Shown here: positions 1 to 64,000 of the stretch, one piece after another | How the letters are laid out: each line of letters begins with the position of its first letter | Position numbering within the stretch: position 1 is the stretch's first letter | Assembly: GCF_002261185.1 (NCBI RefSeq) | Contig: NZ_NEVQ01000012.1 | Coordinates: forward strand, 186,001 to 250,000 | Reading direction: 5' to 3' | Length of the DNA stretch: 64,000 nucleotides | Origin: Bordetella genomosp. 4 | GTDB lineage: Bacteria; Pseudomonadota; Gammaproteobacteria; Burkholderiales; Burkholderiaceae_B | Translations under genes and position numbers: made by a program | Notes under the pieces: model-generated | Told to the model about the DNA's origin: nothing | Databases searched by the model: none | What the model saw: only the letters and a program-made list of their open reading frames with translations

Positions 1-2
1 CC

Positions 3-323
3 CATTTCCCCGATCGCGCGCAGCGCGTGCTGCACCGTATCGAGGACATGCGCAATGGCCGCCGCAACGACCCTCAATTTGGCACGCGGATGCGGGGCAC
101 GGGCCTATGGGCCAATTTGCTGCGTCAGCGTTTCAACCTGGCCGTACGCAAACTGGGCCTGAATACCACTCGCCCCCAATTGGTCACGCATTTGTTCCAA
201 GCGCCCAGGGCAGTCAGCCCGGCGTCCTCTGCCTCGGCTGCCTCAGTGGCAGGGCAGAGTTCATCCCGGCAATCGAGATCCTCGTCGCCGCTTTCGTCTT
301 CACCGCAGTTAGCGCTGTTCTAA
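3..323 (+). CDS. Radical SAM protein, PA0069-like family (3' end only)
   Basis: The reading frame is already open at the left edge of the window, so only the C-terminal ~106 residues are visible; the iron-sulfur CxxxCxxC part lies outside. The segment with RVLHRIEDMRNGR, FGTRMRGTG and WANLLRQRF matches, from memory, the C-terminus of the PA0069/Rv2578c-like radical SAM family, in which a tail rich in Arg and Leu follows the TIM barrel. The last ~35 residues are a Ser/Ala-rich low-complexity tail. The substrate of this family is not known to me. A small gene starts 12 bases downstream in the same direction and may be co-transcribed. Confidence 0.7.
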   Translation, partial: HFPDRAQRVLHRIEDMRNGRRNDPQFGTRMRGTGLWANLLRQRFNLAVRKLGLNTTRPQLVTHLFQAPRAVSPASSASAASVAGQSSSRQSRSSSPLSSSPQLALF

Positions 324-335
324 CCGGAGCCTTTC

Positions 336-824
336 ATGTCCACTGCCACGCTTGCTTCCGATACCGTTGTTTCTCTGCCTTCCCGGCTGCCGACCTGGGT
401 ACCACGCATTCTGGCGCGAGCTGCGGCCGGCGTGCTGCGTCAGCCTGCCAAATGGCCTTTTTCTTCTGGTTTGTCCCAGGGGCGCCATCGCGCCTTGGCG
501 CCGGCTGCACAGTCGGATGTCATCGGCGCTTCCGCCGTGGTCCAGCCAGTAGAGGCGCCGGCCGTCGAGGTCCAGCCGGTTGTTCAGCCGACGCCCGCGG
601 CTCGGATTCCACAGCCTATCGTCGGTGCTGCCCACGCGCATGTATCCGCCGCCGCTCTGTCAATGGATACGATGGCCGCGCACAGCCAGTCCATGGGCAC
701 GGCCAGCCGAGCCTTGAGCCAGGGCGTGACCATGCGCCAAATGGTGGGCGATGTCTTGTTGGTCGCAATATGGGGGGCGCTGATTCCCGGGGTGATGTGG
801 CTCGGGGCGGCAGCGGGGTTTTAA
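336..824 (+). CDS. Hypothetical protein, Ala/Pro/Val-rich with C-terminal membrane segment
   Basis: I do not recognise this 162-residue protein. The start is supported by a GGAG ribosome site seven bases before the ATG. Residues ~1-55 are basic and contain a short amphipathic stretch, residues ~55-100 are a Pro/Ala/Val/Gln low-complexity linker, and the last ~25 residues (from GDVLLVAIWGAL to the end) form one hydrophobic segment that would anchor the protein in the inner membrane with almost nothing after it. It follows the radical SAM gene by 12 bases and converges with the EamA transporter gene. Function unknown; the tail-anchored layout is the only firm structural clue. Confidence 0.6.
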   Translation: MSTATLASDTVVSLPSRLPTWVPRILARAAAGVLRQPAKWPFSSGLSQGRHRALAPAAQSDVIGASAVVQPVEAPAVEVQPVVQPTPAARIPQPIVGAAHAHVSAAALSMDTMAAHSQSMGTASRALSQGVTMRQMVGDVLLVAIWGALIPGVMWLGAAAGF

Positions 825-924
825 GCCTGTTTTCCCGTGGACAGAAGCCTCCTCGCATAGCAGCACCGTCCGCCTGTATACGGCCAAATCACGCCTGTGC
901 GGCAGCGGCCGTCCGAAAGCCTAT

Positions 925-1797
925 TTAGCTGGACCCGAGCAGGACTACCCCGGCCAGAATAGCCAGGCATCCCAGTAGCCGTCCGACGCCGACCTTTTCC
1001 CGCAGGAGAAACATGCCGGCGAGGGTGCCCAGCATCATCGACATTTCCCGGGCGGGGGCGACCAGGCTCAACGGTGCGCCGTTGCGCAGGGCATAGAGCA
1101 CCAGGATATAGCCCAGAGGCGACAGCAGGCCGACGGCCCAGGCCAGACGCCAATATCCCCGCATGGCTTGCCAGTTTTCCGCGCGGCGCTTCATGACGTG
1201 CGGCGCCATCATGACGGTACGCGTAGCACACGTGAACCAGTCAAAGAGCACCGGCATGATCAGCAACACCTTGACGCCGTAGGCGTCCACGACGGTGTAT
1301 GTCGCGATGAACAGGCCGATCACGATGCCCCAGCGCACGCCCAGCCACGCCTGAGGTTGGCGGAATAGCGACAGTCTGCCTTGCGTAGCAATCAGCAGCA
1401 CGCCGCCGACGACGCATAGCATGCCGATGATCCCTGTCGTCGTTGCGGGCTCGCCCAATAGTAAAAATGCGCCCGCGGTAGACAGCAGCGGGCCAGTACC
1501 GCGGGCAATGGGATATACCACCGACAGATCTGCGACCTGATAACCGCGTTGCAGACACAGGCTATAACCCAGGTGCAGGGCGCTGGATGCGAGGATGCAC
1601 GCAATGACGGGCCAGCTCCAGACCATCCCTTCGTGCAGCAGGATCCAGATTACCCAGGGCGCATATAGCAGCGTGGCGCACAGCCCATAGGCAAAGACAA
1701 AGACCGGGCCCACCATGGCGGCCCGTTTGGCCAATAGATTCCACGAGGCGTGAGCCATGGCCGCCAAAACAACCAATATCAGGGACGCGTAAGACAT
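925..1797 (-). CDS. EamA/DMT superfamily transporter
   Basis: A 290-residue integral membrane protein with about ten hydrophobic segments arranged as two EamA repeats (roughly residues 5-135 and 150-288), the usual length for drug/metabolite transporters. The N-terminal repeat holds the family-like HASWNLLAKRA segment, and the second ends in LLREKVGVGRLLG. Such proteins export or exchange small metabolites across the inner membrane; the substrate cannot be read from sequence. The gene is transcribed divergently from rplS with ~260 bases between the two start codons, and there is no clear Shine-Dalgarno site before the ATG. Confidence 0.8.
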   Translation of the reverse strand: MSYASLILVVLAAMAHASWNLLAKRAAMVGPVFVFAYGLCATLLYAPWVIWILLHEGMVWSWPVIACILASSALHLGYSLCLQRGYQVADLSVVYPIARGTGPLLSTAGAFLLLGEPATTTGIIGMLCVVGGVLLIATQGRLSLFRQPQAWLGVRWGIVIGLFIATYTVVDAYGVKVLLIMPVLFDWFTCATRTVMMAPHVMKRRAENWQAMRGYWRLAWAVGLLSPLGYILVLYALRNGAPLSLVAPAREMSMMLGTLAGMFLLREKVGVGRLLGCLAILAGVVLLGSS

Positions 1798-1946
1798 GGG
1801 TGCAGCAGTTGCCGTCTATGACAGAAATATGACATTTCGATGTGCAAGGGTACTGCTAAAACCGGCCAAAAAGGGGACGGTGTCGCACAAAGCATGGGAT
1901 TTCTGTCCGCGTGCAGGTGGTATGTACGTAAAGTCTTGATTTGATG

Positions 1947-2060
1947 TAGAATGCTGGGTTTACCACAAACCTCATCCTCTGCTTGCGTACAGCAAAGGTC
2001 CCGGCCCTGGCCGGCGCCCCACGCAAAAACAGCGCAAGGCACGATGATCTCGGAGTTCTC
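1947..2060 (+). promoter_or_regulatory. Candidate rplS promoter and 5' leader
   Basis: A TAGAAT hexamer at 1947-1952 is a plausible -10 box, but no good -35 lies 16-18 bases upstream. The ~105-base leader that would result contains a small GC hairpin (CCGGCC, CT loop, GGCCGG at 2001-2014). Since rplS lacks its usual upstream partners here, it needs its own promoter, and this is the most likely site. Weak evidence. Confidence 0.3.
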
Positions 2061-2441
2061 ATGAACCTCATCGCTATCCTGGAACAGGAAGAAATCAAGC
2101 GCCTGACCGGCGACAAGACCATGCCCGAATTCGCCCCTGGCGATACCGTGGTGGTCAGCGTCAACGTCGTTGAAGGCACCCGCAAGCGTGTGCAGGCCTA
2201 CGAAGGCGTCGTGATTGCCAAGCGCAACCGCGGCCTGAATTCGTCCTTCATCGTGCGCAAGATCTCGTCGGGCGAAGCCGTCGAGCGTACGTTCCAACTG
2301 TATTCCCCGCAAATCGCCGGCATCGAAGTCAAGCGCCGCGGTGATGTGCGTCGTGCCAAGCTGTACTACCTGCGCAACCGTTCGGGCAAGTCGGCTCGTA
2401 TCAAAGAAAAGCTGGTCATCAAGCAAGCCAAATCGGCTTGA
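2061..2441 (+). CDS. rplS: 50S ribosomal protein L19
   Basis: L19 sits at the 30S-50S interface and contributes to the structure of the A site. The 126-residue product begins [15 protein letters not shown] and carries the family core [20 protein letters not shown] and [16 protein letters not shown], with a basic C-terminus. An in-frame upstream start would add 26 residues with no family similarity, so the ATG at 2061 was chosen. In most proteobacteria rplS closes the rpsP-rimM-trmD-rplS operon; here those genes are not upstream, and a divergent EamA transporter gene is. A strong terminator hairpin follows at 2503-2531. Confidence 0.97.
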
Positions 2442-2502
2442 TTGGTCTCGGTGTGATGCCCGCCCAGGCAGGATCACACCGCGCTTCCCGGCGATCCGGG
2501 TT

Positions 2503-2531
2503 AAAAAGGCACCTATCAAGGTGCCTTTTTT
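2503..2531 (+). terminator. Rho-independent terminator after rplS
   Basis: An A-run followed by GGCACC, a six-base TATCAA loop and GGTGCC followed by six Ts form a textbook intrinsic terminator of about 11 base pairs including the A/T part. It lies 62 bases past the rplS stop and 17 bases before the NUDIX gene start. The T-run and A-run are symmetric, so it could also stop transcription in the other direction. Confidence 0.9.
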
Positions 2532-2547
2532 AACGTTTGCTGCAGGT

Positions 2548-3297
2548 ATGCCCGACCCTTCGTCCCGTCCTCGCCGGCCTCCCGCCGTCGTGCAATTTGA
2601 TCCCGCCGCTCAACCTTGGCAGCCCGCCGATGCGGGGCTGACTGCGATCGCGCCAGATTTGCTGGTTCCCCAGCGACTACGTGGGGTGCTGAGCCACGCA
2701 GGGCCGTGGCCCCAAGACCCGCTAGGTTCGACCGAATACCGCCATCCCGGACGCGAGGGGGCTCCTGTATTGGCAGCGGTCTTGATCCCCATGGTCGTTC
2801 GTCCCGAGGGGGTGAGCATCATGCTGACGCAGCGCACGGCACACTTGTACGATCACGCCGGCCAGATCAGCTTTCCGGGAGGGCGCGTGGAAACCTCGGA
2901 TGCCTCGCCCATCGCGACGGCACTGCGCGAGGCCGAAGAGGAAACCGGTCTGTCTGCCGAGTATGTCGACGTGCTGGGTTCGATGCCCGCTTATTTGACG
3001 TCGACGGGGTTTTCCATCACCCCGGTGTTGTCGCTGGTGCGCCCCGGTTTCACGCTGAAGCCCGATGTCTTCGAAGTCGCCGAGATATTCGAGGTGCCGC
3101 TGACATTTTTGACGGACCCTGCGAACCACCGCCTCTACCGGGGGCCATTGCCCGACGGGCGGGAAAGGCTGTATTACGCCATGCCTTGGCATCAGTACTT
3201 TATTTGGGGCGCCACTGCGGGCATGTTGCGCAATCTGTATCACATGCTGCGTCATGGATTGACGACTGATATAGGTGGGGCCTCAATCGGGCGGTGA
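2548..3297 (+). CDS. NUDIX hydrolase, coenzyme A pyrophosphatase (NudL-like)
   Basis: Hydrolyses CoA or acyl-CoA to 3',5'-ADP and phosphopantetheine in the NudL branch of the NUDIX family. The NUDIX box is clear: GGRVE, then ALREAEEETGL, with the acidic metal-binding Glu residues in REAEEE. Just before it, LTQRTAHLYDHAGQISFPGG is the signature of the CoA pyrophosphatase subgroup. Product 249 residues, longer than the ~190 typical of NudL because of an N-terminal ~60-residue extension rich in Pro. The start at 2548 follows the rplS terminator; the open frame continues upstream through rplS, but that part is only overlap. Converges with rsgA, 26 bases apart. Confidence 0.85.
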   Translation: MPDPSSRPRRPPAVVQFDPAAQPWQPADAGLTAIAPDLLVPQRLRGVLSHAGPWPQDPLGSTEYRHPGREGAPVLAAVLIPMVVRPEGVSIMLTQRTAHLYDHAGQISFPGGRVETSDASPIATALREAEEETGLSAEYVDVLGSMPAYLTSTGFSITPVLSLVRPGFTLKPDVFEVAEIFEVPLTFLTDPANHRLYRGPLPDGRERLYYAMPWHQYFIWGATAGMLRNLYHMLRHGLTTDIGGASIGR

Positions 3298-3323
3298 CCG
3301 TACAGGCCGCCTTTCCAAGCAGG

Positions 3324-4235
3324 TCAGTAACGCTGCTGCGCGGCCTCGCTTTCTTCGAGAATGCGCCGATACAGGGCATAACGTCCCGCATCGATCTCCC
3401 CAGCCTGTAGCGCCGCCACGACGCCGCAGCCCGGCTCGTGCCGGTGCGTGCAGTTATAAAAGCGGCAGCGTTCAATATGCGCGGTGAATTCCGGAAAACC
3501 TCGCAAGATATCGTCGCCCGACAGATGCTGTAAGCCGAACGCTTGAAATCCCGGGGAATCGATCAGATCGCCGCCCGGCGCAGGCAAGTGATACAGGCGC
3601 GTACTGGTGGTTGTGTGTCGGCCCATGTCCAATGCCGACGAGTGTTCTCGTGTCGCCGCGTCGGCATCGGGCACCAGTGCATTAAGCAGCGTCGATTTGC
3701 CCATGCCGCTTTGGCCCAGCAGCAGTGTGGTTTTGCCGGCCAGCTTATCCGCCAGCGCGGCATGTACTGAGGGTCGATCGTGAGCGCTGAGTTCGATGAT
3801 GGGAACCCCTAAGGCCCGCACGGATGCCAGCCGTGCGCGGGCCTCGGCGACACCGGCTTCCAGATCGACCTTGTTCAGAATGATCAGCGGCTCGATCCCG
3901 GCGCTCCAGGCGCCCGCCAAGGCGCGCCCCGCCAGATCGTCCGAAAAGGTCGGTTCGACCGCGACCACGATCAGCAATTGGTCGACATTCGCCGCAAACT
4001 GCTTGGAACGCATTTCGTCCGAGCGGAATAGCAGATTGCTGCGCGGCAAAATCGCATCGATCGCACCTTCGTCGCGCCCTTGAGGGGCGACGCGTACCCG
4101 ATCACCCACGGCAGCGCCCGCTTTTTTTCCGCGAGGAAAGCAATGACGTTGAGATCCGTCGGGGAATTCCACCACATAGTGGCGGCCGTGCGCCGCAATA
4201 ATACGGCCCTCTAATGGCTGGCTGCTGGCGCTCAT
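3324..4235 (-). CDS. rsgA: Ribosome small-subunit biogenesis GTPase RsgA
   Basis: RsgA is a circularly permuted GTPase that binds the 30S subunit late in maturation and releases the assembly factor RbfA. The 303-residue protein shows the expected order: OB fold (residues ~1-70), G4 NKVD (121-124), G1 GQSGMGKST (174-182), G3 DSPGF (226-230), then a zinc-binding C257-x4-C262-x-H264-x5-C270 cluster. Its ATG overlaps the stop codon of the upstream M48 protease gene (ATGA), so the two are probably translationally coupled. In many betaproteobacteria rsgA, an M48 protease gene and orn sit next to each other, as here. Confidence 0.96.
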   Translation of the reverse strand: MSASSQPLEGRIIAAHGRHYVVEFPDGSQRHCFPRGKKAGAAVGDRVRVAPQGRDEGAIDAILPRSNLLFRSDEMRSKQFAANVDQLLIVVAVEPTFSDDLAGRALAGAWSAGIEPLIILNKVDLEAGVAEARARLASVRALGVPIIELSAHDRPSVHAALADKLAGKTTLLLGQSGMGKSTLLNALVPDADAATREHSSALDMGRHTTTSTRLYHLPAPGGDLIDSPGFQAFGLQHLSGDDILRGFPEFTAHIERCRFYNCTHRHEPGCGVVAALQAGEIDAGRYALYRRILEESEAAQQRY

Positions 4236-5491
4236 GCGTGCTGCGTCAGGTGGCGGATACGCACGGCGGCGGGCGGGTGACTATCGTAAAAGGCTGAGTG
4301 CACAGGGTCGGGAGTCAGAGTGGCGGCGTTGTCATCGTACAGTTTGACGAGCGCCGAGACGAGTTGTTCGGACGAGCTTTGGCTCACGGCATAACGGTCG
4401 GCCTCGAACTCGTCACGGCGAGAGTACCAGCTGGCGATCGGGGTCAACATAAAGGTAAACACGGGTATTACCAGGAAAAACAACAATAGCGCCATGGCAT
4501 CATTGCGGCCATTCAGGCGTGGCAGCACGCCCAGGCCCTCGTAGAACCAGGGTTGTTGCGCCAACCAGCCCAGCACCGCAAAGAACAGCAGGGCAGCGCC
4601 CAGGCTGAGTACGATGCGTTTGACGATGTGGCGTTTGGCAAAATGCCCCAGCTCATGCGCCAACACAGCCTCTATCTCGTCCGCATTCAGACGTGCCAGC
4701 AGCGTGTCGAAAAATACAATGCGGCGCGATTTGCCGAAGCCCGTGAAATACGCGTTGCCATGCGCCGAGCGGCGCGAGCCGTCCATGACGAACAGGCCAT
4801 TGAGCGCAAAACCGCAGCGCTGAGCGAGCTGTTTGATCCGGTTCGCCAGATCGGGATCGGATAGCGGCGTGAACTTGTTGAACAGCGGCGCAATGAAGGT
4901 GGGGAAAATGAACAGAAGCAGGAGGTTGAATACTGTCCACAAGCCCCACGCCCACAGCCACCATAAGCTGCCGGCACTGGCCATCAGCCACAGAATGGCG
5001 GCGGCCAGCGGGGCGCCCAATGCCAGCGACAACAGGATCCCTTTGACCAAATCCGAGGCAAACAGCCCAGGGGTCATGCGATTAAAGCCAAAACGCGCTT
5101 CGAGTTTGAATTGGCGCCACAAGGTAAAAGGCAGCCCCAGCACGCCCAGCAGCAGCACGACGCTGCCCAACAACAGCAGTTGGCGCAGCAGGTCATTCGA
5201 GGTGAACTGCGCCACTGCCAGATCGATAGCCTGCAGGCCGCCCAGCAAGGTCAGGGCCACCAGAATGCCTGCGTCGTACACTCGTTCCAGCATCCCCAGC
5301 CGCACGCGCGCCGCCGTGTAGTCCGCGGCACGCTGGTGGCTGGCCAGGCCGATACGCGGCGAGAACTCGGGCGGGACCTGGTCTCGGTGGCTGGCGACAT
5401 GGCGGATCTGGCGCATGGCCAGCCATTGGCGCACACAGAGATCGGCAACCAGAAAGGCGACAAACAGCAGGGTCAGAGTGGTCAGTGGCAC
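4232..5491 (-). CDS. M48 family membrane metalloprotease (Ste24/CAAX protease type)
   Basis: A 419-residue zinc protease of the inner membrane. The zinc site HELGH is at residues 279-283, and the third ligand is in RRDEFEADRYAV about 75 residues later. At least five hydrophobic segments precede the catalytic helix and two follow it, as in Ste24p-type peptidases, and a Peptidase_M48_N-like domain (ARFGFNRMTP) lies around residues 120-140. Bacteria do not use CAAX prenylation, so the substrate is probably misfolded or surplus membrane protein; that is inference. Start is a GTG at 5491. It lies upstream of rsgA with a 4-base overlap and diverges from orn with 49 bases between starts. Confidence 0.92.
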   Translation of the reverse strand: MPLTTLTLLFVAFLVADLCVRQWLAMRQIRHVASHRDQVPPEFSPRIGLASHQRAADYTAARVRLGMLERVYDAGILVALTLLGGLQAIDLAVAQFTSNDLLRQLLLLGSVVLLLGVLGLPFTLWRQFKLEARFGFNRMTPGLFASDLVKGILLSLALGAPLAAAILWLMASAGSLWWLWAWGLWTVFNLLLLFIFPTFIAPLFNKFTPLSDPDLANRIKQLAQRCGFALNGLFVMDGSRRSAHGNAYFTGFGKSRRIVFFDTLLARLNADEIEAVLAHELGHFAKRHIVKRIVLSLGAALLFFAVLGWLAQQPWFYEGLGVLPRLNGRNDAMALLLFFLVIPVFTFMLTPIASWYSRRDEFEADRYAVSQSSSEQLVSALVKLYDDNAATLTPDPVHSAFYDSHPPAAVRIRHLTQHA

Positions 5492-5540
5492 GGAATTGGC
5501 GTTACGTATGAGAAAATGTGGTGTTTTATAGGCAAATTAT

Positions 5541-6086
5541 ATGGCTGCGAACGAAAATCGCCTGGTCTGGCTCGATATGGAGATGACCGGGCTCGACCCT
5601 AGCAAAGAGCGCATCATCGAAGTGGCCGTGGTGGTCACCGAACCGGATCTCACCATTGTGGCCGAAGGCCCCGTGCTGGTCGTGCATCAACCCGACAGTC
5701 TGCTGGATGCCATGGACAGCTGGAACAAATCCACGCACGGTAAAAGCGGCCTGATCGACAAGGTCAAGGCGTCCACCCTGAGCGAGGCTCAAGCCGAGCA
5801 AATGCTGCTGGATTTCCTGTCTCAGCACGTGCCTGCCGGGAAATCACCCCTGTGTGGCAATACCATCAGCCAGGATCGCCGCTTCATGTACGCCTATATG
5901 CCCAACCTGGAGCGTTTTTTCCACTACCGCAATCTGGATGTCAGCACCTTGAAGGAACTCGCCCGCCGGTGGGTGCCTGCGGTGTACAAGGGCTTTGAAA
6001 AGAAAAGCAAGCACGAGGCGCTGGCGGATATATACGAGTCCATCGACGAGCTGAAGTATTACCGCGAGCATTTCCTCAAAGTGTAA
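5541..6086 (+). CDS. orn: Oligoribonuclease
   Basis: Orn degrades 2-5 nt RNA, including the pGpG and linear dinucleotides from cyclic di-GMP turnover. The 181-residue length matches the family exactly. The DEDDh exonuclease residues are visible: D12 and E14 in [10 protein letters not shown], the second Asp in [15 protein letters not shown], and the C-terminal [21 protein letters not shown] helix carrying His and Asp. Divergent from the M48 protease gene. Downstream, 37 bases after the stop, begins a large branched palindrome (6124-6257). Confidence 0.97.
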
Positions 6087-6123
6087 GAGGGCGATGATCT
6101 TCCGCGGTCATGGTTCTTTAGGC

Positions 6124-6257
6124 GCCGGCGTCCGCCGTGTAAAAGGGGCACCGGCCCTATCGCACGGACTCGCCCCATGAGCAGGGGGCTCGGTCCGCTG
6201 CGCGGACTAAATCCGTGCTCTACGGGCCGGCGCCCCTTTTACACGGCGAACGCCGGC
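6124..6257. repeat. Large branched palindrome 1: A-type arms with B-type core
   Basis: Arms of 34 nt (6124-6157 and 6224-6257) pair with two mismatches and contain GCCGTGTAAAAGGGG and its complement. The 66-nt core, read on the minus strand, is nearly identical to the core of the 41926 element and closely related to that at 6461: a GCACGGA/TCCGTGC stem enclosing two hairpins (GTCCGC with GCGGAC, GCCCC with GGGGC). The arms instead resemble those of the 41673 and 59352 elements. It lies in the 587-base gap between orn and paaX, which are convergent. No coding signal in the gap; 6258-6460 holds nothing I recognise. Confidence 0.9.
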
Positions 6258-6460
6258 TCGCGCTGTCTTCACATTACGGGTGATCCCATCGGGACGGGTA
6301 TTGGCGGTGGTGACATGGCATCTGATTGAACGGTCGTCGCGTGCCATGTACGCCGCGCAATCATGGCGAAATGCGCCACCATGACGATCGTGGTGTGCCG
6401 CACGTCACGACAGCACCCTGGCCATCAACAGCCAGCAACGACGGCCTGCCACTAGTGTGA

Positions 6461-6596
6461 GTCCCTGCCGGGGGCCGGGAAGCCTCACCGGGCCGTAGAG
6501 CGCGGATTTAGCCTCGCGCAGCGAGGCCGAGCCCCCTGCTCGTGGGGCGAGTCCGCGCGATAGGCCCGGTGAGGCTTGCCGGCACCCGGCAGGGAC
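6461..6596. repeat. Large branched palindrome 2: B type
   Basis: Arms of 34 nt at 6461-6494 and 6563-6596 begin GTCCCTGCCGGG and pair with two mismatches. The 68-nt core has the same three-way layout as its relatives but with GCGCGGA/TCCGCGC in place of GCACGGA/TCCGTGC and a GCCTCGC/GCGAGGC hairpin in place of GTCCGC/GCGGAC. Just outside the right arm, GTCTAAATAGAGA is shared with the 41926 copy. The remaining 77 bases up to the paaX stop contain a short direct repeat (AGAGACACCGAT at 6605 and 6623). Confidence 0.9.
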
Positions 6597-6673
6597 GTCT
6601 AAATAGAGACACCGATTGCAAGCCAGAGACACCGATCGTCAGCACAACCCACACCCCACCCACCATCACCCGC

Positions 6674-7606
6674 CTAGACCGCCCGTCCCCCAAACCTCGC
6701 ATACACCTCATCCGACAACGGCGTATACCGCTCGTTATCCTTGCCCGCCACAGCATCCAGATACTGTTCCGAAGCATCGAACAATTTCCAGTAGATCCTG
6801 CCGCATAACTCCCGCGCAGCGTGCCCAGGCCATTGCTCGGGCAACATAGGCACTGGCAATTGCGGATCGTGCAAGACAATGCGCCGCCACGTATGCAGCA
6901 GCAGCATCCGTGCGGCAAAGGCGTCGGCAGGCTCGGCGGGTTCGTCCAGCAGTTTGTCCAGCGGGCCCAATTGATCAGAGAAATGACGGTATTGGTCAGC
7001 CAACGCGTCCAGATTCCAGCATTGGGGCGCCAGGCTCGCGATGGGCAGCCCGCCCGCGCCCGCGAGGTCACGTCCCGCCAGCACCAGCGCCTTGTCAGGA
7101 ATGCCGAGTTTTTCCAGGATTTCGTGCGCCGTATGCGCGTCCGCCTGCGGGTGGGCGAACAGCCCTGGCGCAATCATGGCAAAGCCCTCCCACGTCAATT
7201 CGCGGCGCAGTTCGAGGCGCTCGGACAGAGCGTTGTTGCCCAAGCGGGGCAGGGCGACGAGCGTCCAGTCGCCATTCCACTGGGCGGAGGGGCCATCGTA
7301 GATGCGTTGCGAAGCGTGCGCGGTGCGGCGGCGGCCGAGCTCGGATAGCTGATACAGGCTGCGCCGTCCATGGCGCTCAGCCTGCAGCCAGCCTTGGGCA
7401 ACGAGGCGGAATACGCTGGTGCGCAGCAAACGCTCGTTGATGCCCAGGGGTTCGAGCAGCTCGATGATGCCTCCCAGCCAGATGGCGCCGCCGTGGCACG
7501 CCAGTGCATCGCCCAGCAGGCTGACGCACAGCGATTTCGCGCGAGGCGGGTCGTCTTTGAGCAGTCGGGCGACGTAGCGGCCGAGGGAAGAAGGGGTGTT
7601 TGCCAT
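6674..7606 (-). CDS. paaX: Phenylacetic acid degradation repressor PaaX
   Basis: PaaX is the phenylacetyl-CoA-responsive repressor of the paa catabolic operon. The 310-residue protein matches the family's length. The N-terminal ~100 residues contain the winged-helix part (LGGIIELLEPLGINERLLRTSVFRLVAQGWLQ, of which RTSVFRLVAQGWL is the recognition region), followed by a basic wing (ERHGRRSLYQLSELGRRR) and a large C-terminal effector domain. It is transcribed divergently from paaA with 169 bases between starts, the normal arrangement for autoregulated control of the catabolic genes. Confidence 0.94.
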   Translation of the reverse strand: MANTPSSLGRYVARLLKDDPPRAKSLCVSLLGDALACHGGAIWLGGIIELLEPLGINERLLRTSVFRLVAQGWLQAERHGRRSLYQLSELGRRRTAHASQRIYDGPSAQWNGDWTLVALPRLGNNALSERLELRRELTWEGFAMIAPGLFAHPQADAHTAHEILEKLGIPDKALVLAGRDLAGAGGLPIASLAPQCWNLDALADQYRHFSDQLGPLDKLLDEPAEPADAFAARMLLLHTWRRIVLHDPQLPVPMLPEQWPGHAARELCGRIYWKLFDASEQYLDAVAGKDNERYTPLSDEVYARFGGRAV

Positions 7607-7639
7607 CGAAATCCAGGCCGGATATCAGGATGCTGGACA

Positions 7640-7702
7640 TGATACACATTTTTGATGTGATACAAGAATTTCTTTGACAATTGATTTTGTGTATTAAATA
7701 AT
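7640..7702. promoter_or_regulatory. paaX-paaA intergenic promoter and candidate PaaX operator
   Basis: Two direct TGATACA repeats (7640-7646 and 7658-7664) and a dyad ATACACA/TGTGTAT (7642-7648 and 7688-7694) flank a TTGACA -35-like box at 7674-7679. An AT-rich TATTAAATAA stretch downstream would hold the -10 of the paaA promoter, though spacing is not ideal. The E. coli PaaX operator also contains a TGATTC-type half site, so these repeats are the likeliest PaaX targets. This is inference from position and symmetry. Confidence 0.5.
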
Positions 7703-7775
7703 CGTCCTTAAGCTGAGTCAGATAAACGATCGGTGTGAGCGCCTGCAGGCGCATGCGGCCGTACAGGAGACGAAC

Positions 7776-8765
7776 ATGTATGCACAGCTAGTCGAAACCG
7801 GCGTCAAGCAGGTCCGCAATGTGGATGAACTTTCCGGTCCCGAGCAGGCCTTTCAACGCCGCGTCGATGAAGGCGTGCGCATCGAGCCACAGGATTGGAT
7901 GCCCGAGGCTTATCGCAAGACGCTGATTCGGCAGATTTCGCAGCACGCGCATTCCGAGATCGTCGGCATGCTGCCAGAGGGCAACTGGATCACGCGAGCG
8001 CCGTCGCTCAAGCGCAAGGCCATCTTGCTGGCCAAGGTGCAGGACGAGGCGGGGCATGGGCTGTATCTGTACAGCGCTGCCGAGACGCTGGGCGTGTCGC
8101 GCGATGATCTGGTCGATGACCTGCTGACCGGGCGCGCCAAGTATTCCAGCATTTTCAATTACCCCACTTTGTCGTGGGCCGATATCGGCATGATCGGCTG
8201 GCTGGTGGATGGCTCTGCCATCATCAACCAGATTCCGTTGTGCCGCTGTTCGTATGGCCCTTACGCACGTGCCATGGTGCGTGTCTGTAAAGAGGAGTCT
8301 TTTCATCAACGGCAGGGCTATGACCTGCTGATTCAGATGTGCCTGCACGGCACGCCCGACCAAAAGGCGATGTGTCAGGACGCGTTGAATCGCTGGTGGT
8401 GGCCGGCGTTGATGATGTTTGGTCCGTCCGATGCGGATTCGCCAAATAGCGCGCAGTCGATGGCCTGGAAGATCAAGCTGTTTTCCAACGATGAACTGCG
8501 CCAGAAAATGGTCGATCAGACTGTGCCTCAGGCCGAGTATCTGGGGCTGACGGTGCCCGATCCCGATTTGAAATGGAATGCCGATCGCGGTCATTACGAT
8601 TTTGGCGAGATTGATTGGACCGAGTTTTATGCGGTCATCAAAGGCCATGGCCCTTGCAATCGCGAACGCCTGGCTGCACGCAAAAAGGCCCACGAAGAGG
8701 GCGCCTGGGTGCGTGATGGCTTGGTGGCCTATGCGGAAAAGCAGGCACAGCGCAAGGCGGCATGA
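7776..8765 (+). CDS. paaA: 1,2-phenylacetyl-CoA epoxidase, catalytic subunit PaaA
   Basis: Catalytic alpha subunit of the ring-epoxidising multicomponent monooxygenase that converts phenylacetyl-CoA to its 1,2-epoxide. The 329-residue protein is a ferritin-like di-iron carboxylate protein. Iron-ligand motifs are seen as ...[18 protein letters not shown]... (ExxH) and [11 protein letters not shown] (second ExxH); the segment [17 protein letters not shown] is strongly family-specific. First gene of the paaABCDE-N-G-I-K run, preceded by an AGGAGA ribosome site six to eleven bases before the ATG. Expression is presumably controlled by PaaX from the adjacent intergenic region. Confidence 0.97.
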
Positions 8766-8865
8766 CCGCAGCGGCGACAGGCCGCCACGAACATCAAGCC
8801 GTTTGTCGGCAACTGAATGATTTCAGGGCGGATCACGTGCCGCCCGACACTAAAGGATAGGCATC

Positions 8866-9150
8866 ATGAGCAAGGAATGGCCGCTGTGGGAGGTCTTTAT
8901 CCGCAGCCAGCATGGTCTGGCGCACAAGCATGTGGGCAGTTTGCACGCCTCGGATGCGGAGATGGCCATCAATCATGCGCGCGACGTTTACACCCGTCGC
9001 AACGAAGGCCTCAGCATTTGGGTCGTACGCGCGGCCGATATCGTGGCGAGCAGTCCGGCGGACAAAGAACCGTTGTTCGATCCGGCCAGCAACAAAGTCT
9101 ATCGGCATCCCACGTTTTTCCCGATGCCCGACGAAATCAAGCACATGTAA
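8866..9150 (+). CDS. paaB: 1,2-phenylacetyl-CoA epoxidase subunit PaaB
   Basis: Small structural subunit (94 residues) that bridges the PaaAC heterodimers in the epoxidase complex. Family sequences WPLWEVFIRSQHGLAHKHVGSLHA and ARDVYTRRNEG near the N-terminus and YRHPTFFPMPDEIKHM-like ending are characteristic (the full match to known PaaB is from memory). Start chosen at the ATG after an AAAGGATAGG ribosome site. It lies 100 bases after paaA, a gap that holds no other gene, and 11 bases before paaC. Confidence 0.95.
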   Translation: MSKEWPLWEVFIRSQHGLAHKHVGSLHASDAEMAINHARDVYTRRNEGLSIWVVRAADIVASSPADKEPLFDPASNKVYRHPTFFPMPDEIKHM

Positions 9151-9161
9151 GGGGCGTGAGC

Positions 9162-9926
9162 ATGGACAAGCCCTTTTTTGAGTACCTGTTGCGCTTGGGC
9201 GATACCACGCTGATCCTGTCGCAACGCCTGTCTGAGTGGTGCGGACACGGGCCTGCGCTGGAGGAAGATCTGGCGTTGACCAACACCGCACTGGATTTGT
9301 TGGGGCAGGCGCGCATGTGGTTGACGCTGGCCGGCGAAATCGAAGGCGCAGGGCGCGACGAGGATGCGTTGGCCTATCTGCGTCATGCGCATGAGTTCCG
9401 GAATCTGATTCTGGTCGAACGGCCCAACGGGCATTATGGCGATACGCTGGCGCGGCAGTTTTTCTTTGACGTGTGGCATTACTTTCTGCTGCAGCGCCTG
9501 ACGCAATCCACCGACGAGCGCGTCGCCGCGATCGCGGAAAAATCGCTGAAAGAAGTCACCTATCATGTGCGCCGCTCCTCTGATCTGGTGGTGCGTTTAG
9601 GGGATGGCTCTGAGACCAGCCACGCCAAGATGCAAGAGGCCATCGACGACGCATGGCGTTATACGGGTGAGCTGTTCGTTGACGATGACGTAGATCACGA
9701 CATGGTTGAACGCGGGATTTCCTGTGAGCTGGGCACTCTGCGCGGACCATGGCTGGCGCATGTGCGCGAGGTGTTGGCCGAGGCTACGTTGACGATGCCG
9801 GCTGAGGACGACGCGGGCCACCCTGCCTACCAAGGAGGCCGCCAAGGCCGCCACACCGAGGCGTTGAGCTATGTGCTGGCAGAAATGCAGTCGTTGCCCC
9901 GCGCTCATCCAGGAGCCGTCTGGTGA
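9162..9926 (+). CDS. paaC: 1,2-phenylacetyl-CoA epoxidase, structural subunit PaaC
   Basis: PaaC is the beta subunit with a ferritin-like fold that pairs with PaaA but lacks a working di-iron centre. The 254-residue product starts MDKPFFEYLLRLGDT; an in-frame extension upstream would run through paaB in another frame and has no family similarity. Recognisable parts are LAQRLSEWCGHGP-like start region, LALTNTALDLLGQARMWL and FFFDVWHYFLLQ. The TGA stop overlaps the GTG start of paaD, which suggests coupled translation. Confidence 0.95.
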   Translation: MDKPFFEYLLRLGDTTLILSQRLSEWCGHGPALEEDLALTNTALDLLGQARMWLTLAGEIEGAGRDEDALAYLRHAHEFRNLILVERPNGHYGDTLARQFFFDVWHYFLLQRLTQSTDERVAAIAEKSLKEVTYHVRRSSDLVVRLGDGSETSHAKMQEAIDDAWRYTGELFVDDDVDHDMVERGISCELGTLRGPWLAHVREVLAEATLTMPAEDDAGHPAYQGGRQGRHTEALSYVLAEMQSLPRAHPGAVW

Positions 9927-10429
9927 ACGGCGTCGCAACCGTGTCGCCGAGCCAGGTCATGACCTGGCTCGAAAGCGTGCCCGATCCGGAAATCCCGGTG
10001 TTGTCGGTGGTGGATTTGGGCGTGATACGCGAGGTGGCCTGGGAAGATGGCACGTGCGTGGTCACCATTACTCCCACGTATTCCGGTTGTCCCGCGATGC
10101 GGGAAATCTCGGAGGACATCGAACGGACCTTGGCGGATCACGGTGTCGCCGCGGTCCGCATACAGACGAGACTGTCCCCGGCCTGGACGACTGACTGGAT
10201 GAGCGAGCGTGGCCGAGCAGCGCTCAAGGGGTATGGCATCGCGGCGCCGGCCGAGCGTGCCATCGACATATCCGGCATCAGCCGGCATGCCGCAGGGCCG
10301 TTGGTCGTGTGTCCGCACTGCGGCTCCTCGCAAACGCGCTTGATCAGCCATTTCGGCTCGACCTCGTGCAAGGCGCTGTATCGCTGCAATGCGTGCCGCG
10401 AGCCGTTCGATTATTTCAAAACACACTGA
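9923..10429 (+). CDS. paaD: Phenylacetyl-CoA epoxidase maturation protein PaaD
   Basis: PaaD belongs to the MIP18/DUF59 family and is thought to help insert or assemble the iron-sulfur cluster of the epoxidase system. Residues ~10-105 form the DUF59 domain with VPDPEIPVLSVVDLG and TPTYSGCPAM, which holds the conserved Cys. The C-terminus is a zinc-ribbon-like part with two CxxC pairs (CPHC and CNAC) and SHFGSTSCKALYRC. The 168-residue length is usual. GTG start at 9923 overlaps the paaC stop by four bases. Confidence 0.94.
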   Translation: MNGVATVSPSQVMTWLESVPDPEIPVLSVVDLGVIREVAWEDGTCVVTITPTYSGCPAMREISEDIERTLADHGVAAVRIQTRLSPAWTTDWMSERGRAALKGYGIAAPAERAIDISGISRHAAGPLVVCPHCGSSQTRLISHFGSTSCKALYRCNACREPFDYFKTH

Positions 10430-10447
10430 ACAGGGCCGGAGCACGCC

Positions 10448-11536
10448 ATGAGTCAGAATTCTTTCCATTCTCTGCGGGTCTCTTCCGTGGCGCGCAATAC
10501 GCGCGATGCCGTGGTGGTGACCTTCGATTTGCCGGAGGCGCTGCAATCGCAGTTTGAGTTTCGTCCGGGACAGTATCTGACGCTGCGCACTCAGCTTGAC
10601 GGCGAAGAGCTGCGCCGCTCTTATTCGATTTGCTCGGCGCCCGGCGACGGCGTGCTGCGCGTCGCGATCAAAAAGGTTGATGACGGCGCATTCTCCAGCT
10701 GGGCCAATCAGGCGCTGCAGGCCGGCCAGATGCTCGAGGTCATGCCGCCAGCCGGCAATTTCACGGTGGATTTTTCGCCGGAGCATCAGCGCCACTATGT
10801 TGCGTTCGCCGTGGGCAGCGGCATCACGCCGGTGTTTTCATTGGTCAAGACCGCGTTGTCGACCGAGCCGCGCAGCCGATTTACTTTGTTCTTTGGTAAC
10901 CGCGCCTCGTCATCGGTGTTGTTTCGCGAGGAAATCGAGGACCTGAAAAACCTGTACATGGACCGGTTTTCCCTGGTCTATATCATGAGCCGTGAGAGCC
11001 AGGACATCGAGCTATTCAATGGCCGGCTCGATGGCGACAAGGTCGATCAGCTTTTGTCCGCATGGATGCCTGCCACCGATATTGATTATGCTTTTGTCTG
11101 TGGTCCACAGACCATGATCGAGAGCGTGGTGCAGCATCTGCAGGATCGCGGCGTGCCGAAATCGCAGATCAAGTTCGAGTTGTTCGGCGCGCCGCGCGGA
11201 CCACGAGCCTTGCGCACGGGCCGTGATACGCCCGCTGCCCCCGGAAAAGGGCAGTGCGAGGTCACGGTGGTGCAAGACGGCCACAGCCGCAGTTTTGTCA
11301 TCCAGAAAAATAAGGACAGCGTGCTGGACTCGGCGCTGGAACAAGGCATCGAATTGCCGTACTCCTGCAAAGGCGGCGTGTGTTCGACGTGCCGCTGCAA
11401 GGTTATCGAAGGCGAGGTCGATATGGACGCGAATTTCGCGCTAGAGGACTACGAAGTCGCGCGCGGCTTTGTGCTGAGCTGCCAGAGTTTTCCTGTCAGC
11501 GATCGCCTCGTATTGGATTTTGATCAAGAAACTTGA
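10448..11536 (+). CDS. paaE: 1,2-phenylacetyl-CoA epoxidase reductase subunit PaaE
   Basis: PaaE passes electrons from NAD(P)H to the PaaA di-iron site. The 362-residue chain has an FAD-binding ferredoxin-reductase domain (RSYSICSAP around residues 58-66), an NAD-binding domain (AVGSGITPVFSLVK, and YAFVCGPQTMIESV later), and a C-terminal plant-type 2Fe-2S domain with CKGGVCSTCRC and a fourth Cys in LSCQSFP. This three-domain order and length are typical. It follows paaD by 18 bases; paaN starts 26 bases after its stop codon. Confidence 0.96.
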   Translation: MSQNSFHSLRVSSVARNTRDAVVVTFDLPEALQSQFEFRPGQYLTLRTQLDGEELRRSYSICSAPGDGVLRVAIKKVDDGAFSSWANQALQAGQMLEVMPPAGNFTVDFSPEHQRHYVAFAVGSGITPVFSLVKTALSTEPRSRFTLFFGNRASSSVLFREEIEDLKNLYMDRFSLVYIMSRESQDIELFNGRLDGDKVDQLLSAWMPATDIDYAFVCGPQTMIESVVQHLQDRGVPKSQIKFELFGAPRGPRALRTGRDTPAAPGKGQCEVTVVQDGHSRSFVIQKNKDSVLDSALEQGIELPYSCKGGVCSTCRCKVIEGEVDMDANFALEDYEVARGFVLSCQSFPVSDRLVLDFDQET

Positions 11537-11562
11537 ATAACGCATTTATCCGGAGACCGCAC

Positions 11563-13227
11563 GTGTCATCAGAATTTTTCGAGCGCCATCAGCCTGTGCT
11601 AGAGCGTGCCCTGGCGGCCGCTGCCGATCGTGGTTATTGGAGTCCGTTCGCCGAATCGCCCAGCCCGCGCAATTATGGCGAGACTGCCAACGAGGATGGG
11701 CGCGCCGCTTTCGAAGCCTTGCGTGGCAAGCCTTTTCCGCTGGAGCTGAGCGGTGCTGACGGCACTGTGGGTGGCGAACAGTCGCCTTATGGTTTCGGTT
11801 TGGATATTACGTATCCGCGTGTGCCGCCTGCCGTGCTGGTACAGTCGGCCGCTCGGGCCTTCGAGTCCTGGCGTCGCGCCGGACCGCGCACCTGGGTCGG
11901 TGTGTCACTGGAAATCCTGGCGCGTTTGAACCGGCGCAGCTTCGAGATCGCGCACGCGGTCCAGCACACCACGGGCCAGGGCTTCATGATGGCTTTTCAA
12001 GCAGGCGGTCCGCATGCGCAGGACCGTGGTCTGGAGGCCGTGACCTATGCCTGGCAGGAAATGTCGCGCATTCCCGATGTAGCCTTGTGGGAAAAACCGC
12101 AGGGCAAGAACGATCCCATCAAGATGGAAAAGCGTTTCACGGTAGTGCCTCGTGGTACGGCACTAGTGATCGGCTGCTCGACCTTTCCGACCTGGAATGG
12201 CTATCCGGGGTTGTTCGCCAGTCTGGCTACCGGCAACGTCGTGATCGTCAAACCGCATCCCGGCGCCATTCTGCCACTGGCGATCACGGTGCAGGTGGCG
12301 CGCGAAGTCCTGGCCGAGACGGGCTTTGATCCCAACGTTGTGCAGTTGGCAGCGCATGCCGCGGGCGACGACACCGCACAGCAATTGGCCCAGGATCCCT
12401 CCGTCAAGATCATCGACTTTACCGGCAGCAGCGCCAATGGTAATTGGCTGGAGCAGAACGCTCGCCAGGCCCAGGTGTATACCGAGAAAGCAGGTGTCAA
12501 CCAGATCATCATCGATTCCGCTGAGGATTTGAAGGGTGTGGTGCGCAACCTGGCTTTTTCGCTGGCCTTGTATTCCGGACAGATGTGCACGGCGCCGCAA
12601 AATATCTACGTGCCTCGCGATGGTATTAAGACGGCAGAGGGGCATGTCAGTTTTGACGATGTCGCCGCCGCCTTGGGAACGGCTGTCAGCAAACTGTGCG
12701 CCGATCCTGCCAAGGCCGTGGAGCTGACTGGTGCGATTCAAAACGAAGGCATTGTTCAACGCATCGAACAGGCGCGCGCATTGGGCCTGCCCGTCGTGGT
12801 CGACAGCCAGTCGCTGACGCATCCTCAATTTGAAAACGCGCGGGTGCATACGCCGTTGGTGCTGCGTACCGATGCCAGCAATCCTGACATCAGCAAGGAA
12901 TGGTTCGGGCCGATTGCGTTCGTTGTAGCGACGGACTCGACCGCACACAGTATTGAGTTGGCTCGCAACAGCGTGATCCAGCATGGCGCACTGTCCTTTG
13001 GCGCCTACACGACGAATGACGAGGTCGCGGCGCAGATCCAGGATGCAGCAGAGATGTCGGGCGTGGCGCTGTCATTGAATCTGACGGGTGGCGTGTTCGT
13101 GAACCAGACTGCCGCGTTCAGCGATTTTCATGGTACGGGCGCCAACCCGGCGGCCAATGCGGCGTTGTCGGACTCGGCATTTGTGTCCAACCGCTTTCGC
13201 GTTGTGCAGACGCGCCGTCACGTCTAA
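11563..13227 (+). CDS. paaN: Phenylacetic acid degradation protein PaaN (aldehyde dehydrogenase family)
   Basis: PaaN is an aldehyde-dehydrogenase-fold enzyme of the phenylacetate pathway, in organisms lacking the fused PaaZ; it is thought to oxidise the semialdehyde formed after ring opening. The ~554-residue protein has the Rossmann motif FTGSSANG and the catalytic Cys342 in YSGQMCTAPQN. A GTG at 11563, seven bases after a GGAGA ribosome site, is preferred over the TTG at 11533 that overlaps paaE. No hydratase (MaoC-like) domain is attached, unlike PaaZ. It follows paaE directly and precedes paaG. Confidence 0.85.
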   Translation: MSSEFFERHQPVLERALAAAADRGYWSPFAESPSPRNYGETANEDGRAAFEALRGKPFPLELSGADGTVGGEQSPYGFGLDITYPRVPPAVLVQSAARAFESWRRAGPRTWVGVSLEILARLNRRSFEIAHAVQHTTGQGFMMAFQAGGPHAQDRGLEAVTYAWQEMSRIPDVALWEKPQGKNDPIKMEKRFTVVPRGTALVIGCSTFPTWNGYPGLFASLATGNVVIVKPHPGAILPLAITVQVAREVLAETGFDPNVVQLAAHAAGDDTAQQLAQDPSVKIIDFTGSSANGNWLEQNARQAQVYTEKAGVNQIIIDSAEDLKGVVRNLAFSLALYSGQMCTAPQNIYVPRDGIKTAEGHVSFDDVAAALGTAVSKLCADPAKAVELTGAIQNEGIVQRIEQARALGLPVVVDSQSLTHPQFENARVHTPLVLRTDASNPDISKEWFGPIAFVVATDSTAHSIELARNSVIQHGALSFGAYTTNDEVAAQIQDAAEMSGVALSLNLTGGVFVNQTAAFSDFHGTGANPAANAALSDSAFVSNRFRVVQTRRHV

Positions 13228-13241
13228 CAGGAGCGGACTCC

Positions 13242-14030
13242 ATGACCTATCAGAGCATTCTGTTCGATCTGTCTGGCGGCATCGCGCGTCTGACGCTCAA
13301 CCGCCCCGAGAAACTCAACAGCTTCACGGCTGCCATGCACGGCGAGGTAGCCGATGCACTGACCCGAGTCGAGAACGAGGGCGCGCGCGTGCTGGTCCTG
13401 ACGGGCGCCGGGCGCGGGTTTTGTGCAGGCCAGGACCTGAGCGAGCGTCAGATGGCTGCCGACGGTATTCCTCCTGATCTCGGCGAGACGGTAGAGAAAT
13501 TCTACGCACCATTGGTACGCCGTTTGAATGCGTTGCCTTTGCCCGTGGTCGTGGGCGTCAACGGCGTCGCGGCGGGGGCAGGGGCCAATCTGGCCTTTGC
13601 CGGCGATATCGTGATCGCCAAGGAGTCTGCCAGTTTCATCCAGTCGTTCTGCCGTCTCGGTTTGATCCCCGATACGGGCGGGACGTATGTGCTGCCTCGT
13701 CTGGTGGGGCGTGCGCGCGCCATGGGATTGGCGATGTTGGGCGACAAGCTCACCGCTCGCCAGGCGCAGGACTGGGGTCTAATCTGGCAATGTGTACCGG
13801 ACGCCGAATTCGAGATGACCTTGGACAAATTAGCCACGCATTTTGCGTCGGCGCCGACGCGTGGACTGGCCAGCACGAAAAAGGCCATGCAGGTGAGCCT
13901 GCAAAATGATCTCGCGACGCAGTTGAACTTGGAGCGTGATTTGATGCGCGAACTGGGACGCAGTGCCGACTATGCGGAAGGCGTAGCTGCGTTCATGGCC
14001 AAGCGCGAGCCGCAGTTCAAAGGACAGTGA
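13242..14030 (+). CDS. paaG: 2-(1,2-epoxy-1,2-dihydrophenyl)acetyl-CoA isomerase PaaG
   Basis: Crotonase-fold isomerase converting the ring epoxide to oxepin-CoA. The 262-residue protein shows RLTLNRPEKLNSF, the oxyanion-hole segment GAGRGFCAGQDLSER and GVAAGAGANLAFAGD. The Glu residues used by crotonase for hydration are absent, and the Asp in GLIPDTGGTYVLPRLVG, important in PaaG, is present; this supports isomerase rather than hydratase. It lies 14 bases after paaN with an AGGAG ribosome site. A short hairpin follows its stop. Confidence 0.92.
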   Translation: MTYQSILFDLSGGIARLTLNRPEKLNSFTAAMHGEVADALTRVENEGARVLVLTGAGRGFCAGQDLSERQMAADGIPPDLGETVEKFYAPLVRRLNALPLPVVVGVNGVAAGAGANLAFAGDIVIAKESASFIQSFCRLGLIPDTGGTYVLPRLVGRARAMGLAMLGDKLTARQAQDWGLIWQCVPDAEFEMTLDKLATHFASAPTRGLASTKKAMQVSLQNDLATQLNLERDLMRELGRSADYAEGVAAFMAKREPQFKGQ

Positions 14031-14038
14031 TTGCCGAC

Positions 14039-14058
14039 AGCCCCGAGCCTTCGGGGCT
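14039..14058 (+). terminator. Hairpin between paaG and paaI
   Basis: AGCCCCGA and TCGGGGCT form a perfect eight-base-pair stem with a GCCT loop, nine bases after the paaG stop. The bases after it (CCTGTTT) are only weakly T-rich, so it may reduce rather than end transcription into paaI and paaK, or protect the mRNA end. Confidence 0.5.
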
Positions 14059-14082
14059 CCTGTTTCACAGCAACCTAGAGAT

Positions 14083-14586
14083 ATGCATACTGACATGCAC
14101 ACAGGACTGACAACCTCCGCGGCATCGAATCAGGATCTTGATGTCCCTACCGATCCCCATGCTCTGGCGCAAGCAGTCGGGGCCACGATGTACGCGGCTG
14201 ACGCAGCCAGCCAGGGCCTGGGAATGCAGGTCGTCGAGATTGCGCCAGGCTATGCGCGTCTGACGATGCCGGTGCGTTCAGACATGCTCAATGGCCATCA
14301 GACGTGCCACGGAGGCTTTTTGTTTTCTTTAGCGGACAGCGCCTTTGCCTTTTCGTGCAATTCGCGCAATGTCAGCACGGTGGCCTCTGGATGTACGATT
14401 GATTTTCTGGCGCCTGGATTTGCCGGAGACGTGTTGACAGCCGTGGCGCAAGAACGCTCACTGGCGGGGCGCACCGGCGTCTATGACGTCACCATTACCA
14501 ATCAGGACGGAAAACAACTGGCCCTGTTCCGCGGGCGCTCCTATCGCATCAAAGGCCAGATCGTCGGCACGGCACCAGAGCGTTGA
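14083..14586 (+). CDS. paaI: Hydroxyphenylacetyl-CoA thioesterase PaaI
   Basis: PaaI removes CoA from dead-end or stalled intermediates of the pathway, freeing CoA. The 167-residue protein has a single hot-dog fold with NGHQTCHGGFLFSLADSAFAF, in which the His-Gly-Gly motif and following Asp form the active site, and the later INFLAPGF-like segment (IDFLAPGFAGDVL). The annotated ATG is preceded by TAGAGAT; a second ATG at 14095 is possible and would shorten it by four residues. N-terminus has a ~30-residue extension compared with the E. coli protein. Lies between paaG and paaK. Confidence 0.92.
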   Translation: MHTDMHTGLTTSAASNQDLDVPTDPHALAQAVGATMYAADAASQGLGMQVVEIAPGYARLTMPVRSDMLNGHQTCHGGFLFSLADSAFAFSCNSRNVSTVASGCTIDFLAPGFAGDVLTAVAQERSLAGRTGVYDVTITNQDGKQLALFRGRSYRIKGQIVGTAPER

Positions 14587-14681
14587 CGGTCATTCATACC
14601 CGGGTATTGCGGCCTCGCCATACTTGTTGATTACGTTGATAAAGCGGCGAGAAGCCGTACAGTATTTCAGGAGACAACACC

Positions 14682-15995
14682 ATGTCCAATACCGTGAGCA
14701 AGCCCGGACTGGATCCCATCGAACATGCCAGCCGCGACGAAATCGAGGCTTTACAGCTGCAGCGTCTGCAGTGGACAGTGACTCACGCCTATCAAAATGT
14801 GCCGCACTATAAGCAGGCGTTTGATGCGGCCGGTGTGCATCCTGATGATCTGAAACAGCTATCGGATATCGCCAAGTTTCCCTTTACGACCAAGAAAGAT
14901 CTGCGCGACAACTACCCGTTCGGCATGTTTGCTGTGCCGCGTGAAAGGGTGTCGCGCGTGCATGCGTCCAGCGGCACGACGGGCAAGCCGACTGTGGTGG
15001 GTTATACCGCGCAAGACCTGGATAATTGGGCGAATCTGGTGGCGCGCTCGATTCGCGCGGCTGGGGGCAAGGCGGGCGATATTGTGCATGTGGCCTATGG
15101 CTATGGGCTGTTCACAGGCGGGCTCGGCGCGCATTACGGAGCAGAGCGGCTAGGTTGCACGGTGATCCCCATGTCCGGCGGCCAGACTGAAAAACAAGTC
15201 CAGCTGATCAATGATTTCCGTCCTGACATCATCATGGTCACCCCCTCGTATTTCTGCAATATCCTCGAGGAACAACGCCGTCAGGGGATTGATCCCCGTC
15301 AGAGTTCATTGCGTATCGGCATCTTTGGCGCCGAGCCCTGGACGGGCCAGATGCGGCAGGACATCGAAACCGAGGCGGCCATCGATGCGGTCGATATCTA
15401 CGGCTTGTCCGAAGTGATGGGACCGGGCGTGGCGAGCGAATGCGTGGAAACCAAGGACGGCCCCGTGGTGTGGGAGGATCACTTCTATGCCGAGATCATC
15501 AATCCGGAAACGGGAGAGCCCGTGGCCGACGGTGAGTCGGGCGAGCTGGTGTTCACCTCGTTGACGAAAGAGGCAATGCCCATCATTCGCTACCGCACGC
15601 GCGATTTGACGCGCCTGCTACCGCCCACGTCGCGCAGTATGCGTCGTATCGGCAAGATCACCGGACGTAGCGACGATATGTTGATCGTGCGTGGGGTGAA
15701 CCTGTTCCCCACTCAGGTAGAGGAACAGGTCCTGAAGATCGCACAGCTCGCGCCGCATTATCAGTTGGTGCTGACGCGCAGCGGACACCTGGACGAGTTG
15801 GAGATTCTGACCGAGGTGCGCGATGAGTTTGCGAATCTGGCAGAGGCCGAACGCGAGGCGCTGGGCAAGCAATTGCAGCATGCCGTCAAGTCGTATATCG
15901 GTGTGACTGCGCGCGTCCGGGTTGCAGAGTGCGGTTTTGTCGAGCGTACGTTGACAGGGAAGGCACGACGGGTAATCGATAAGCGTCCGCGGTGA
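14682..15995 (+). CDS. paaK: Phenylacetate-CoA ligase
   Basis: PaaK activates phenylacetate with ATP and CoA to phenylacetyl-CoA, the first step of the pathway and the source of the PaaX inducer. The 437-residue length fits. The AMP-binding P-loop SSGTTGKPTVVGYT, GIFGAEPWT, IYGLSEVMGPGVASEC and the C-terminal RSDDMLIVRGVNLFPTQVEEQVL are all diagnostic. AGGAG ribosome site nine bases before the ATG. It is the last gene of the visible paa operon; a branched palindrome starts 30 bases after its stop. Confidence 0.97.
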   Translation: MSNTVSKPGLDPIEHASRDEIEALQLQRLQWTVTHAYQNVPHYKQAFDAAGVHPDDLKQLSDIAKFPFTTKKDLRDNYPFGMFAVPRERVSRVHASSGTTGKPTVVGYTAQDLDNWANLVARSIRAAGGKAGDIVHVAYGYGLFTGGLGAHYGAERLGCTVIPMSGGQTEKQVQLINDFRPDIIMVTPSYFCNILEEQRRQGIDPRQSSLRIGIFGAEPWTGQMRQDIETEAAIDAVDIYGLSEVMGPGVASECVETKDGPVVWEDHFYAEIINPETGEPVADGESGELVFTSLTKEAMPIIRYRTRDLTRLLPPTSRSMRRIGKITGRSDDMLIVRGVNLFPTQVEEQVLKIAQLAPHYQLVLTRSGHLDELEILTEVRDEFANLAEAEREALGKQLQHAVKSYIGVTARVRVAECGFVERTLTGKARRVIDKRPR

Positions 15996-16024
15996 TGCGG
16001 GCGGAGAGGCTTGCTATTGGACGT

Positions 16025-16182
16025 CGATGCGGGGCAGTGGCCGCGTTGGGGCTTCACGGAGTCGGTCGGCCGCCTGCGCGGCCGACACCACGTCGCTCGT
16101 CTCGTCCGGCCCCTTCGGGCCTACCTACGACGTCCGCTCGTTCGACTCCGAGGCGCCCCAACGCGGCCACTGCCCCACATCG
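16025..16182. repeat. Large branched palindrome 3: C type
   Basis: Arms of 40 nt (16025-16064 and 16143-16182) containing GGGGCAGTGGCCGCGTTGGG pair with four mismatches, and weaker pairing continues about ten bases outward. The 78-nt core folds into a nine-base-pair GTCGGCCGC/GCGGCCGAC hairpin with a CTGC loop and a second hairpin, ACGTCG/CGACGT closing over GGCCC/GGGCC. Sequence differs from the A and B elements, but the plan is the same. It lies between paaK and a convergent GntR-family regulator gene. Confidence 0.85.
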
Positions 16183-16359
16183 ACTCGCAATGTCTCAGAT
16201 TCTCTGCAGTGCTGGCACGAGTTGTGTGCTTGGCGTTTTTTTGTATCGGTATTGACAAGGAAGAAGATCTTGCAGGGTTGCGCTGACCGGGCGCCGACGG
16301 GCGCGCCCAGTCAACGCGATTGGGGTCGGCATGCAACGGGGCTTTTTTGGGTCACTGAG
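16183..16359. other. Non-coding remainder of the paaK-regulator gap
   Basis: These 177 bases between palindrome 3 and the stop of the GntR regulator hold no reading frame with a family match and no terminator I trust. A short GC-rich inverted stretch (GGGCGCC and GGGCGCGCCC near 16288-16310) could form a small hairpin. Confidence 0.4.
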
Positions 16360-17109
16360 TCAACCTAACCCCAACATATCTGCCAGACTCAGTTCCGTCT
16401 GCTCCTCGTCCAGGTGAATATGCGACTCCAGCTCTCGCAGATGGTGATCCATTTCTGCGATCGCCTGCGCAATCTTGCCCTGTTCCAGATATTCGACCAC
16501 GCGCGCATGTTCATCATGCTCGCAGGTGGCATTGCCGGGCGGTTGAAAGATCGCGACAACGAGGGCGCAGCGTGAGATGACCTCCATCAGATAGCGTGCC
16601 AATAGCGGATTACGTGAGAGTTCGCCGAGTTTCAGATGAAAGGCGCTGGCCAGGCGCGCCCATTCTGTCTGCGGCGCGTGATGCATGGCGCGGTGTTCGT
16701 CGCGCAGTTGACGGCGCAGTGCGGCGTAATCGGCACGGGTGGCGGATTGAGCGACCAAGGGCAGGATGGCTGCCTCGAGCGCCCGGCGCGCTTCGAAGAG
16801 CTTGCCGATTTCTTCGCGCGTGGGCATGGCGACGATGGCCCCGCGATTGGGGCGCAGCTCGACGACGTGGTCGTGGGCCAGGCGTTGCAACGCCTTTTGT
16901 ACGATGCTGCGGCCCACGCCGAATAATTCGCATAAGGCGGCCTCGGGGAGCTTGGTGCCGGGCCGCAGGCGCTGGCTCATGACGCCACTGACCACGGATT
17001 GGTAGATGCGTGTCTCGGTGTCGTCGAGGGTGTCCGGGCTCGGTGCGGGCAGTGCCGCGGGCCGTAACCTGGGACGGCCTCGTGTCGGGGAACTGCGGTC
17101 TTCAGGCAT
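16360..17109 (-). CDS. GntR family transcriptional regulator (FCD subfamily)
   Basis: A 249-residue regulator with an N-terminal winged-helix domain (SQRLRPGTKLPEAALCELFGVGRSIVQKAL, residues ~45-100) and a C-terminal all-helical FCD ligand-binding domain (EARRALEAAILPLVA onward; the metal-binding His and Asp positions lie in AFHLKLGELSRNPLL and in the last third). An N-terminal ~35-residue Pro/Arg-rich extension precedes the DNA-binding domain. The start overlaps the 3' end of the amidase gene by eight bases, so it is the last gene of the NTF2-deacetylase-amidase unit and likely controls it and the divergent transporter operon. Confidence 0.88.
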   Translation of the reverse strand: MPEDRSSPTRGRPRLRPAALPAPSPDTLDDTETRIYQSVVSGVMSQRLRPGTKLPEAALCELFGVGRSIVQKALQRLAHDHVVELRPNRGAIVAMPTREEIGKLFEARRALEAAILPLVAQSATRADYAALRRQLRDEHRAMHHAPQTEWARLASAFHLKLGELSRNPLLARYLMEVISRCALVVAIFQPPGNATCEHDEHARVVEYLEQGKIAQAIAEMDHHLRELESHIHLDEEQTELSLADMLGLG

Positions 17110-18334
17110 CGCGCGTACCCAATGCGGAAAGTTGCTGCCCGACAGCGACGGCCAGGCGGATCAGTGCCAGATCGCTACCTGCAGGGCCTAGTAATGAGAC
17201 GCCCGCCGGCAAACCGTCTTCGCCGATAAAAGGAATGTTGACTTGCGGCAGTCCGGCCAGACCCGCGATCGACGTGATGCGAAAGGTGTTGGCACGGATG
17301 GTGTCCACGGTCGCCGGATCGGCGGTGAGCGAAATCGCAGCGCTGGAGGCCGAGGGCAGAATGGCGATGCGATCCGCACCCAGCAGGGTGCGAATCTGTT
17401 CGCGCAGGCCGGCTTGCCGCGATTGTGCCGTCGTTGCAGCCTCTGTGCTGATGTTTGCCGCTGCCTGCCAGCGCCCCTCGATAGCGGCGCCGAAGGTGGG
17501 GCGGGCGGTGGTGATCCAGTCCTTGTGGGTTTGCCAGGCGTCGTAGGCCGACACCGTCACATAGGTCTGCCGCCAGATTTCTAATTCGGTGTCCGAGGTG
17601 GGCGCGTGAGTGATCGGCAGGGAAAAATGGCCGCGCAACGTATCGGCGACTTTGTCGATCAAGGGGGCGAATGCGGCGTCGGCTTGTGCGCAGGCGTCGG
17701 TGAGCACAACGGCGCCACGCCAAGCGATATCGTTTGAGCCGGGCATCAGGACCTCGCCAACACGTTGGAAAACATCGGTACGGTTGGCGAGCCACGTCAT
17801 CGTGTCAAACATCGGTGACAGTGGGACGACGCCCTCCGCGCTCAGCAAACCGTGCGTTGTACGCAGCCCCCAGAGGCCGCAATAGCTGCCAGGCACACGA
17901 GTAGAGCCACCTGTATCGGTGCCCAATGCAAAATCTACCAGCCCCGCCGCGACAGCGGAGGCCGAGCCGCTGGACGATCCGCCGGGAACGCGGTCGGGGG
18001 CGCGCGTATTGAGCGGCGTGCCATAGTGGACGTTTTCGCCTTGAATGCTGTAGGCCAGTTCGTCGGTCAGCGTTTTGCCGTGTAAGGTCGCGCCTGCGCT
18101 CAGCAACTGTGCGACCAGCGGACTATGCGCAGTGGCGGGTTCATGGGTGTCCAACCATGAAGGATTACCCGCGCCAGTGCGGTGACCTGCCACGTCGAAC
18201 AGGTCTTTGGCAGCGAAACTCAAGCCGTTCAAGAGGCCGCTGCCGGTGGGAGCAACGCTGAATCGGCCGTGCGGTACCCACGCGCCTACGGTGTCGTCGA
18301 AAGGTAGCGTGGCAGCGTCAGATAATGAGTTCAT
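17102..18334 (-). CDS. Amidase (amidase-signature family)
   Basis: A 410-residue hydrolase of the amidase-signature family, which cleaves C-N amide bonds with a Ser-cis-Ser-Lys triad. The Lys is in SFAAKDLFDVAG, the Gly/Ser-rich loop is VPGGSSSGSASAVAAG, and the nucleophile region is DTGGSTRVPGSYCGLWG. Start chosen at 18334 (MNSLSDAATL), where the ATG overlaps the stop of the deacetylase gene; an upstream in-frame extension runs into that gene. Close relatives include the AtzF/allophanate-hydrolase-like and indole-acetamide-hydrolase groups. Neighbours suggest it acts on an amide produced by the adjacent deacetylase-like enzyme, which is inference. Confidence 0.88.
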   Translation of the reverse strand: MNSLSDAATLPFDDTVGAWVPHGRFSVAPTGSGLLNGLSFAAKDLFDVAGHRTGAGNPSWLDTHEPATAHSPLVAQLLSAGATLHGKTLTDELAYSIQGENVHYGTPLNTRAPDRVPGGSSSGSASAVAAGLVDFALGTDTGGSTRVPGSYCGLWGLRTTHGLLSAEGVVPLSPMFDTMTWLANRTDVFQRVGEVLMPGSNDIAWRGAVVLTDACAQADAAFAPLIDKVADTLRGHFSLPITHAPTSDTELEIWRQTYVTVSAYDAWQTHKDWITTARPTFGAAIEGRWQAAANISTEAATTAQSRQAGLREQIRTLLGADRIAILPSASSAAISLTADPATVDTIRANTFRITSIAGLAGLPQVNIPFIGEDGLPAGVSLLGPAGSDLALIRLAVAVGQQLSALGTRDA

Positions 18335-19284
18335 GCGGCGGATTCCTGAGTAAGTGTGTCGACGTGGGCGCAGATAGCACCGGGAGTGGTGAACCACACC
18401 TGGCCGCGATCGCGATGATGGGCAATGTGTGCCAGCGCACGGCGCAGGTGCCGCAAGCGGTACGGTTGCCCGACGAGATAAGGGTGCAAGGCGATGCCCA
18501 TCACCAGGGGCTGCTGTTGCGATTGTTCGAGCATTTCATCGAAGTTGTCGATGATCAGTTGCGCGAAGTCTTTGCCGTCCATGTGGCGCGCGACGATCAT
18601 GGGGATGTCGTTGACTTCCTGGGGATAGGGCACGGACCACAGCGATGACCCGCCGCGGGTTCGCAACTGCGTCGGTTGATCATCGTGGCACCAGTTCAGG
18701 GTATAGCGATAGCCGGTCTCGGCCAGCAGGTCGGGCGTCAGATGGGACTCGGCGATCCATGGCGATAGCCAGCCGCTGGGACGTATACCCGCAACGCGTT
18801 CAAAACGTTCAGCACAGTGACTCAGCAGCGCACGCTCGGCAGTCTCTGTGTAGGTGCCCTGTTGTTCGGCATTGGTGTGTCCATGCGCGATCAACTCGTC
18901 GCCGCGAGCAAGGCACGCCTGGATGAGTTCCGGGCAATGGTCCAGAATCGCGGTATTGGCGACGATGCCCGCGGGCAGGTTGAGACTGTCGAACAGATCC
19001 AGGCAGCGCCAGGCGCCGACGCGATTACCGTATTCGCGCCAGGTGTAGTTCAGGACATCGGGCTCGTTGAAACTGGCGCCCAGCTTTGCGCCCATGCCGC
19101 CGCCAAAGGCAAAGTGTTCCAGGTTGAACCCCAGATAGACGGCGAGCCTCGCACCGCGTGGCCACGAATAATCCGGGCGGCGGTGAATCGGCGAATAATC
19201 GAATCGATGGTGGCTGGGCAACAAGCCGAATGCGCTGTCCGCATGCGATGTGTGGTCGGGAGGGGCAAAATCAATGGCCGGCAT
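18331..19284 (-). CDS. Polysaccharide deacetylase family protein (PuuE allantoinase-like)
   Basis: A 317-residue NodB-fold hydrolase. It lacks a signal peptide, so it acts in the cytoplasm, and it resembles the PuuE-type group: GARLAVYLGFNLEHFAFG, WREYGNRVGAWRCLDLFDSLNLPAG, GDELIAHGHTNAEQ and the substrate-loop WLSPWIAESHLTPDLLAETGY. Members of this group hydrolyse cyclic ureides or related amides rather than polysaccharides. With the amidase immediately downstream (ATGA overlap), a two-step opening and hydrolysis of a cyclic or N-acylated nitrogen compound is plausible. Substrate unknown. Confidence 0.82.
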   Translation of the reverse strand: MPAIDFAPPDHTSHADSAFGLLPSHHRFDYSPIHRRPDYSWPRGARLAVYLGFNLEHFAFGGGMGAKLGASFNEPDVLNYTWREYGNRVGAWRCLDLFDSLNLPAGIVANTAILDHCPELIQACLARGDELIAHGHTNAEQQGTYTETAERALLSHCAERFERVAGIRPSGWLSPWIAESHLTPDLLAETGYRYTLNWCHDDQPTQLRTRGGSSLWSVPYPQEVNDIPMIVARHMDGKDFAQLIIDNFDEMLEQSQQQPLVMGIALHPYLVGQPYRLRHLRRALAHIAHHRDRGQVWFTTPGAICAHVDTLTQESAA

Positions 19285-19302
19285 GGTTGTGTATCCTGCG
19301 AT

Positions 19303-19737
19303 TCAAAGTGTGGCCAATCCCGCCCGGACCAGCATCCATTCCGCACTATCGTTCCAGACGTCCATTTCCGTGATCAGGCCGTTGCGCACGACGTAGCGGT
19401 CTACGTAGCGGTTGCCTTCAAACGGTGTGCCGTCCAGCCATTCGCCGTACAGCGTGCCACGGTTGTAGACCACCGCGTATTCATCTGTAGCGCCTGCGAC
19501 CACGTCAGTGGATTCAAAACGTTTTTTCACCCAGGCATAACGTGCCTTGTTAAAGGCGGTGCATTCCGACGGGTCGCGCATCTCGCGGCCGCCTGTGAAG
19601 CGGATACGCAGTTCGGGGCTGACGTATTGGCGCGCACCTTCGGGGTCGGGTTTCATCAGTGTGATCAGGTAGGTGTCGACCAAGGCGCCGGGATCATTCG
19701 CGTCATGAGTGGTGTGCTGTTGTGGTGCGTCGTGCAT
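19303..19737 (-). CDS. NTF2-like (SnoaL-type) protein
   Basis: A 144-residue protein predicted to have the cone-shaped NTF2 fold: an N-terminal helix pair (LVDTYLITLMKPDPEGARQYVS), then strands ending in YVDRYVVRNGLITEMDVWNDSAEW. The family includes small isomerases, cyclases and detoxifying enzymes as well as non-catalytic binding proteins, so the reaction cannot be assigned. It is the first gene of the minus-strand unit, 18 bases before the deacetylase gene, and diverges from the ABC substrate-binding gene. Confidence 0.75.
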   Translation of the reverse strand: MHDAPQQHTTHDANDPGALVDTYLITLMKPDPEGARQYVSPELRIRFTGGREMRDPSECTAFNKARYAWVKKRFESTDVVAGATDEYAVVYNRGTLYGEWLDGTPFEGNRYVDRYVVRNGLITEMDVWNDSAEWMLVRAGLATL

Positions 19738-20015
19738 CGTTTTCTCCCATTTGATGCGCCAATTCGGTGCATCAGAACTGCAATCGTGATGGGCTCAGAG
19801 AGGTCTGTGTCACGTGCATCAACCTATTCTGGCCGCATGATTTCCAAAAATTGTCGGCAATAAATCCATATGGATTGCCGACAAAAACTCATACGGAATT
19901 AAGCAAACAGCGTGCCAGGATGGCGGCAGAAAAAAGCAATTGGCATGGCTTTTGCTTGAGTGCAGAGCAGGGCCACTTCAGCGCCTTTGATTACGACCAC
20001 TTTCGGGAGCACTCC

Positions 20016-21200
20016 ATGTCTCGCTTTTCTCGCCGCACTTTTGTCTGCACGACTATCGCCCTGTTTTGCGCGGGGCTCGGGGCCGTCGCGCAGGCTGCCG
20101 AGCCGATCAAGATCGGTTTGATTACTGCGTTGTCCGGGCAGTCTGCATTGGCGGGTGAGGCCATCACGCGTGGGATGCAGGTCGCCATCGACGAGATCAA
20201 CGCAAAAGGAGGTTTGCTGGACGGACGCAAGCTAGAGTTGGTGCGCCGTGATGATGAAGCGAATCCCGCCAAGGGCGTGGTTGCTGCGCGCGAGTTGATC
20301 TACAAGGAGAAAGTCGCTGCGATCTTTGGCGGTCTGGATACGCCGGTATCCATGGCGATCGTGCCGCTGGTCAATCAAGCCAAAATGCCCTTTATCGGCC
20401 CGTGGGCTGCGGGCACGCCGATCACCAAGAACGGCGCGAAACCCAACTACGTATTCCGTGTGTCCGCGGTTGACGAGGTTGTCGATGTCGCAATGGTGGA
20501 CTACGCACAAAAGACTTTCAACGCCTCGAAGTTCGGCCTGATCATGGTGAATAATCCGTGGGGCGAGTCGAATGAAAGAGGGTTGATTGCAGCGTTGGCG
20601 GCCAAAGGCATCAAGCCTGTGGGCAGCGAGAAATTCGAAGGCAACGACGTCGATGTCGTGCCGCAATTGACGCGGTTGAAAGCCGCGGGTGCCGATGCGT
20701 TGTTCCTGGTGGGCAACGTCGGGCCCTCCGCACAGGTCGTGAAGTCATTGGATCGCATGGGGTGGAAAGTGCCCGTGGTGTCGCACTGGGGACCTGCCGG
20801 CGGCCGGTTTACCGAACTCGCTGGCCCCAATGCCAAGGAAGTGCATTTCGTGCAGACGTATAGCTTCTTTGGTAAGCAATCGCCGGTCGGCGAAAAGGTC
20901 ATCACAGCGCTGAAAGCCAAGTATTCCAATATCAAGGGGCCTGAAGACATCACGCCGGCTGTCGGCGTTGCGAATGCTTATGATGCGATGCAGTTGACGG
21001 CGTTGGCGATACAGAAAGCAGGCTCCACCGACGGTAATGCGATCCGCGAAGGCTTTTACAAGATCGACAACTACGACGGTTTGATCAAGCAATACAAGCA
21101 GCCGTTCTCGCCCGAAGTACATGACGCGTTGACTGCACAGGACTACGTCTGGGCGCAATTCATTGATAACCGTATCTTGCCCGTCGGGCTGGCGAAATAA
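20016..21200 (+). CDS. ABC transporter substrate-binding protein, branched-chain amino acid type
   Basis: A 394-residue periplasmic receptor of the LivJ/type I fold. Residues 1-28 form a signal peptide with twin-Arg-like SRRTF and cleavage near AQAAEP. The mature start AEPIKIGLITALSGQSALAGEAI and ARELIYKEKVAAIFGG are typical. Start at 20016 is chosen because the signal peptide begins there and GGAG lies nine bases before; an upstream in-frame extension of 83 residues has no family match. Together with the two downstream genes it forms a complete uptake system; the ligand may be an amide or amino-acid-like compound handled by the divergent amidase cluster. Confidence 0.92.
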   Translation: MSRFSRRTFVCTTIALFCAGLGAVAQAAEPIKIGLITALSGQSALAGEAITRGMQVAIDEINAKGGLLDGRKLELVRRDDEANPAKGVVAARELIYKEKVAAIFGGLDTPVSMAIVPLVNQAKMPFIGPWAAGTPITKNGAKPNYVFRVSAVDEVVDVAMVDYAQKTFNASKFGLIMVNNPWGESNERGLIAALAAKGIKPVGSEKFEGNDVDVVPQLTRLKAAGADALFLVGNVGPSAQVVKSLDRMGWKVPVVSHWGPAGGRFTELAGPNAKEVHFVQTYSFFGKQSPVGEKVITALKAKYSNIKGPEDITPAVGVANAYDAMQLTALAIQKAGSTDGNAIREGFYKIDNYDGLIKQYKQPFSPEVHDALTAQDYVWAQFIDNRILPVGLAK

Positions 21201-21221
21201 CGCAATCGGTCGGAGTCTGTA

Positions 21222-22100
21222 ATGCAGTTACTAGCGGCGCTAATCAGTGGCCTGGGCCTGGGCAGCATGTATGGCTTGATGGCCCTGGGCTTTCATGTGA
21301 CCCATTCTGTTTCTGGCACGGTCAATTTTGCGCAGGGCAGCTCGATGATGTTGGGCGCTGTGCTGTGCTTTACCTTTGCCCAGACGCTGGGATGGGGGAT
21401 GGGGCCCGCCATTGTGTTGGCGCTGCTGTGCTGCGCGTTGTATGGCTTGCTGGTGGAGTTCCTGGCAGTGAGACCGTTTGCCTCTCGCGGATCTAACGCC
21501 TGGCTGATGTCTACGGTGGCATTGGGTATCGTGCTGGACAACGTAGTGATGCATACCTTTGGCAAGGAGCCTCGCAGTTTGCCTTCGCCTCTGGCGGTGT
21601 CGCCCATCGAGGTGTCGGGGCTGGGATTGGGCGTCTATCCACTGCAGTTGTTGATCCCGTTGATGGGCTTTGCGCTGGCTGCTGCGCTGCATGTGGTGGC
21701 GCGGCGTACCCGCTGGGGTACGGCGTTGCTCGCCGTGGTGCAGAACCGTGACGCGGCGCGTTTGATGGGCATTCCCATTAAACGCGCGGTGGCCGCAGCC
21801 TTTGCGGTGTCGACCTTGTTCGCCGGTATCGCGGGTATCTTGATCGCGCCTTTGTTCAACGTGAATGCCGACATGGGTACGTTGTTTGGCCTGAAGGCAT
21901 TCGCTGTAGCGATTCTAGGAGGTATCTCCAGCGCCTGGGGCGTGATGTTTGCCGGCTTGATTTTCGGTATTGCCGAAGCCATGGTCACAGTCACGCTCGG
22001 CTCTGGCTACACGCAGATTATTACGTTTGCATTGGTGATTGTGGTGTTGGCCGTCAGGCCCAATGGTTTGTTTGGACGGGCCGAGGTCAAGAAAGTATGA
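21222..22100 (+). CDS. Branched-chain amino acid type ABC permease (LivH-like)
   Basis: A 292-residue inner-membrane permease with about eight hydrophobic segments. Family features are LGLGSMYGLMALGFHVTHSV near the N-terminus, NFAQGSSMMLGA, and the cytoplasmic EAA-like loop VQNRDAARLMGIPIKRAVAAAFAVST. The gene lies 21 bases after the receptor gene and overlaps the start of the fused permease-ATPase gene by four bases (ATGA). It should pair with the LivM-like domain at the start of the next protein. Confidence 0.94.
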   Translation: MQLLAALISGLGLGSMYGLMALGFHVTHSVSGTVNFAQGSSMMLGAVLCFTFAQTLGWGMGPAIVLALLCCALYGLLVEFLAVRPFASRGSNAWLMSTVALGIVLDNVVMHTFGKEPRSLPSPLAVSPIEVSGLGLGVYPLQLLIPLMGFALAAALHVVARRTRWGTALLAVVQNRDAARLMGIPIKRAVAAAFAVSTLFAGIAGILIAPLFNVNADMGTLFGLKAFAVAILGGISSAWGVMFAGLIFGIAEAMVTVTLGSGYTQIITFALVIVVLAVRPNGLFGRAEVKKV

Positions 22101-24613
22101 AGCTCAAATCTCTCGCAGCGGGAGCGGCGCTTGTCGTCGTGGCACTGGCGCTCGCGTTCACGCTCAATAGCTATTACGTTTTCGTGCTGGCCAATATCGC
22201 CTTGATTGCGATCGTCGGGATTGGCCTGAATGTGTTGTTGGGGCTGACAGGGCAGGTATCCTTTGGACATGTTGGGTTTTACGCCATAGGCGCCTACACC
22301 GTAGCGATTTTGACGACCAAGGCGGGCTGGAGCTTCTGGCCTGCGTGGGGCGCAGGTACCTTGATCGCTGCAGTGTTGGGGGCAGTGCTGGCATTGCCCG
22401 CATTGCGGGTAAAGGGACCGTATCTGGCGATGATCACCATCGCGTTCAGCTTCATTGTGCAGCATGCGATTGTGGAGATGCCCGATCTGACCGGCGGGCA
22501 GAACGGCATCATGGGCATCATGCCGCCGCAACTGGTCGCGAGTTGGGGACCTGAGCAAACCGTAACGGTACTGGCGGTGTTGGCGGCCGCGGTGTTGATG
22601 ATTGGCTATGCCTTGTTGTCGCGGGGGACGTGGGGCGCTGCGATGCGCGCAGTGAACGATAGCGAGACCGCTGCGCAATCCATTGGATTGAATCCCTTGG
22701 TGGTGAAAACGGTGGCGTTCACCTTGTCTGCGGCCACGGCTGGACTGGCGGGAGGGTTGTTTGCGCCATTGTCGAGCTTCGTGACGGCGGAAACGTTCAG
22801 CTTCATGCAATCGATTCTGTTCGTGCTGGTGGTGATCGTGGGCGGCGCGGGGACGATAGTCGGTCCTATTGTAGGGGCTTTGATTGTCGGCATGCTGCCG
22901 GAATTGCTCGCGTCGTTGGAAAGCTATCGGTTGCTGTTCTTTGGCGCGCTGTTGTTGTTGGTGTTGTGGGTCGCGCCCGAGGGATTGGTGGGGTTGTGGC
23001 GTCAGGTGATGGGTAAGTTTCAGGGCATGGCGCGTGTGGGGGGTGTCAGCGAGTTGGGTGACGGCGAGCCTACGGTCATTACTGATGGGACTAGCGCGCT
23101 GGCATTGCCACAACGCGAACGCGCAGCTTTGGCCGCAGATGGGCTTGGTATCACTTTTGGTGGCGTGCGCGCCGTCAGCGACTTGTCGATGCGCGTCTCT
23201 GTCGGCGCCGTGACGAGCCTGATCGGTCCCAACGGTGCCGGTAAAACCACCGCATTGAACATGCTCAGCGGCTTCTATCGTCCCTCGACCGGCAAAGTGA
23301 CGCTGGGGAGCAAATCGTTGGCGGGCTTATCCGCATTTCGCATCGCGCGTGCCGGCGTGGCGCGTACATACCAAACATCGCAATTGTTTGGCACGTTGAG
23401 CGTCGAGGATAACGTCGCCTTGGCGATGAGTCGCGGCCATCTGGGTGGATTGTTCGCGTCGGGACGGTATCGCAGCGAGATGGTGCGTCAGCAGGCGAGG
23501 GCGTTGTTGGCATTTTGCGGTTATGAGGGTTCGCCTGCGATCAATGCGGCGGGCTTGGCGCACGTGGATCGCCGTTTGGTGGAAATCGCCCGTGCATTGG
23601 CCACGGACCCCGATGCATTGCTGTTGGACGAGCCCGCGGCTGGCCTGTCGCGCGAGGACAAAGATCGTCTGGCAACGCTGTTGCGACGTATCGCGGATGC
23701 GGGCATAGGCGTCGCCTTGGTCGAACACGACATGACGTTGGTGATGTCGATCTCGGATCAGTTGGTGGTGTTGGATGCAGGTCGCCGTCTAGCGGTGGGT
23801 ACGCCATCTGAGGTGCAGAACGACCCGGCGGTCAAGCAGGCCTATCTGGGCGAGTCGTTGGAAGTGGCCTCCAAGGAATCAAGCGCGACACGCGCACCTG
23901 GCGCGGAGTTGCTAGGCGTCGATGCGCTGGTGGCGGGCTATGGCGCCGAGCCGGTATTGCATGGCATCAGCCTGCAAGTACGTGCGGGAGAAATGGTTGC
24001 GCTGTTGGGCGCCAACGGCGCAGGCAAATCGACGTTGATGCGTACGTTGGCTGGCCTGCATAACAGCCAGTCAGGGGCAATGCACATCGATGGCCATCAA
24101 CTGGAGGGCCGCGCTGCGGAGGATATCGTTGGCCTGGGCTTGGTGCTCGTCCCCGAGGGCCGTCAGGTTTTCCCCGAGCTGTCCGTACTGGACAACATCC
24201 GATTGGGCGCGTTCCTGGATCAGACAGATCGCGAGGCGCGTGTGGAAAGCATGCTGCAGCGGTTCCCACGATTGCGCGAGCGCTTGCATCAGCGCGCGGG
24301 CCTGTTGTCTGGTGGTGAACAGCAGATGCTGGCGGTGGCGCGCGGCTTGATGAGCCGCCCGCGTGTGCTATTGCTGGATGAGCCTTCACTGGGATTGGCG
24401 CCTAAAGTCATTGCCGAACTGTTTGCCGCATTGGATCGTTTGCGTGACGAGAACATGACGATCTTGCTGGTTGATCAGATGGCAGGGTTGGCATTGGCCC
24501 TGGCGGATCGCGCCTATGTCATGGAAGGCGGGCATGTCGTGGCGCAAGGCACGGCGGCCGAGATCGCGGCCAATGATGAATTGGCCGAGGCGTATCTCGG
24601 CGGACATGGGTAA
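22097..24613 (+). CDS. Fused ABC permease-ATPase-ATPase (LivM-LivG-LivF in one chain)
   Basis: An 838-residue triple fusion. Residues ~1-300 are a LivM-type permease with about nine membrane segments (VGIGLNVLLGLTGQVSFGHVG). Residues ~345-600 are a LivG-type ATPase with Walker A GPNGAGKTT (377-385) and Walker B LLLDEPAAGL; its expected LAYGQQR-like signature is LAHVDRR (487-493). Residues ~615-838 are a LivF-type ATPase with Walker A GANGAGKST (638-646), a canonical LSGGEQQ signature and LLLDEPSLGLAP. The linkers are Glu/Ser/Ala-rich. The fusion fixes the stoichiometry of one permease half and both ATPases. No stop or frameshift interrupts it. Confidence 0.95.
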   Translation: MKLKSLAAGAALVVVALALAFTLNSYYVFVLANIALIAIVGIGLNVLLGLTGQVSFGHVGFYAIGAYTVAILTTKAGWSFWPAWGAGTLIAAVLGAVLALPALRVKGPYLAMITIAFSFIVQHAIVEMPDLTGGQNGIMGIMPPQLVASWGPEQTVTVLAVLAAAVLMIGYALLSRGTWGAAMRAVNDSETAAQSIGLNPLVVKTVAFTLSAATAGLAGGLFAPLSSFVTAETFSFMQSILFVLVVIVGGAGTIVGPIVGALIVGMLPELLASLESYRLLFFGALLLLVLWVAPEGLVGLWRQVMGKFQGMARVGGVSELGDGEPTVITDGTSALALPQRERAALAADGLGITFGGVRAVSDLSMRVSVGAVTSLIGPNGAGKTTALNMLSGFYRPSTGKVTLGSKSLAGLSAFRIARAGVARTYQTSQLFGTLSVEDNVALAMSRGHLGGLFASGRYRSEMVRQQARALLAFCGYEGSPAINAAGLAHVDRRLVEIARALATDPDALLLDEPAAGLSREDKDRLATLLRRIADAGIGVALVEHDMTLVMSISDQLVVLDAGRRLAVGTPSEVQNDPAVKQAYLGESLEVASKESSATRAPGAELLGVDALVAGYGAEPVLHGISLQVRAGEMVALLGANGAGKSTLMRTLAGLHNSQSGAMHIDGHQLEGRAAEDIVGLGLVLVPEGRQVFPELSVLDNIRLGAFLDQTDREARVESMLQRFPRLRERLHQRAGLLSGGEQQMLAVARGLMSRPRVLLLDEPSLGLAPKVIAELFAALDRLRDENMTILLVDQMAGLALALADRAYVMEGGHVVAQGTAAEIAANDELAEAYLGGHG

Positions 24614-24630
24614 TCTGCGCGGGTCGTGAT

Positions 24631-24680
24631 CGATCCGCCTGTGAGTTCGATATCGGTATCGGTTACTTGCAGGCGGATCG
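24631..24680 (+). repeat. Inverted repeat downstream of the fused liv gene
   Basis: CGATCCGCCTG (24631-24641) and CAGGCGGATCG (24670-24680) are a perfect 11-base inverted repeat enclosing a 28-base loop that itself has a CGATA/TATCG pair. It starts 17 bases after the stop of the fused transporter gene. No T-run follows, so it is either a factor-dependent terminator element or an mRNA 3' stabiliser. Confidence 0.5.
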
Positions 24681-24825
24681 GGATACGTACACGCGAGGAG
24701 GCGGGGAGTCTGGCGCAATTGGTTAATGCTCAGCACATGACAGCGCCGTGGTGACTTTGGCTTGTACCGGTAAATGAGGATCGAGGGGCAGGGTTTTCCA
24801 TGATGTAAATCACCTGATAAGGTAA

Positions 24826-24846
24826 GTAGGATGTCCAACATCCTAC
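24826..24846. promoter_or_regulatory. Perfect palindrome, candidate operator for the FadR-type regulator
   Basis: GTAGGATGT (24826-24834) and ACATCCTAC (24838-24846) are perfect inverted repeats around a CCA centre, 21 bases before the preferred start of the CoA-transferase gene. The size and nine-base arms suit a dimeric GntR/FadR-type regulator; one such gene lies immediately downstream of the CoA-transferase. If it is an operator, the alternative ATG at 24831, inside the palindrome, is unlikely to be the true start. Confidence 0.6.
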
Positions 24847-24866
24847 AAATACATCGAGACAAGCCC

Positions 24867-26045
24867 ATGTTTTTTGCTCCCCTAGATCGCTTCACCGTGC
24901 TGGATCTGTCGCGCGTCCGGTCCGGGCCAACCGCCGTCCGGCAGTTTGCGGATTGGGGGGCGAACGTCATCAAGATCGAAGAGCCCAGCGAGGTCAAGGA
25001 CGACAAGCCGGGCGGGGCTGCCAAGTTCAGCGATTATCAGAACACACATCGCAATAAACGCAGTTTGACCTTGAACCTGAAGCATCCGGAGGGTAAGGCC
25101 ATTTTCATGGACCTGGTCAAGCGCGCCGATGTGCTGGTGGAAAACTACCGTCCTTCTGTCAAGCACAAGCTGGGCATCGACTATGCGTCGCTACGCGAGA
25201 TCAATCCGGGACTGGTCTACGCCAGTATCTCGGGTTTTGGCCAGGATGGCCCCTATGCGGATCGTCCTGGACTGGATCAGATTGCTCAGGGGCTCAGCGG
25301 CCTGATGTCGGTGACAGGCGAGCCGGGGCGCGGCCCCATGCGGGCAGGGATTCCTGTGGCGGATTTGAGCGCAGGTCTGTTTGCGGCGATAGGCATTTTG
25401 ATGGCCTTGCTGGATCGTGAACGGTCGGGGCAGGGACGTTGGGTGCAGACCTCGCTATTGCAGGCTCAGGTCTGGATGATGGATTTTCAGGCGACGCGCT
25501 GGCTGATCGACGGCGAGGTGCCCGGCCAATCGGGCAATGATCATCCCACCAGCGCGCCCACCGGCGTCTATCCTACGGCGGATGGCTATATCAACATCGC
25601 GGCCATGGGGTCCAGCATGTTTGCACGCTTGTGCGATGTGCTGGGCATGCCGGAAATGAATGCGGACCCGCGTTTTGCGTCGGCTGGGCTGCGGGTGGAA
25701 AACCGGGCCGACCTGAATCGCGAGATCATCGCGCGCACGATGACTGCCAGCAGTGCGCAATGGATCGAGCGCTTGAATGCGGCGGGCGTGCCGTGCGGGC
25801 CGATCCTGTCGATGGATACGGCATTCGAGAATGAGCAGGTACGGCATCTGGCGATGACGCGGCGCGTGCGCCATCCACAGCGCGGGGACATCGACATCAT
25901 GGCGCCGCCCGTCGTGTTCGGCGATGTTGAGATGCCGCCAGTGCATGCCGCACCGGAAACGGGCGCGCATTCGGACGAGATTTTGCAGGAGCTGGGCCTG
26001 GACGCGGCGGCCTGCGAGCGTTTGCGTGCGGCAGGCGTCGTGTGA
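24867..26045 (+). CDS. CaiB/BaiF family CoA-transferase
   Basis: Family III CoA-transferase (392 residues from the preferred ATG) that moves CoA between carboxylic acids by a covalent aspartyl intermediate. The catalytic Asp is in PVADLSAG, preceded by GLDQIAQGLSGLMSVTGEPGRGP. Other family features are GAEVIKIE-like GANVIKIEEP, NTHRNKRSLTLNLKHPEGK and SISGFGQDGPYADRPG. An alternative ATG at 24831 would add 12 residues but lies inside the palindrome described separately. The donor and acceptor acids are unknown; the crotonase-fold enzyme and Bug receptor downstream suggest catabolism of a carboxylic acid. Confidence 0.9.
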   Translation: MFFAPLDRFTVLDLSRVRSGPTAVRQFADWGANVIKIEEPSEVKDDKPGGAAKFSDYQNTHRNKRSLTLNLKHPEGKAIFMDLVKRADVLVENYRPSVKHKLGIDYASLREINPGLVYASISGFGQDGPYADRPGLDQIAQGLSGLMSVTGEPGRGPMRAGIPVADLSAGLFAAIGILMALLDRERSGQGRWVQTSLLQAQVWMMDFQATRWLIDGEVPGQSGNDHPTSAPTGVYPTADGYINIAAMGSSMFARLCDVLGMPEMNADPRFASAGLRVENRADLNREIIARTMTASSAQWIERLNAAGVPCGPILSMDTAFENEQVRHLAMTRRVRHPQRGDIDIMAPPVVFGDVEMPPVHAAPETGAHSDEILQELGLDAAACERLRAAGVV

Positions 26046-26084
26046 CACCATCCGGTTCTCACACGCTTATTTGCCGGGACTTTC

Positions 26085-26858
26085 ATGGCCAATCCGAAAC
26101 CGACGACCGAATCAATGTTCGACAATTTGAGTCGGCCAGACAATCTGCCTGATGAGATTGCGCAGCAGATCCGTCAGAAAATCATCAGCCAGGCTTTCGA
26201 GCCGGGTCAGCGGTTGCCTACCGAGTTCGAGTTGTCACAGTTGTTCGGCGTGAGTCGCAACGTGGTGCGCGAGGCGATCGCGCGGTTGAAACTGTCGGGT
26301 TATATCGAAACGAAGCGCGGCGTGGGCAGTTTTGTGGCCGCTGAGCCGGGGCCGCACAATTTCGAAATTCTGCCGGCGGATCTATTGCAGGCAGATGCCC
26401 TCGAGCATGTGTACCAATTGCGTGTGGAAATCGAGGCGGGCGCGGCGGCGTTGGCGGCGCAGCAGCGCACTGAGGCTCAATTGGAAGCATTGCGCCAGGC
26501 GTTGTTGCGCGTGGACGCGGCAGGCGAAGACTGGCGTCATGGCGCCGATCGTGCGCTGGATTTTCATATGGCGGTATGCCAGGCCACCAATAATCCGTAT
26601 TTCGTCCGGTTGTTGTCGCTGTTTGGCCGCGCGATCGGCGACGCCGTTCGTACGTTGCGCTATAGCAGCGCCGGTACGGACCGCGTGGCACAGATCGAGG
26701 CCGAGCATCATCGCATTTTTGACGCTATCGCCGCGCGCGATAGCGATGCCGCACGCGCTGCGATGCGCGAGCATCTGACTAATGGCATGCAGCGGCGGCA
26801 TGCTTTGTTGCGAGGCACCGTCTGTGCAGCGGAGTCAGAGGCAGCGGGACGAGGATAG
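26085..26858 (+). CDS. GntR family transcriptional regulator (FadR/FCD subfamily)
   Basis: A 257-residue regulator. The winged helix occupies residues ~20-88 (PDEIAQQIRQKI, LPTEFELSQLFGVSRNVVREAIARL, GYIETKRGVGSFV). The FCD domain follows (VYQLRVEIEAGAAALAAQQ; RALDFHMAVCQATNNPYFVRLL; and EHHRIFDAIAARDSDAARAAMREHL), where Asp and His residues usually bind a metal and the effector. It lies 39 bases after the CoA-transferase gene and 82 bases before the crotonase-fold gene, so it probably regulates this unit through the upstream palindrome; that link is inference. Confidence 0.9.
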   Translation: MANPKPTTESMFDNLSRPDNLPDEIAQQIRQKIISQAFEPGQRLPTEFELSQLFGVSRNVVREAIARLKLSGYIETKRGVGSFVAAEPGPHNFEILPADLLQADALEHVYQLRVEIEAGAAALAAQQRTEAQLEALRQALLRVDAAGEDWRHGADRALDFHMAVCQATNNPYFVRLLSLFGRAIGDAVRTLRYSSAGTDRVAQIEAEHHRIFDAIAARDSDAARAAMREHLTNGMQRRHALLRGTVCAAESEAAGRG

Positions 26859-26940
26859 TCTTTTATCGATTTGCCGCATGGGTTCATTGGTATGGCTTTG
26901 TCACGGCACACGGATTTCACACGATCAGGATACAAGCATC

Positions 26941-27756
26941 ATGAGCGCTGAACGCATTCTGCAAGATCGCATCACTGAAAATCTCATTGTTGAAAAACGT
27001 GGGGCTGCCGGATGGATTACGTTTAATGATCCAGGACGCCACAATGCGGTCTCGTTTGCCATGTGGGATGCCATTCCGCAGGCATTGCAGGCATTCGCAG
27101 AGGACCCGGCCATACGCGTTGTCGTGTTGACCGGGGCCGGTGACCGGGCCTTTGTCAGCGGCGCCAATATTTCGCAGTTCGATACCTTGCGCTCGGGGGA
27201 GGACGCGGTGCTGGCGTATGAAAAAGTCGCAGAGACGGCGCAACTAGCGCTCTACGACTACGACAAGCCGACCATTGCGCGCATCAAGGGGTACTGCATT
27301 GGGGGCGGACTGAATATCGCGCTGTGTTGTGACCTGCGCATTGCCTCGGATGACAGTTCATTTGCCATTCCTGCAGGCAAGCTGGGACTGGGCTATCGGA
27401 TGACGGCGATACGCAATCTCGTGACGGCGGTGGGGCCGGCCCGTGCGTTGGAAATTTTTCTGACGGCGGCGCGCTATACGGCCAGCGAGGCCCATGCCCG
27501 AGGACTGCTGCATCAAATCGCGCCTGCCGCGGAGCTGGATCAGGTCGTGCAGGACTACGTGTCGCAGATCTCCGCCAATGCGCCCCTGACTCTGTTTGCC
27601 GGCAAGAAAATGATACGCCAGATGCAGCAACTGGGGCCTGAGGTCGATACGCAGGCGATGCGCGAGCTGGTCATGGCCTGCTTTGAAAGCAACGATTATC
27701 GCGAAGGGCGCAAGGCATTTGCCGAGAAGCGGCCGCCGGTGTTTACCGGGACCTGA
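26941..27756 (+). CDS. Enoyl-CoA hydratase/isomerase family protein with altered active site
   Basis: A 271-residue crotonase-fold protein. The N-terminus has AAGWITFNDPGRHNAVSF, the first oxyanion-hole strand is DRAFVSGANISQFD and the second is IKGYCIGGGLNIALCCDLRIA. In true hydratases a Glu follows this Gly-rich segment (GGGCELA) and a second sits in the PEI motif; here these read GGGLNIA and IPAGKLG, so both are missing. The Asp used by PaaG is also absent. It is therefore probably not an enoyl-CoA hydratase; an isomerase, hydrolase or lyase role on the CoA-ester made by the upstream transferase fits better. ATG at 26941 preferred over a longer frame that overlaps the regulator. Confidence 0.85.
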   Translation: MSAERILQDRITENLIVEKRGAAGWITFNDPGRHNAVSFAMWDAIPQALQAFAEDPAIRVVVLTGAGDRAFVSGANISQFDTLRSGEDAVLAYEKVAETAQLALYDYDKPTIARIKGYCIGGGLNIALCCDLRIASDDSSFAIPAGKLGLGYRMTAIRNLVTAVGPARALEIFLTAARYTASEAHARGLLHQIAPAAELDQVVQDYVSQISANAPLTLFAGKKMIRQMQQLGPEVDTQAMRELVMACFESNDYREGRKAFAEKRPPVFTGT

Positions 27757-27953
27757 TCACGGCCGCTGAATCAGCGGCGTCGACGTTTCGGTTGAAGTAG
27801 AGATTCATGCCGGGCAACCGCCTGGCAGGGACGCGTGCGCTCGCCACGCGCAGAGTCCCCTGCAGGGACATGGAGTGCGAGCTAGCCTGGCATAGAGAAC
27901 CGGTGCACGGTCGCATGCCGGGTGGATTCAATACCAATAATTCGGAGACACGC

Positions 27954-28943
27954 ATGAGACGTAATTTCTTCAGAGGGTGTGCGGCGGTGGCATTGACGCT
28001 GACGGCCGTCGCAGGCAATGCGCCTGCGGCCTTGGCAGCCTATCCGCAGCAGCCCATACGCATTGTGGTCGGTTATGCCGCAGGCGGCACGACCGATATT
28101 CTGGCTCGTGTGCTGGGCGAGCAACTGGGTAAAGAGCTAAAACAATCGATCATCATCGAGAACAAACCCGGCGCCGCGGGAAACATCGCGGCATCGTATG
28201 TGCAGGATTCCAAACCCGACGGCTATACCTTGTTCATGGCTACGGTGTCCAGCCACGGAATCAACCCGGCTTTATACAAGCGGACCTTGGGTTATGACCC
28301 CATCAACGGGTTCGAGCCGGTCGGTATGGTGGCATCGATTCCGCTATTGCTGATTGCCAATCCGAAACTGCAGGTCAAGAGCGTGGACGAGTTGGTGGCC
28401 CTGGCGAAATCCAAGCCTGGTCAACTGAATTATTCGTCCAGCGGCAATGGGTCTCCCGTGCATTTGGCGGGCGCGATGTTTGCCCAGCAGGCCCATCTGG
28501 ATCTGGTGCATGTGCCGTATCGCGGCGGAGCGCTGGCGAATACGGCCGTCATGACAGGCGAGGCGCAGTTCAGTTTTGCGACTTTGCCTGGTGCGATATC
28601 GCAGGTCCGTGCGAATAATCTTGTCGCGCTTGCGGTCACGACGCAGAAACGTTCTCCGCAATTGCCCGAGGTGCCGGCCTTGGGAGAGCTGGCAGGATTC
28701 AAGGGCTATGACATCAATACCTGGAATGCGCTGCTGGCGCCAAAGGGGACGCCGCAGGCCGTGATCGATACGTTGAATGCGGCAGTCAATCGGGCAATGT
28801 CCTCTCCGTCGTTGCGGCAGCACTTTGAAAAGGAAGGAGCGGTGCCGACCCAAAGTACGCCGCAGGAGCTGCGCGCATTCATTCGCAGCGAGTTGGATAA
28901 GTGGGCCGGCGTCGTGCAATCGGTGAATATCCGCGTCGATTGA
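27954..28943 (+). CDS. Tripartite tricarboxylate transporter substrate-binding protein (Bug/TctC family)
   Basis: A 329-residue periplasmic receptor. Residues 1-29 are a signal peptide ending near ALAAYP. Family motifs are YPQQPIRIVVGYAAGGTTDI, VIIENKPGA-like IIIENKPGAAGNIA, and YSSSGNGSPVHLAGAMF. Bug receptors are strongly expanded in Bordetella and relatives, and many work without a linked TctAB membrane part, as seems the case here. ATG at 27954 has a GGAGA ribosome site eight bases upstream. It probably binds the carboxylate processed by the CoA-transferase and crotonase-fold gene products before it. Confidence 0.93.
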   Translation: MRRNFFRGCAAVALTLTAVAGNAPAALAAYPQQPIRIVVGYAAGGTTDILARVLGEQLGKELKQSIIIENKPGAAGNIAASYVQDSKPDGYTLFMATVSSHGINPALYKRTLGYDPINGFEPVGMVASIPLLLIANPKLQVKSVDELVALAKSKPGQLNYSSSGNGSPVHLAGAMFAQQAHLDLVHVPYRGGALANTAVMTGEAQFSFATLPGAISQVRANNLVALAVTTQKRSPQLPEVPALGELAGFKGYDINTWNALLAPKGTPQAVIDTLNAAVNRAMSSPSLRQHFEKEGAVPTQSTPQELRAFIRSELDKWAGVVQSVNIRVD

Positions 28944-28965
28944 GCCGGATGGCCGGCACTGACGT

Positions 28966-30396
28966 TCATTCAGGTGCGGGCGCCGTGGCTGTCGCGCGCC
29001 GGACGGGCGTTTGTCGACGAGACGATTCCGCCGCAACCGTGGCGGCATCGGAAGACGCGGCTGAGCGTTCCCGCGCCAGACTGCGCCGATACGCACCACA
29101 GCCTGCGCCCAGCAATACGATGCATGCCAGCGTCGCTACACTGATCAACACCGCCATCGAGTCGCCTACGGCTCTGGGTGTGCCAAAGACGCGATCGGTG
29201 AGCAGCGCCACCAGGGTAGTGCCCAATCCCAGGCCGATCAGATTCGATACCAGCAGAAATAGCGCCGATATCTGGGCACGGAACTGATTCGGCGGCAGCA
29301 CCTGCATCGCGGCAGTCGAGGTCGGCATGGGAAACGACGCAAAGAACATCGCGGGAATCAGCAAGGCCACCGAGACATACAAATTGTCGACCTGGGTAAA
29401 CACGATGGCCGGCACGGCCATCGCACAGGCGCCGATGACGCCAGCGCGCATCGGTGCATCCTCGCGGCCACGTCGCACCAGCCAGTCCATCAGCCAGCCA
29501 CCGCAGAACACGCCCGCCGTATTGGTGATGAGCACGACGATACCCAACATATAGCCGACTTCAGTCGGCGTCATGCCATAGGTGCGCATGTAATACGCTG
29601 GCGCCCAACCCAAGAGGCAGAACAGAATCATCGCGTAGAAGGAAAAGCCGAGATAATGGCAGGTAAAGGTGGCCCGGTGCCGGCCTAGAAATCGCATTGT
29701 CACCGTGATGCCCGGCCGCTCCGCCTGACCGTCAGCGCTGCGCGTCAGCCCTTTGCGCTGCGGGTCCCGCACAGTCAGCAGGATCAGCAAAGCCACCAGC
29801 AAGCCAGGCAGGCCCACAACGAAGAACGTCAGTTGCCACGGCTTCATCGTGCCCCAGGGCACGGCTACGCTATCGACCGTCTTGAGCAGGTCGATCACAT
29901 AACCGCCGATCAGGAAAGCCATCCCGCCGCCGACGAAGGCCCCGATCGAGTAGACGCCAACCGCGCGGCCGAGCTTTTCGCGCGGAAACATGTCGCTCAT
30001 CATCGAGTAGGCGGCAGGAGACAGTGCTGCTTCGCCGATGCCTACACCAATGCGGCACAGGAACATATGCAGAAAATTTCGGGACAGGCCACAGGCGGCG
30101 GTTGCCAGGCTCCAAAAGGCCACGCCGATAGCGATGATGCGTGGCCGCGAGTAGCGGTCGGCCAGCACGGCAATCGGTATCCCCATCACCGCATAGAACA
30201 AGGAAAACGCCAGTCCGTGCAGCAGGCTGAATTGCGTGTCGGAGAGCTGCAGGTCGTGTTTGATCGGCTCGATCATCAAGGCCAGAATCTGTCTGTCGAC
30301 GAACGAGAATATGTAGGCTAGCATGCAGATGCACACGACGTACCATTCGTAGGTCTGCCTACTCGGCGATACCGTCTCGCGGGCTTCAGCAATCAT
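28966..30396 (-). CDS. MFS transporter
   Basis: A 476-residue major facilitator superfamily permease with twelve predicted membrane segments. The loop 2-3 motif appears as GIPIAVLADRYSRPRIIAIG, and RIGVGIGEAALSPAAYSMMSDMFPREKLGRAVG is the characteristic helix 4-5 region of the organic-anion/hexuronate-type carriers. The C-terminal ~45 residues are a hydrophilic Ala/Ser/Arg-rich tail. An AAGGGG ribosome site precedes the ATG. It converges with the Bug receptor gene and diverges from an AraC-type regulator, which may control it. Confidence 0.88.
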   Translation of the reverse strand: MIAEARETVSPSRQTYEWYVVCICMLAYIFSFVDRQILALMIEPIKHDLQLSDTQFSLLHGLAFSLFYAVMGIPIAVLADRYSRPRIIAIGVAFWSLATAACGLSRNFLHMFLCRIGVGIGEAALSPAAYSMMSDMFPREKLGRAVGVYSIGAFVGGGMAFLIGGYVIDLLKTVDSVAVPWGTMKPWQLTFFVVGLPGLLVALLILLTVRDPQRKGLTRSADGQAERPGITVTMRFLGRHRATFTCHYLGFSFYAMILFCLLGWAPAYYMRTYGMTPTEVGYMLGIVVLITNTAGVFCGGWLMDWLVRRGREDAPMRAGVIGACAMAVPAIVFTQVDNLYVSVALLIPAMFFASFPMPTSTAAMQVLPPNQFRAQISALFLLVSNLIGLGLGTTLVALLTDRVFGTPRAVGDSMAVLISVATLACIVLLGAGCGAYRRSLARERSAASSDAATVAAESSRRQTPVRRATATAPAPE

Positions 30397-30529
30397 GGTT
30401 TCCCCTTATACGAAGCTGGCATGGCTGTATCGTTGGCCAGGCATTCTGTTCAGTCCTAACGTTTTACGGCCCTTGCGGAGGTAGCAGCTATACCGCGCAC
30501 GCAATGACTGTTCCTCTGGCGCAGAAAGC

Positions 30530-31513
30530 ATGTTCGACGAAAGCTATCCGTTGCAGCACTACTGTTTACTCCAGTCGGCCAACGCGGCTGAGGTAAAGGA
30601 CCAGGTCAGCCATCATTTATGGTCGCATCGCATGCGAGTGGGGCCGGGCGAGGATCTGTCGTCGCGGTTGTATGGCGTGCAGTTCGGCAACGCCGCGCTC
30701 TACGACCTGCATTACGGTGCTGCGGTCGAGATAGATGCAGGCGATATCGCCAGTTGTTATCTGGTGCGGGCGACGTTACGCGGCTGTGGCGAAGTCCGGT
30801 TGGGTGGACAGCGCGCCGGGCTGAAGGCCGGCAGCTTGACGGTGTCTTCGCCGTCCGAGCGCAGCACGATCAGCATAGACAAGGACTGTCGCAGCCTGAT
30901 TTTGCGTGTCGACCGGCTGGCGATGGAGCGTCATCTGCAGAGTTTGCTGCAACGTCCGCTGCGCCAGCCTTTGGTGTTCGAGGTGGATGTGCCATCGCAA
31001 CATCCGGGTGTGGCGGCCGTGCGGGCGACGTTTGAGTATCTTTGCCAGCTTTACGCCCATCCAGCACTGCATGGGGTGTCGCAGACGCTGTCAGGCAGCT
31101 TTACTGATTACCTTGCGGCGCTGTTGCTGATGCAACTGCCGCACAACTACAGTGAGGCGCTGACACAGGATCGCCGTCAGCCATTACCAGCTCATGTGCG
31201 CAAGGCGCGCGACTATATCGAGCAACATGCCGATGAGGTGATTCCCTTGAGTGCGCTGGCGTCGCATTGTGGTGTGTCGGTGCGGACCTTGCAGAATGGC
31301 TTCATGCGTTTTCTCGGGCAAAACCCGAGCGACTACATGCGCAATCAGCGCCTGGTAAGGGTGCATGCCGCATTGCAAGCGGCAGGCCCGGGCACCAGTG
31401 TGACCGACATTCTCGTGAGTCACGGGGTGATGAGCTTCGGCCATTTTGCCAACCACTATCGAAAAAGATACGGTTGCCTGCCCTCCGAGACATTACGCAC
31501 CGCCAACAATTAA
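30530..31513 (+). CDS. AraC family transcriptional regulator
   Basis: A 327-residue regulator with an N-terminal AraC_binding_2-like domain (SHHLWSHRMRV to ~residue 190), of the type found in feruloyl/aromatic-acid and benzoate regulators, and a C-terminal pair of helix-turn-helix motifs (VIPLSALASHCGVSVRTLQNGF, then HGVMSFGHFANHYRKRYGCLPSE). It lies 133 bases from the divergent MFS start and 112 bases before the opine-dehydrogenase-like gene in the same direction, so it could control either. The ligand is unknown. Confidence 0.9.
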   Translation: MFDESYPLQHYCLLQSANAAEVKDQVSHHLWSHRMRVGPGEDLSSRLYGVQFGNAALYDLHYGAAVEIDAGDIASCYLVRATLRGCGEVRLGGQRAGLKAGSLTVSSPSERSTISIDKDCRSLILRVDRLAMERHLQSLLQRPLRQPLVFEVDVPSQHPGVAAVRATFEYLCQLYAHPALHGVSQTLSGSFTDYLAALLLMQLPHNYSEALTQDRRQPLPAHVRKARDYIEQHADEVIPLSALASHCGVSVRTLQNGFMRFLGQNPSDYMRNQRLVRVHAALQAAGPGTSVTDILVSHGVMSFGHFANHYRKRYGCLPSETLRTANN

Positions 31514-31625
31514 ACACACCTGCCGATGCTGCAGAATCGGAACAGGGCCTGCGCTTTTCGGGCAGAGGATCCCATGCGTGCGCGCATAGCATGATTGCTA
31601 TTCCAACTCTTGATGGGTTTGCATC

Positions 31626-32729
31626 ATGCGTATCGCAGTCATCGGTGGGGGCCACGGCTGTTACGCCGCCGCGGCGGAAATGGCCGGCAACGGGCACGAA
31701 CTGAAATGGTGGCGCCGTGACGCCGCGGCATTTGACGCGTTGCGCCAGATCGGAGCATTGACTGTGACGGACTATCGGGGAACGCGTGACGTGCCCTTGG
31801 GCTCGGAAGCTGGACAGATTCAATTGTGCGACACCTTGGCCGACGCGGTGCATGAGGCCCAGCTGTTGGTGATTCCCTTGCCCGCGACCACACACGAGTC
31901 GCTCGCCGCTGGACTGGCGCCATTGTTGCGTGACGGCCAAGTCGTGTTCTTGCCGCCGGGAACCTTCGGCAGCTACCTGTTTGCCCGCGCGATGCGTGAG
32001 TGCGGCAATCACGCTGATGTGGCCTTTGCGGAAACGGGCACTTTGCCCTATCTGGCGCGCAAGCATGGCGAGCGCGTAGTCGTGAGTGCGTATGCCACAC
32101 GGCTGCCCACAGGCGTGTTTCCTGCGCGTTTGGCCGGCAAGGCATTGGCACTATTGAAGGAGGCTTATCCCAGCATTGAGCCGGTTCAGGATGCGTTGGA
32201 CGGCGCGCTGATGAACGCCGGGCCGGTAATTCATCCGCCCTTGATTCTGATGAATGCAGGGCCGTTGCAGCATTTTGAGTCGTGGGACATCCATAACGAA
32301 GGCACGCAACCTGCAATTCGCAGCGTGACGAACGCGCTCGACGCAGAACGTGTCGCGGTGCGCGAAGCGCTCGGTTACGGCTCGCCGCATTTTCCGTTGG
32401 CCGATCACTATGCCACGACGGGAGATGAGTGGATGTATGGGCGCGGAGCGCATGGCAAGCTGACCGACAGCGGAGACTGGCGCGAGCATATCGATCTGCA
32501 CACGCATCGCTATATGCTGGAAGACACCCGGCTGGGGTTGTCGTTTCTGGTGTCGGTAGGGAGGTGGGCCGATGTGCCGACTCCGGTTGCGCAAGGGCTG
32601 TTGAGCGTGGCATCGGCCGTTATTGGACGAGACCTCTACGCAGAGGGGCGGACATTGGCGTCCTTGGGATTGATGGAGCTGACGCCTGTTCAAATGCGTA
32701 CGCTGTTACGTGAAGGAGTCCCAGTATGA
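31626..32729 (+). CDS. NAD/NADP octopine/nopaline dehydrogenase family protein
   Basis: A 367-residue oxidoreductase. The N-terminal Rossmann fold begins RIAVIGGGHGCYAAAAEMA, and the C-terminal octopine-dehydrogenase domain contains NAGPVIHPPLILMNAGPL, the segment holding the active-site His of opine dehydrogenases. Family members form or split the secondary amine between an amino acid and a 2-oxo acid, using NAD(P)H. The ATG overlap with the following 3-hydroxyacyl-CoA dehydrogenase (ATGA at 32726) suggests that the two act together, but the substrate cannot be assigned. Confidence 0.88.
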   Translation: MRIAVIGGGHGCYAAAAEMAGNGHELKWWRRDAAAFDALRQIGALTVTDYRGTRDVPLGSEAGQIQLCDTLADAVHEAQLLVIPLPATTHESLAAGLAPLLRDGQVVFLPPGTFGSYLFARAMRECGNHADVAFAETGTLPYLARKHGERVVVSAYATRLPTGVFPARLAGKALALLKEAYPSIEPVQDALDGALMNAGPVIHPPLILMNAGPLQHFESWDIHNEGTQPAIRSVTNALDAERVAVREALGYGSPHFPLADHYATTGDEWMYGRGAHGKLTDSGDWREHIDLHTHRYMLEDTRLGLSFLVSVGRWADVPTPVAQGLLSVASAVIGRDLYAEGRTLASLGLMELTPVQMRTLLREGVPV

Positions 32730-33721
32730 ATGCGTGTGTCGGCATAGTAGGGGTCGGGCGTATGGGCACTGGGATCGCCGTCTCGTACGCGTTTGCGGGC
32801 GTGCCGGTGGCGCTGATCGATGCCAAGCTGCGCAACGCAGAGGAACAGCATGTCTGTTTCGAGCGCGCACGCAGCGCGTTACGTGCGGAATTCGATATGC
32901 TGGTGCGTCTGGGATTGCTCGCTGCCGAGCGCATTGACGAGATGCTGGGGCGAGTCATTTTGTACGCTCGGGATGAGGCGGCCTCCGCACTACGTGCAGC
33001 AACGGCCGTTTTCGAGGCTGTGCCGGAACGTTTGGATGCCAAACAGGAGGTGTTTTCCTGGCTGGGTGAACGAATGGCTGCTGACGGCTTGCTGGCCTCG
33101 ACCACGTCGACGTTCTTGGTGACTGAGTTGGCCGAACATGCTCCTGCCCCCGAGCGCTTTCTCAATGCCCACTGGCTGAATCCCGCCCATCTTATCCCGC
33201 TGGTCGAAGTGAGCCCGGGGCCTGCCACCAACCCCGTGGCCGTGGCCGCCCTGGAGGGCTTATTGCGTCTGGCGCATAAGGTGCCAGTACGCTGCGCGCC
33301 CTCGGCCGGCTATATCGTGCCGCGTATCCAGGCATTGGCGATGAATGAGGCAGCCCGCATGGTCGAGGAGGGCGTGGCGAGCGCCGAGGATATCGACACT
33401 GCCGTGCGTCTGGGGTTCGGCCTGAGGTTTTCCGTGTTGGGACTGCTGGAGTTCATCGATTGGGGCGGCAACGATATTCTTTATTATGCGTCGCGCTATC
33501 TGGACCGCGAGCTGGGGCCGCGTTTTCAGGCGCCGCCTATTATCGAACGGAACATGAAAGCGCAACGCAATGGTCTGCGCGATGGGCAGGGCTTCTATGA
33601 CTACGGCGGGCAGGACATCGACGCCTATCGAATGAAACGATTGGGCGAGCTGGTGCAACGCCTGGAGGTCATGAATCTGCTGCCGCGTGCCGATAGCGCG
33701 GCCCGGGCCAAAGCGCCGTAG
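32726..33721 (+). CDS. 3-hydroxyacyl-CoA dehydrogenase family protein
   Basis: A 331-residue NAD-dependent dehydrogenase of the 3-hydroxybutyryl-CoA/carnitine dehydrogenase type. The NAD site is GVGRMGTGIAVSYAFAGVPV, STFLVTELA is the linker strand, and the catalytic His lies in AHWLNPAHLIPLVEV. The C-terminal helical domain has SAGYIVPRIQALAMNEAARM. It has only one 3HCDH_C-like domain, so it is a stand-alone enzyme and not fused to a hydratase. Carnitine 3-dehydrogenase is a close alternative, since it shares length and motifs. Coupled to the opine-dehydrogenase-like gene. Confidence 0.87.
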   Translation: MNACVGIVGVGRMGTGIAVSYAFAGVPVALIDAKLRNAEEQHVCFERARSALRAEFDMLVRLGLLAAERIDEMLGRVILYARDEAASALRAATAVFEAVPERLDAKQEVFSWLGERMAADGLLASTTSTFLVTELAEHAPAPERFLNAHWLNPAHLIPLVEVSPGPATNPVAVAALEGLLRLAHKVPVRCAPSAGYIVPRIQALAMNEAARMVEEGVASAEDIDTAVRLGFGLRFSVLGLLEFIDWGGNDILYYASRYLDRELGPRFQAPPIIERNMKAQRNGLRDGQGFYDYGGQDIDAYRMKRLGELVQRLEVMNLLPRADSAARAKAP

Positions 33722-33735
33722 GCCGCGGCATCGCA

Positions 33736-34293
33736 CTATATGGCGCGACGACGGCGAATCGACCGTTGTGCCAGCATTCCAAGTAAGGCACCCAACGCAG
33801 AGACCACCATGGACCCTGCCATGTCCATCGGCCAATGCAGTCCTGTGTAGATGCGAGCCCAGGCGACAATTGCCCCGAAAGCGGCCAGCGCACCGGCAGT
33901 TTTCCAGCGGCGGTATAGCGCCATTGATGCTGCAATTGTCCAGATGAATGTAGCGTGCGAGCTCGGCATGGAGTTGTTGGCAGCGTGCTCGACCAGTGCC
34001 GGCCCGAATCCCGCCGCAAAAGGACGAGGGTGATAGGCATACAGCTTGACGATGGATTCGACTAGACGCGTACAGGCCAGGGCGATGGCGATCGCGATGG
34101 CCGGCTGCCAGTCGCGCTGGCGCACGATCACCACTGCCAGCAAGGCAATGGCGAGATAGATGGGCAACTCTGTCATGAGTTTGCCCAGATATACGCAAAG
34201 GTGAGAGGCATCGGGCGCGGCGCGCAGGGACTCGAAGATTCTGATATTCCAGTGTTCGAGCGCTGGGAGCGGATATAGGCCGGTCGTGGTCAA
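33736..34293 (-). CDS. PAP2 family phosphatase (undecaprenyl-diphosphatase-like)
   Basis: A 185-residue membrane phosphatase. The acid-phosphatase motifs are KLYAYHPRPF, SMPSSHATF and ARIYTGLHWPMDMAGS, with catalytic His residues in the last two. About five membrane segments. The size and motifs are those of BcrC-type enzymes that dephosphorylate undecaprenyl diphosphate at the outer face of the inner membrane to recycle the lipid carrier. The start is a TTG at 34293 with no clear ribosome site; an internal ATG would delete family sequence. Converges with the 3-hydroxyacyl-CoA dehydrogenase gene, 14 bases apart. Confidence 0.85.
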   Translation of the reverse strand: MTTTGLYPLPALEHWNIRIFESLRAAPDASHLCVYLGKLMTELPIYLAIALLAVVIVRQRDWQPAIAIAIALACTRLVESIVKLYAYHPRPFAAGFGPALVEHAANNSMPSSHATFIWTIAASMALYRRWKTAGALAAFGAIVAWARIYTGLHWPMDMAGSMVVSALGALLGMLAQRSIRRRRAI

Positions 34294-34391
34294 GTTCAGT
34301 GTTCAGCGAAAATGTCAGGGCGCCGCCAGTATGGTGGGCCGAGCGTCGAATTTTCGTTGAAGCAGTCTGGTCGTTGACCGTCGGCCTATGG

Positions 34392-34793
34392 TCAGGCGCC
34401 GCCCAGCAAATCGTAGGAGTTCAGCAACTCATATACGATGGCGGGATTTCGATCCAGCGCGCGGCGTATCGCAGCGGGCAGCGTCTGACGCGTCTTGTTG
34501 CACAGTCCTGGTTGATCGGCGATGTCGATTTGCAGACCCCGTACGGTGCGGACTTCGTTCGGGCCTGGGGTCACCGTCAGCGAGAGGCCCAGCAATGCGT
34601 GCATGCGTTGTTGCATGTGCCGCAGGTCGTCCAGGCTGCTCAGGTTTTCCAGGCGGGCGACCAGTTTTTTTTCTTCTTCGCGGGTGAGCCGCAGAATGCG
34701 GATGTCCCCATCCGGCGTGGCGAGCAATCGCTCGCGGTCGCAGACACAGGCCCCGGGCGGGCATTCCTGGCGGATGGGGAAAGGGACGTTCAT
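34392..34793 (-). CDS. Conserved small hypothetical protein
   Basis: A 133-residue soluble protein I cannot assign. It starts MNVPFPIRQECPPGACVCDRERL, with three Cys residues in a CxxxxCxC cluster that could bind metal, followed by ILRLTREEEKKLVARLENL, a charged helical segment and a C-terminal region NPAIVYELLNSYDLLG. I believe similar proteins occur in Bordetella and Achromobacter, but that is memory only. It starts 22 bases after the dctM stop on the same strand, so it could be part of the TRAP operon. The ATG at 34793 is preferred; a longer frame would enter dctM. Confidence 0.65.
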   Translation of the reverse strand: MNVPFPIRQECPPGACVCDRERLLATPDGDIRILRLTREEEKKLVARLENLSSLDDLRHMQQRMHALLGLSLTVTPGPNEVRTVRGLQIDIADQPGLCNKTRQTLPAAIRRALDRNPAIVYELLNSYDLLGGA

Positions 34794-34815
34794 AGCGCCT
34801 GAAACGGTACTACAT

Positions 34816-36093
34816 TTATTTGGCGTAGACCAAATCACGCAGCCCCAGCGACAAGCCTGGCCAATACGTAATCACCATCAGGCACGCGATCACGACCAGT
34901 ACGAACGGAATCAGGGGCTTGACGATGCGTTCGAGCGGCAGCTTGGCCACGGCGCAAGCTGCAAACAGATTCACGCCAAAGGGCGGGGTAATCATGCCGA
35001 GCGCCAGGTTGACCACCATGATGACGCCGAAATGCACGGGTTCGATGCCGAACTGCATGGCCACAGGCAGGAGCAACGGGGCCAGCACGACGACCGAGGC
35101 TGACGTTTCGATGAACATCCCGATCACGAACAGGGCGGCATTCACGCCGAGCAGGAACGTCGTCTTGTCGTGAAAGAGCTGCGCCAGCCAGGCGCCCAAC
35201 GCATCGGGCACGCCGGCACGGTTGAGCAGGAAACTGAAGACGCCCGCGTTGGCAATGATGAACATGATCACCGAGGTCGAGACGACCGAGCGGTGCAGGG
35301 TCTCGGATAGCGTGCGGAAGCTGAGCTTGCCGTAGACGAACTTGCCAACGATGACGGCGTACATCACCGCGACGACGGAGGCCTCGGTGGGGGTAAAGAT
35401 ACCGCCGTAGATGCCACCCAGGATAATGACTGGCATCAAGAGAGCCAGCCAGGCGCGTTTGAATGCCGGCCACAGCGGCAGCCGGCCTTCGCCGTCACGT
35501 TTGCCCAGGTTGTTGCGTTTGGCGTAGAGCCAGACATACAGCATCAGGGCGCCGCCGATGAGCAGGCCGGGTACCACGCCCGCGATGAACAGTTCACCGG
35601 TCGAGGTATCGGTAGATACCGCAAACAGAATCATCGGGATCGACGGCGGAATAATCACGCCGAGTTCGGCCGCGCTGGCCTGCAGCGAGGCGGCAAAGGG
35701 CGCGGGATAACCGTGACGAATCATCGCCGGAATGAGGATCGCGCCTACTGCAAAGGTCGTCGCGACGCTGGAGCCCGCTACGGCGGCAAAGATCATGCAG
35801 GTCAGCACGCAGGTGCAGGCCAGGCCGCCTTGAATGCCGCCGACCACGCTCTTGGCGAACTCGACCATGCGCTCCGAGATGCCGCCGGCCTCCATGAGGT
35901 TGCCGGCCAGGATAAAGAAAGGCACGGCGACGAGAGGGTATTTATCCAGCGCAGCGTAGAGTTGTTGCGCGATCACGAGCCAGGGCAGGCCGGCGATGGA
36001 TACGCCAGTCACACTGGCCAATCCGATGGCGATCGCCACGGGCACTGAGAGCCCGAAGAAGATCAGCATCGTGAGAATCATTAGTTGGGACAT
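34816..36093 (-). CDS. TRAP transporter large permease (DctM type)
   Basis: A 425-residue inner-membrane protein with about twelve membrane segments, the transport channel of tripartite ATP-independent periplasmic systems driven by the sodium gradient. Diagnostic segments are FFILAGNLMEAGGISERMVEFA, GAILIPAMIRHGYPAPFAASLQA, IIPPSIPMILFA and GMITPPFGVNLFA. It follows dctQ on the minus strand with 41 bases between. Substrate is set by the DctP receptor, probably a C4 or sugar-acid carboxylate. Confidence 0.95.
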   Translation of the reverse strand: MSQLMILTMLIFFGLSVPVAIAIGLASVTGVSIAGLPWLVIAQQLYAALDKYPLVAVPFFILAGNLMEAGGISERMVEFAKSVVGGIQGGLACTCVLTCMIFAAVAGSSVATTFAVGAILIPAMIRHGYPAPFAASLQASAAELGVIIPPSIPMILFAVSTDTSTGELFIAGVVPGLLIGGALMLYVWLYAKRNNLGKRDGEGRLPLWPAFKRAWLALLMPVIILGGIYGGIFTPTEASVVAVMYAVIVGKFVYGKLSFRTLSETLHRSVVSTSVIMFIIANAGVFSFLLNRAGVPDALGAWLAQLFHDKTTFLLGVNAALFVIGMFIETSASVVVLAPLLLPVAMQFGIEPVHFGVIMVVNLALGMITPPFGVNLFAACAVAKLPLERIVKPLIPFVLVVIACLMVITYWPGLSLGLRDLVYAK

Positions 36094-36134
36094 GACAGAA
36101 AGCCTGGATGCTATGCGTCTAAAGGAATGGGATG

Positions 36135-36635
36135 TCAGCCTTGGGCGTCGTTACGCACCGGGGCAGGCTCGTCGGCGCCGAGTATCCAACGCGCCAATAC
36201 CGCGATCGCGGCCAGCGAGGCGCCGACGGGAATCGCCAGGTAAATCCAGGAAATCGGGATGTCCAGACTGGGGACATTCTGAAAGCGCACACGATACGTC
36301 ATCTGGCCTCCGATCCAGGCGATGAATACCAGGAATCCGATGCAGACGATCGCGATGAGGTGTTCCAGCCAACGCTGCTTGCGGCCTTTGAGCAGGTTGT
36401 GCAGCAGTTCGACGCTGATCATCGCGCCTTGGCGAAAGGCCAGGGCGATGCCCAGGAGCACAGTCCAGATGAGGAGAGCCCGGGTCAGCACCTCGCTCCA
36501 GTCGGCAGGTGACTGCAGGATGAAGCGCGCAATGACTTGATAAAAGGCGGCCGCCGCCGAGGCGACGAGCAGAATCTGTGCGATGACCGATACGGCCTTG
36601 AACAGGCCGCGTTCGGCGAGACTGAGCATACGCAT
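36135..36635 (-). CDS. TRAP transporter small permease (DctQ type)
   Basis: A 166-residue protein with four membrane segments, the small membrane subunit of TRAP transporters. ARFILQSPADWSEVLTRALLIWTVLLGIALAFRQGAMISVE and AIPVGASLAAIAVL are typical of DctQ. The ATG at 36635 follows GGA six to eight bases upstream; a TTG four codons earlier is possible. It is transcribed between dctP (upstream, minus strand) and dctM; a terminator-like hairpin separates it from dctP. Confidence 0.92.
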   Translation of the reverse strand: MRMLSLAERGLFKAVSVIAQILLVASAAAAFYQVIARFILQSPADWSEVLTRALLIWTVLLGIALAFRQGAMISVELLHNLLKGRKQRWLEHLIAIVCIGFLVFIAWIGGQMTYRVRFQNVPSLDIPISWIYLAIPVGASLAAIAVLARWILGADEPAPVRNDAQG

Positions 36636-36668
36636 AGTGAAATCCAAATGCGGACGTGAGAGGAATAC

Positions 36669-36713
36669 GAAAAAAACAAGTCGGCCGGGTTGCCGCCAGG
36701 GCAGCCCGGCCGG
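36669..36713 (-). terminator. Terminator-like hairpin between dctP and dctQ
   Basis: On the minus strand a 12-base-pair stem (plus-strand GGCCGGGTTGCC at 36683-36694 with GGCAGCCCGGCC at 36700-36711) with a five-base loop is followed by GACTTGTTTTTT. This is a strong intrinsic terminator and starts ~18 bases after the dctP stop. As dctQ and dctM have no clear promoter of their own, it probably acts as partial attenuator, giving more receptor than membrane subunits. Confidence 0.8.
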
Positions 36714-36728
36714 GCCGAACCGATCGGC

Positions 36729-37706
36729 TTACTTCGTGTCGCGGATCGCGTCGATCAGCTTTTTGTCGAACTTCTTGTAGTACTCGGGATAGGCCGGCTC
36801 CACCGCGGCAGCGAACGCAGTGCGATCGACCTCAGTCGTGACCTGCATGCCTTCCTTGCGCAGTTGTTCGACGCCGGTTTTCTCGATGTTGTCGACGAAG
36901 TCGCGCATGGCCTGGGCGGAAAGCTTGCCTGCCTCTTTGAATTTGGCTTTGTCTTCGTCCGACAGGCTGTCATAGACGTTAGGCGACATCAGCACCAGTG
37001 CGGGGCCGTAGACATGGCCGGTCAATGACAGGTATTTCTGGACTTGCGAGAGCTTGGCCGAGGTGATGACCGACAGCGGGTTTTCCTGTCCGTCGATGGT
37101 GCCTTGTTGCAAGGCGGTGGCAACCTCGGGCCAGGCCATCGGCGTGGGCAGAATGCCAATCGCGCGGAAAGCCGTGATGTGAATGGGGTTTTCGGTGGTG
37201 CGGATTTTCAGGCCCTTGGCGTCGGCCGGCGTTTTCACGGGGCGGACGTTGTTGGTCAGGTGGCGGAAACCTTGTTCGCCCCATGCCAGTGCAATGATGC
37301 CGCGGTCGGGGAATTTTGCGAGCATGTCCTGACCGATCTGGCTGTCCAGGACCTTGCGGGCGTGCTGCAGGTCACGCAAGAGGAACGGAATGTCGAACAC
37401 CCCGGTTTCCGGCACGAAGTTCAGGGTTGCACCGGTCGAGACAATGGCCAGATCGATGGTGCCGATTTGCAGGCCCTCGATAACTTCGCGTTCGCCGCCC
37501 AGGGCGCTATTGGCGAATTGCTGGACCTTGTATTTACCGCCGGTCGAGGCCTCGATGGACTTGGCAAAGGCATCTGCGCCGGCCCCGTAGTGGGACGAGG
37601 TCGACAGGGCGTAGGCCATTTTCAGCGTATTCTGAGCAGCGGCGGGTAGCGCGGCGGTTACCGCGCAGGCGGCAAAAATCGTGGCAGCAAGCCAAGTCTT
37701 GCGCAT
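36729..37706 (-). CDS. TRAP transporter substrate-binding protein (DctP type)
   Basis: A 325-residue periplasmic receptor. Residues 1-25 are a signal peptide ending at AAAQ. The DctP family features are TLKMAYALSTSSHYGAGADAFAKSIE, FANSALGGEREVIEGLQIGTIDLAI and the conserved Arg region KGLKIRTTENPIHI, where an Arg binds the ligand carboxylate; FRAIGILPTPMAWPEVATALQQGTIDGQENP is also typical. First gene of the dctP-dctQ-dctM unit. The substrate is probably a carboxylic acid. Confidence 0.95.
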   Translation of the reverse strand: MRKTWLAATIFAACAVTAALPAAAQNTLKMAYALSTSSHYGAGADAFAKSIEASTGGKYKVQQFANSALGGEREVIEGLQIGTIDLAIVSTGATLNFVPETGVFDIPFLLRDLQHARKVLDSQIGQDMLAKFPDRGIIALAWGEQGFRHLTNNVRPVKTPADAKGLKIRTTENPIHITAFRAIGILPTPMAWPEVATALQQGTIDGQENPLSVITSAKLSQVQKYLSLTGHVYGPALVLMSPNVYDSLSDEDKAKFKEAGKLSAQAMRDFVDNIEKTGVEQLRKEGMQVTTEVDRTAFAAAVEPAYPEYYKKFDKKLIDAIRDTK

Positions 37707-37829
37707 AGTGTCTTCTCCTAGTTGGGAACGAATTCTAATGTTGTCGGTCGCATGTTACGCCCAGCGGGCATGATAGCGGCATTCACCTGACAATCGGCCA
37801 TTGAAACGGCGATTGGTTACCATTGCGGA

Positions 37830-40472
37830 ATGATGGATTTCCCTGATTCTCCTACTTCTGCGCAGCCGTCGGGCTCTGCGCGCGATACGCAACCGTCTGC
37901 AGCGTCGCCGTCGGATCGTCGCCAGGCCAACTCGGCGCCAGGCAATGCTGCGCCGCCGTCTCGCGGGTCGCGCAGAAGCCGTTTTCTGGCCACGTTGGCG
38001 CAAGGGGCTCGCATGATGATGCGAGATGCGCGCGCGGGCGAATTGCGTTTGCTGGTGCTGGCTCTGGTTGTGGCCGTTGCGGCTGTGACCAGTGTGGGGT
38101 TCCTGGCGGACCGGGTCGGCCGGGCATTGGAGCGCGATGCCAGCCAGATGCTGGGGGCAGATCTGCTGCTCGATGCAGACGAGCCCATTCCGGCCGATTT
38201 CATCGCGGCCGCGCGCGACCGTGGATTGGAGGTATCCCGCACGTTGCAGTTTCCGTCGATGGCCAGTGCAGGCGACGGAGCGCAATTGGTCTCGCTCAAG
38301 GCGGTCGAGGCGGGCTACCCCCTGCGCGGTAGTTTGCGGGTCGCTGATGACCCATACACCGAGGGGGCGGCGACGCGCGATATTCCTGCGCCGGGTACGG
38401 TGTGGGCCGACGCGCAGTTGCTGGCGCTGCTGGGCATCAATGTCGGGGATACCATCGGCCTGGGCGACAGCCGGTTTCGCGTGGCGCGCGTCATTACTTA
38501 TGAACCCGACCGGGGAATGCAGTTTGTGAACGTGGCGCCGCGCGTGATGATGCGGTCCGACGATCTGGCTGCGACCGGGTTGGTGACGTTGGGCAGCCGG
38601 ATTGATTATGCCTTGCTGGCGGCCGGCGAACCTGACGCAGTGGCGGCGTACTCCAGTTGGCTGGGCGGGCATTTGCAGCGAGGGCAGAAGTTGGCTACGT
38701 TGGAATCGGGCCGTCCCGAGGTTCAGCGTACCTTGGATCGCGCCCAGCGCTTTTTGTCGCTGGTGGCGCTGTTGGCCGTCTTGATTTCGGCTGTGGCGGT
38801 CGCTCTGGCTGCCGGGCGGTTCATGATGCGGCATCGTGACGGGATCGCGGTAATGCGCTGCCTGGGGGCGGTGCAGCGGCAGATCAGCCAGATGCTGGTG
38901 CTGGAATTCACCCTGGTTGGGCTGGCCGCCTCGGCGGTGGGGTGCCTGATCGGGTTCGCGGTCCACCAAGGGCTGGTGTTGGCCCTGGGCAGCCTCATTG
39001 ATACCCAATTGCCGGCGCCCTCGGGCGTGCCTGCTTTGCAGGGCCTGGTGACCGGCGTCTTGTTATTGCTGGGATTCGCTTTGCCATCGCTGGCACAGTT
39101 GCGTCACGTGCCGCCTGCTCGGGTATTGCGCCGCGATGCCGACACGATACGGGCTCGCAGCATTGTGGGATATGTCTTTGGCGCAGTGGGCTTTGCCCTG
39201 TTGATCTGGTGGTTTGCTGGCAATGCTCGCCTGGGTGGCGTGGTGGCCGGGGGCTTTCTGGGCGCGTTTGGCGCGTTTGCGTTGGTGGCCTGGCTGTGTG
39301 TGTTGGGGCTGGCACGGCTGCGCGGCTTGGCCGCTGGGATGCCCGCATTGCGTTTCGCGCTCGCTGGGGTGGTGCGCCGCCGTGCTGCGACGATCACCCA
39401 GGTCTGCGCCTTGGCCATTGGGCTGATGGCGCTTTTGTTGCTGGCCATGACGCGCACGGACCTGGTTGCGGGCTGGCAGCGCACGTTGCCGCCCGATGCG
39501 CCTAACCGCTTTCTGATCAATATTCAGCCGGATCAACGCCAGCCGGTGCAGGATTTTCTGACGGCGCATGGGATACAGAAGGCCACGCTATGGCCGATGA
39601 TTCGCGGCCGTCTGGTCGCAGTCGATGGCCGCCCGGTGGGCCCGGCCGATTACGAAGAACCCCGCGCCAAAAGGCTTGTAGATCGAGAATTCAATCTGTC
39701 ATATGGCGATCAGCTGCCCGCCGCGAATCGCATCGAACAGGGCCGCTGGCTCGATCCTGCGGCGCGCGAGGTCTCGTTGGAGTCGGGGCTGGCGCAGACG
39801 CTGCGCTTGTCTGTGGGCGATGTCCTGACCTTTGATATTGCCGGTCAGCAGGTCGATGTCACCGTGTCGGGGACGCGCGCGGTCGATTGGGACTCTATGC
39901 AGGTCAACTTTTTTGCGGTGCTGTCCCCGGCTGCGTTGGAAGGCTTGCCGCAGAGCTGGATTACGTCGTTTCATCTGCCGGCCGACCAGGCCGCGTTGCC
40001 GCGTGAGCTGCTCCGGCAGTTTCCCAATTTGACGGTTTTCGACGTGGGCTCGATCCTGAATCAGCTGCAGTCCGTGCTGGATCAGGTCATCACTGCTGTG
40101 CAGTTGTTGTTCATCTTTACGCTGATTGCGGGCGTATTGGTCCTGGCTGCGGCGTTGACGGCGACGCGGGACGAACGCATTCGCGAGGCTGCGGTGTTGC
40201 GCGCTCTGGGAGCGACGCGAAATCAGTTGGCCCGGGCTCAGCGACTGGAGGTGTTGGCGGTCGGCGGGCTGGCGGGGCTGCTGGCCGCCGCTGGAGCCAG
40301 CACGATTGCCTGGGCGTTATCGACCTATGTTTTCGATTTTCGGATTACGCTGAGTGTCTGGCCGTGGCTGGTCGGCGTAGGCGTCGGTATGCTGGCTGCC
40401 TGGGCTGGGGCTGCGATGGCGCTGCGCGGAGTGTTGCGCACGCCGCCTTTGCTGACGCTGCGAGAGGCTTGA
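37830..40472 (+). CDS. Large FtsX-type ABC permease (YbbP-like)
   Basis: An 880-residue inner-membrane protein with two FtsX domains and MacB-like periplasmic regions. After a Pro/Ser-rich ~45-residue start, a first hydrophobic segment (LRLLVLALVVAVAAVTSVGF) is followed by a periplasmic part, then clusters of membrane helices around residues 305-430 and 450-550 and a last FtsX domain near the C-terminus (EAAVLRALGATRNQLARAQRLEVLAVGG). YbbP partners with the YbbA ATPase and possibly a lysophospholipase-like TesA in E. coli; no ATPase gene is adjacent here. Divergent from dctP. Confidence 0.88.
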   Translation: MMDFPDSPTSAQPSGSARDTQPSAASPSDRRQANSAPGNAAPPSRGSRRSRFLATLAQGARMMMRDARAGELRLLVLALVVAVAAVTSVGFLADRVGRALERDASQMLGADLLLDADEPIPADFIAAARDRGLEVSRTLQFPSMASAGDGAQLVSLKAVEAGYPLRGSLRVADDPYTEGAATRDIPAPGTVWADAQLLALLGINVGDTIGLGDSRFRVARVITYEPDRGMQFVNVAPRVMMRSDDLAATGLVTLGSRIDYALLAAGEPDAVAAYSSWLGGHLQRGQKLATLESGRPEVQRTLDRAQRFLSLVALLAVLISAVAVALAAGRFMMRHRDGIAVMRCLGAVQRQISQMLVLEFTLVGLAASAVGCLIGFAVHQGLVLALGSLIDTQLPAPSGVPALQGLVTGVLLLLGFALPSLAQLRHVPPARVLRRDADTIRARSIVGYVFGAVGFALLIWWFAGNARLGGVVAGGFLGAFGAFALVAWLCVLGLARLRGLAAGMPALRFALAGVVRRRAATITQVCALAIGLMALLLLAMTRTDLVAGWQRTLPPDAPNRFLINIQPDQRQPVQDFLTAHGIQKATLWPMIRGRLVAVDGRPVGPADYEEPRAKRLVDREFNLSYGDQLPAANRIEQGRWLDPAAREVSLESGLAQTLRLSVGDVLTFDIAGQQVDVTVSGTRAVDWDSMQVNFFAVLSPAALEGLPQSWITSFHLPADQAALPRELLRQFPNLTVFDVGSILNQLQSVLDQVITAVQLLFIFTLIAGVLVLAAALTATRDERIREAAVLRALGATRNQLARAQRLEVLAVGGLAGLLAAAGASTIAWALSTYVFDFRITLSVWPWLVGVGVGMLAAWAGAAMALRGVLRTPPLLTLREA

Positions 40473-40496
40473 TTCGCCTGTTTTACGAGAAATGCA

Positions 40497-40922
40497 ATGA
40501 CTGCTACCCGTGTGCAACCCAAGACCGAGTCTCTGGAGACGTCGGTCACCCTGTTCGAGACTCTGGGGGGCGAGCCCGCCATCCGCTCGCTGGTGGATCG
40601 TTTTTACGATCTGATGGAGATGGAGGCCGATTTCGCCGTGTTGCGAGGCGTGCATGGCCCGAGCCTGGACTCGGCCCGTGACAAGCTTTTTCTGTTCCTT
40701 TGTGGTTATTTTGGCGGGCCCAACTATTACATAGAGCGTTACGGTCATCCCCGTTTGCGAGCCCGTCACTTGCCGTTTTCTATCGGCCGTGTTGAGCGTG
40801 ACCAGTGGCTGGCCTGCATGGGACGGGCCATGCAGGACGAGGGGTTCTCGCCGGAATTGGTGGATCGCCTGTTGGAGGCTTTTTACGGCGTTGCCGATTG
40901 GATGCGCAACCGTGACGGCTGA
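40497..40922 (+). CDS. Group II truncated hemoglobin
   Basis: A 141-residue 2-over-2 globin of the GlbO/group II type. After a ~18-residue extension come TLFETLGGEPAIRSLVDRFYDLM, FGGPNYYIERYGHPRLRARHLPF, in which the His of RARH is the proximal F8 heme ligand, and the group II Trp G8 in ERDQWLACM. Group II truncated hemoglobins bind oxygen tightly and are linked with oxidative or nitrosative stress protection. The gene lies 24 bases after the FtsX permease gene, and its last codons overlap the start of kdkA. Confidence 0.93.
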   Translation: MTATRVQPKTESLETSVTLFETLGGEPAIRSLVDRFYDLMEMEADFAVLRGVHGPSLDSARDKLFLFLCGYFGGPNYYIERYGHPRLRARHLPFSIGRVERDQWLACMGRAMQDEGFSPELVDRLLEAFYGVADWMRNRDG

Positions 40923-41646
40923 GTGTGATCAGGACGGAACCGGGATTCAAAGACTGGCCTGGCAGGACGCGCCTGTGGGGGCCATGCTGTGCGATGTTCG
41001 TTTAGGAGCACCCGATCCGCGTTTGCTTGATCCTGCGTTTTACGGGGATCGGGCCCGTCCCGTCGATGCCGGCGGGCGTCAGGCGGCCTGGTTTGTCGAG
41101 GGCGACGGCTGGCAAGGAGTCTTGCGTGGATACCGCAGGGGCGGGCTGGTTGCCAAGGTGAGCCGGGATGCGTATTTCTGGCAAGGTGAGGCTCGCACGC
41201 GCAGTTTTCGAGAATATCGGTTACTGGCCATGATGCGGGAGCGGGGGCTCAGTGTGCCGGCGCCGCTGGCTGCGGGTTACTGGCGCCATGGGTTGACGTA
41301 TCGTGCCGCGATCATCGTTGAACGGATTCCGGATGTTCGTCCGTTGGCGCATTTGTTGGATGAGCCGGTTTGGGATGCCGCGGCTGCGGCTATCGCTGCT
41401 ATGCATCGGTTGGGAGTGTGGCATGCGGATCTGAATGCTTTCAATATTCTGCTGGATGCTCGGGGGCAGGCTTGGTTGATCGACTTCGATCGAGGTACGG
41501 CAGGTGGGGTGTCTGAGCAACGGCGGCGGGCTAATCTGCTGCGATTGCGTCGGTCGCTCGAAAAGGTGGGCGGTGAGCGTGGGGTGGCTTTGTGGGAGCG
41601 GGTGGATCGGGCTTATCGTGGGTGCATGGGGGATGGTGCCGGGTAG
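40912..41646 (+). CDS. kdkA: 3-deoxy-D-manno-octulosonate (Kdo) kinase
   Basis: KdkA phosphorylates the Kdo residue of lipid A-Kdo in the inner membrane, in organisms that make an inner core with a single phospho-Kdo. The ~244-residue protein has the kinase catalytic segment HADLNAFNILLDARGQAWLIDFDRG with the catalytic Asp and the DFD metal site, and upstream GLVAKVSRDAYFWQG with the Lys of the ATP site. GTG at 40912 overlapping the globin stop gives the usual family length; the upstream continuation of the frame lies inside the globin gene. A branched palindrome begins 27 bases after the stop. Confidence 0.88.
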   Translation: MTAECDQDGTGIQRLAWQDAPVGAMLCDVRLGAPDPRLLDPAFYGDRARPVDAGGRQAAWFVEGDGWQGVLRGYRRGGLVAKVSRDAYFWQGEARTRSFREYRLLAMMRERGLSVPAPLAAGYWRHGLTYRAAIIVERIPDVRPLAHLLDEPVWDAAAAAIAAMHRLGVWHADLNAFNILLDARGQAWLIDFDRGTAGGVSEQRRRANLLRLRRSLEKVGGERGVALWERVDRAYRGCMGDGAG

Positions 41647-41672
41647 TTTTGGGGCGTTGGGGTCCTTAAACC

Positions 41673-41811
41673 GCCGGGGTCTGCCGTGTAAAGGGCATGC
41701 CGACCCATTCGGCCGGTCTGGACGCCTGCGCGTCCAGACTTTCCTTCGCCTGACACACCAGGCTCGGCGGCCTCAACGGGTCGGCATGCCCTTTACACGG
41801 CAGACCCCGGC
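41673..41811. repeat. Large branched palindrome 4: A type
   Basis: Arms of 34 nt (41673-41706 and 41778-41811), containing GCCGTGTAAAGGGCATGCCG, are perfectly complementary. The 71-nt core has GGCCG/CGGCC closing a junction with two hairpins: GTCTGGACGC with GCGTCCAGAC (CTGC loop) and GCCTG with CAGGC (ACACAC loop). Flanking sequence outside the arms (GGGGTCCTTAAACC on the left; GATTCCAC and CTGCAGGGGCGGTCGT on the right, to ~41871) is shared with the 59352 copy, so the full unit is about 215 bases. Confidence 0.93.
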
Positions 41812-41925
41812 TCCAGTGTTTTGGATTCCACAATGCTCCCTGCAGGGGCGGTCGTCGCATGTGGGTGACATTTGAGTGGTCATCGGCGATGGTCAGCTAG
41901 CAGCCGAGGGCAGTTGCTGCTGTGA

Positions 41926-42059
41926 GTCCCTGTCGGGGGCCAGAAAGCCTTGCCGGGCCGTAGAGCACGGATTTAGTCCGCGTAGCGGACCGAGCCCCCT
42001 GGTCATGGGGCGAGTCCGTGCGATAGGCCCGGCAAGGCTTTCTGGCCCCCGATAGGGAC
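41926..42059. repeat. Large branched palindrome 5: B type
   Basis: Arms of 34 nt (41926-41959 and 42026-42059), beginning GTCCCTGTCGGGGGCC, pair with a single mismatch. The 66-nt core is the B core: GCACGGA/TCCGTGC closing over GTCCGC/GCGGAC and GCCCC/GGGGC hairpins. It starts 114 bases after palindrome 4. Outside the right arm GTCTAAATAGAGA is shared with the 6461 copy. Confidence 0.92.
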
Positions 42060-42259
42060 GTCTAAATAGAGAAACCTTGTGCCTGTCTGGAACTAGCTTG
42101 TCATGCCCGATAGAGACACTCTCCATCTGTCTGGACCAATCTTCCCCCTAATTCACCGACATTCCCCCCCGATCCTATAGTCAACCGCCGGTAAAAAGGC
42201 TTTATCATTTTGCCCTTTAGCAATTTAGCATTCACAGAATGCAGCAAAAGGGGCTCGCG
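42060..42259. other. Non-coding region before potF
   Basis: This 200-base stretch carries the potF promoter region but I cannot fix -35 and -10 boxes. It contains two imperfect copies of TGTCTGGA (42087 and 42130) and a GATAGAGACAC segment similar to GAGACAC sequences after the 6461 palindrome, which hints that a longer repeat once extended here. An AAGGGG ribosome site lies at the end, eight bases before the potF ATG. Confidence 0.4.
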
Positions 42260-43363
42260 ATGAAGATAAAGGCGGGAATGCAGTGGACGCTAGGGGTAGC
42301 GTTGGCTGCGGCTGCTGCGTCCGGTGCATGGGCGCAGGACAAAGTCGTCAACGTTTACAACTGGGCGGAATACACGGCCCCGGACACGATTCCCGGTTTC
42401 GAGCGCGAGACCGGCATCAAGGTCCGTTACGATGTCTACGACAACAACGACACGCTGCAAGCCAAGCTGCTGACCGGCAAATCGGGCTACGACGTGGTCG
42501 TGCCGTCGACGCATTACGCCTCGCGCCAGATCCAGGGCGGCTTGTATCAAAAGCTGGACAAGTCCAAGATCCCCAACTGGTCGAATCTGGATCCCGACAT
42601 CATGGCGCTCGTCGCTACGATCGATCCGGGTAACGAGCATGTGATTCCCTGGGGATACGGCACCAACGGCCTCGGTTACAACGTCACCAAGGTCAAGCAG
42701 ATCATGGGCGAGAACGCCGATCTGGCGAACTGGGACATGTTGTTCAAGCCCGAAAACGCCGCCAAGCTGAAGGAATGCGGTATTTCCATGCTGGATGAGG
42801 CGGCGCAGGTGTTTCCTGCCGTGCTCAAGTATCTGGGCAAAGATCCCAACAGCGAAAACGCCGACGATTACAAGGCCGCACTGGATCTGTTGAAGCAAAT
42901 CCGGCCCTATATTCGCCAATTCAGTTCCTCGGGCTATATTGACGAGCTCGCGGTGGGCGATCTGTGCATGGTGTATGGCTTTTCGGGAGACGTGATGATC
43001 TCTCGCAAGCGTGCACAAGACGCCAAGAAACCCTACGAAATCAACTATTTCATCCCCAAGGGCGGTGCGCCCGCGTGGTTTGATGTGATGGCGATTCCGA
43101 AAGACGCTCCCCACGTGGATGAGGCTCATGCCTTCATCAACTATATCGAGACGCCCAAGGTGCATGCGGCCATCACCAATACCATGTTCTATCCCAACGC
43201 CAACAAGGCCGCGCGGGAATTCGTGGTCAAGGATGTGGCTGATAATCCGATGATTTACCCGCCGCCAGACGTTGCCAAGACACTGTACGTGATCAAGGCC
43301 CAGCCGATGAATATCCAGCGCCTGCAGACTCGCATGTGGGCGGAACTCAAGTCCGGACGATAG
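42260..43363 (+). CDS. potF: Polyamine ABC transporter substrate-binding protein (PotF type)
   Basis: A 367-residue periplasmic receptor of the PotD/PotF family. Residues ~1-25 form a signal peptide ending at AWAQ. Ligand-site segments are VVNVYNWAEYTAPDTIPGFERE, LTGKSGYDVVVPSTHY, and PWGYGTNGLGYN; the Trp and Asp/Glu positions that grip the polyamine amino groups fit PotF, which prefers putrescine. ATG at 42260 with AAGGGG eight bases upstream was chosen; a start seven codons earlier has no ribosome site. First of potF-potG-potH-potI, which are closely packed. Confidence 0.92.
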   Translation: MKIKAGMQWTLGVALAAAAASGAWAQDKVVNVYNWAEYTAPDTIPGFERETGIKVRYDVYDNNDTLQAKLLTGKSGYDVVVPSTHYASRQIQGGLYQKLDKSKIPNWSNLDPDIMALVATIDPGNEHVIPWGYGTNGLGYNVTKVKQIMGENADLANWDMLFKPENAAKLKECGISMLDEAAQVFPAVLKYLGKDPNSENADDYKAALDLLKQIRPYIRQFSSSGYIDELAVGDLCMVYGFSGDVMISRKRAQDAKKPYEINYFIPKGGAPAWFDVMAIPKDAPHVDEAHAFINYIETPKVHAAITNTMFYPNANKAAREFVVKDVADNPMIYPPPDVAKTLYVIKAQPMNIQRLQTRMWAELKSGR

Positions 43364-43368
43364 CGATC

Positions 43369-44496
43369 ATGAGTGAAAGCCGTTACACGGCACAACATTC
43401 GGCAGACCCTGACGAGTTCGTCAAGGTCTCCGAATTGGTCAAGATTTTTGGCGACGTGGTCGCCGTGCGTTCGGTCAATCTGGCGGTCAAGCGCAATGAG
43501 ATTTTCGCCTTGCTGGGCAGCTCCGGCTGCGGCAAGTCGACCTTGTTGCGCATGCTGGCGGGCTTTGAGGAAGCGACCTCCGGCCAGATCATGCTGGATG
43601 GCGAGGACATCACCAGTGTGCCGCCGTATCGGCGGCCGGTGAACATGATGTTCCAGTCGTATGCGTTGTTTCCTCATATGACGGTCGAGGCCAATGTGGC
43701 TTTTGGCCTGAAACAAGAGGGCGTGGACCGCGCGGAAATTCATGATCGCGTGTTCGAGGCGCTGAATCTGGTGCAGATGGCCGGCTATTCGCGCCGCAAG
43801 CCGCATCAGTTGTCAGGCGGGCAACAGCAACGTGTCGCGCTGGCGCGCAGTCTGGTCAAGCGGCCGAAACTCTTGCTGCTGGACGAGCCCATGTCCGCGC
43901 TGGATAAGCAGATCCGGCAAAAGACGCAGATCGAGCTGGTAAAGATCCTGGAGCAGGTCGGTGTGACCTGCATCATGGTGACGCACGACCAGGAAGAAGC
44001 CATGACCATGGCGCATCGCCTGGCGGTCATGACCGAGGGTCAGATCGTGCAATGCGGCACGCCGCAGGATGTTTACGCGTTTCCGAATTCGCGCTTTGTG
44101 GCGGGCTTTATCGGCTCAACCAATTTGCTGACCGGCACGATCGTGGTGGATGAGCCCGATCACGTCGCGATCGAGTGTGCGGAGCTGACGCGCCCGCTCT
44201 ATGTCAGCCATGGGGTGAGCGAACCGCTGGGCATGGAGGTTCACGTGTCGATCCGGCCGGAGCGGCTGGTGGTCTCGCGGACTCAGCCCGAGGGCGACTA
44301 TAACTGGGCTCACGGCATGGTCAGCCATATGGCCTGGATGGGCAGCTATGCGCTGTACCAGATACGTCTGGACTCGGGCAAAGTTGTCGAGGCGAGCGTG
44401 CCCAGTCTGCAATTGGCCCAGATCGATGCGCCCGGTATTGACGAGGAGATCTACGTCAGTTGGAGCGCCGACAGCGCGACGGTGCTGGCATCATGA
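43369..44496 (+). CDS. potG: Polyamine ABC transporter ATP-binding protein (PotG type)
   Basis: A 375-residue ATPase. The nucleotide-binding domain (residues ~15-255) has Walker A GSSGCGKST, Q-loop FQSYALFPHMTV, signature LSGGQQQRVALARSLVKRPKLLLLDEPMSALD and the switch His in VTHDQEEAM. The C-terminal TOBE-type domain (HVSIRPERLVV, residues ~260-375) is the PotA/PotG regulatory part. It starts five bases after potF and its stop overlaps the potH ATG (ATGA), so the four genes form one operon. Confidence 0.95.
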   Translation: MSESRYTAQHSADPDEFVKVSELVKIFGDVVAVRSVNLAVKRNEIFALLGSSGCGKSTLLRMLAGFEEATSGQIMLDGEDITSVPPYRRPVNMMFQSYALFPHMTVEANVAFGLKQEGVDRAEIHDRVFEALNLVQMAGYSRRKPHQLSGGQQQRVALARSLVKRPKLLLLDEPMSALDKQIRQKTQIELVKILEQVGVTCIMVTHDQEEAMTMAHRLAVMTEGQIVQCGTPQDVYAFPNSRFVAGFIGSTNLLTGTIVVDEPDHVAIECAELTRPLYVSHGVSEPLGMEVHVSIRPERLVVSRTQPEGDYNWAHGMVSHMAWMGSYALYQIRLDSGKVVEASVPSLQLAQIDAPGIDEEIYVSWSADSATVLAS

Positions 44497-45413
44497 AACT
44501 GCCCGCACTACGCGATTTGATGCCCTCAGGACGCACGCTGGCGATTGTGCCGCCGTATCTCTGGCTGGCGCTGTTTCTGCTGGTGCCGTTTTTTCTGGTG
44601 CTCAAGATCAGCTTTGCCGAGCTGCAGTTCGGCATTCCGCCATACACGGCGCTGACTGAGTTCAAAGACGAGGCGGTGCAGTTCAGTCTGCATCTGGCAG
44701 GCTATATCCGGTTATTCACCGACAGCCTGTATCTGGACACGTATCTGAGTTCGCTGAAGATGGCGGCGATCACGACCGTGTGCTGCGTGTTGATCGGCTA
44801 TCCGATGGCGTATTACATCGCGCGCTCGTCGCCCTCGATACGCAATCTTTTGCTGTTGGGCGTGATTCTGCCGTTCTGGACTTCGCTGTTGTTGCGGGTC
44901 TATGCCTGGGTCGGGATTCTGCGTAATGACGGCTTGCTGAATAAATTCCTGATGAGTATCGGGCTGATTTCCAGTCCTCTGGAAATCTATCGCACCGATC
45001 TGGCGGTATACATAGGCCTGGTCTACGCGTATTTGCCTTTCTTTATCCTGCCTTTGTATGCCAATCTGGTGAAGATGGATTTGCGCTTGCTGGAGGCTGC
45101 CTACGATCTGGGCGCGCGCCCGTGGCAGGCCTTCTGGCGCATTACGGTGCCGCTGTCGCGTCCGGGCGTGATCGCTGGCGCCATGCTGGTGTTCATTCCA
45201 TCGGTGGGGGAATACGTCATTCCGGAGATGCTGGGTGGCGCCGATACCCTGATGATGGGGCGCGTGATGTGGAACGAGTTCTTCAATAATGCAGACTGGC
45301 CGATGGCATCCGCGGTGACTTGCATCATGGTGCTGCTATTGCTCGTGCCGCTGGCTTTGTTCCAGTACAGCCAGGTGCGTCAACAAGACATGGCAACGCG
45401 GGGGCAGGCATGA
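44493..45413 (+). CDS. potH: Polyamine ABC transporter permease (PotH type)
   Basis: A 306-residue permease with six membrane segments. The cytoplasmic coupling loop EAAYDLGARPWQAFWRITVPLSRPGV is the EAA motif that contacts the PotG ATPase. GEYVIPEMLGGADTLMMGRVMWNEFFNNADWP is the conserved PotH/PotB ending. The ATG at 44493 overlaps the stop of potG, and its own stop overlaps the start of potI. Confidence 0.95.
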   Translation: MKLPALRDLMPSGRTLAIVPPYLWLALFLLVPFFLVLKISFAELQFGIPPYTALTEFKDEAVQFSLHLAGYIRLFTDSLYLDTYLSSLKMAAITTVCCVLIGYPMAYYIARSSPSIRNLLLLGVILPFWTSLLLRVYAWVGILRNDGLLNKFLMSIGLISSPLEIYRTDLAVYIGLVYAYLPFFILPLYANLVKMDLRLLEAAYDLGARPWQAFWRITVPLSRPGVIAGAMLVFIPSVGEYVIPEMLGGADTLMMGRVMWNEFFNNADWPMASAVTCIMVLLLLVPLALFQYSQVRQQDMATRGQA

Positions 45414-46219
45414 AGGGGCCCAACAAAACCGCGCGCGGCTTGGCACTGGGACTGGGCTACTTCTTTTTGTATGTGCCCATTCTCAGCTTGATGGTGTTTT
45501 CGTTCAACGATTCGCCATTGGTCACATCATGGAGCGGCTTTTCGTTCCGCTGGTATCACGCGTTGTTCAACGATAGTGCGTTGTTGAGCGCGGCGTGGCT
45601 GTCGTTCAAGATCGCGGCGTTGACGGCCACGGCGGCAGTCATCATCGGCACCTGGGCCGGCTACGTGCTCGGGCGCATGGGGCGGTTTCGCGGTTTTACC
45701 CTGTATCTGGGGATGCTCAGCGCGCCTCTGGTGATTCCCGAGGTGGTGCTGGGTATTTCGCTGCTGTTGATGTTTGTGGAAATGCGAGGCCTGCTGGGCT
45801 GGCCTGCGGAAAACGGCACCTTTACCATCTGGGTGGGCCATGTCACGTTATGCGTAGCGTATGTGGCGGTGGTGCTTCAGGCGCGGATCCGCGACCTGGA
45901 TCGCTCGCTCGAAGAGGCCGCGCTGGATCTGGGGGCGACGCCGTTGACGGTGTTTTTCCGGATTACGCTGCCGTTGATTGCGCCGGCATTGATAGCGGCC
46001 TGGTTGCTGTCGTTTACCCTCTCGCTGGATGACGTCGTGTTGGCGTCGTTTCTGTCGGGACCGGGTTCGACGACCCTGCCTATGGAAGTCTTTTCTCGCG
46101 TACGGTTGGGGCTAAAGCCCGAAGTCAACGCGCTGGCCACTCTGTTTATCCTGGCAGTGGGCATCTGCGTGATCGTGCTCAATCGTCTGCAACAGCGTAA
46201 GGAATCCGATTCAAAATGA
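45410..46219 (+). CDS. potI: Polyamine ABC transporter permease (PotI type)
   Basis: A 269-residue permease with six membrane segments, partner of PotH. YVPILSLMVFSFNDSPLVTSWSGFSFRWY near the N-terminus and the EAA loop EEAALDLGATPLTVFFRITLPLIAPAL are typical of PotC/PotI. DDVVLASFLSGPGSTTLPMEVFSRVRLGLKPEVNALATLF is the conserved C-terminal third. Start at 45410 overlaps the potH stop by four bases; its stop overlaps the start of the Spx-like gene in the same way. Confidence 0.95.
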   Translation: MKGPNKTARGLALGLGYFFLYVPILSLMVFSFNDSPLVTSWSGFSFRWYHALFNDSALLSAAWLSFKIAALTATAAVIIGTWAGYVLGRMGRFRGFTLYLGMLSAPLVIPEVVLGISLLLMFVEMRGLLGWPAENGTFTIWVGHVTLCVAYVAVVLQARIRDLDRSLEEAALDLGATPLTVFFRITLPLIAPALIAAWLLSFTLSLDDVVLASFLSGPGSTTLPMEVFSRVRLGLKPEVNALATLFILAVGICVIVLNRLQQRKESDSK

Positions 46220-46575
46220 AGCAACAGACAACGCTATACGGCCTGAACAAATGCAGCACTTGCGTCAAGGCACGCGATTGGTTGTCCGCGCATGGTGTGG
46301 CGCACGAGTTCGTCGATTATCGCGATCATCCCGTGCCGGCCGCTACACTGAAAGCCTGGGCAGGCAAGGTCGGCGGCTGGGAAAAGCTGGTCAACCGAAC
46401 CTCGATGACCTGGCGCGCCCTGTCTGACGAGCGCAAGGCCGCGCAGACCGATGCCGAATGGACGAAGCTGATCGCCGAGTATCCGGCCCTGGTGCGCCGT
46501 CCCGTGACGGTGACTGCCGATGGCGAAGTCACCGTCGGGTTCTCGGAAAAGCGCTACGGCGAGCGCTTTGCCTGA
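46216..46575 (+). CDS. ArsC/Spx family protein (YffB-like)
   Basis: A 119-residue thioredoxin-fold protein of the ArsC/Spx/YffB group. The N-terminus MKQQTTLYGLNKCSTCVKARDWL carries a CxxC-like pair (Cys-Ser-Thr-Cys) where ArsC has its catalytic Cys, and the rest has the Arg and Pro positions (VRRPVTV) of the family's C-terminal half. YffB proteins are glutathione-dependent thiol reductases or have unknown roles; arsenate reductase activity is unlikely without an ars neighbourhood. The ATGA overlap with potI couples it to the transporter operon, but a functional link is not obvious. Confidence 0.85.
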   Translation: MKQQTTLYGLNKCSTCVKARDWLSAHGVAHEFVDYRDHPVPAATLKAWAGKVGGWEKLVNRTSMTWRALSDERKAAQTDAEWTKLIAEYPALVRRPVTVTADGEVTVGFSEKRYGERFA

Positions 46576-46577
46576 CG

Positions 46578-47273
46578 ATGGCAAAAGGTCCCGGGCCGGC
46601 GCTGCCCGACGATTTTTTTGATCGCGACGCCAGCCAGCTGGCACGCGAACTGCTGGGCAAAGTCATCAGGCGGCGCCTGAATGGTTTGTGGCTGTCGGCG
46701 CGCATCATCGAGACTGAGGCGTATTACCTGACTGAAAAAGGCAGCCATGCCTCGCTGGGCTATACGCACAAGCGCCGCGCGTTGTTCATGGATGGCGGCA
46801 CGGTATATATGTACTACGCCCGTGGCGGCGACTCGTTGAATTTCAGTGCCGGCGGGCCAGGCAATGCGGTGCTGATCAAGTCGGCGTATCCGTGGTCCGA
46901 TGTCGTATCCGGACCCGAGTCGCTGGCGCAGATGCAGGCGCTGAATCCCGATGCCAAAGGACAGCCTCGGCCGCCAGGGCGTCTGTGCGCGGGGCAAACC
47001 TTGCTATGCCGCGCGCTGGGCCTGAAAGTCCCCGAATGGGATGCGCAGCGTTTTGATCCCGAGACCTTTTTTGTGGAAGACATCGGCCAATCGCCTGATC
47101 GTCTGATCAGTACGGCTCGTCTGGGCATTCCTGCGGGGCGGGACGAGCATTTGCGTTATCGCTATGTCGACCCGGTGTATGCGGCATTCTGCACGCGCAA
47201 TCCATTGCGCCGCGGGCAGGTGCCGCATCGTGATTACGACTGGATGGATCGTTACGGCGTGATCGTGCCCTGA
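46578..47273 (+). CDS. DNA-3-methyladenine glycosylase (AAG/Mpg type)
   Basis: A 231-residue base-excision repair enzyme that removes alkylated purines by flipping them into a pocket. The catalytic Glu is in RIIETEAYYLTEKGSHASLGYTHKRRALFMDGG, and VYMYYARGGDSLNFSA gives the rest of the active site. This is the eukaryote-like AAG fold, found in a number of bacteria, and not the AlkA or TagA type. The ATG at 46578 is two bases after the Spx-like stop; the longer frame overlaps that gene. Its 3' end overlaps the convergent yrbL gene by 22 bases. Confidence 0.93.
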   Translation: MAKGPGPALPDDFFDRDASQLARELLGKVIRRRLNGLWLSARIIETEAYYLTEKGSHASLGYTHKRRALFMDGGTVYMYYARGGDSLNFSAGGPGNAVLIKSAYPWSDVVSGPESLAQMQALNPDAKGQPRPPGRLCAGQTLLCRALGLKVPEWDAQRFDPETFFVEDIGQSPDRLISTARLGIPAGRDEHLRYRYVDPVYAAFCTRNPLRRGQVPHRDYDWMDRYGVIVP

Positions 47274-48037
47274 GCGGCGGCTTGGCTTTCGTCGTACTGG
47301 CGTTGAATGCGGGCCCGCCATTCGGTGTATTTGCGGCGCATGCGCATCTTGTTCAACCGCTTGCTCCAGGCATACAGCGGGATCAACGGCAACACGCCGA
47401 ATCCATCGATCAGATACATGCCTTTTTTGCCGTCGGCATTGTTGCCCAGGGCAATGTTTTTGGCAGAGAGGTCGCTGATGACGATATGCGCATCAATCAG
47501 GTCGTCGAAAAAGGCGTCCAGTTGATCGCTCAGGGCGGGTGAGATCCCCTCGCGGGCAATGATGTTGGCCAGCGTCGGAGCCAGGAGGCCGTTGTCGTCG
47601 CTGATTTTTTCTACCAACTGGCCGAGTCCCAATGTGGTTTGCGCCAGGCCGACCACGCGTGACATGGGGACATTCCACACTCCCGACGGAACAGTCGTCG
47701 TGGTGACGTATTCCGATAGTTCGTTCAGATAGACCCGATAGGCGCTCTCGCGCTGGAACTGCTTGTAGAAACGCTTGAGCGGCTTGCGTTCCAGGTAGGC
47801 CGCGTAGGCATCCATGTTGATGACTTTGATCAGCAACGAGGGCTCATGCGGATGCTGAAAAACATAGCGGTCTGCGCCTCTGGCCAGTACCTGTGCGTGA
47901 GTCAGGTCCAGGGGGCCGAACACGGCGGTAAAGCTGCTCGAGCGTATACAGGAGGTGTCTGCGGCGACAGAGGCGGGCAGGAGATCGGGCTGTCTGGCGC
48001 CGTTTAGGACATCCAGGGTAGAAAAATTTTGTTGCAC
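47252..48037 (-). CDS. YrbL family protein (PhoP-regulated kinase-like)
   Basis: A 261-residue protein of the YrbL group, a kinase-like family first described as PhoP/PhoQ-regulated in enterics. The kinase-like features are VLARGADRYVFQHPHEPSLLIKV, with the ATP-site Lys, and VISDLSAKNIALGN, in place of the usual HxDxxxxN catalytic loop; LYLIDGFG-like MYLIDGFGVLPLIPL follows. The first ~45 residues are unlike the enteric proteins. Function unknown beyond this; it may phosphorylate a small molecule or sugar. It overlaps the convergent glycosylase gene by 22 bases. Confidence 0.8.
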   Translation of the reverse strand: MQQNFSTLDVLNGARQPDLLPASVAADTSCIRSSSFTAVFGPLDLTHAQVLARGADRYVFQHPHEPSLLIKVINMDAYAAYLERKPLKRFYKQFQRESAYRVYLNELSEYVTTTTVPSGVWNVPMSRVVGLAQTTLGLGQLVEKISDDNGLLAPTLANIIAREGISPALSDQLDAFFDDLIDAHIVISDLSAKNIALGNNADGKKGMYLIDGFGVLPLIPLYAWSKRLNKMRMRRKYTEWRARIQRQYDESQAAAQGTITP

Positions 48038-48247
48038 AACGATGTTGGCGAATGTTCTTTATGTTTCAGGATTGTCGAAGTTAAGCGGAGATTGTGCAAC
48101 CTGGGCTTGCGCCAGGGTCGATGGCCTGGCTCGGGCAAGAGTGAGACAGCGTAGAGGAGGCTGCGTGTACAGGGCAGCTTCGTCCTGGATTTGTCGTCTG
48201 AGATAGTGTTGTTCCCAGCCTACAATAGCGCTTTCGGGAGATTGCCC

Positions 48248-49591
48248 TTGATCGATGCTTTTCCGTGGGCGCAAGCCTTGCCTTGGATGATCGTGGTGGC
48301 CACTGTAGCCGCCGTTGTGAGTCTTTTGATTCTAGTGCGCCTCTGGTTACGATCACCTGAAGACTCGCACATCGAGACACTGATGGACGGACTGGATCGT
48401 CTGGAGCGTGCGTTGCGTGCGGATCTGGACGACAGCCAGCGGGGACTGCGGGCGGAGTTTGCCGAATCAACTCGTGGTTTGCGTACGGAACTGGCGCAAG
48501 GCCAGGAATCACTGCGTACCGCCTTGTCGCGCGACGCGCAGGCTGCGCGTGCAGAATATGCGGAGTCCCTGGCGCGATTTTCGGCTCAATTCAGCGAAAG
48601 GCTGGAGGGCCTGGTGGCCTTGAATGACCGACGCATGCAGGATGTGCGTCAGACGGTAGACCAACGCTTGCAAGCCTTGCAGGCAGACAATGGGGCGCGG
48701 CTCGATGAGATGCGCCGGACCGTCGATGAAAAACTGCATGCCACGCTGGAACAGCGGCTGGGCGAGTCGTTCAAGCTCGTGTCGGATCGATTGGATGCGG
48801 TGCACAAGGGGCTGGGCGAAATGCAGTCGTTGGCCGCCGGCGTGGGCGACCTGAAACGCGTGTTGACCAACGTGAAATCGCGCGGCACATGGGGCGAGGT
48901 GCAGCTGGCCCGCTTGATTCAGGACGTCATGACGCCCGATCAATACGCCAGCAACGTCAAAACGGTGCCGGGCAGTGATGCTGTTGTCGAGTTCGCCATC
49001 AGGTTGCCAGGGCGAGCTGCAGGGGACGAACCGGTGTGGCTGCCGATCGATGCCAAATTCCCCAAAGAAGAATACGAGCGCTTGATGGACGCTTACGACG
49101 CCGTGGATTCCGAAGGTGAACGGGCAGCCGGGGCGGCCCTGGCTCGAGCCGTGGAGTTGCAGGCACGCCAGATCGCTGCGAAATATGTGGCGCCACCGCA
49201 TACGACTGATTTTGCGATCATGTTTTTGCCGACAGAAGGCTTGTATGCCGAGGTTCTGCGCCGGCCCGGCTTGTTGGATAAATTGCAGAGTTTGCGTGTG
49301 AACGTAGCGGGGCCGAGCAACTTGGCCGCGCTGCTCAATAGCCTGCAAATGGGATTCCGCACGCTGGCGATCGAACAGCGCTCCTCCGAAGTCTGGCAGG
49401 TACTGCGTGCAGTGAAAACTGAGTTCGCGAAGTTCGGCGAGTCCTTGGCAAGCGTGAAAAAAACCTTGGATACCGCCAGCAGCAAGCTCGGGCAGACGGA
49501 AGTGCGTACCCGGGCCATGCTGCGCAACCTGAAGACCGTCGAGGCTTTGCCGGACGAGGATGCGCAGCGGGTGTTGGGTGATGAGGGGTGA
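48248..49591 (+). CDS. rmuC: DNA recombination protein RmuC
   Basis: RmuC is a membrane-anchored, coiled-coil protein with a nuclease-like fold that limits recombination at inverted repeats in E. coli. The ~447-residue chain begins with one hydrophobic segment (MIVVATVAAVVSLLILVRLW), then ~160 residues of heptad coiled coil, then the conserved domain with GVGDLKRVLTNVKSRGTWGEVQL, VEFAIRLPG, LPIDAKFP and FLPTEGLYAEVLRRPGL. A TTG at 48248 with GGGAG seven bases upstream is the best start; the ATG at 48287 would cut off the first 13 residues and is also possible. Given the palindromes in this window, its presence is of interest. Confidence 0.9.
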   Translation: MIDAFPWAQALPWMIVVATVAAVVSLLILVRLWLRSPEDSHIETLMDGLDRLERALRADLDDSQRGLRAEFAESTRGLRTELAQGQESLRTALSRDAQAARAEYAESLARFSAQFSERLEGLVALNDRRMQDVRQTVDQRLQALQADNGARLDEMRRTVDEKLHATLEQRLGESFKLVSDRLDAVHKGLGEMQSLAAGVGDLKRVLTNVKSRGTWGEVQLARLIQDVMTPDQYASNVKTVPGSDAVVEFAIRLPGRAAGDEPVWLPIDAKFPKEEYERLMDAYDAVDSEGERAAGAALARAVELQARQIAAKYVAPPHTTDFAIMFLPTEGLYAEVLRRPGLLDKLQSLRVNVAGPSNLAALLNSLQMGFRTLAIEQRSSEVWQVLRAVKTEFAKFGESLASVKKTLDTASSKLGQTEVRTRAMLRNLKTVEALPDEDAQRVLGDEG

Positions 49592-49661
49592 GCCGATGGC
49601 CATTGGAGTATAAAAAGGAAAGTGATCGCTGCGATCGCGCCACATCGAGTCGGAGGCCGGT

Positions 49662-51416
49662 ATGTCGACGTTTCATACGCACGTTGTCCGCAATCAAGTA
49701 GCGCCGCTGCAGGATTATTCCTTGTACGACACAGATGTCGTGTTAAGGCAGGCGGTGCAGCGTGAAGGGGCTGCCGATTGGGACACTACGTTGCGCGAGC
49801 ACGGCGCGTGGCTGGGACGTGCCCACACATTAGAAGCGGGAGAGCTGGCGAACCGCTACTCGCCGCGTTGGGTGGGGTACGACCGCAACGGCCATCGCGT
49901 TGACCAGGTGGAATTCAATGTAGCCTGGCACGAGTTGATGTCGGGGATCGTGGCGCGAGGTTTGCATAGCCAGGCATGGCTGGCCTCAGCCACGCAGCCG
50001 GCGCATGCGCAAGTATCGACACGGTCCGGTCACCAAGTCGCGCGTGCCGCGGCCTACTTGATGCAGGGGCAGGTCGAGGCTGGTACGTTATGCCCTACGA
50101 CGATGACATTCGCGGCGGTGCCCTTGCTGCAGAGCGAGCCTGCCGGAGCGATCGATTTTGCTCAACAATGGCTGCCCGCAGTGTTCTCCCATGAGTACGA
50201 CCCGGCCGACGCGCCTATCTCGGCCAAGCGCGGCGCCTTGATCGGAATGGGGTTGACCGAAAAACAAGGGGGATCCGATCTACGCGCCATTACGACCCAG
50301 GCCGTGGCGCAGGACCGGGAAGGGCGCGGCCAGGTATATCGATTGACGGGACATAAATGGTTTCTTTCCGTGCCGCAAGCGGATGCGCATCTGGTGTTGG
50401 CAAATACGGATGCAGGGCCAGGGTGCTTTTTTGTTCCGCGCTGGATTCCCGACGGGCCCCGCAATGAAGTGCGTATCCGCCGTTTGAAAGACAAGCTCGG
50501 CAATCGCAGCAATGCGAGCGGCGAGGTGGAGTTCGAACAGGCCTGGGGCATGTTGATGGGCGAGCCGGGTCGCGGGCTGCCGTTGTTATTGCAGATGGCG
50601 GCGACAACGCGCCTGGATTGCGTGTTGGGCAGCGCGGCACTGTTGCGCCAGGCGGTGGTGCAGGCAGCGCATCATGCGCAATATCGACAGGTGTTTGGTC
50701 ATTCTCTGGCGGCGCAGCCCTTGATGCGTCAGGTGTTGGCGGACCTCGCTCTAGAAAGCGAGGCGGCAACGACCTGGGCGATGCGTTTGGCGCGCGCGGT
50801 CGATCAGCGTGACGACGAGAAGGCGGGGGTCTGCGCGCGGGCCTTGGTGCGAGTAGGGACTCCCGCTGCCAAACTCTGGGTGTGCAAGCGTGCAATCAAT
50901 GCGATCGCGGAATGTATGGAGATCTGGGGCGGCAATGGCTATATCGAGGACGGCCCTTTGGCGCGCCTATATCGCGAATCGCCGGTGAATTCGATCTGGG
51001 AAGGGTCGGGGAACATCATGGCGTTGGACGTATTGCGCGCGTTGCAGCGCGATGTCGACGGACTGGCGATGTTGCGAGCGGAATTGGATGTCGCGCGCGG
51101 TGCATGGCCGGCTTATGATCATGCTTTGGATGTATGGCTGATGCAGGTATCGGACCAGCTGCCCCAGGCCGCTACGGGGTCGGCGAAGGCGGCGGCGAAC
51201 GCCGTACAGGCGATCGATCCCGCTCAGGCGCGGCATGTGGCAGCGGGACTGGCGCGATTGTGGCAAGCAGCGTTGTTGATCCAGACTGCGCCTGCGGCGG
51301 TGGCGGACGCATTTGTAGCCAGCCGGCTCGTGCAGCCGGGCGGAATCATCGGCGAATTGCCTCCGGGACTGGATATAGACGCGATTTTGGCGCGGGCGTG
51401 GCCGGGTATCTGCTAA
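49662..51416 (+). CDS. Acyl-CoA dehydrogenase family protein, AidB-like
   Basis: A 584-residue flavoprotein. The length and the N-terminal segment FHTHVVRNQVAPLQDYSLYDTDVVLRQAV are those of AidB, the alkylation-inducible acyl-CoA-dehydrogenase relative that binds DNA, rather than of a normal ~390-residue acyl-CoA dehydrogenase. FAD-site segments are GMGLTEKQGGSDLR and the active-site region ending ECMEIWGGNGYIEDGPLARLYRESPVNSIWEGSGNIMALDV. AidB-like enzymes are often annotated as isovaleryl-CoA dehydrogenases; the C-terminal domain here supports AidB. Near the 3-methyladenine glycosylase gene, but with two genes between. Confidence 0.87.
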   Translation: MSTFHTHVVRNQVAPLQDYSLYDTDVVLRQAVQREGAADWDTTLREHGAWLGRAHTLEAGELANRYSPRWVGYDRNGHRVDQVEFNVAWHELMSGIVARGLHSQAWLASATQPAHAQVSTRSGHQVARAAAYLMQGQVEAGTLCPTTMTFAAVPLLQSEPAGAIDFAQQWLPAVFSHEYDPADAPISAKRGALIGMGLTEKQGGSDLRAITTQAVAQDREGRGQVYRLTGHKWFLSVPQADAHLVLANTDAGPGCFFVPRWIPDGPRNEVRIRRLKDKLGNRSNASGEVEFEQAWGMLMGEPGRGLPLLLQMAATTRLDCVLGSAALLRQAVVQAAHHAQYRQVFGHSLAAQPLMRQVLADLALESEAATTWAMRLARAVDQRDDEKAGVCARALVRVGTPAAKLWVCKRAINAIAECMEIWGGNGYIEDGPLARLYRESPVNSIWEGSGNIMALDVLRALQRDVDGLAMLRAELDVARGAWPAYDHALDVWLMQVSDQLPQAATGSAKAAANAVQAIDPAQARHVAAGLARLWQAALLIQTAPAAVADAFVASRLVQPGGIIGELPPGLDIDAILARAWPGIC

Positions 51417-51511
51417 ATTGCTGCGCTGGCATCCCAGGTTCGATATTGCTATCAAAAGTGGGATATCGGTTTTTTACTGACTTTTTGCGTGCTCCAGCAC
51501 GCTAGCGCACC

Positions 51512-52189
51512 ATGCTTACTCAGCAAGAACTTAAGCAACAGGCCGCCGATGCGGCGCTGGCTTTGATTGAACCTCTGGTCGGCCCTGACGTCATCATCGG
51601 CGTAGGCACCGGCTCGACCGCCGATCTTTTCATCGATGGCCTGGCCAGGTTTCAAGGCCGGTTGGGCGGCACCGTGGCCAGCTCCGAGCGCAGTGCTGCG
51701 CGCCTGGCGAGCCATGGGCTCAAGGTCCTGGACCTGAACGACGTGACGACCATGCCGGTCTATGTGGACGGGGCAGACGAGATCGACGGCCACCTGCACA
51801 TGATCAAAGGCGGCGGCGCAGCCCACACGCGCGAAAAAATCGTGGCGTCGGTGGCCGAGCAGTTCGTCTGTATTGCAGACGAGTCCAAACTGGTCGAGCG
51901 TCTGGGGCGCTTTCCCTTGCCGGTCGAGGTCATTCCGATGGCGCGCGAATCGGTGGCGCGTTCACTGGTTGCCCTGGGCGGCCAGCCCAAGCTGCGTGAA
52001 GGCGTGACGACGGACAACGGCAACATCATTCTGGATGTGTCGGGTTTGCAGATTGACGATGCGCCGAATCTGGAGCTCATCGTGAACAATCTGGCGGGGG
52101 TAGTGACCTGCGGTCTGTTCGCGCGCGTGGGGGCGCATATTGCGTTATTGGCCACGCAGAACGGCATTCGGCGCCTTGAGCGATCCTGA
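51512..52189 (+). CDS. rpiA: Ribose-5-phosphate isomerase A
   Basis: Interconverts ribose-5-phosphate and ribulose-5-phosphate in the non-oxidative pentose phosphate pathway. The 225-residue length matches. Phosphate-site segment [15 protein letters not shown], active-site [29 protein letters not shown] with the catalytic Asp and Lys, and [11 protein letters not shown] are diagnostic. The gene has ~95 bases upstream from the AidB-like gene stop, and phoU starts ~110 bases after its stop. Confidence 0.96.
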
Positions 52190-52230
52190 CGTTCCGCCGC
52201 TTGCGGGGCGGCGCGGCACGATTAATAATC

Positions 52231-52250
52231 TTGTCATAATTAAGTCATAA
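52231..52250 (+). promoter_or_regulatory. Pho-box-like direct repeat upstream of phoU
   Basis: Two GTCATAA units, at 52233-52239 and 52244-52250, are spaced 11 bases apart with AT-rich sequence after each. This is the spacing of a PhoB site, whose consensus has two TGTCA-like units 11 bases apart. It lies 50 bases before the phoU ATG, suitable for activation under phosphate limitation. PhoB binding is inferred. Confidence 0.75.
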
Positions 52251-52300
52251 CCTTGCGGGTCGGCAGGCCCATCACGCATTGCGCATCAAAGGGTAACGCC

Positions 52301-53065
52301 ATGAACAAACCTACGCAGGGAGTCCGGATGACGGAGCACACTAACAAGCAATTCGACGCCGATCTGGAAAGCGTCCGTTCGCAGTTTTTGCAAATGGGCG
52401 GCGTCGTCGAGGCCATGATTCAGGAATCGGTCGACGCAATCCCTACGGGCGACATGGAGTTGGTCGAAAAGGTGCGCGAGCGCGAAAAGCAGGTCAACCG
52501 CTTCGAGGTCGAGATCGACGAGCGTATTGGCCTGATTCTGGCGCGTCATCAGCCGACGGCGATTGATTTACGCACGTTGCTGGCCGTGTCCAAGATGCTG
52601 ACGGACATGGAACGTTGCGGCGACGAAGCAGAAAAGATCGCCAATACTGTGCGCCGCATGTACGAGGCCGATCAACGTTTTATGCCGGTCATCGAGATCC
52701 GCCATATGGCCGCCAGCGTGGGCCGTATGCTGCACGATGTGCTGGACTCCTTTGCCCGTCTGGATCCTGTGTTGGCTGCTCAGGTCGTTCGCAATGACAA
52801 AGAAGTCGATCGCGAATGGAAGGGCGCGCTGCGCAATCTGATCACCTACATGATGGAAGACCCGCGCACGATTTCGCGCGCCATCGATATGGTGTTCATC
52901 GCGCGGGCGCTGGAGCGCATCGGCGATCACGCGAAAAACATGGCTGAACGTGTGATCTATCTGGTCAGGGGCGCGGATGTCCGTCATACCGGCGCCAAAA
53001 ACGCTGAACGCCAGGCTCGCGGCGAGGTAGAGGCCGAGACTGCGGAATCGAACGGCGAGGCGTGA
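52301..53065 (+). CDS. phoU: Phosphate signalling protein PhoU
   Basis: PhoU is a helical protein that links the Pst phosphate transporter to the PhoR-PhoB signalling pair and keeps the pathway off when phosphate is plentiful. The 254-residue protein has two PhoU repeats of three helices, with metal-binding ExxxD-like segments KMLTDMERCGDEAEKIAN and ERIGDHAKNMAERVIYL. ATG at 52301 follows AAGGG; a second ATG at 52328 with GGGAG before it is equally plausible. The pst genes are not adjacent. A Pho-box-like repeat lies upstream. Confidence 0.94.
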   Translation: MNKPTQGVRMTEHTNKQFDADLESVRSQFLQMGGVVEAMIQESVDAIPTGDMELVEKVREREKQVNRFEVEIDERIGLILARHQPTAIDLRTLLAVSKMLTDMERCGDEAEKIANTVRRMYEADQRFMPVIEIRHMAASVGRMLHDVLDSFARLDPVLAAQVVRNDKEVDREWKGALRNLITYMMEDPRTISRAIDMVFIARALERIGDHAKNMAERVIYLVRGADVRHTGAKNAERQARGEVEAETAESNGEA

Positions 53066-53073
53066 GCCCCGCC

Positions 53074-53097
53074 GCCCGGGCCCGCGAGGGCCTGGGC
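53074..53097. terminator. Possible bidirectional hairpin between phoU and yggX
   Basis: GCCCGGGCCC and GGGCCTGGGC form a ten-base-pair stem with one G-T pair and a GCGA loop, between the convergent phoU and yggX genes. There is no T-run on either side, so its effectiveness as an intrinsic terminator is doubtful. Confidence 0.4.
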
Positions 53098-53118
53098 ATG
53101 ATGATCATTCGATCGCGA

Positions 53119-53391
53119 TCATTCCGAGGGCGGCACGAAACCTTGGGCTTCGACGTTGCCGTCTTCGAACAAAAAGCGTTCCATTTGTTGTTGCAGGTAT
53201 TTGCGGGCGCGGGCGTCGGCCAGGTTCAAGCGGTTTTCATTGACCAGACGCGTCTGGACCTGTTTCCACTCTTCCCAGGCTTCTTTGGAAATGCTTTGCC
53301 AGATGCGCGTGCCCATTTCACCAGGGTACGGCGGAAAATCGAGCCCTTCGGCTTCGCGTTTCAGTTTTACACAGTTGACGATACGGGACAT
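53119..53391 (-). CDS. yggX: Fe(2+)-trafficking protein YggX
   Basis: A 90-residue small cytosolic protein that protects iron-sulfur proteins under oxidative stress. It begins [27 protein letters not shown], with the conserved Cys7, and continues [33 protein letters not shown], the family core. The length is the family norm. In enterics yggX follows mutY; here it follows argA on the minus strand (165 bases apart) and converges with phoU. Confidence 0.97.
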
Positions 53392-53487
53392 GGTTTGCTG
53401 CCGGTTTGAATGAGATCTGCCATTTTACCGGGCTTGGCATGGGCGTGGGAGCCAGGAGCAGACTGATAGCGCCAGCAGGCCCGCTGT

Positions 53488-53528
53488 CCAGGCCTGCTCG
53501 ATACGAGCCGCCAGTCCAGCAGGCCTGG
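53488..53528. repeat. Inverted repeat between argA and yggX
   Basis: CCAGGCCTGCT (53488-53498) and AGCAGGCCTGG (53518-53528) form a perfect 11-base inverted repeat with a 19-base loop, about 30 bases downstream of argA on its strand. A related GCCAGCAGGC occurs just to the left at 53471. It could end the argA transcript or hold a regulatory structure; there is no T-run. Confidence 0.45.
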
Positions 53529-53556
53529 TTCAGGGCCGATGCGGCCGCTCAGGTGA

Positions 53557-54912
53557 TCACAATTTCTTGATGAAAATCAGGCTGTTACGCGAGCGGTTGT
53601 AATTGTTCTGCTTGTCACGGGGCAAATCCGCGATGCCGCCTTGGACAAAGCCCCGCTTGATAAACCAATGCGAGGTGCGCGTGGTGAGCACGAACAGCCG
53701 CCGCGCGCCCATTGCGCGGGCGCGCGACTCCATGTGTCGCAGCAGGATCTCGCCTTCGCCCGTGCCTTGCCATTCCGGATGCACAATGAGACAGGCCATC
53801 TCGGCCATGTGCTCCTCGGGGTAGGGGTGCAGTGCTGCGCAACCGTAGATGACGCCGTCGTGCTCCAGCACGGTGAAGTGTTCCACCTCGCGCTCGATGA
53901 CGCTGCGCGGACGTGGCACCAGCGTACCGTCGGCCTCCAGCGGCTCGATCAGGCTCAGAATCGCGCCTACATCGTCCAGCGTGGCGGGACGCAGATCATC
54001 CAGCGTGTCCTCAACCACCATCGTGCCGACACCATCGTGGGTAAAGATTTCCAGTAGGACGCTGCCGTCCAAGGCGTAGGGGACGAGGTGAGCACGGGCC
54101 ACGCCGCGTTTGACCGACAACGAAGCGTGCCGCAGGTAAAACGCAGTGTCTTCGTCCAGATCGCCTTGCTGCAGCAAGGCGTCGGCGTCTACGCGCGCGA
54201 GCTCAGTGTCCACCGATCCATCGGGGGACAACACGCCCGGTGAACTGGACAAGAAAATCAATTTTTCGGCACGCAGGGCCACTGCGACGCTGGTGGCGAG
54301 GTCCTCCATGGCCAGATTGAAGGCATCGCCCGTGGGTGAAAATCCCAAAGGCGACAGCAGGACAATCGAGCCCCGCTCAATGGCGAATTTCAGCGCATCG
54401 ACATCAATCTTGCGAACCTGTCCGGTGTGCTGGTAGTCCACGCCGTCAACCACGCCCGTGGGGCGGGCCGTGACAAAATTGCCCGAAATCACCCGAATAT
54501 GCGAATGCGACATGGGCGTGTTGGGCAAACCCTGACTGAACGCGGCTTCGATATCCAGGCGGATTTCGCCTGCGGCTTCTTTGGCGCATTCGAGCGCAGC
54601 AGGGTCGGTGGGCGCCAGGCCGCGATCGAACTGCTGGGTGAATCCCTTCAGGCGCAGTTGTTCGTTCACCTGGGGACGCGATCCGTGTACCAGGATCATG
54701 CGTACTCCCAGCGCCGACAATAGCGACAAGTCTTGTACCAGCGCATTGAGCGCTCCCGCCTGGACCAGCTCGCCGCCAAAGGCGATCACAAAGGTCTTGC
54801 CTCGGAATGCATGTACATATGGCGCCACGTCCCGGAACCATCGGACAAACTGGGCAGCGGCGAATTCGGGGGCTTCTTGGGCAGAGACGGTGTCGGGTTC
54901 CTGATCGGGCAT
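53557..54912 (-). CDS. argA: N-acetylglutamate synthase
   Basis: First step of arginine biosynthesis: acetyl-CoA plus glutamate to N-acetylglutamate. The 451-residue chain has an N-terminal amino acid kinase-like domain (KTFVIAFGGELVQAG, LLSALGVRMILVHGSRPQVNEQL, LLSPLGFSPTGDAFNLAMEDLA) used for arginine feedback, and a C-terminal GNAT acetyltransferase domain (GAILSLIEPLEADGTLVPRPRS; CLIVHPEWQGTGEGEILLRHMESRARAMGARRLFVLTT). Length and order match the classical ArgA. It is divergent from hrpA, with 270 bases between starts that contain no gene. Confidence 0.96.
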   Translation of the reverse strand: MPDQEPDTVSAQEAPEFAAAQFVRWFRDVAPYVHAFRGKTFVIAFGGELVQAGALNALVQDLSLLSALGVRMILVHGSRPQVNEQLRLKGFTQQFDRGLAPTDPAALECAKEAAGEIRLDIEAAFSQGLPNTPMSHSHIRVISGNFVTARPTGVVDGVDYQHTGQVRKIDVDALKFAIERGSIVLLSPLGFSPTGDAFNLAMEDLATSVAVALRAEKLIFLSSSPGVLSPDGSVDTELARVDADALLQQGDLDEDTAFYLRHASLSVKRGVARAHLVPYALDGSVLLEIFTHDGVGTMVVEDTLDDLRPATLDDVGAILSLIEPLEADGTLVPRPRSVIEREVEHFTVLEHDGVIYGCAALHPYPEEHMAEMACLIVHPEWQGTGEGEILLRHMESRARAMGARRLFVLTTRTSHWFIKRGFVQGGIADLPRDKQNNYNRSRNSLIFIKKL

Positions 54913-55182
54913 GATGGGCGGATGAGCTTCCTGATGACGTAGGCACGCTCACAGGCGTGGCCGGTGCCGCGTGGGGCGGCGCTGCACGAAATTATATGAC
55001 TGTGACAGGGGCTAACCCTAAATCAATCGAATCAAAACGGGTATCTATGCAACAGTCTGCACCAGCTCGGTCTCACGGACCGCCCATTGAGCGCGGCTTC
55101 GTTCCATTGCGGCGGGACAAAGGGCACTCTCAGTGCCGGCATGACAAGTTTTTATAATGGCGGCTTAAAGGATAAATCGCAC

Positions 55183-58100
55183 ATGTCAGAAGTTTCCCCT
55201 CCGCCCGCGCGCGGCAAGACGCCAGGCAAGCGTGAGCAAGGTCCACGCGATGAGCATGCGTCAGGCAAGCGCGAGCAAGGCCAGCGACGCGACGCGCCCT
55301 CGTCGGGCAAGCCTGAGCAAGCCCCGGTACGCGACGCGCCGCCGTCGGGCAAGCGTCAGCCAGGCCGGCGCGATGCGTTGCGTCCGTCTGCGGCGGACAA
55401 GGCGCCGCCGCCTGAGCGGCCCATTCCCGTTATTACGTATCCCGAGGACTTGCCGGTCAGCGCTCGGCGAGAGGAGATCGCGCGTGCCATTGCCAGCCAT
55501 CAGGTGGTGATCGTCAGCGGCGAAACCGGGTCGGGCAAGACAACGCAGTTACCCAAGATCTGCCTGGAACTGGGCCGAGGCCGCCAGCGCATGATCGGCC
55601 ATACTCAGCCGCGCCGGCTGGCCGCCACGTCGGTAGCCAAACGCATCGCCGAGGAATTGAACACGCCTCTCGGTGAAATCGTTGGTTACCAGGTGCGCTT
55701 TAATGATCGCACCGGCCCGAATGCTTCGGTGAAGCTGATGACGGACGGCATCTTGCTGGCCGAGTCGCAGCGTGATCCGTTGCTGCGCCGTTATGACACA
55801 CTGATCATCGACGAGGCGCACGAACGCAGCCTGAATATCGATTTCCTGCTGGGCTATCTGAAACAGTTGCTGCCGCGGCGCCCCGACCTGAAGGTCATCA
55901 TTACCTCGGCGACTATTGATGCCGAGCGGTTCGCGCGCCATTTTGCGTCGATCGAGGGGGCGGCGGGTTCGCCAGAAGTCGCATCAGCAGCTTCGGCAGA
56001 CGAGAGAAACGGCAGTGAAGATCCGGGCCAGGATCATACCGGGTTACGTTTGGCGCCTGTCATCGAGGTATCGGGACGTCTGTATCCCGTCGAGGTACGC
56101 TATCGTCCGGTGCGTGACGAGGCGGACGAAGACGAAGCCTCAGGCAGCAATAAGTCGAATCGCGAGCGGTTGGCGGGTGACGAAGAGCGCGATCTGATCG
56201 ACGCCATCGTGGATGCTGTCGATGAATGCGCGCGTCATGGCCCTGGCGATGTCTTGGTGTTCTTGCCAGGTGAACGCGAAATCCGTGAATCGGCCGAGGC
56301 CTTGCGCAAACACCATCCGGCGGGCACCGAGGTGCTGCCTTTATACGCACGTCTGTCGCAGGCCGAGCAGGAGCAGATTTTCCATCCGCGTACCAATGCG
56401 CGCCGCATTGTGTTGGCGACCAACGTGGCAGAAACCTCGTTGACGGTGCCGGGCATTCGCTTTGTGATCGATAGCGGTCTGGCGCGTATCAAACGCTATT
56501 CGTGGCGCAACAAGGTCGAGCAACTGCGTATCGAGCCGATCAGCCGCGCCTCGGCCAATCAACGTGCCGGGCGTTGCGGACGTATCGGGCCGGGCGTGTG
56601 TATTCGTCTCTATGACGAGCTGGATTTCAACGGCCGTGCGGCGTTCACGGATCCTGAGGTGTTGCGTTCCTCGTTGGCCTCCGTGATCCTGCGGATGAAG
56701 TCGCTCAAGCTCGACGACATCGAACAGTTTCCTTTTGTCGAGGCGCCACCGGGGCGTGCCATCGCCGACGGCTATCATCTGCTGCAGGAGTTGGGCGCGA
56801 TCGAATTGGTATCGGCCTCGGATGATGACGAGGCGAACGAGGCCTCGCGCACGGGCTCGTCATATGTGCTGACCCGCACGGGTCACGAGTTGGCGAAGCT
56901 TCCTGTCGATCCTCGCATTGGCCGCATGATTCTGGCGGCACGCGAGCAACAATGCTTGGCGGAGATGCTTATCATCGCGTCGGCGCTGTCTGTGCAGGAT
57001 CCGCGTGATCGTCCCATGGCCGAACGTGAGGCGGCAGAGGCTGCGCACGCCAAGTTCGCCGACGACAAATCCGAGTTCATGTCGTTTCTGAAGCTCTGGC
57101 GTTGGTATGGCGAACAAGTGCAGCATAAGGCGTCGCAGCGCAAACTTGTGGCGTTGTTGCGTCAGAATTTCCTGTCCCCCATCCGATTGCGTGAATGGCA
57201 CGACGTACACACCCAGTTGTCGGCCCTGGTGGGCGAGCAGGGGTGGCGAGTCAATCAGACCGAGGCGACATACGAGCAGCTGCACCTCGCGCTGTTGTCC
57301 GGGTTGCTGGGCAATATTGGTTTCAAGAGCGACGAGGGCGGCTATTACCGTGGTGCGCGCGATATCCGCTTTCATATACACCCGGGCTCGCGTCAGGCGA
57401 AAAAAGGCGGCCGTTGGATCGTGGCCGCCGAGCTGGTCGAGACCACGCGGTTGTATGCCCGTTGTGTGGCACGTATCGAGCCTGTGTGGCTCGAGCGCGT
57501 GGCCTCGCATCTGCTGCGTCGCAATTGGTCCGATCCTCGTTGGGAAAAGAAAGCCGGGCAGGTGGTCGCCAATGAGCGCGCGACGTTGTATGGCCTGATC
57601 GTTTACGCTGGGCGGCGCGTTCAGTATGGCCGCGTCAATCCGCAGCATGCGCGCGAGTTGTTCATTCGTCAGGCCTTGGTGCCGGGCGAGATTGACACGC
57701 GCCTGCCATTCGTTGCGCACAATCGCAAACTGATTGCTGGCATTGAAAAGCTCGAACACCAGGCGCGTCGTCCCGATATTCTGGTCGACGATGAGTTGAT
57801 CTATGCGTTCTACGATCGTCAGTTGCCCGAGGGGATTTCACAGACGGCGAGCCTGGAAAAATGGGTGCACGGCCTGGATAAAACGGCCGCTGCCGCACTG
57901 ATGCTCACGCGTGACGAGCTCATGAGGCATGAGGCTGCGGGCGTGACCACGGATGTGTTTCCGAAACAGGTGGAGTGGCAGGGCGTAGTCATGCCGCTGG
58001 ACTACCATTTCGAGCCGGGCTCGCCGCGTGATGGCGTGACTTTGTCTGTGCCCTTGTTTGCGCTGAACCAGATAGACCCTGCTCGTTGCGAATGGCTAGT

Positions 58101-59334
58101 GCCGGGCATGCTGAAAGAAAAGGCGCATCTGTTGCTGAAGTCGCTGCCGCAAAAGCTCAGGCGTCATTGTGTGCCGCTGCCTGATTACGCGGCCGGGTTC
58201 TATGATCGCTGGTACGACCGCATGGCGGATCCGCAACGCGGGCTGGTGGATGCCTTGATCGCCGACATGTGGGATCAGGTCCAGGTTCGTCCGGCTACCG
58301 GCGATTTCAAGCTGGAGACCTTGCCTGCCCATTTGTTCATGAATTTCAAAGTGGTCGACGAGCACGGACGCATGCTCGCGGCGGGCCGCAATCTGGCGCA
58401 GTTGAAGGCCGAGTTCGGCAAACAGGCGCAAGCGACGTTTCAGCAGTTGGCAGTGCGCGATGCGGGTGTTGCTCAGGCCTTGGCGCATGAGAATCTGACC
58501 TCGTGGTCTTTTGGTGCGTTGCCGGAGATCATGGAGATCAAGCGCAAGGGGCAATCGGTCATTGGCTATCCGGCGCTGGTGGATCGTGGCACGCATTGCG
58601 ATCTGGATGTGTTTGACGATCCCGATGAGGCCAAGCGCCATCATCGTGCGGGGTTGTTGCGGTTGTTCCGGATCGGCTTGCGTGAGCAGGTGAAGTTTCT
58701 GGAAAAGAATTTGCCTGATCTCACCAAGATGAGCATGCTGTATATGAACTTGGGCACGCAGGAGGATTTGCGTGACCAGATCATTGACTGTGCGTTGGCG
58801 CAGGCTTGCTTGACGGATCCGTGGCCTGCTGATGAACAGGCGTTTGAGGCGCGGCGGCAAGATGGCAAGGGGCGGTTGGGGCTGTTGGCTCAGGAGGTCG
58901 CTCGGCTGTCGCATGCGATTCTGACCGAGTATGCAGCGCTGCAACGCAAGCTGCCTCAGGCTAAACCGCATGCGGCGGCTTATGCGGATCTGCAGCAGCA
59001 GATCGGGGCGCTGGTGCCGAAGTGGTTCATTCGCGATACGCCGTATGCGCATCTGACGCATTTTGCGCGCTATCTGAAGGCTGCTGTGGCGCGTATCGAT
59101 AAGCTGCGGGCTGATCCGGCTCGGGATGCGCGGTTGATGTCTGATATGGCGCCTTTGCTTACGCAATATCAGCGTGCGAGGGCGGCGTTGAAGGGGGCTT
59201 CGGATCCGGGGTTGGATGAGTTTCGGTGGTTGTTGGAGGAACTGCGGGTGGCGTTGTTTGCGCAGGAGCTGCGGACGCCTGTGCCGGTTTCGGTGAAGAG
59301 GTTGATGAAGGCTTGGGAGTCGTTGCGACGGTAG
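55183..59334 (+). CDS. hrpA: ATP-dependent RNA helicase HrpA
   Basis: A DEAH-box helicase of 1383 residues, of the HrpA type involved in ribosome and mRNA processing. Walker A GETGSGKT is at 113-120, the DEAH box IIDEAHERSLNIDF around 208-221, and the second RecA domain holds VLATNVAETSLTVPGIRFVIDSGLARIKRYSW. The N-terminal ~75 residues are a Gly/Lys/Glu/Arg-rich low-complexity region with four tandem 13-14-residue units. A ~30-residue acidic insertion lies near residues 262-290. ATG at 55183 with AAAGGA upstream; a start 32 codons earlier has no ribosome site. Divergent from argA. Confidence 0.95.
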   Translation: MSEVSPPPARGKTPGKREQGPRDEHASGKREQGQRRDAPSSGKPEQAPVRDAPPSGKRQPGRRDALRPSAADKAPPPERPIPVITYPEDLPVSARREEIARAIASHQVVIVSGETGSGKTTQLPKICLELGRGRQRMIGHTQPRRLAATSVAKRIAEELNTPLGEIVGYQVRFNDRTGPNASVKLMTDGILLAESQRDPLLRRYDTLIIDEAHERSLNIDFLLGYLKQLLPRRPDLKVIITSATIDAERFARHFASIEGAAGSPEVASAASADERNGSEDPGQDHTGLRLAPVIEVSGRLYPVEVRYRPVRDEADEDEASGSNKSNRERLAGDEERDLIDAIVDAVDECARHGPGDVLVFLPGEREIRESAEALRKHHPAGTEVLPLYARLSQAEQEQIFHPRTNARRIVLATNVAETSLTVPGIRFVIDSGLARIKRYSWRNKVEQLRIEPISRASANQRAGRCGRIGPGVCIRLYDELDFNGRAAFTDPEVLRSSLASVILRMKSLKLDDIEQFPFVEAPPGRAIADGYHLLQELGAIELVSASDDDEANEASRTGSSYVLTRTGHELAKLPVDPRIGRMILAAREQQCLAEMLIIASALSVQDPRDRPMAEREAAEAAHAKFADDKSEFMSFLKLWRWYGEQVQHKASQRKLVALLRQNFLSPIRLREWHDVHTQLSALVGEQGWRVNQTEATYEQLHLALLSGLLGNIGFKSDEGGYYRGARDIRFHIHPGSRQAKKGGRWIVAAELVETTRLYARCVARIEPVWLERVASHLLRRNWSDPRWEKKAGQVVANERATLYGLIVYAGRRVQYGRVNPQHARELFIRQALVPGEIDTRLPFVAHNRKLIAGIEKLEHQARRPDILVDDELIYAFYDRQLPEGISQTASLEKWVHGLDKTAAAALMLTRDELMRHEAAGVTTDVFPKQVEWQGVVMPLDYHFEPGSPRDGVTLSVPLFALNQIDPARCEWLVPGMLKEKAHLLLKSLPQKLRRHCVPLPDYAAGFYDRWYDRMADPQRGLVDALIADMWDQVQVRPATGDFKLETLPAHLFMNFKVVDEHGRMLAAGRNLAQLKAEFGKQAQATFQQLAVRDAGVAQALAHENLTSWSFGALPEIMEIKRKGQSVIGYPALVDRGTHCDLDVFDDPDEAKRHHRAGLLRLFRIGLREQVKFLEKNLPDLTKMSMLYMNLGTQEDLRDQIIDCALAQACLTDPWPADEQAFEARRQDGKGRLGLLAQEVARLSHAILTEYAALQRKLPQAKPHAAAYADLQQQIGALVPKWFIRDTPYAHLTHFARYLKAAVARIDKLRADPARDARLMSDMAPLLTQYQRARAALKGASDPGLDEFRWLLEELRVALFAQELRTPVPVSVKRLMKAWESLRR
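55222..55386 (+). repeat. Tandem 42-base coding repeat in hrpA
   Basis: Four consecutive units (55222-55260, then 55261-55302, 55303-55344 and 55345-55386) encode SGKREQ-like, 14-residue repeats with the pattern SGK-x-EQ-xxx-RDAP. The first unit has 13 codons. Copies are diverged in the third positions as well as in some residues, so the repeat is not a recent expansion, although length variation between strains would be expected. Confidence 0.85.
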
Positions 59335-59351
59335 GGTGGGGTTCTTGAACC

Positions 59352-59569
59352 GCCGGGGTCTGCCGTGTAAAGGGCATGCCGACCCATTCGGCCGGTCTGG
59401 ACGCCTGCGCGTCCAGACTTCCCTTCGCCTGGTGCGTCAGGCGGGGCGGCTGGGCAAACTCGCTCCGCTGCGCTGCGCTCAGACATGCCCAGCCGACTTC
59501 CCCCCGCCTGACACACCAGGCTCGGCGGCCTCAACGGGTCGGCATGCCCTTTACACGGCAGACCCCGGC
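59352..59569. repeat. Large branched palindrome 6: A type with extra hairpins
   Basis: The 34-nt arms (59352-59385 and 59536-59569) are identical to those of the 41673 element and perfectly complementary. The 150-nt core contains the same GTCTGGACGC/GCGTCCAGAC hairpin and the GCCTG/CAGGC hairpin with ACACAC loop, plus ~79 bases inserted between them holding a second GCCTG/CAGGC hairpin (GTGCGT loop) and a long CGGCTGGGCA/TGCCCAGCCG hairpin. Flanks shared with the 41673 element extend to ~59338 and ~59621. It starts 17 bases after the hrpA stop; hrpA and queH are convergent. Confidence 0.93.
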
Positions 59570-59666
59570 TCGCGGTGTTTAGAATTCCACGCTGCTCCTG
59601 CAGGGGCGGTCGTTGCATGTTGGCGGCGCTGGAGTGTTCACCCGCAGTGGGTGAGCTACTACGTGC

Positions 59667-60347
59667 TCAGTCTTTCAACGTAGTCAGATCGACGATCTCT
59701 TCTTTGCCGTAAAACTTCACGCCGATATGAATCCGATCACGCCCCTGCGAGCGGCGATGCCGGTTTGTATCGCGCAGTGAATATACGCATCCGCAGTATT
59801 CCTGCTGATAGAAGTTTTCTCGCTTGGAAATCTCGATCATGCGCTGAGATCCGCCGCCCTTGCGCCAGTTGTATGTCCAGTAGACCAGATCGTCATAGCG
59901 GCCCGCTGCACGCTCGCCGCAGCCGTTGATCTGGTTCATGTCCTTCCAGCGCGAAATCCCCAGTGAGCTGGTGATCGTATCGAAGCCGTGTTCGTGCGCA
60001 TACAGCGCCGTGCGCTCGAAACGCATGTCGAAACAGACCGTGCAACGCTCGCCGCGCTCGGGTGAGTTTTCCAGTCCTTTGACCCGATCAAACCAGTTAT
60101 CCATGTCGTAGTCGGCGTCGATGAATTCGATGCCGTGTTTCTCGGCAAAGCGGATGTTTTCCTGTTTGCGGATCTCGTACTCTTTGACGGGATGGATGTT
60201 GGGGTTGTAGAAGAAAATCGAATAATCGATGCCCGATGCCTGCATGGCTTCCATGACTTCGCCAGAACAGGGCGCGCAGCACGAGTGCATCAGTACCTTG
60301 CGGCGACCGGTGGGCAGTTCGAGTTTGGGACGCACGAATTCAGACAT
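59667..60347 (-). CDS. queH: Epoxyqueuosine reductase QueH
   Basis: QueH reduces epoxyqueuosine to queuosine in tRNA, replacing QueG. The 226-residue protein has [41 protein letters not shown] near the N-terminus, with the CC and CxxC cysteines, and [20 protein letters not shown] in the middle; these four Cys and Asp bind the iron-sulfur cluster and second metal. C-terminal segment [10 protein letters not shown] is also typical. ATG at 60347 preferred; a longer frame reaches 60572 but the extra 75 residues look unrelated and overlap glnE. Confidence 0.93.
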
Positions 60348-60550
60348 GGCAGGCAGGGGTGTGGCGGTAAAAACCCTTATTTTACGATGATTTGCGAGAG
60401 CCCCATAGGGCTGCTCGCGTGGCGCACCTGTCCCCAGGACACGCCGCGCGGCTAGCGCGCGGTCTGCTCCAGGACGAAATAGGGCCGCTTCGTCTGGGAG
60501 AGCCTCGACACTAGACGCGGCCCGGCAGCTGCTGGGCCGCGTTGCCGCCG

Positions 60551-63343
60551 TTATCCCAATACCGTGTTCCACAGTGCCGTGACGGCCGCGCGCTCGTCGA
60601 TCAATCGATCCTGAGGCACACGGGCTTTTTCGACACCTTGCAGGCGTAGTTGGTGTTGGGTGCGTCGCAAGGTGCGGTAAGCGTCGCCTGCGAGCTGGGC
60701 CAGGTCAGCGGGGATCAATCCCGCCTCTGCCGCCAGGCGCAACAGCGCAATATTGCCCAGGTTGTTGACCAGCACCCGATGGGTGGCAGCGTGGCACAGC
60801 ACGAGATACTGGGTGACGAATTCGACGTCGACCATGCCGCCGCGATCGTGTTTCAAATCGAAATCGCCGCTCTGGTTGGGATGCCCGGCGCTGATCTTGT
60901 CGCGCATGGCCAGGACTTCGTCGCGCAAGGCGGCGGTGTCGCGAGGTTGGACGAGGACGTCGGCGCGAATGCGCTCGAAGTGTGCGCCGATACTGGTGTC
61001 GCCAGCGGCATAGCGGGCGCGGGTCAGTGCCTGATGTTCCCAGGCCCATGCGTGTTTCAACTGGTATTGTTCAAAGGCTTCGACGGACACGGCCAAGAGG
61101 CCGGCATCGCCATCGGGCCGCAAGCGCAGGTCGGTTTCGTACAGGCGGCCCGACGAGGTCATGGTCGATAGCCACGAGGTCATGCGGCGGCCCAATTTGG
61201 CGTAGGTCTCGGCTGCGTCATCGCGCGGATCGTCAAAGAGAAACACCAAGTCCAGGTCGGAGGCGTATCCCAGCTCTTTGCCGCCGAGTTTGCCGTAGGC
61301 AATGATGGCGAACTTTGGCGCCGCGCCGGGCTTTTTGTTCACCAGTGGCCAAACGCGGTGAATGGTTTCGGCCAGCAGCATGTCGGCCAATGCGGATAGC
61401 TGGTCGCCGAGTGCCTCGACAGTGAGTTCGCCTTCGAGATCCTGGGCCAGCAGTTGGAAACTCGCCTGGCGTTGGACGTCGCGCATCAGGTTCATCTGCC
61501 GTTCGATATCCGGCTCGCCGTCGGGCAATTTGCAGGCATCGAGATCAGCGGAGAGCTGGCGTGCGATCTGCGCGAAATCCAGCGGCTGAAATAGGGTGCG
61601 CCAATCGATGAGGCTGTCCAGCAGCAGCGGATGCTGCGTCAGGTATTGAGCTGCCCACGGGCTGGCGGCGACCATGCGGGCCACGCGCGCCAGCGTGTCC
61701 GGGAATTCGGCCAGCAAGGCGAGATAGGCGCTGCGCTGCGCGATGGTTTCGATCAGGTCGAGCAGGCGTGCGGCCGCTTGCTGCGGGGCCGATGTCTGCT
61801 GGGCGGCTTCGATGGCGGCGGGCAGCAATGTTTCCAGGCGGCGCCGGCTGCTTTCCGGCAGGGTGCGTACGCGCAGGCTGTTCAACAACGATTCGGCACG
61901 GCGCAGCAGGTCGTCTGCCTGGTCGCCAAAGGCTTGTTTGATTTGTTCCGCCAAACGGCTTTCCGCGTCATGTTCCTCGTCGGCGGATGATTTGGCGTCC
62001 AGGGAATGGCCCGTTCTCGTTGCGGCGGCGGGATGATCATCGCCGTCACCCATGCCGGCCAGCCGGAAAGCGTTGCGAAACGTCTGTTCTACAAAAGTCC
62101 GGTGTTCCGTCAAGGCACGTTCGAATTCATCCGCACCCAGTCCCAGTGCACTTGCCAGACGTGCGCGCTGTTCGGCATCACCAGGCAAGAGGTGGGTCTG
62201 CTCGTCTTCGCGATATTGCAGTGTGTGTTCGACGCGGCGCAAAAAACGGTAGGCGTTTTCCAAGCGTTGGGCATCGTCGGTGCTGATGAGACCGGCATCG
62301 CGTTCCGCGTGCAGTGCCTGCAATAGACCGCGTCGCTGCAGGGCGGGCATGCGGCCGCCGCGGATGAGCTGGAATAACTGCACGACGAATTCTATTTCCC
62401 GAATGCCGCCATCGCCGAGTTTGATGTTGTTGGCACTGTCGATGCCGTTGCGCGCAAGGGCACGCCGCTGCCAGTCCTGGCGGATGCGTTCGCGCAAGGC
62501 ACGTAACGAGGCCAGGGCATCGAAGTCAAAGTATTTGCGATAGACAAACGGTACGCGCAGGCTTTCGAGCTGGCGGGCTTGGGCGGTGGAGTCGCTGTCG
62601 GGAAAGGCCTGCGCCGGAATCAAACGCGCCTTGAGCCAGGCATAGCGCTCCCATTCGCGGCCTTGAGCGACTAGGTAGTGTTCCAGCGCGTCCAGGCTCC
62701 ACGCGGGTGGACCGGAGTCGCCGTCGGGGCGCAGGCGCAGGTCGGTGCGAAACACCTGGCCGTGGGCATCGGCCTCTGACAGCACCGGCATCATGCGGCG
62801 TGTGAGACGCCCGTAGAACTCGTGATGGCTGATGCGGCGCGGGCCGTCGGTTTCTCCTTCTTCGCCATACAGCATGATCAGATCGATGTCTGATGACACA
62901 TTCAACTCGCCGCCACCGAGCTTGCCCATGCCGAGGATCAGCATTTCTTGAGGTGCGCCGGTGGCGGGGTCGCGGGGGATGCCGTGGGTCTCGGCCATTT
63001 CTGCTGCGACGCTGCGATATGTGATGGCCACCGCCAGATCCGCGAGGGCCGTCATGGCGCCTACGACTTCTTCCAATGTCGCCTGGCCCGCCAGGTCGCG
63101 CACCATCAACGTCGTGAATACGCGTTCGCGCAGTTTGCGCAGGACCTCACGGCATTGAGGGACCGACAGGACGGCTGACGCCTCGGCGCCTGCCAACTCG
63201 GCTTGCCAGGCGGCCAAGACATTCGGCGTGACGGGGTGACGGCTGGCGACTTCCAGCCAGGCAGCCAGATCGGGATGGGTATCGACACGGCGGCGCAGAT
63301 AACCAGACCAGGCCAGGGCGGGGGCGAGCAGAGAGGCAGACAT
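60551..63343 (-). CDS. glnE: Bifunctional glutamine synthetase adenylyltransferase/deadenylase
   Basis: GlnE adds and removes AMP on glutamine synthetase in answer to nitrogen status through PII. The 930-residue protein contains two nucleotidyltransferase domains: N-terminal deadenylase with [17 protein letters not shown] and C-terminal adenylylase with [17 protein letters not shown], both carrying the GG-x(n)-DxD metal motif, separated by a helical PII-responsive region. Start at 63343 ([12 protein letters not shown]) fits the family; an upstream frame would add 62 unrelated residues and overlap the next gene. Divergent from the YhdP-like gene. Confidence 0.96.
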
Positions 63344-63422
63344 GGGAGGAAGTGCAGACGGATAGACGCGTTTCAGGTATAAGGGGACGATACCCCAAGA
63401 AGTTCTTTCTGCCCACTGCTCT

Positions 63423-64000
63423 GTGTCGTTAATCGCCAAAGTCTTCCGTTGTCTATTCTGGACCGGGTTCGCCATATATATTGCCGCGGCCGCTACGCTG
63501 CTCGGCTTGCGATATTGGGTCCTGCCCAATATCGATCAGTGGCGTCCCCGCATTGAGGCCTATGCCAGCGAGGCGCTGGGCGCTCGCGTGCAGATTGGCG
63601 AGCTAAAAGCGAATTGGCGCGGTTTGAATCCCAGTCTGCGATTGACCTCGTTGGTGGTGTACGGTTCGGACAACGAGCCTGTGTTGACCTTGCCGACGGT
63701 CTCGGCGGTGTTGGGCTGGCGCAGCGTACTGGTGTTGTCGCCGCGTTTACTCAGTCTGCGGGTGGACGGCCCGGAACTATGGGTCCGCCGCGATGCGACA
63801 GATCATCTGTGGGTGGCGGGCCAATCGATTGATCTCAATACCGATGCAGATAATGTGCATGGCCGCTCGCCGTTGGTGCGCTGGTTGGGTAATCAACGTG
63901 ATCTGGCCTTGGTCGACGCGACGGTGCACTGGCAGGATGAGTTGCGGCAGGCTCCCGATGTGGTGTTGCGTAACGTCAGTCTGCGGTTATTCAATGGGCT
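63423..64000 (+). CDS. YhdP/AsmA-like membrane protein (5' part only)
   Basis: The open frame runs off the right end of the window, so only ~192 residues are seen. It begins with a hydrophobic segment ([28 protein letters not shown]), then [22 protein letters not shown], as in the TIGR02099/YhdP family of large (~1250-residue) inner-membrane proteins that carry phospholipids to the outer membrane. The GTG at 63423 is a likely start but has no strong ribosome site. Divergent from glnE with 79 bases between starts. Confidence 0.8.

Follow-up and report, generated by a model that had tools for sequence, protein, structure and literature searches.

Large branched hairpin elements of Bordetella genomosp. 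4, mostly placed between convergent genes, keep their fold on one strand and are flanked by a polar base-composition footprint

The window analysed here, a whole stretch of 64,000 nucleotides from Bordetella genomosp. 4, holds six large palindromes, all of which exist and fold as a sequence-only reading of this DNA had described them. That reading gave five of the six units arms of exactly 34 nt, which stands for the units starting at 6124, 6461, 41673, 41926 and 59352, with zero to two mismatches each; the bounds of the sixth had to be corrected to 16023-16184, with 42-nt arms and four mismatches. None of the six overlaps a gene call made with a simple gene finder, in keeping with the non-coding and intergenic nature assigned to them. 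No palindrome of such size arose in 400 kb of third-order Markov sequence, and two were found in an equal length taken from other stretches of this genome. The six palindromes are not explained by chance and, since only two were found in the other stretches, their spread in the genome is uneven. They had been taken as one family with a shared plan. This holds at the level of a superfamily, but within it two related families have to be told apart, family I (the unit at 16023) and family II (the other five), and the usual arrangement is an inverted pair of units.

At the first locus, as seen from their fold and from the short-core alignment, a family II unit with A arms and a short core (6124-6257, its folding, inner-to-outer strand being the minus strand) and another with B arms and a short core (6461-6596, folding on the plus strand) form an inverted pair around a spacer without assigned strand (6258-6460). 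The outer motif of the first, GGTTCTTTAGGC (6112-6123, plus strand), is conserved directly outside units of both families, and that of the second reads TCTCTATTTAGAC towards the unit (6597-6609, minus strand). The family I unit at 16023-16184 (folding on the minus strand) has no partner; its outer motif is GCTATTGGAC (16011-16022, plus strand), and on its inner side lies the inner half of a family I element, matching family I pairs (TCGCAATG, a T run and GAAGATCTTGCAGGG; 16185-16307, no strand), with the partner unit missing. A second family II pair is made of a unit with A arms and a shortened long core (41673-41811, folding on the minus strand), a spacer (41812-41925, no strand) and a unit with B arms and a short core (41926-42059, folding on the plus strand), whose outer side lies towards the start of a gene. 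The last unit (59352-59569, folding on the minus strand) is solo, with A arms and the full long core, which carries four hairpins; the unit at 41673 shares its arms and core ends and is 79 bp shorter, as by an internal deletion. The strongest third-position skew that we have seen is that of the gene preceding the 59352 unit, in its final 300 codons (58432-59331, plus strand).

In this genome, we delimited 94 units in 81 stretches (the window and 80 others), a few overlapping pairs being dropped from this set. Searches with the 41926 and 41673 units listed 31 and 14 matches, and the 16023 element gave at least 86 (the best 40 of 125 candidates scored), several of which may belong to one element. 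The units, single or in inverted pairs, span 130-230 nt, with arms of 30-43 bp and a branched core. In family I, inverted pairs about 430-550 bp apart predominate, and their inner side bears a second hairpin that combines varied arms with conserved stretches in several genera. Family II often forms pairs about 60-200 bp apart, with short and poorly conserved spacers, and its two arm types, A and B, are each found with a short (~66 nt) or a long (~150 nt) core, arms and cores combining freely. In both families a conserved motif of the GTTCTTTAGRC, GTCTCTATTTAGAC or GCTATTGGAC type precedes the unit on its outer side, and a TCRCRGT-like sequence comes next on the inner side. The two families are tied together by mixed inverted pairs, in which a family II and a family I unit are adjacent (L002, 2583-3026; L024, 2370-2959). 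A pseudoknot between the loop of the second hairpin and the downstream GGCCCTGC was considered and, by eye, fails in some copies. Many contigs of this assembly (G000) stop within a family I element (L051, L055-L060 and further contig ends), so the assembly has been broken by the repeat and the true copy number is probably higher.

The fold is upheld by compensatory changes. Across the 24 family II units with a short core, the three-way junction recognised from the first copies comprises 52 pairs, 38 of them changed on both sides, and 99.7% of the cells are paired, against 36-40% in a control with the partners slid by one to three columns; for family I, the prediction from 37 units comprises 54 pairs, 41 of them with double changes. 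Between one family II unit and another, the outer arms differ at a mean of 15.8 of 34 positions, and between the family I units of relatives at 14.0 of 30; the arms are locus-specific in sequence with their complementarity kept, and the core, with its loops and junction, is conserved between species. The few mismatches that remain in the arms are polar. Read from the outer to the inner side (outer-to-inner strand), those of this genome and the genus amount to 52 A·C, 9 G·T and 22 others (45 A·C and 8 G·T as distinct events), and 59 units of other genera add 36 A·C and 8 G·T. On the reverse, inner-to-outer strand, the combined mismatches are hence 88 G·T/U versus 17 A·C (p ~1e-12 if independent), and since they are G·T/U there, and not A·C, it is on this strand that pairing has been kept. 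The inner-to-outer strand has the better fold in 36 of 37 and in 23 of 24 units and keeps purine-rich internal loops between the covarying helices; one core pair of family II is most often G-U.

The units also have a preferred placement relative to genes. The outer side lies towards a gene 3' end in 81 of the 94 units, at a median distance of 58 nt, and 28 solo units have a gene 3' end on that side. Convergent arrangements account for 42 of the 56 intergenic regions that bear units, the others being tandem (12) or divergent (2), against a background of 55 convergent pairs among 334 gene pairs in control stretches; in the tandem regions the two unit orientations are even (9 versus 8).

Comparison with eight congeners indicates that the elements have been gained, as two loci of the window carry no unit in the orthologous stretch of any of them: the 16023 unit and the 6124/6461 pair, at whose site G001 has a shorter palindrome of another kind. 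At least four of the eight carry an additional gene at the position of the 6124/6461 pair (6087-6673), so that the gain of the pair went with the loss of a gene. At the 59352 locus, G003 carries a family I pair at that gene end, and the other seven congeners are free of units for 700 nt (with palindromes of a different kind in G005); the L009 locus bears no unit in any of the seven evaluable congeners. Near-identical family I pairs (90-95% in many cases) lie between different genes of the genome. The earlier suggestion of a mobile miniature element or a structural module is thus supported in both its parts, the first by the empty orthologous sites and the second by the pairing on one strand. 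As a separate observation, the two units of the pair at L123 (G002) have their near-identical arm partners at separate places in G003 (L128, L131), as if a rearrangement breakpoint lay inside this family I pair.

No reading frame of their own was noticed in the elements, nor any transposase frame between the paired units in the stretches of this genome, and no target duplication is evident by eye in 19 family I pairs. Mobilisation by a RAYT/Y1 transposase was rejected for lack of any PF01797 match at E 0.01 in this genome, a control being positive in 6 of 14 known genomes. In the case of G078, six pairs (L163-L168, five of them chosen for being wide) enclose a gene that was rejected as an autonomous form: it encodes an IS256/Mutator transposase (PF00872, among the scanned proteins), is similar in all six and occurs in both orientations and at different places. 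It is therefore a guest, and the spacers seem to be a haven for this type of insertion sequence in that genome. In L163, one IS256/Mutator-type copy interrupts another. An origin from a retron or group II intron was likewise discarded, the single RVT_1 gene of this genome sitting in a unit-free stretch with surroundings like those of a diversity-generating retroelement. This sole reverse transcriptase (L243; G000:C6:386101-386754 and neighbours) lies next to an Avd-like protein and a further neighbour with a repeat-like variable C-terminus, and the gene set, recognised by eye from the translations, looks like such a retroelement.

Outside the units, G and T are enriched on the outer-to-inner strand, a bias that fades with distance. 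Over 81 units, the G and C fractions are.425 and.146 at 12-62 nt,.394 and.190 at 62-112 nt,.339 and.253 at 162-262 nt, and.303 and.291 at 962-1462 nt; downstream in the folding direction, the first 12-62 nt are correspondingly C-rich (.425) and G-poor (.146). The same bias, with a shorter reach, is found in 56 outer flanks from congeners and other genera, and it is also present close to the 13 units whose outer gene points away. In genes pointing at a unit, the skew lies mainly at third codon positions, with G3/C3 of.53/.15 in the last 20 codons, becoming even by codon 200; 104 convergent control genes give.38/.28. The gene before the 59352 unit has third positions of G66 T28 C3 A3 in its last 100 codons and a C3 of 0.00 in its last 50, versus.24-.36 in eight orthologues; for the L009 gene, C3 in the last 50 codons is 0.02, versus.30-.40 in seven orthologues, and a 310-aa gene shows G26:C9 against G9-23:C12-29 in eight. 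A 437-aa gene is not distinct from its orthologues, and the skew is thus missing from the orthologues at three of the four loci compared. The G003 orthologue has a unit pair 21 nt away and yet no codon footprint, so time since insertion, or another condition, must matter. On the inner side of 18 solo units, the sense strand of the genes leans to C (.41, G.31) with wide scatter, several genes leaning the opposite way. Summed over the 13 genes that point away, there is a shift (C 275, G 174), but the eight best-scored among them (C 152, G 124) are close to the control, so that a clear reach into the coding sequence is confined to genes pointing at the unit.

Several other origins of this footprint found little support. 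When the last 50 codons of the four genes are pooled, C>G changes number 15 and G>C changes 2 (2 and 10 in G007), and total synonymous change is 52 of 109 sites versus 43 of 100 in G007, a total that leaves hypermutation unsupported. A preference of the elements for inserting at G-rich gene ends is unlikely at the three loci whose unit-free orthologues have no skew. Resection from a double-strand break at each unit is disfavoured by the polarity around solo units, which tends to be the same on both sides and not mirrored. The flank bias itself would favour G·T mismatches on the outer-to-inner strand; the arms show the opposite, and their pattern therefore reflects a constraint on the inner-to-outer strand, the simplest reading of which is an RNA transcribed outwards from the spacer.

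All together, these results lead us to propose, with less than even confidence, that the elements are mobile and REPIN-like and act in RNA as one-way barriers to incoming transcription, both their transcription and the stopping being what we infer, whereas the data show the structure, the spread and the footprint. Each would be a non-autonomous mobile element laid out like a REPIN, with an outer tag, a hairpin, an inverted pair and a location at gene 3' ends, and built from branched hairpins of 130-230 nt. Within a convergent pair, the folding strand, read outwards from the spacer, would correspond to the transcript of the far gene, and on this RNA the unit may work as a Rho-type terminator or as a structure forming 3' ends, halting transcripts from the far side before they could enter the adjoining gene in antisense. 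The near gene's own transcript would pass the unit, so that a pair could shield both genes. Rho loads on C-rich, G-poor sequence, which the RNA just after the unit would resemble. The adjoining gene would then see almost only sense transcription, which might give rise to its sense-strand skew. Some observations fit this proposal poorly. A barrier on the transcript of an upstream gene would predict a preferred orientation in tandem regions, which the 9 to 8 split does not show; the skew beside the 13 units with genes pointing away and the C-leaning genes on the inner side of solo units indicate that the footprint is not simply one of sense transcription; and the G003 orthologue without footprint is hard to reconcile with a barrier.

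The main rival is a single-stranded-DNA mobile element, which we regard as an appreciable possibility, if an unlikely one. Here the inner-to-outer DNA strand would fold and be recognised, nicked or excised by an enzyme, as in IS200/IS605 and REP elements, and the opposite strand, left single-stranded, would collect changes at C. G·T is tolerated better than A·C in DNA hairpins too, so the mismatch bias suits this reading as well, and it would explain the polarity on both sides of a unit: the outer-to-inner strand is G+T-rich outside the unit in either gene orientation, with the same lean on the inner side of solo units. It also agrees with elements that move without a reading frame of their own. 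Against it, this genome has no Y1 transposase, and the G-U pair that is commonest at one core position and the conserved internal loops look RNA-like.

The remaining alternatives are less probable. Selfish palindromes with a functionless structure, in which template switching rewrites one arm from the other and so keeps complementarity during drift, would fit arms that differ at about half of their positions between units and are still complementary, as well as the G-richness of the outer arms, which is like that of the outer flank; we consider this improbable, as template switching would leave neither strand with an excess of G·T over A·C, against the 88:17 bias seen, and the core, with loops and junction, is conserved between species. 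Slightly less probable again is a pair of non-coding RNA genes transcribed divergently from promoters of their own within the spacer, an idea to which the inner sides of family I, with their second hairpin and conserved stretches in several genera, lend some substance; no promoter-like sequence is seen by eye at the centre, however, the spacers of family II are short and poorly conserved, and many units are solo. Ordinary bidirectional intrinsic terminators would suit the placement behind genes and between convergent ones, but are very improbable, as a T run directly after the hairpin is missing in both directions and the size, branching and lineage-specific gain are foreign to that class.

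The elements extend beyond this genome. The covariance-model check proposed with the original observation has been run and recovers more copies with covarying pairs, here and in other genomes. Family I is present in eight of the nine genomes of the genus, this one included, often as inverted pairs behind convergent genes, and of the 121 genomes of the taxonomic family its model matches 23, which belong to 10 of 43 genera; at most 22 candidates were scored per genome, so that copy numbers are lower bounds. A scan of 84,980 genomes with a core pattern, which is stricter than the model and says little on other genera, gave 60 stretches, only from Bordetella (petrii, genomosp. 2, genomosp. 7 and sp. 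02P26C-1) and Achromobacter. In the Rfam check, also suggested at the outset, there are no matches at the gathering score in the window, and the seven matches in ten stretches (E up to 1) are all below gathering scores. Nor was any match found by blastn, with one query each, against plasmid and phage collections, or any description of such elements among the open-licence papers searched, and this superfamily of large branched hairpin elements is apparently undescribed so far.

These findings bear on two general questions about REP-like elements: why they lie between convergent genes, and whether it is as RNA or as DNA that they act. The present elements are long enough for the strand question to be answered from mismatches alone, and their footprint offers an evolutionary read-out of what happens beside them. 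If they are one-way barriers, they would be mobile elements whose spread provides genes with natural insulation against antisense transcription; should they be single-strand DNA elements, a mobilising enzyme is still to be found in Bordetella and Achromobacter. It is conceivable, and we put it forward as a doubtful possibility, that they represent a class of mobile structured RNA that is new: valves for one-way transcription, arranged in pairs and present in at least ten genera, that hold an intricate fold on one strand with arms specific to each locus, where the exclusion of antisense transcription (or an exposed DNA strand) may imprint a polar signature up to ~1 kb into the adjoining gene.

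MITEs and the enterobacterial repeats of the RU/ERIC type are short, non-coding and dispersed, with inverted ends and strong folding, traits that our elements share; in those described here, no target duplication is evident by eye (19 family I pairs) and no parent transposase was noticed between the paired units of this genome. In the genus itself, a palindromic repeat with GGTGTCTGACTCC...CAGACACC arms is common in congeners (L091, L095, L096, L097, L108-L110, L124, L127, L132, L240, L247), and in L124, L127 and L132 it is found within a family I element or takes the place of part of one. This repeat may be identical with the Bor repeat as published, or a larger relative. The Bor repeats of Bordetella, 26-30 bp long according to PMC1590033, are likewise palindromic and near genes; our units are several times longer.

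The closest parallel is with REP, REPIN and BIME elements of the GTAG and CGTC super-families, which, in the parts of PMC3733652 available to us, share with ours tagged hairpins, inverted pairs, a position behind or between convergent genes and a dispersed occurrence. According to the same text, REPs are 20-40 bp long and tied to RAYTs, the CGTC repeats are tied to no known transposase, and a CGTC-tagged REP has an unpaired CGTC tag beside an 8-9 bp stem. Here, units of 130-230 nt have arms of 30-43 bp, a branched core and no RAYT; the arms are locus-specific and the folding strand is fixed. There is no GTAG tag at the foot of the hairpin, the outer motif being TTCTTTAGRC or CTATTGGAC, and although the foot of family I shows CGTC, its GTC is paired within the 30-43 bp arm. 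The TIR repeats of TIRYT transposases (PMC3733652, same portion) are alike in being longer, partly self-complementary and often paired; they are defined by the tyrosine transposase that they flank, of which none was found in this genome, and the comparison is by description only. The size, the branched core, the fixed folding strand and the footprint are not described in the available portions of PMC3733652 and PMC1590033. The general layout, with dispersed units behind genes and in inverted pairs, is that of REPs and, set apart by size, tag and transposase, we file the elements as REP-like in layout.
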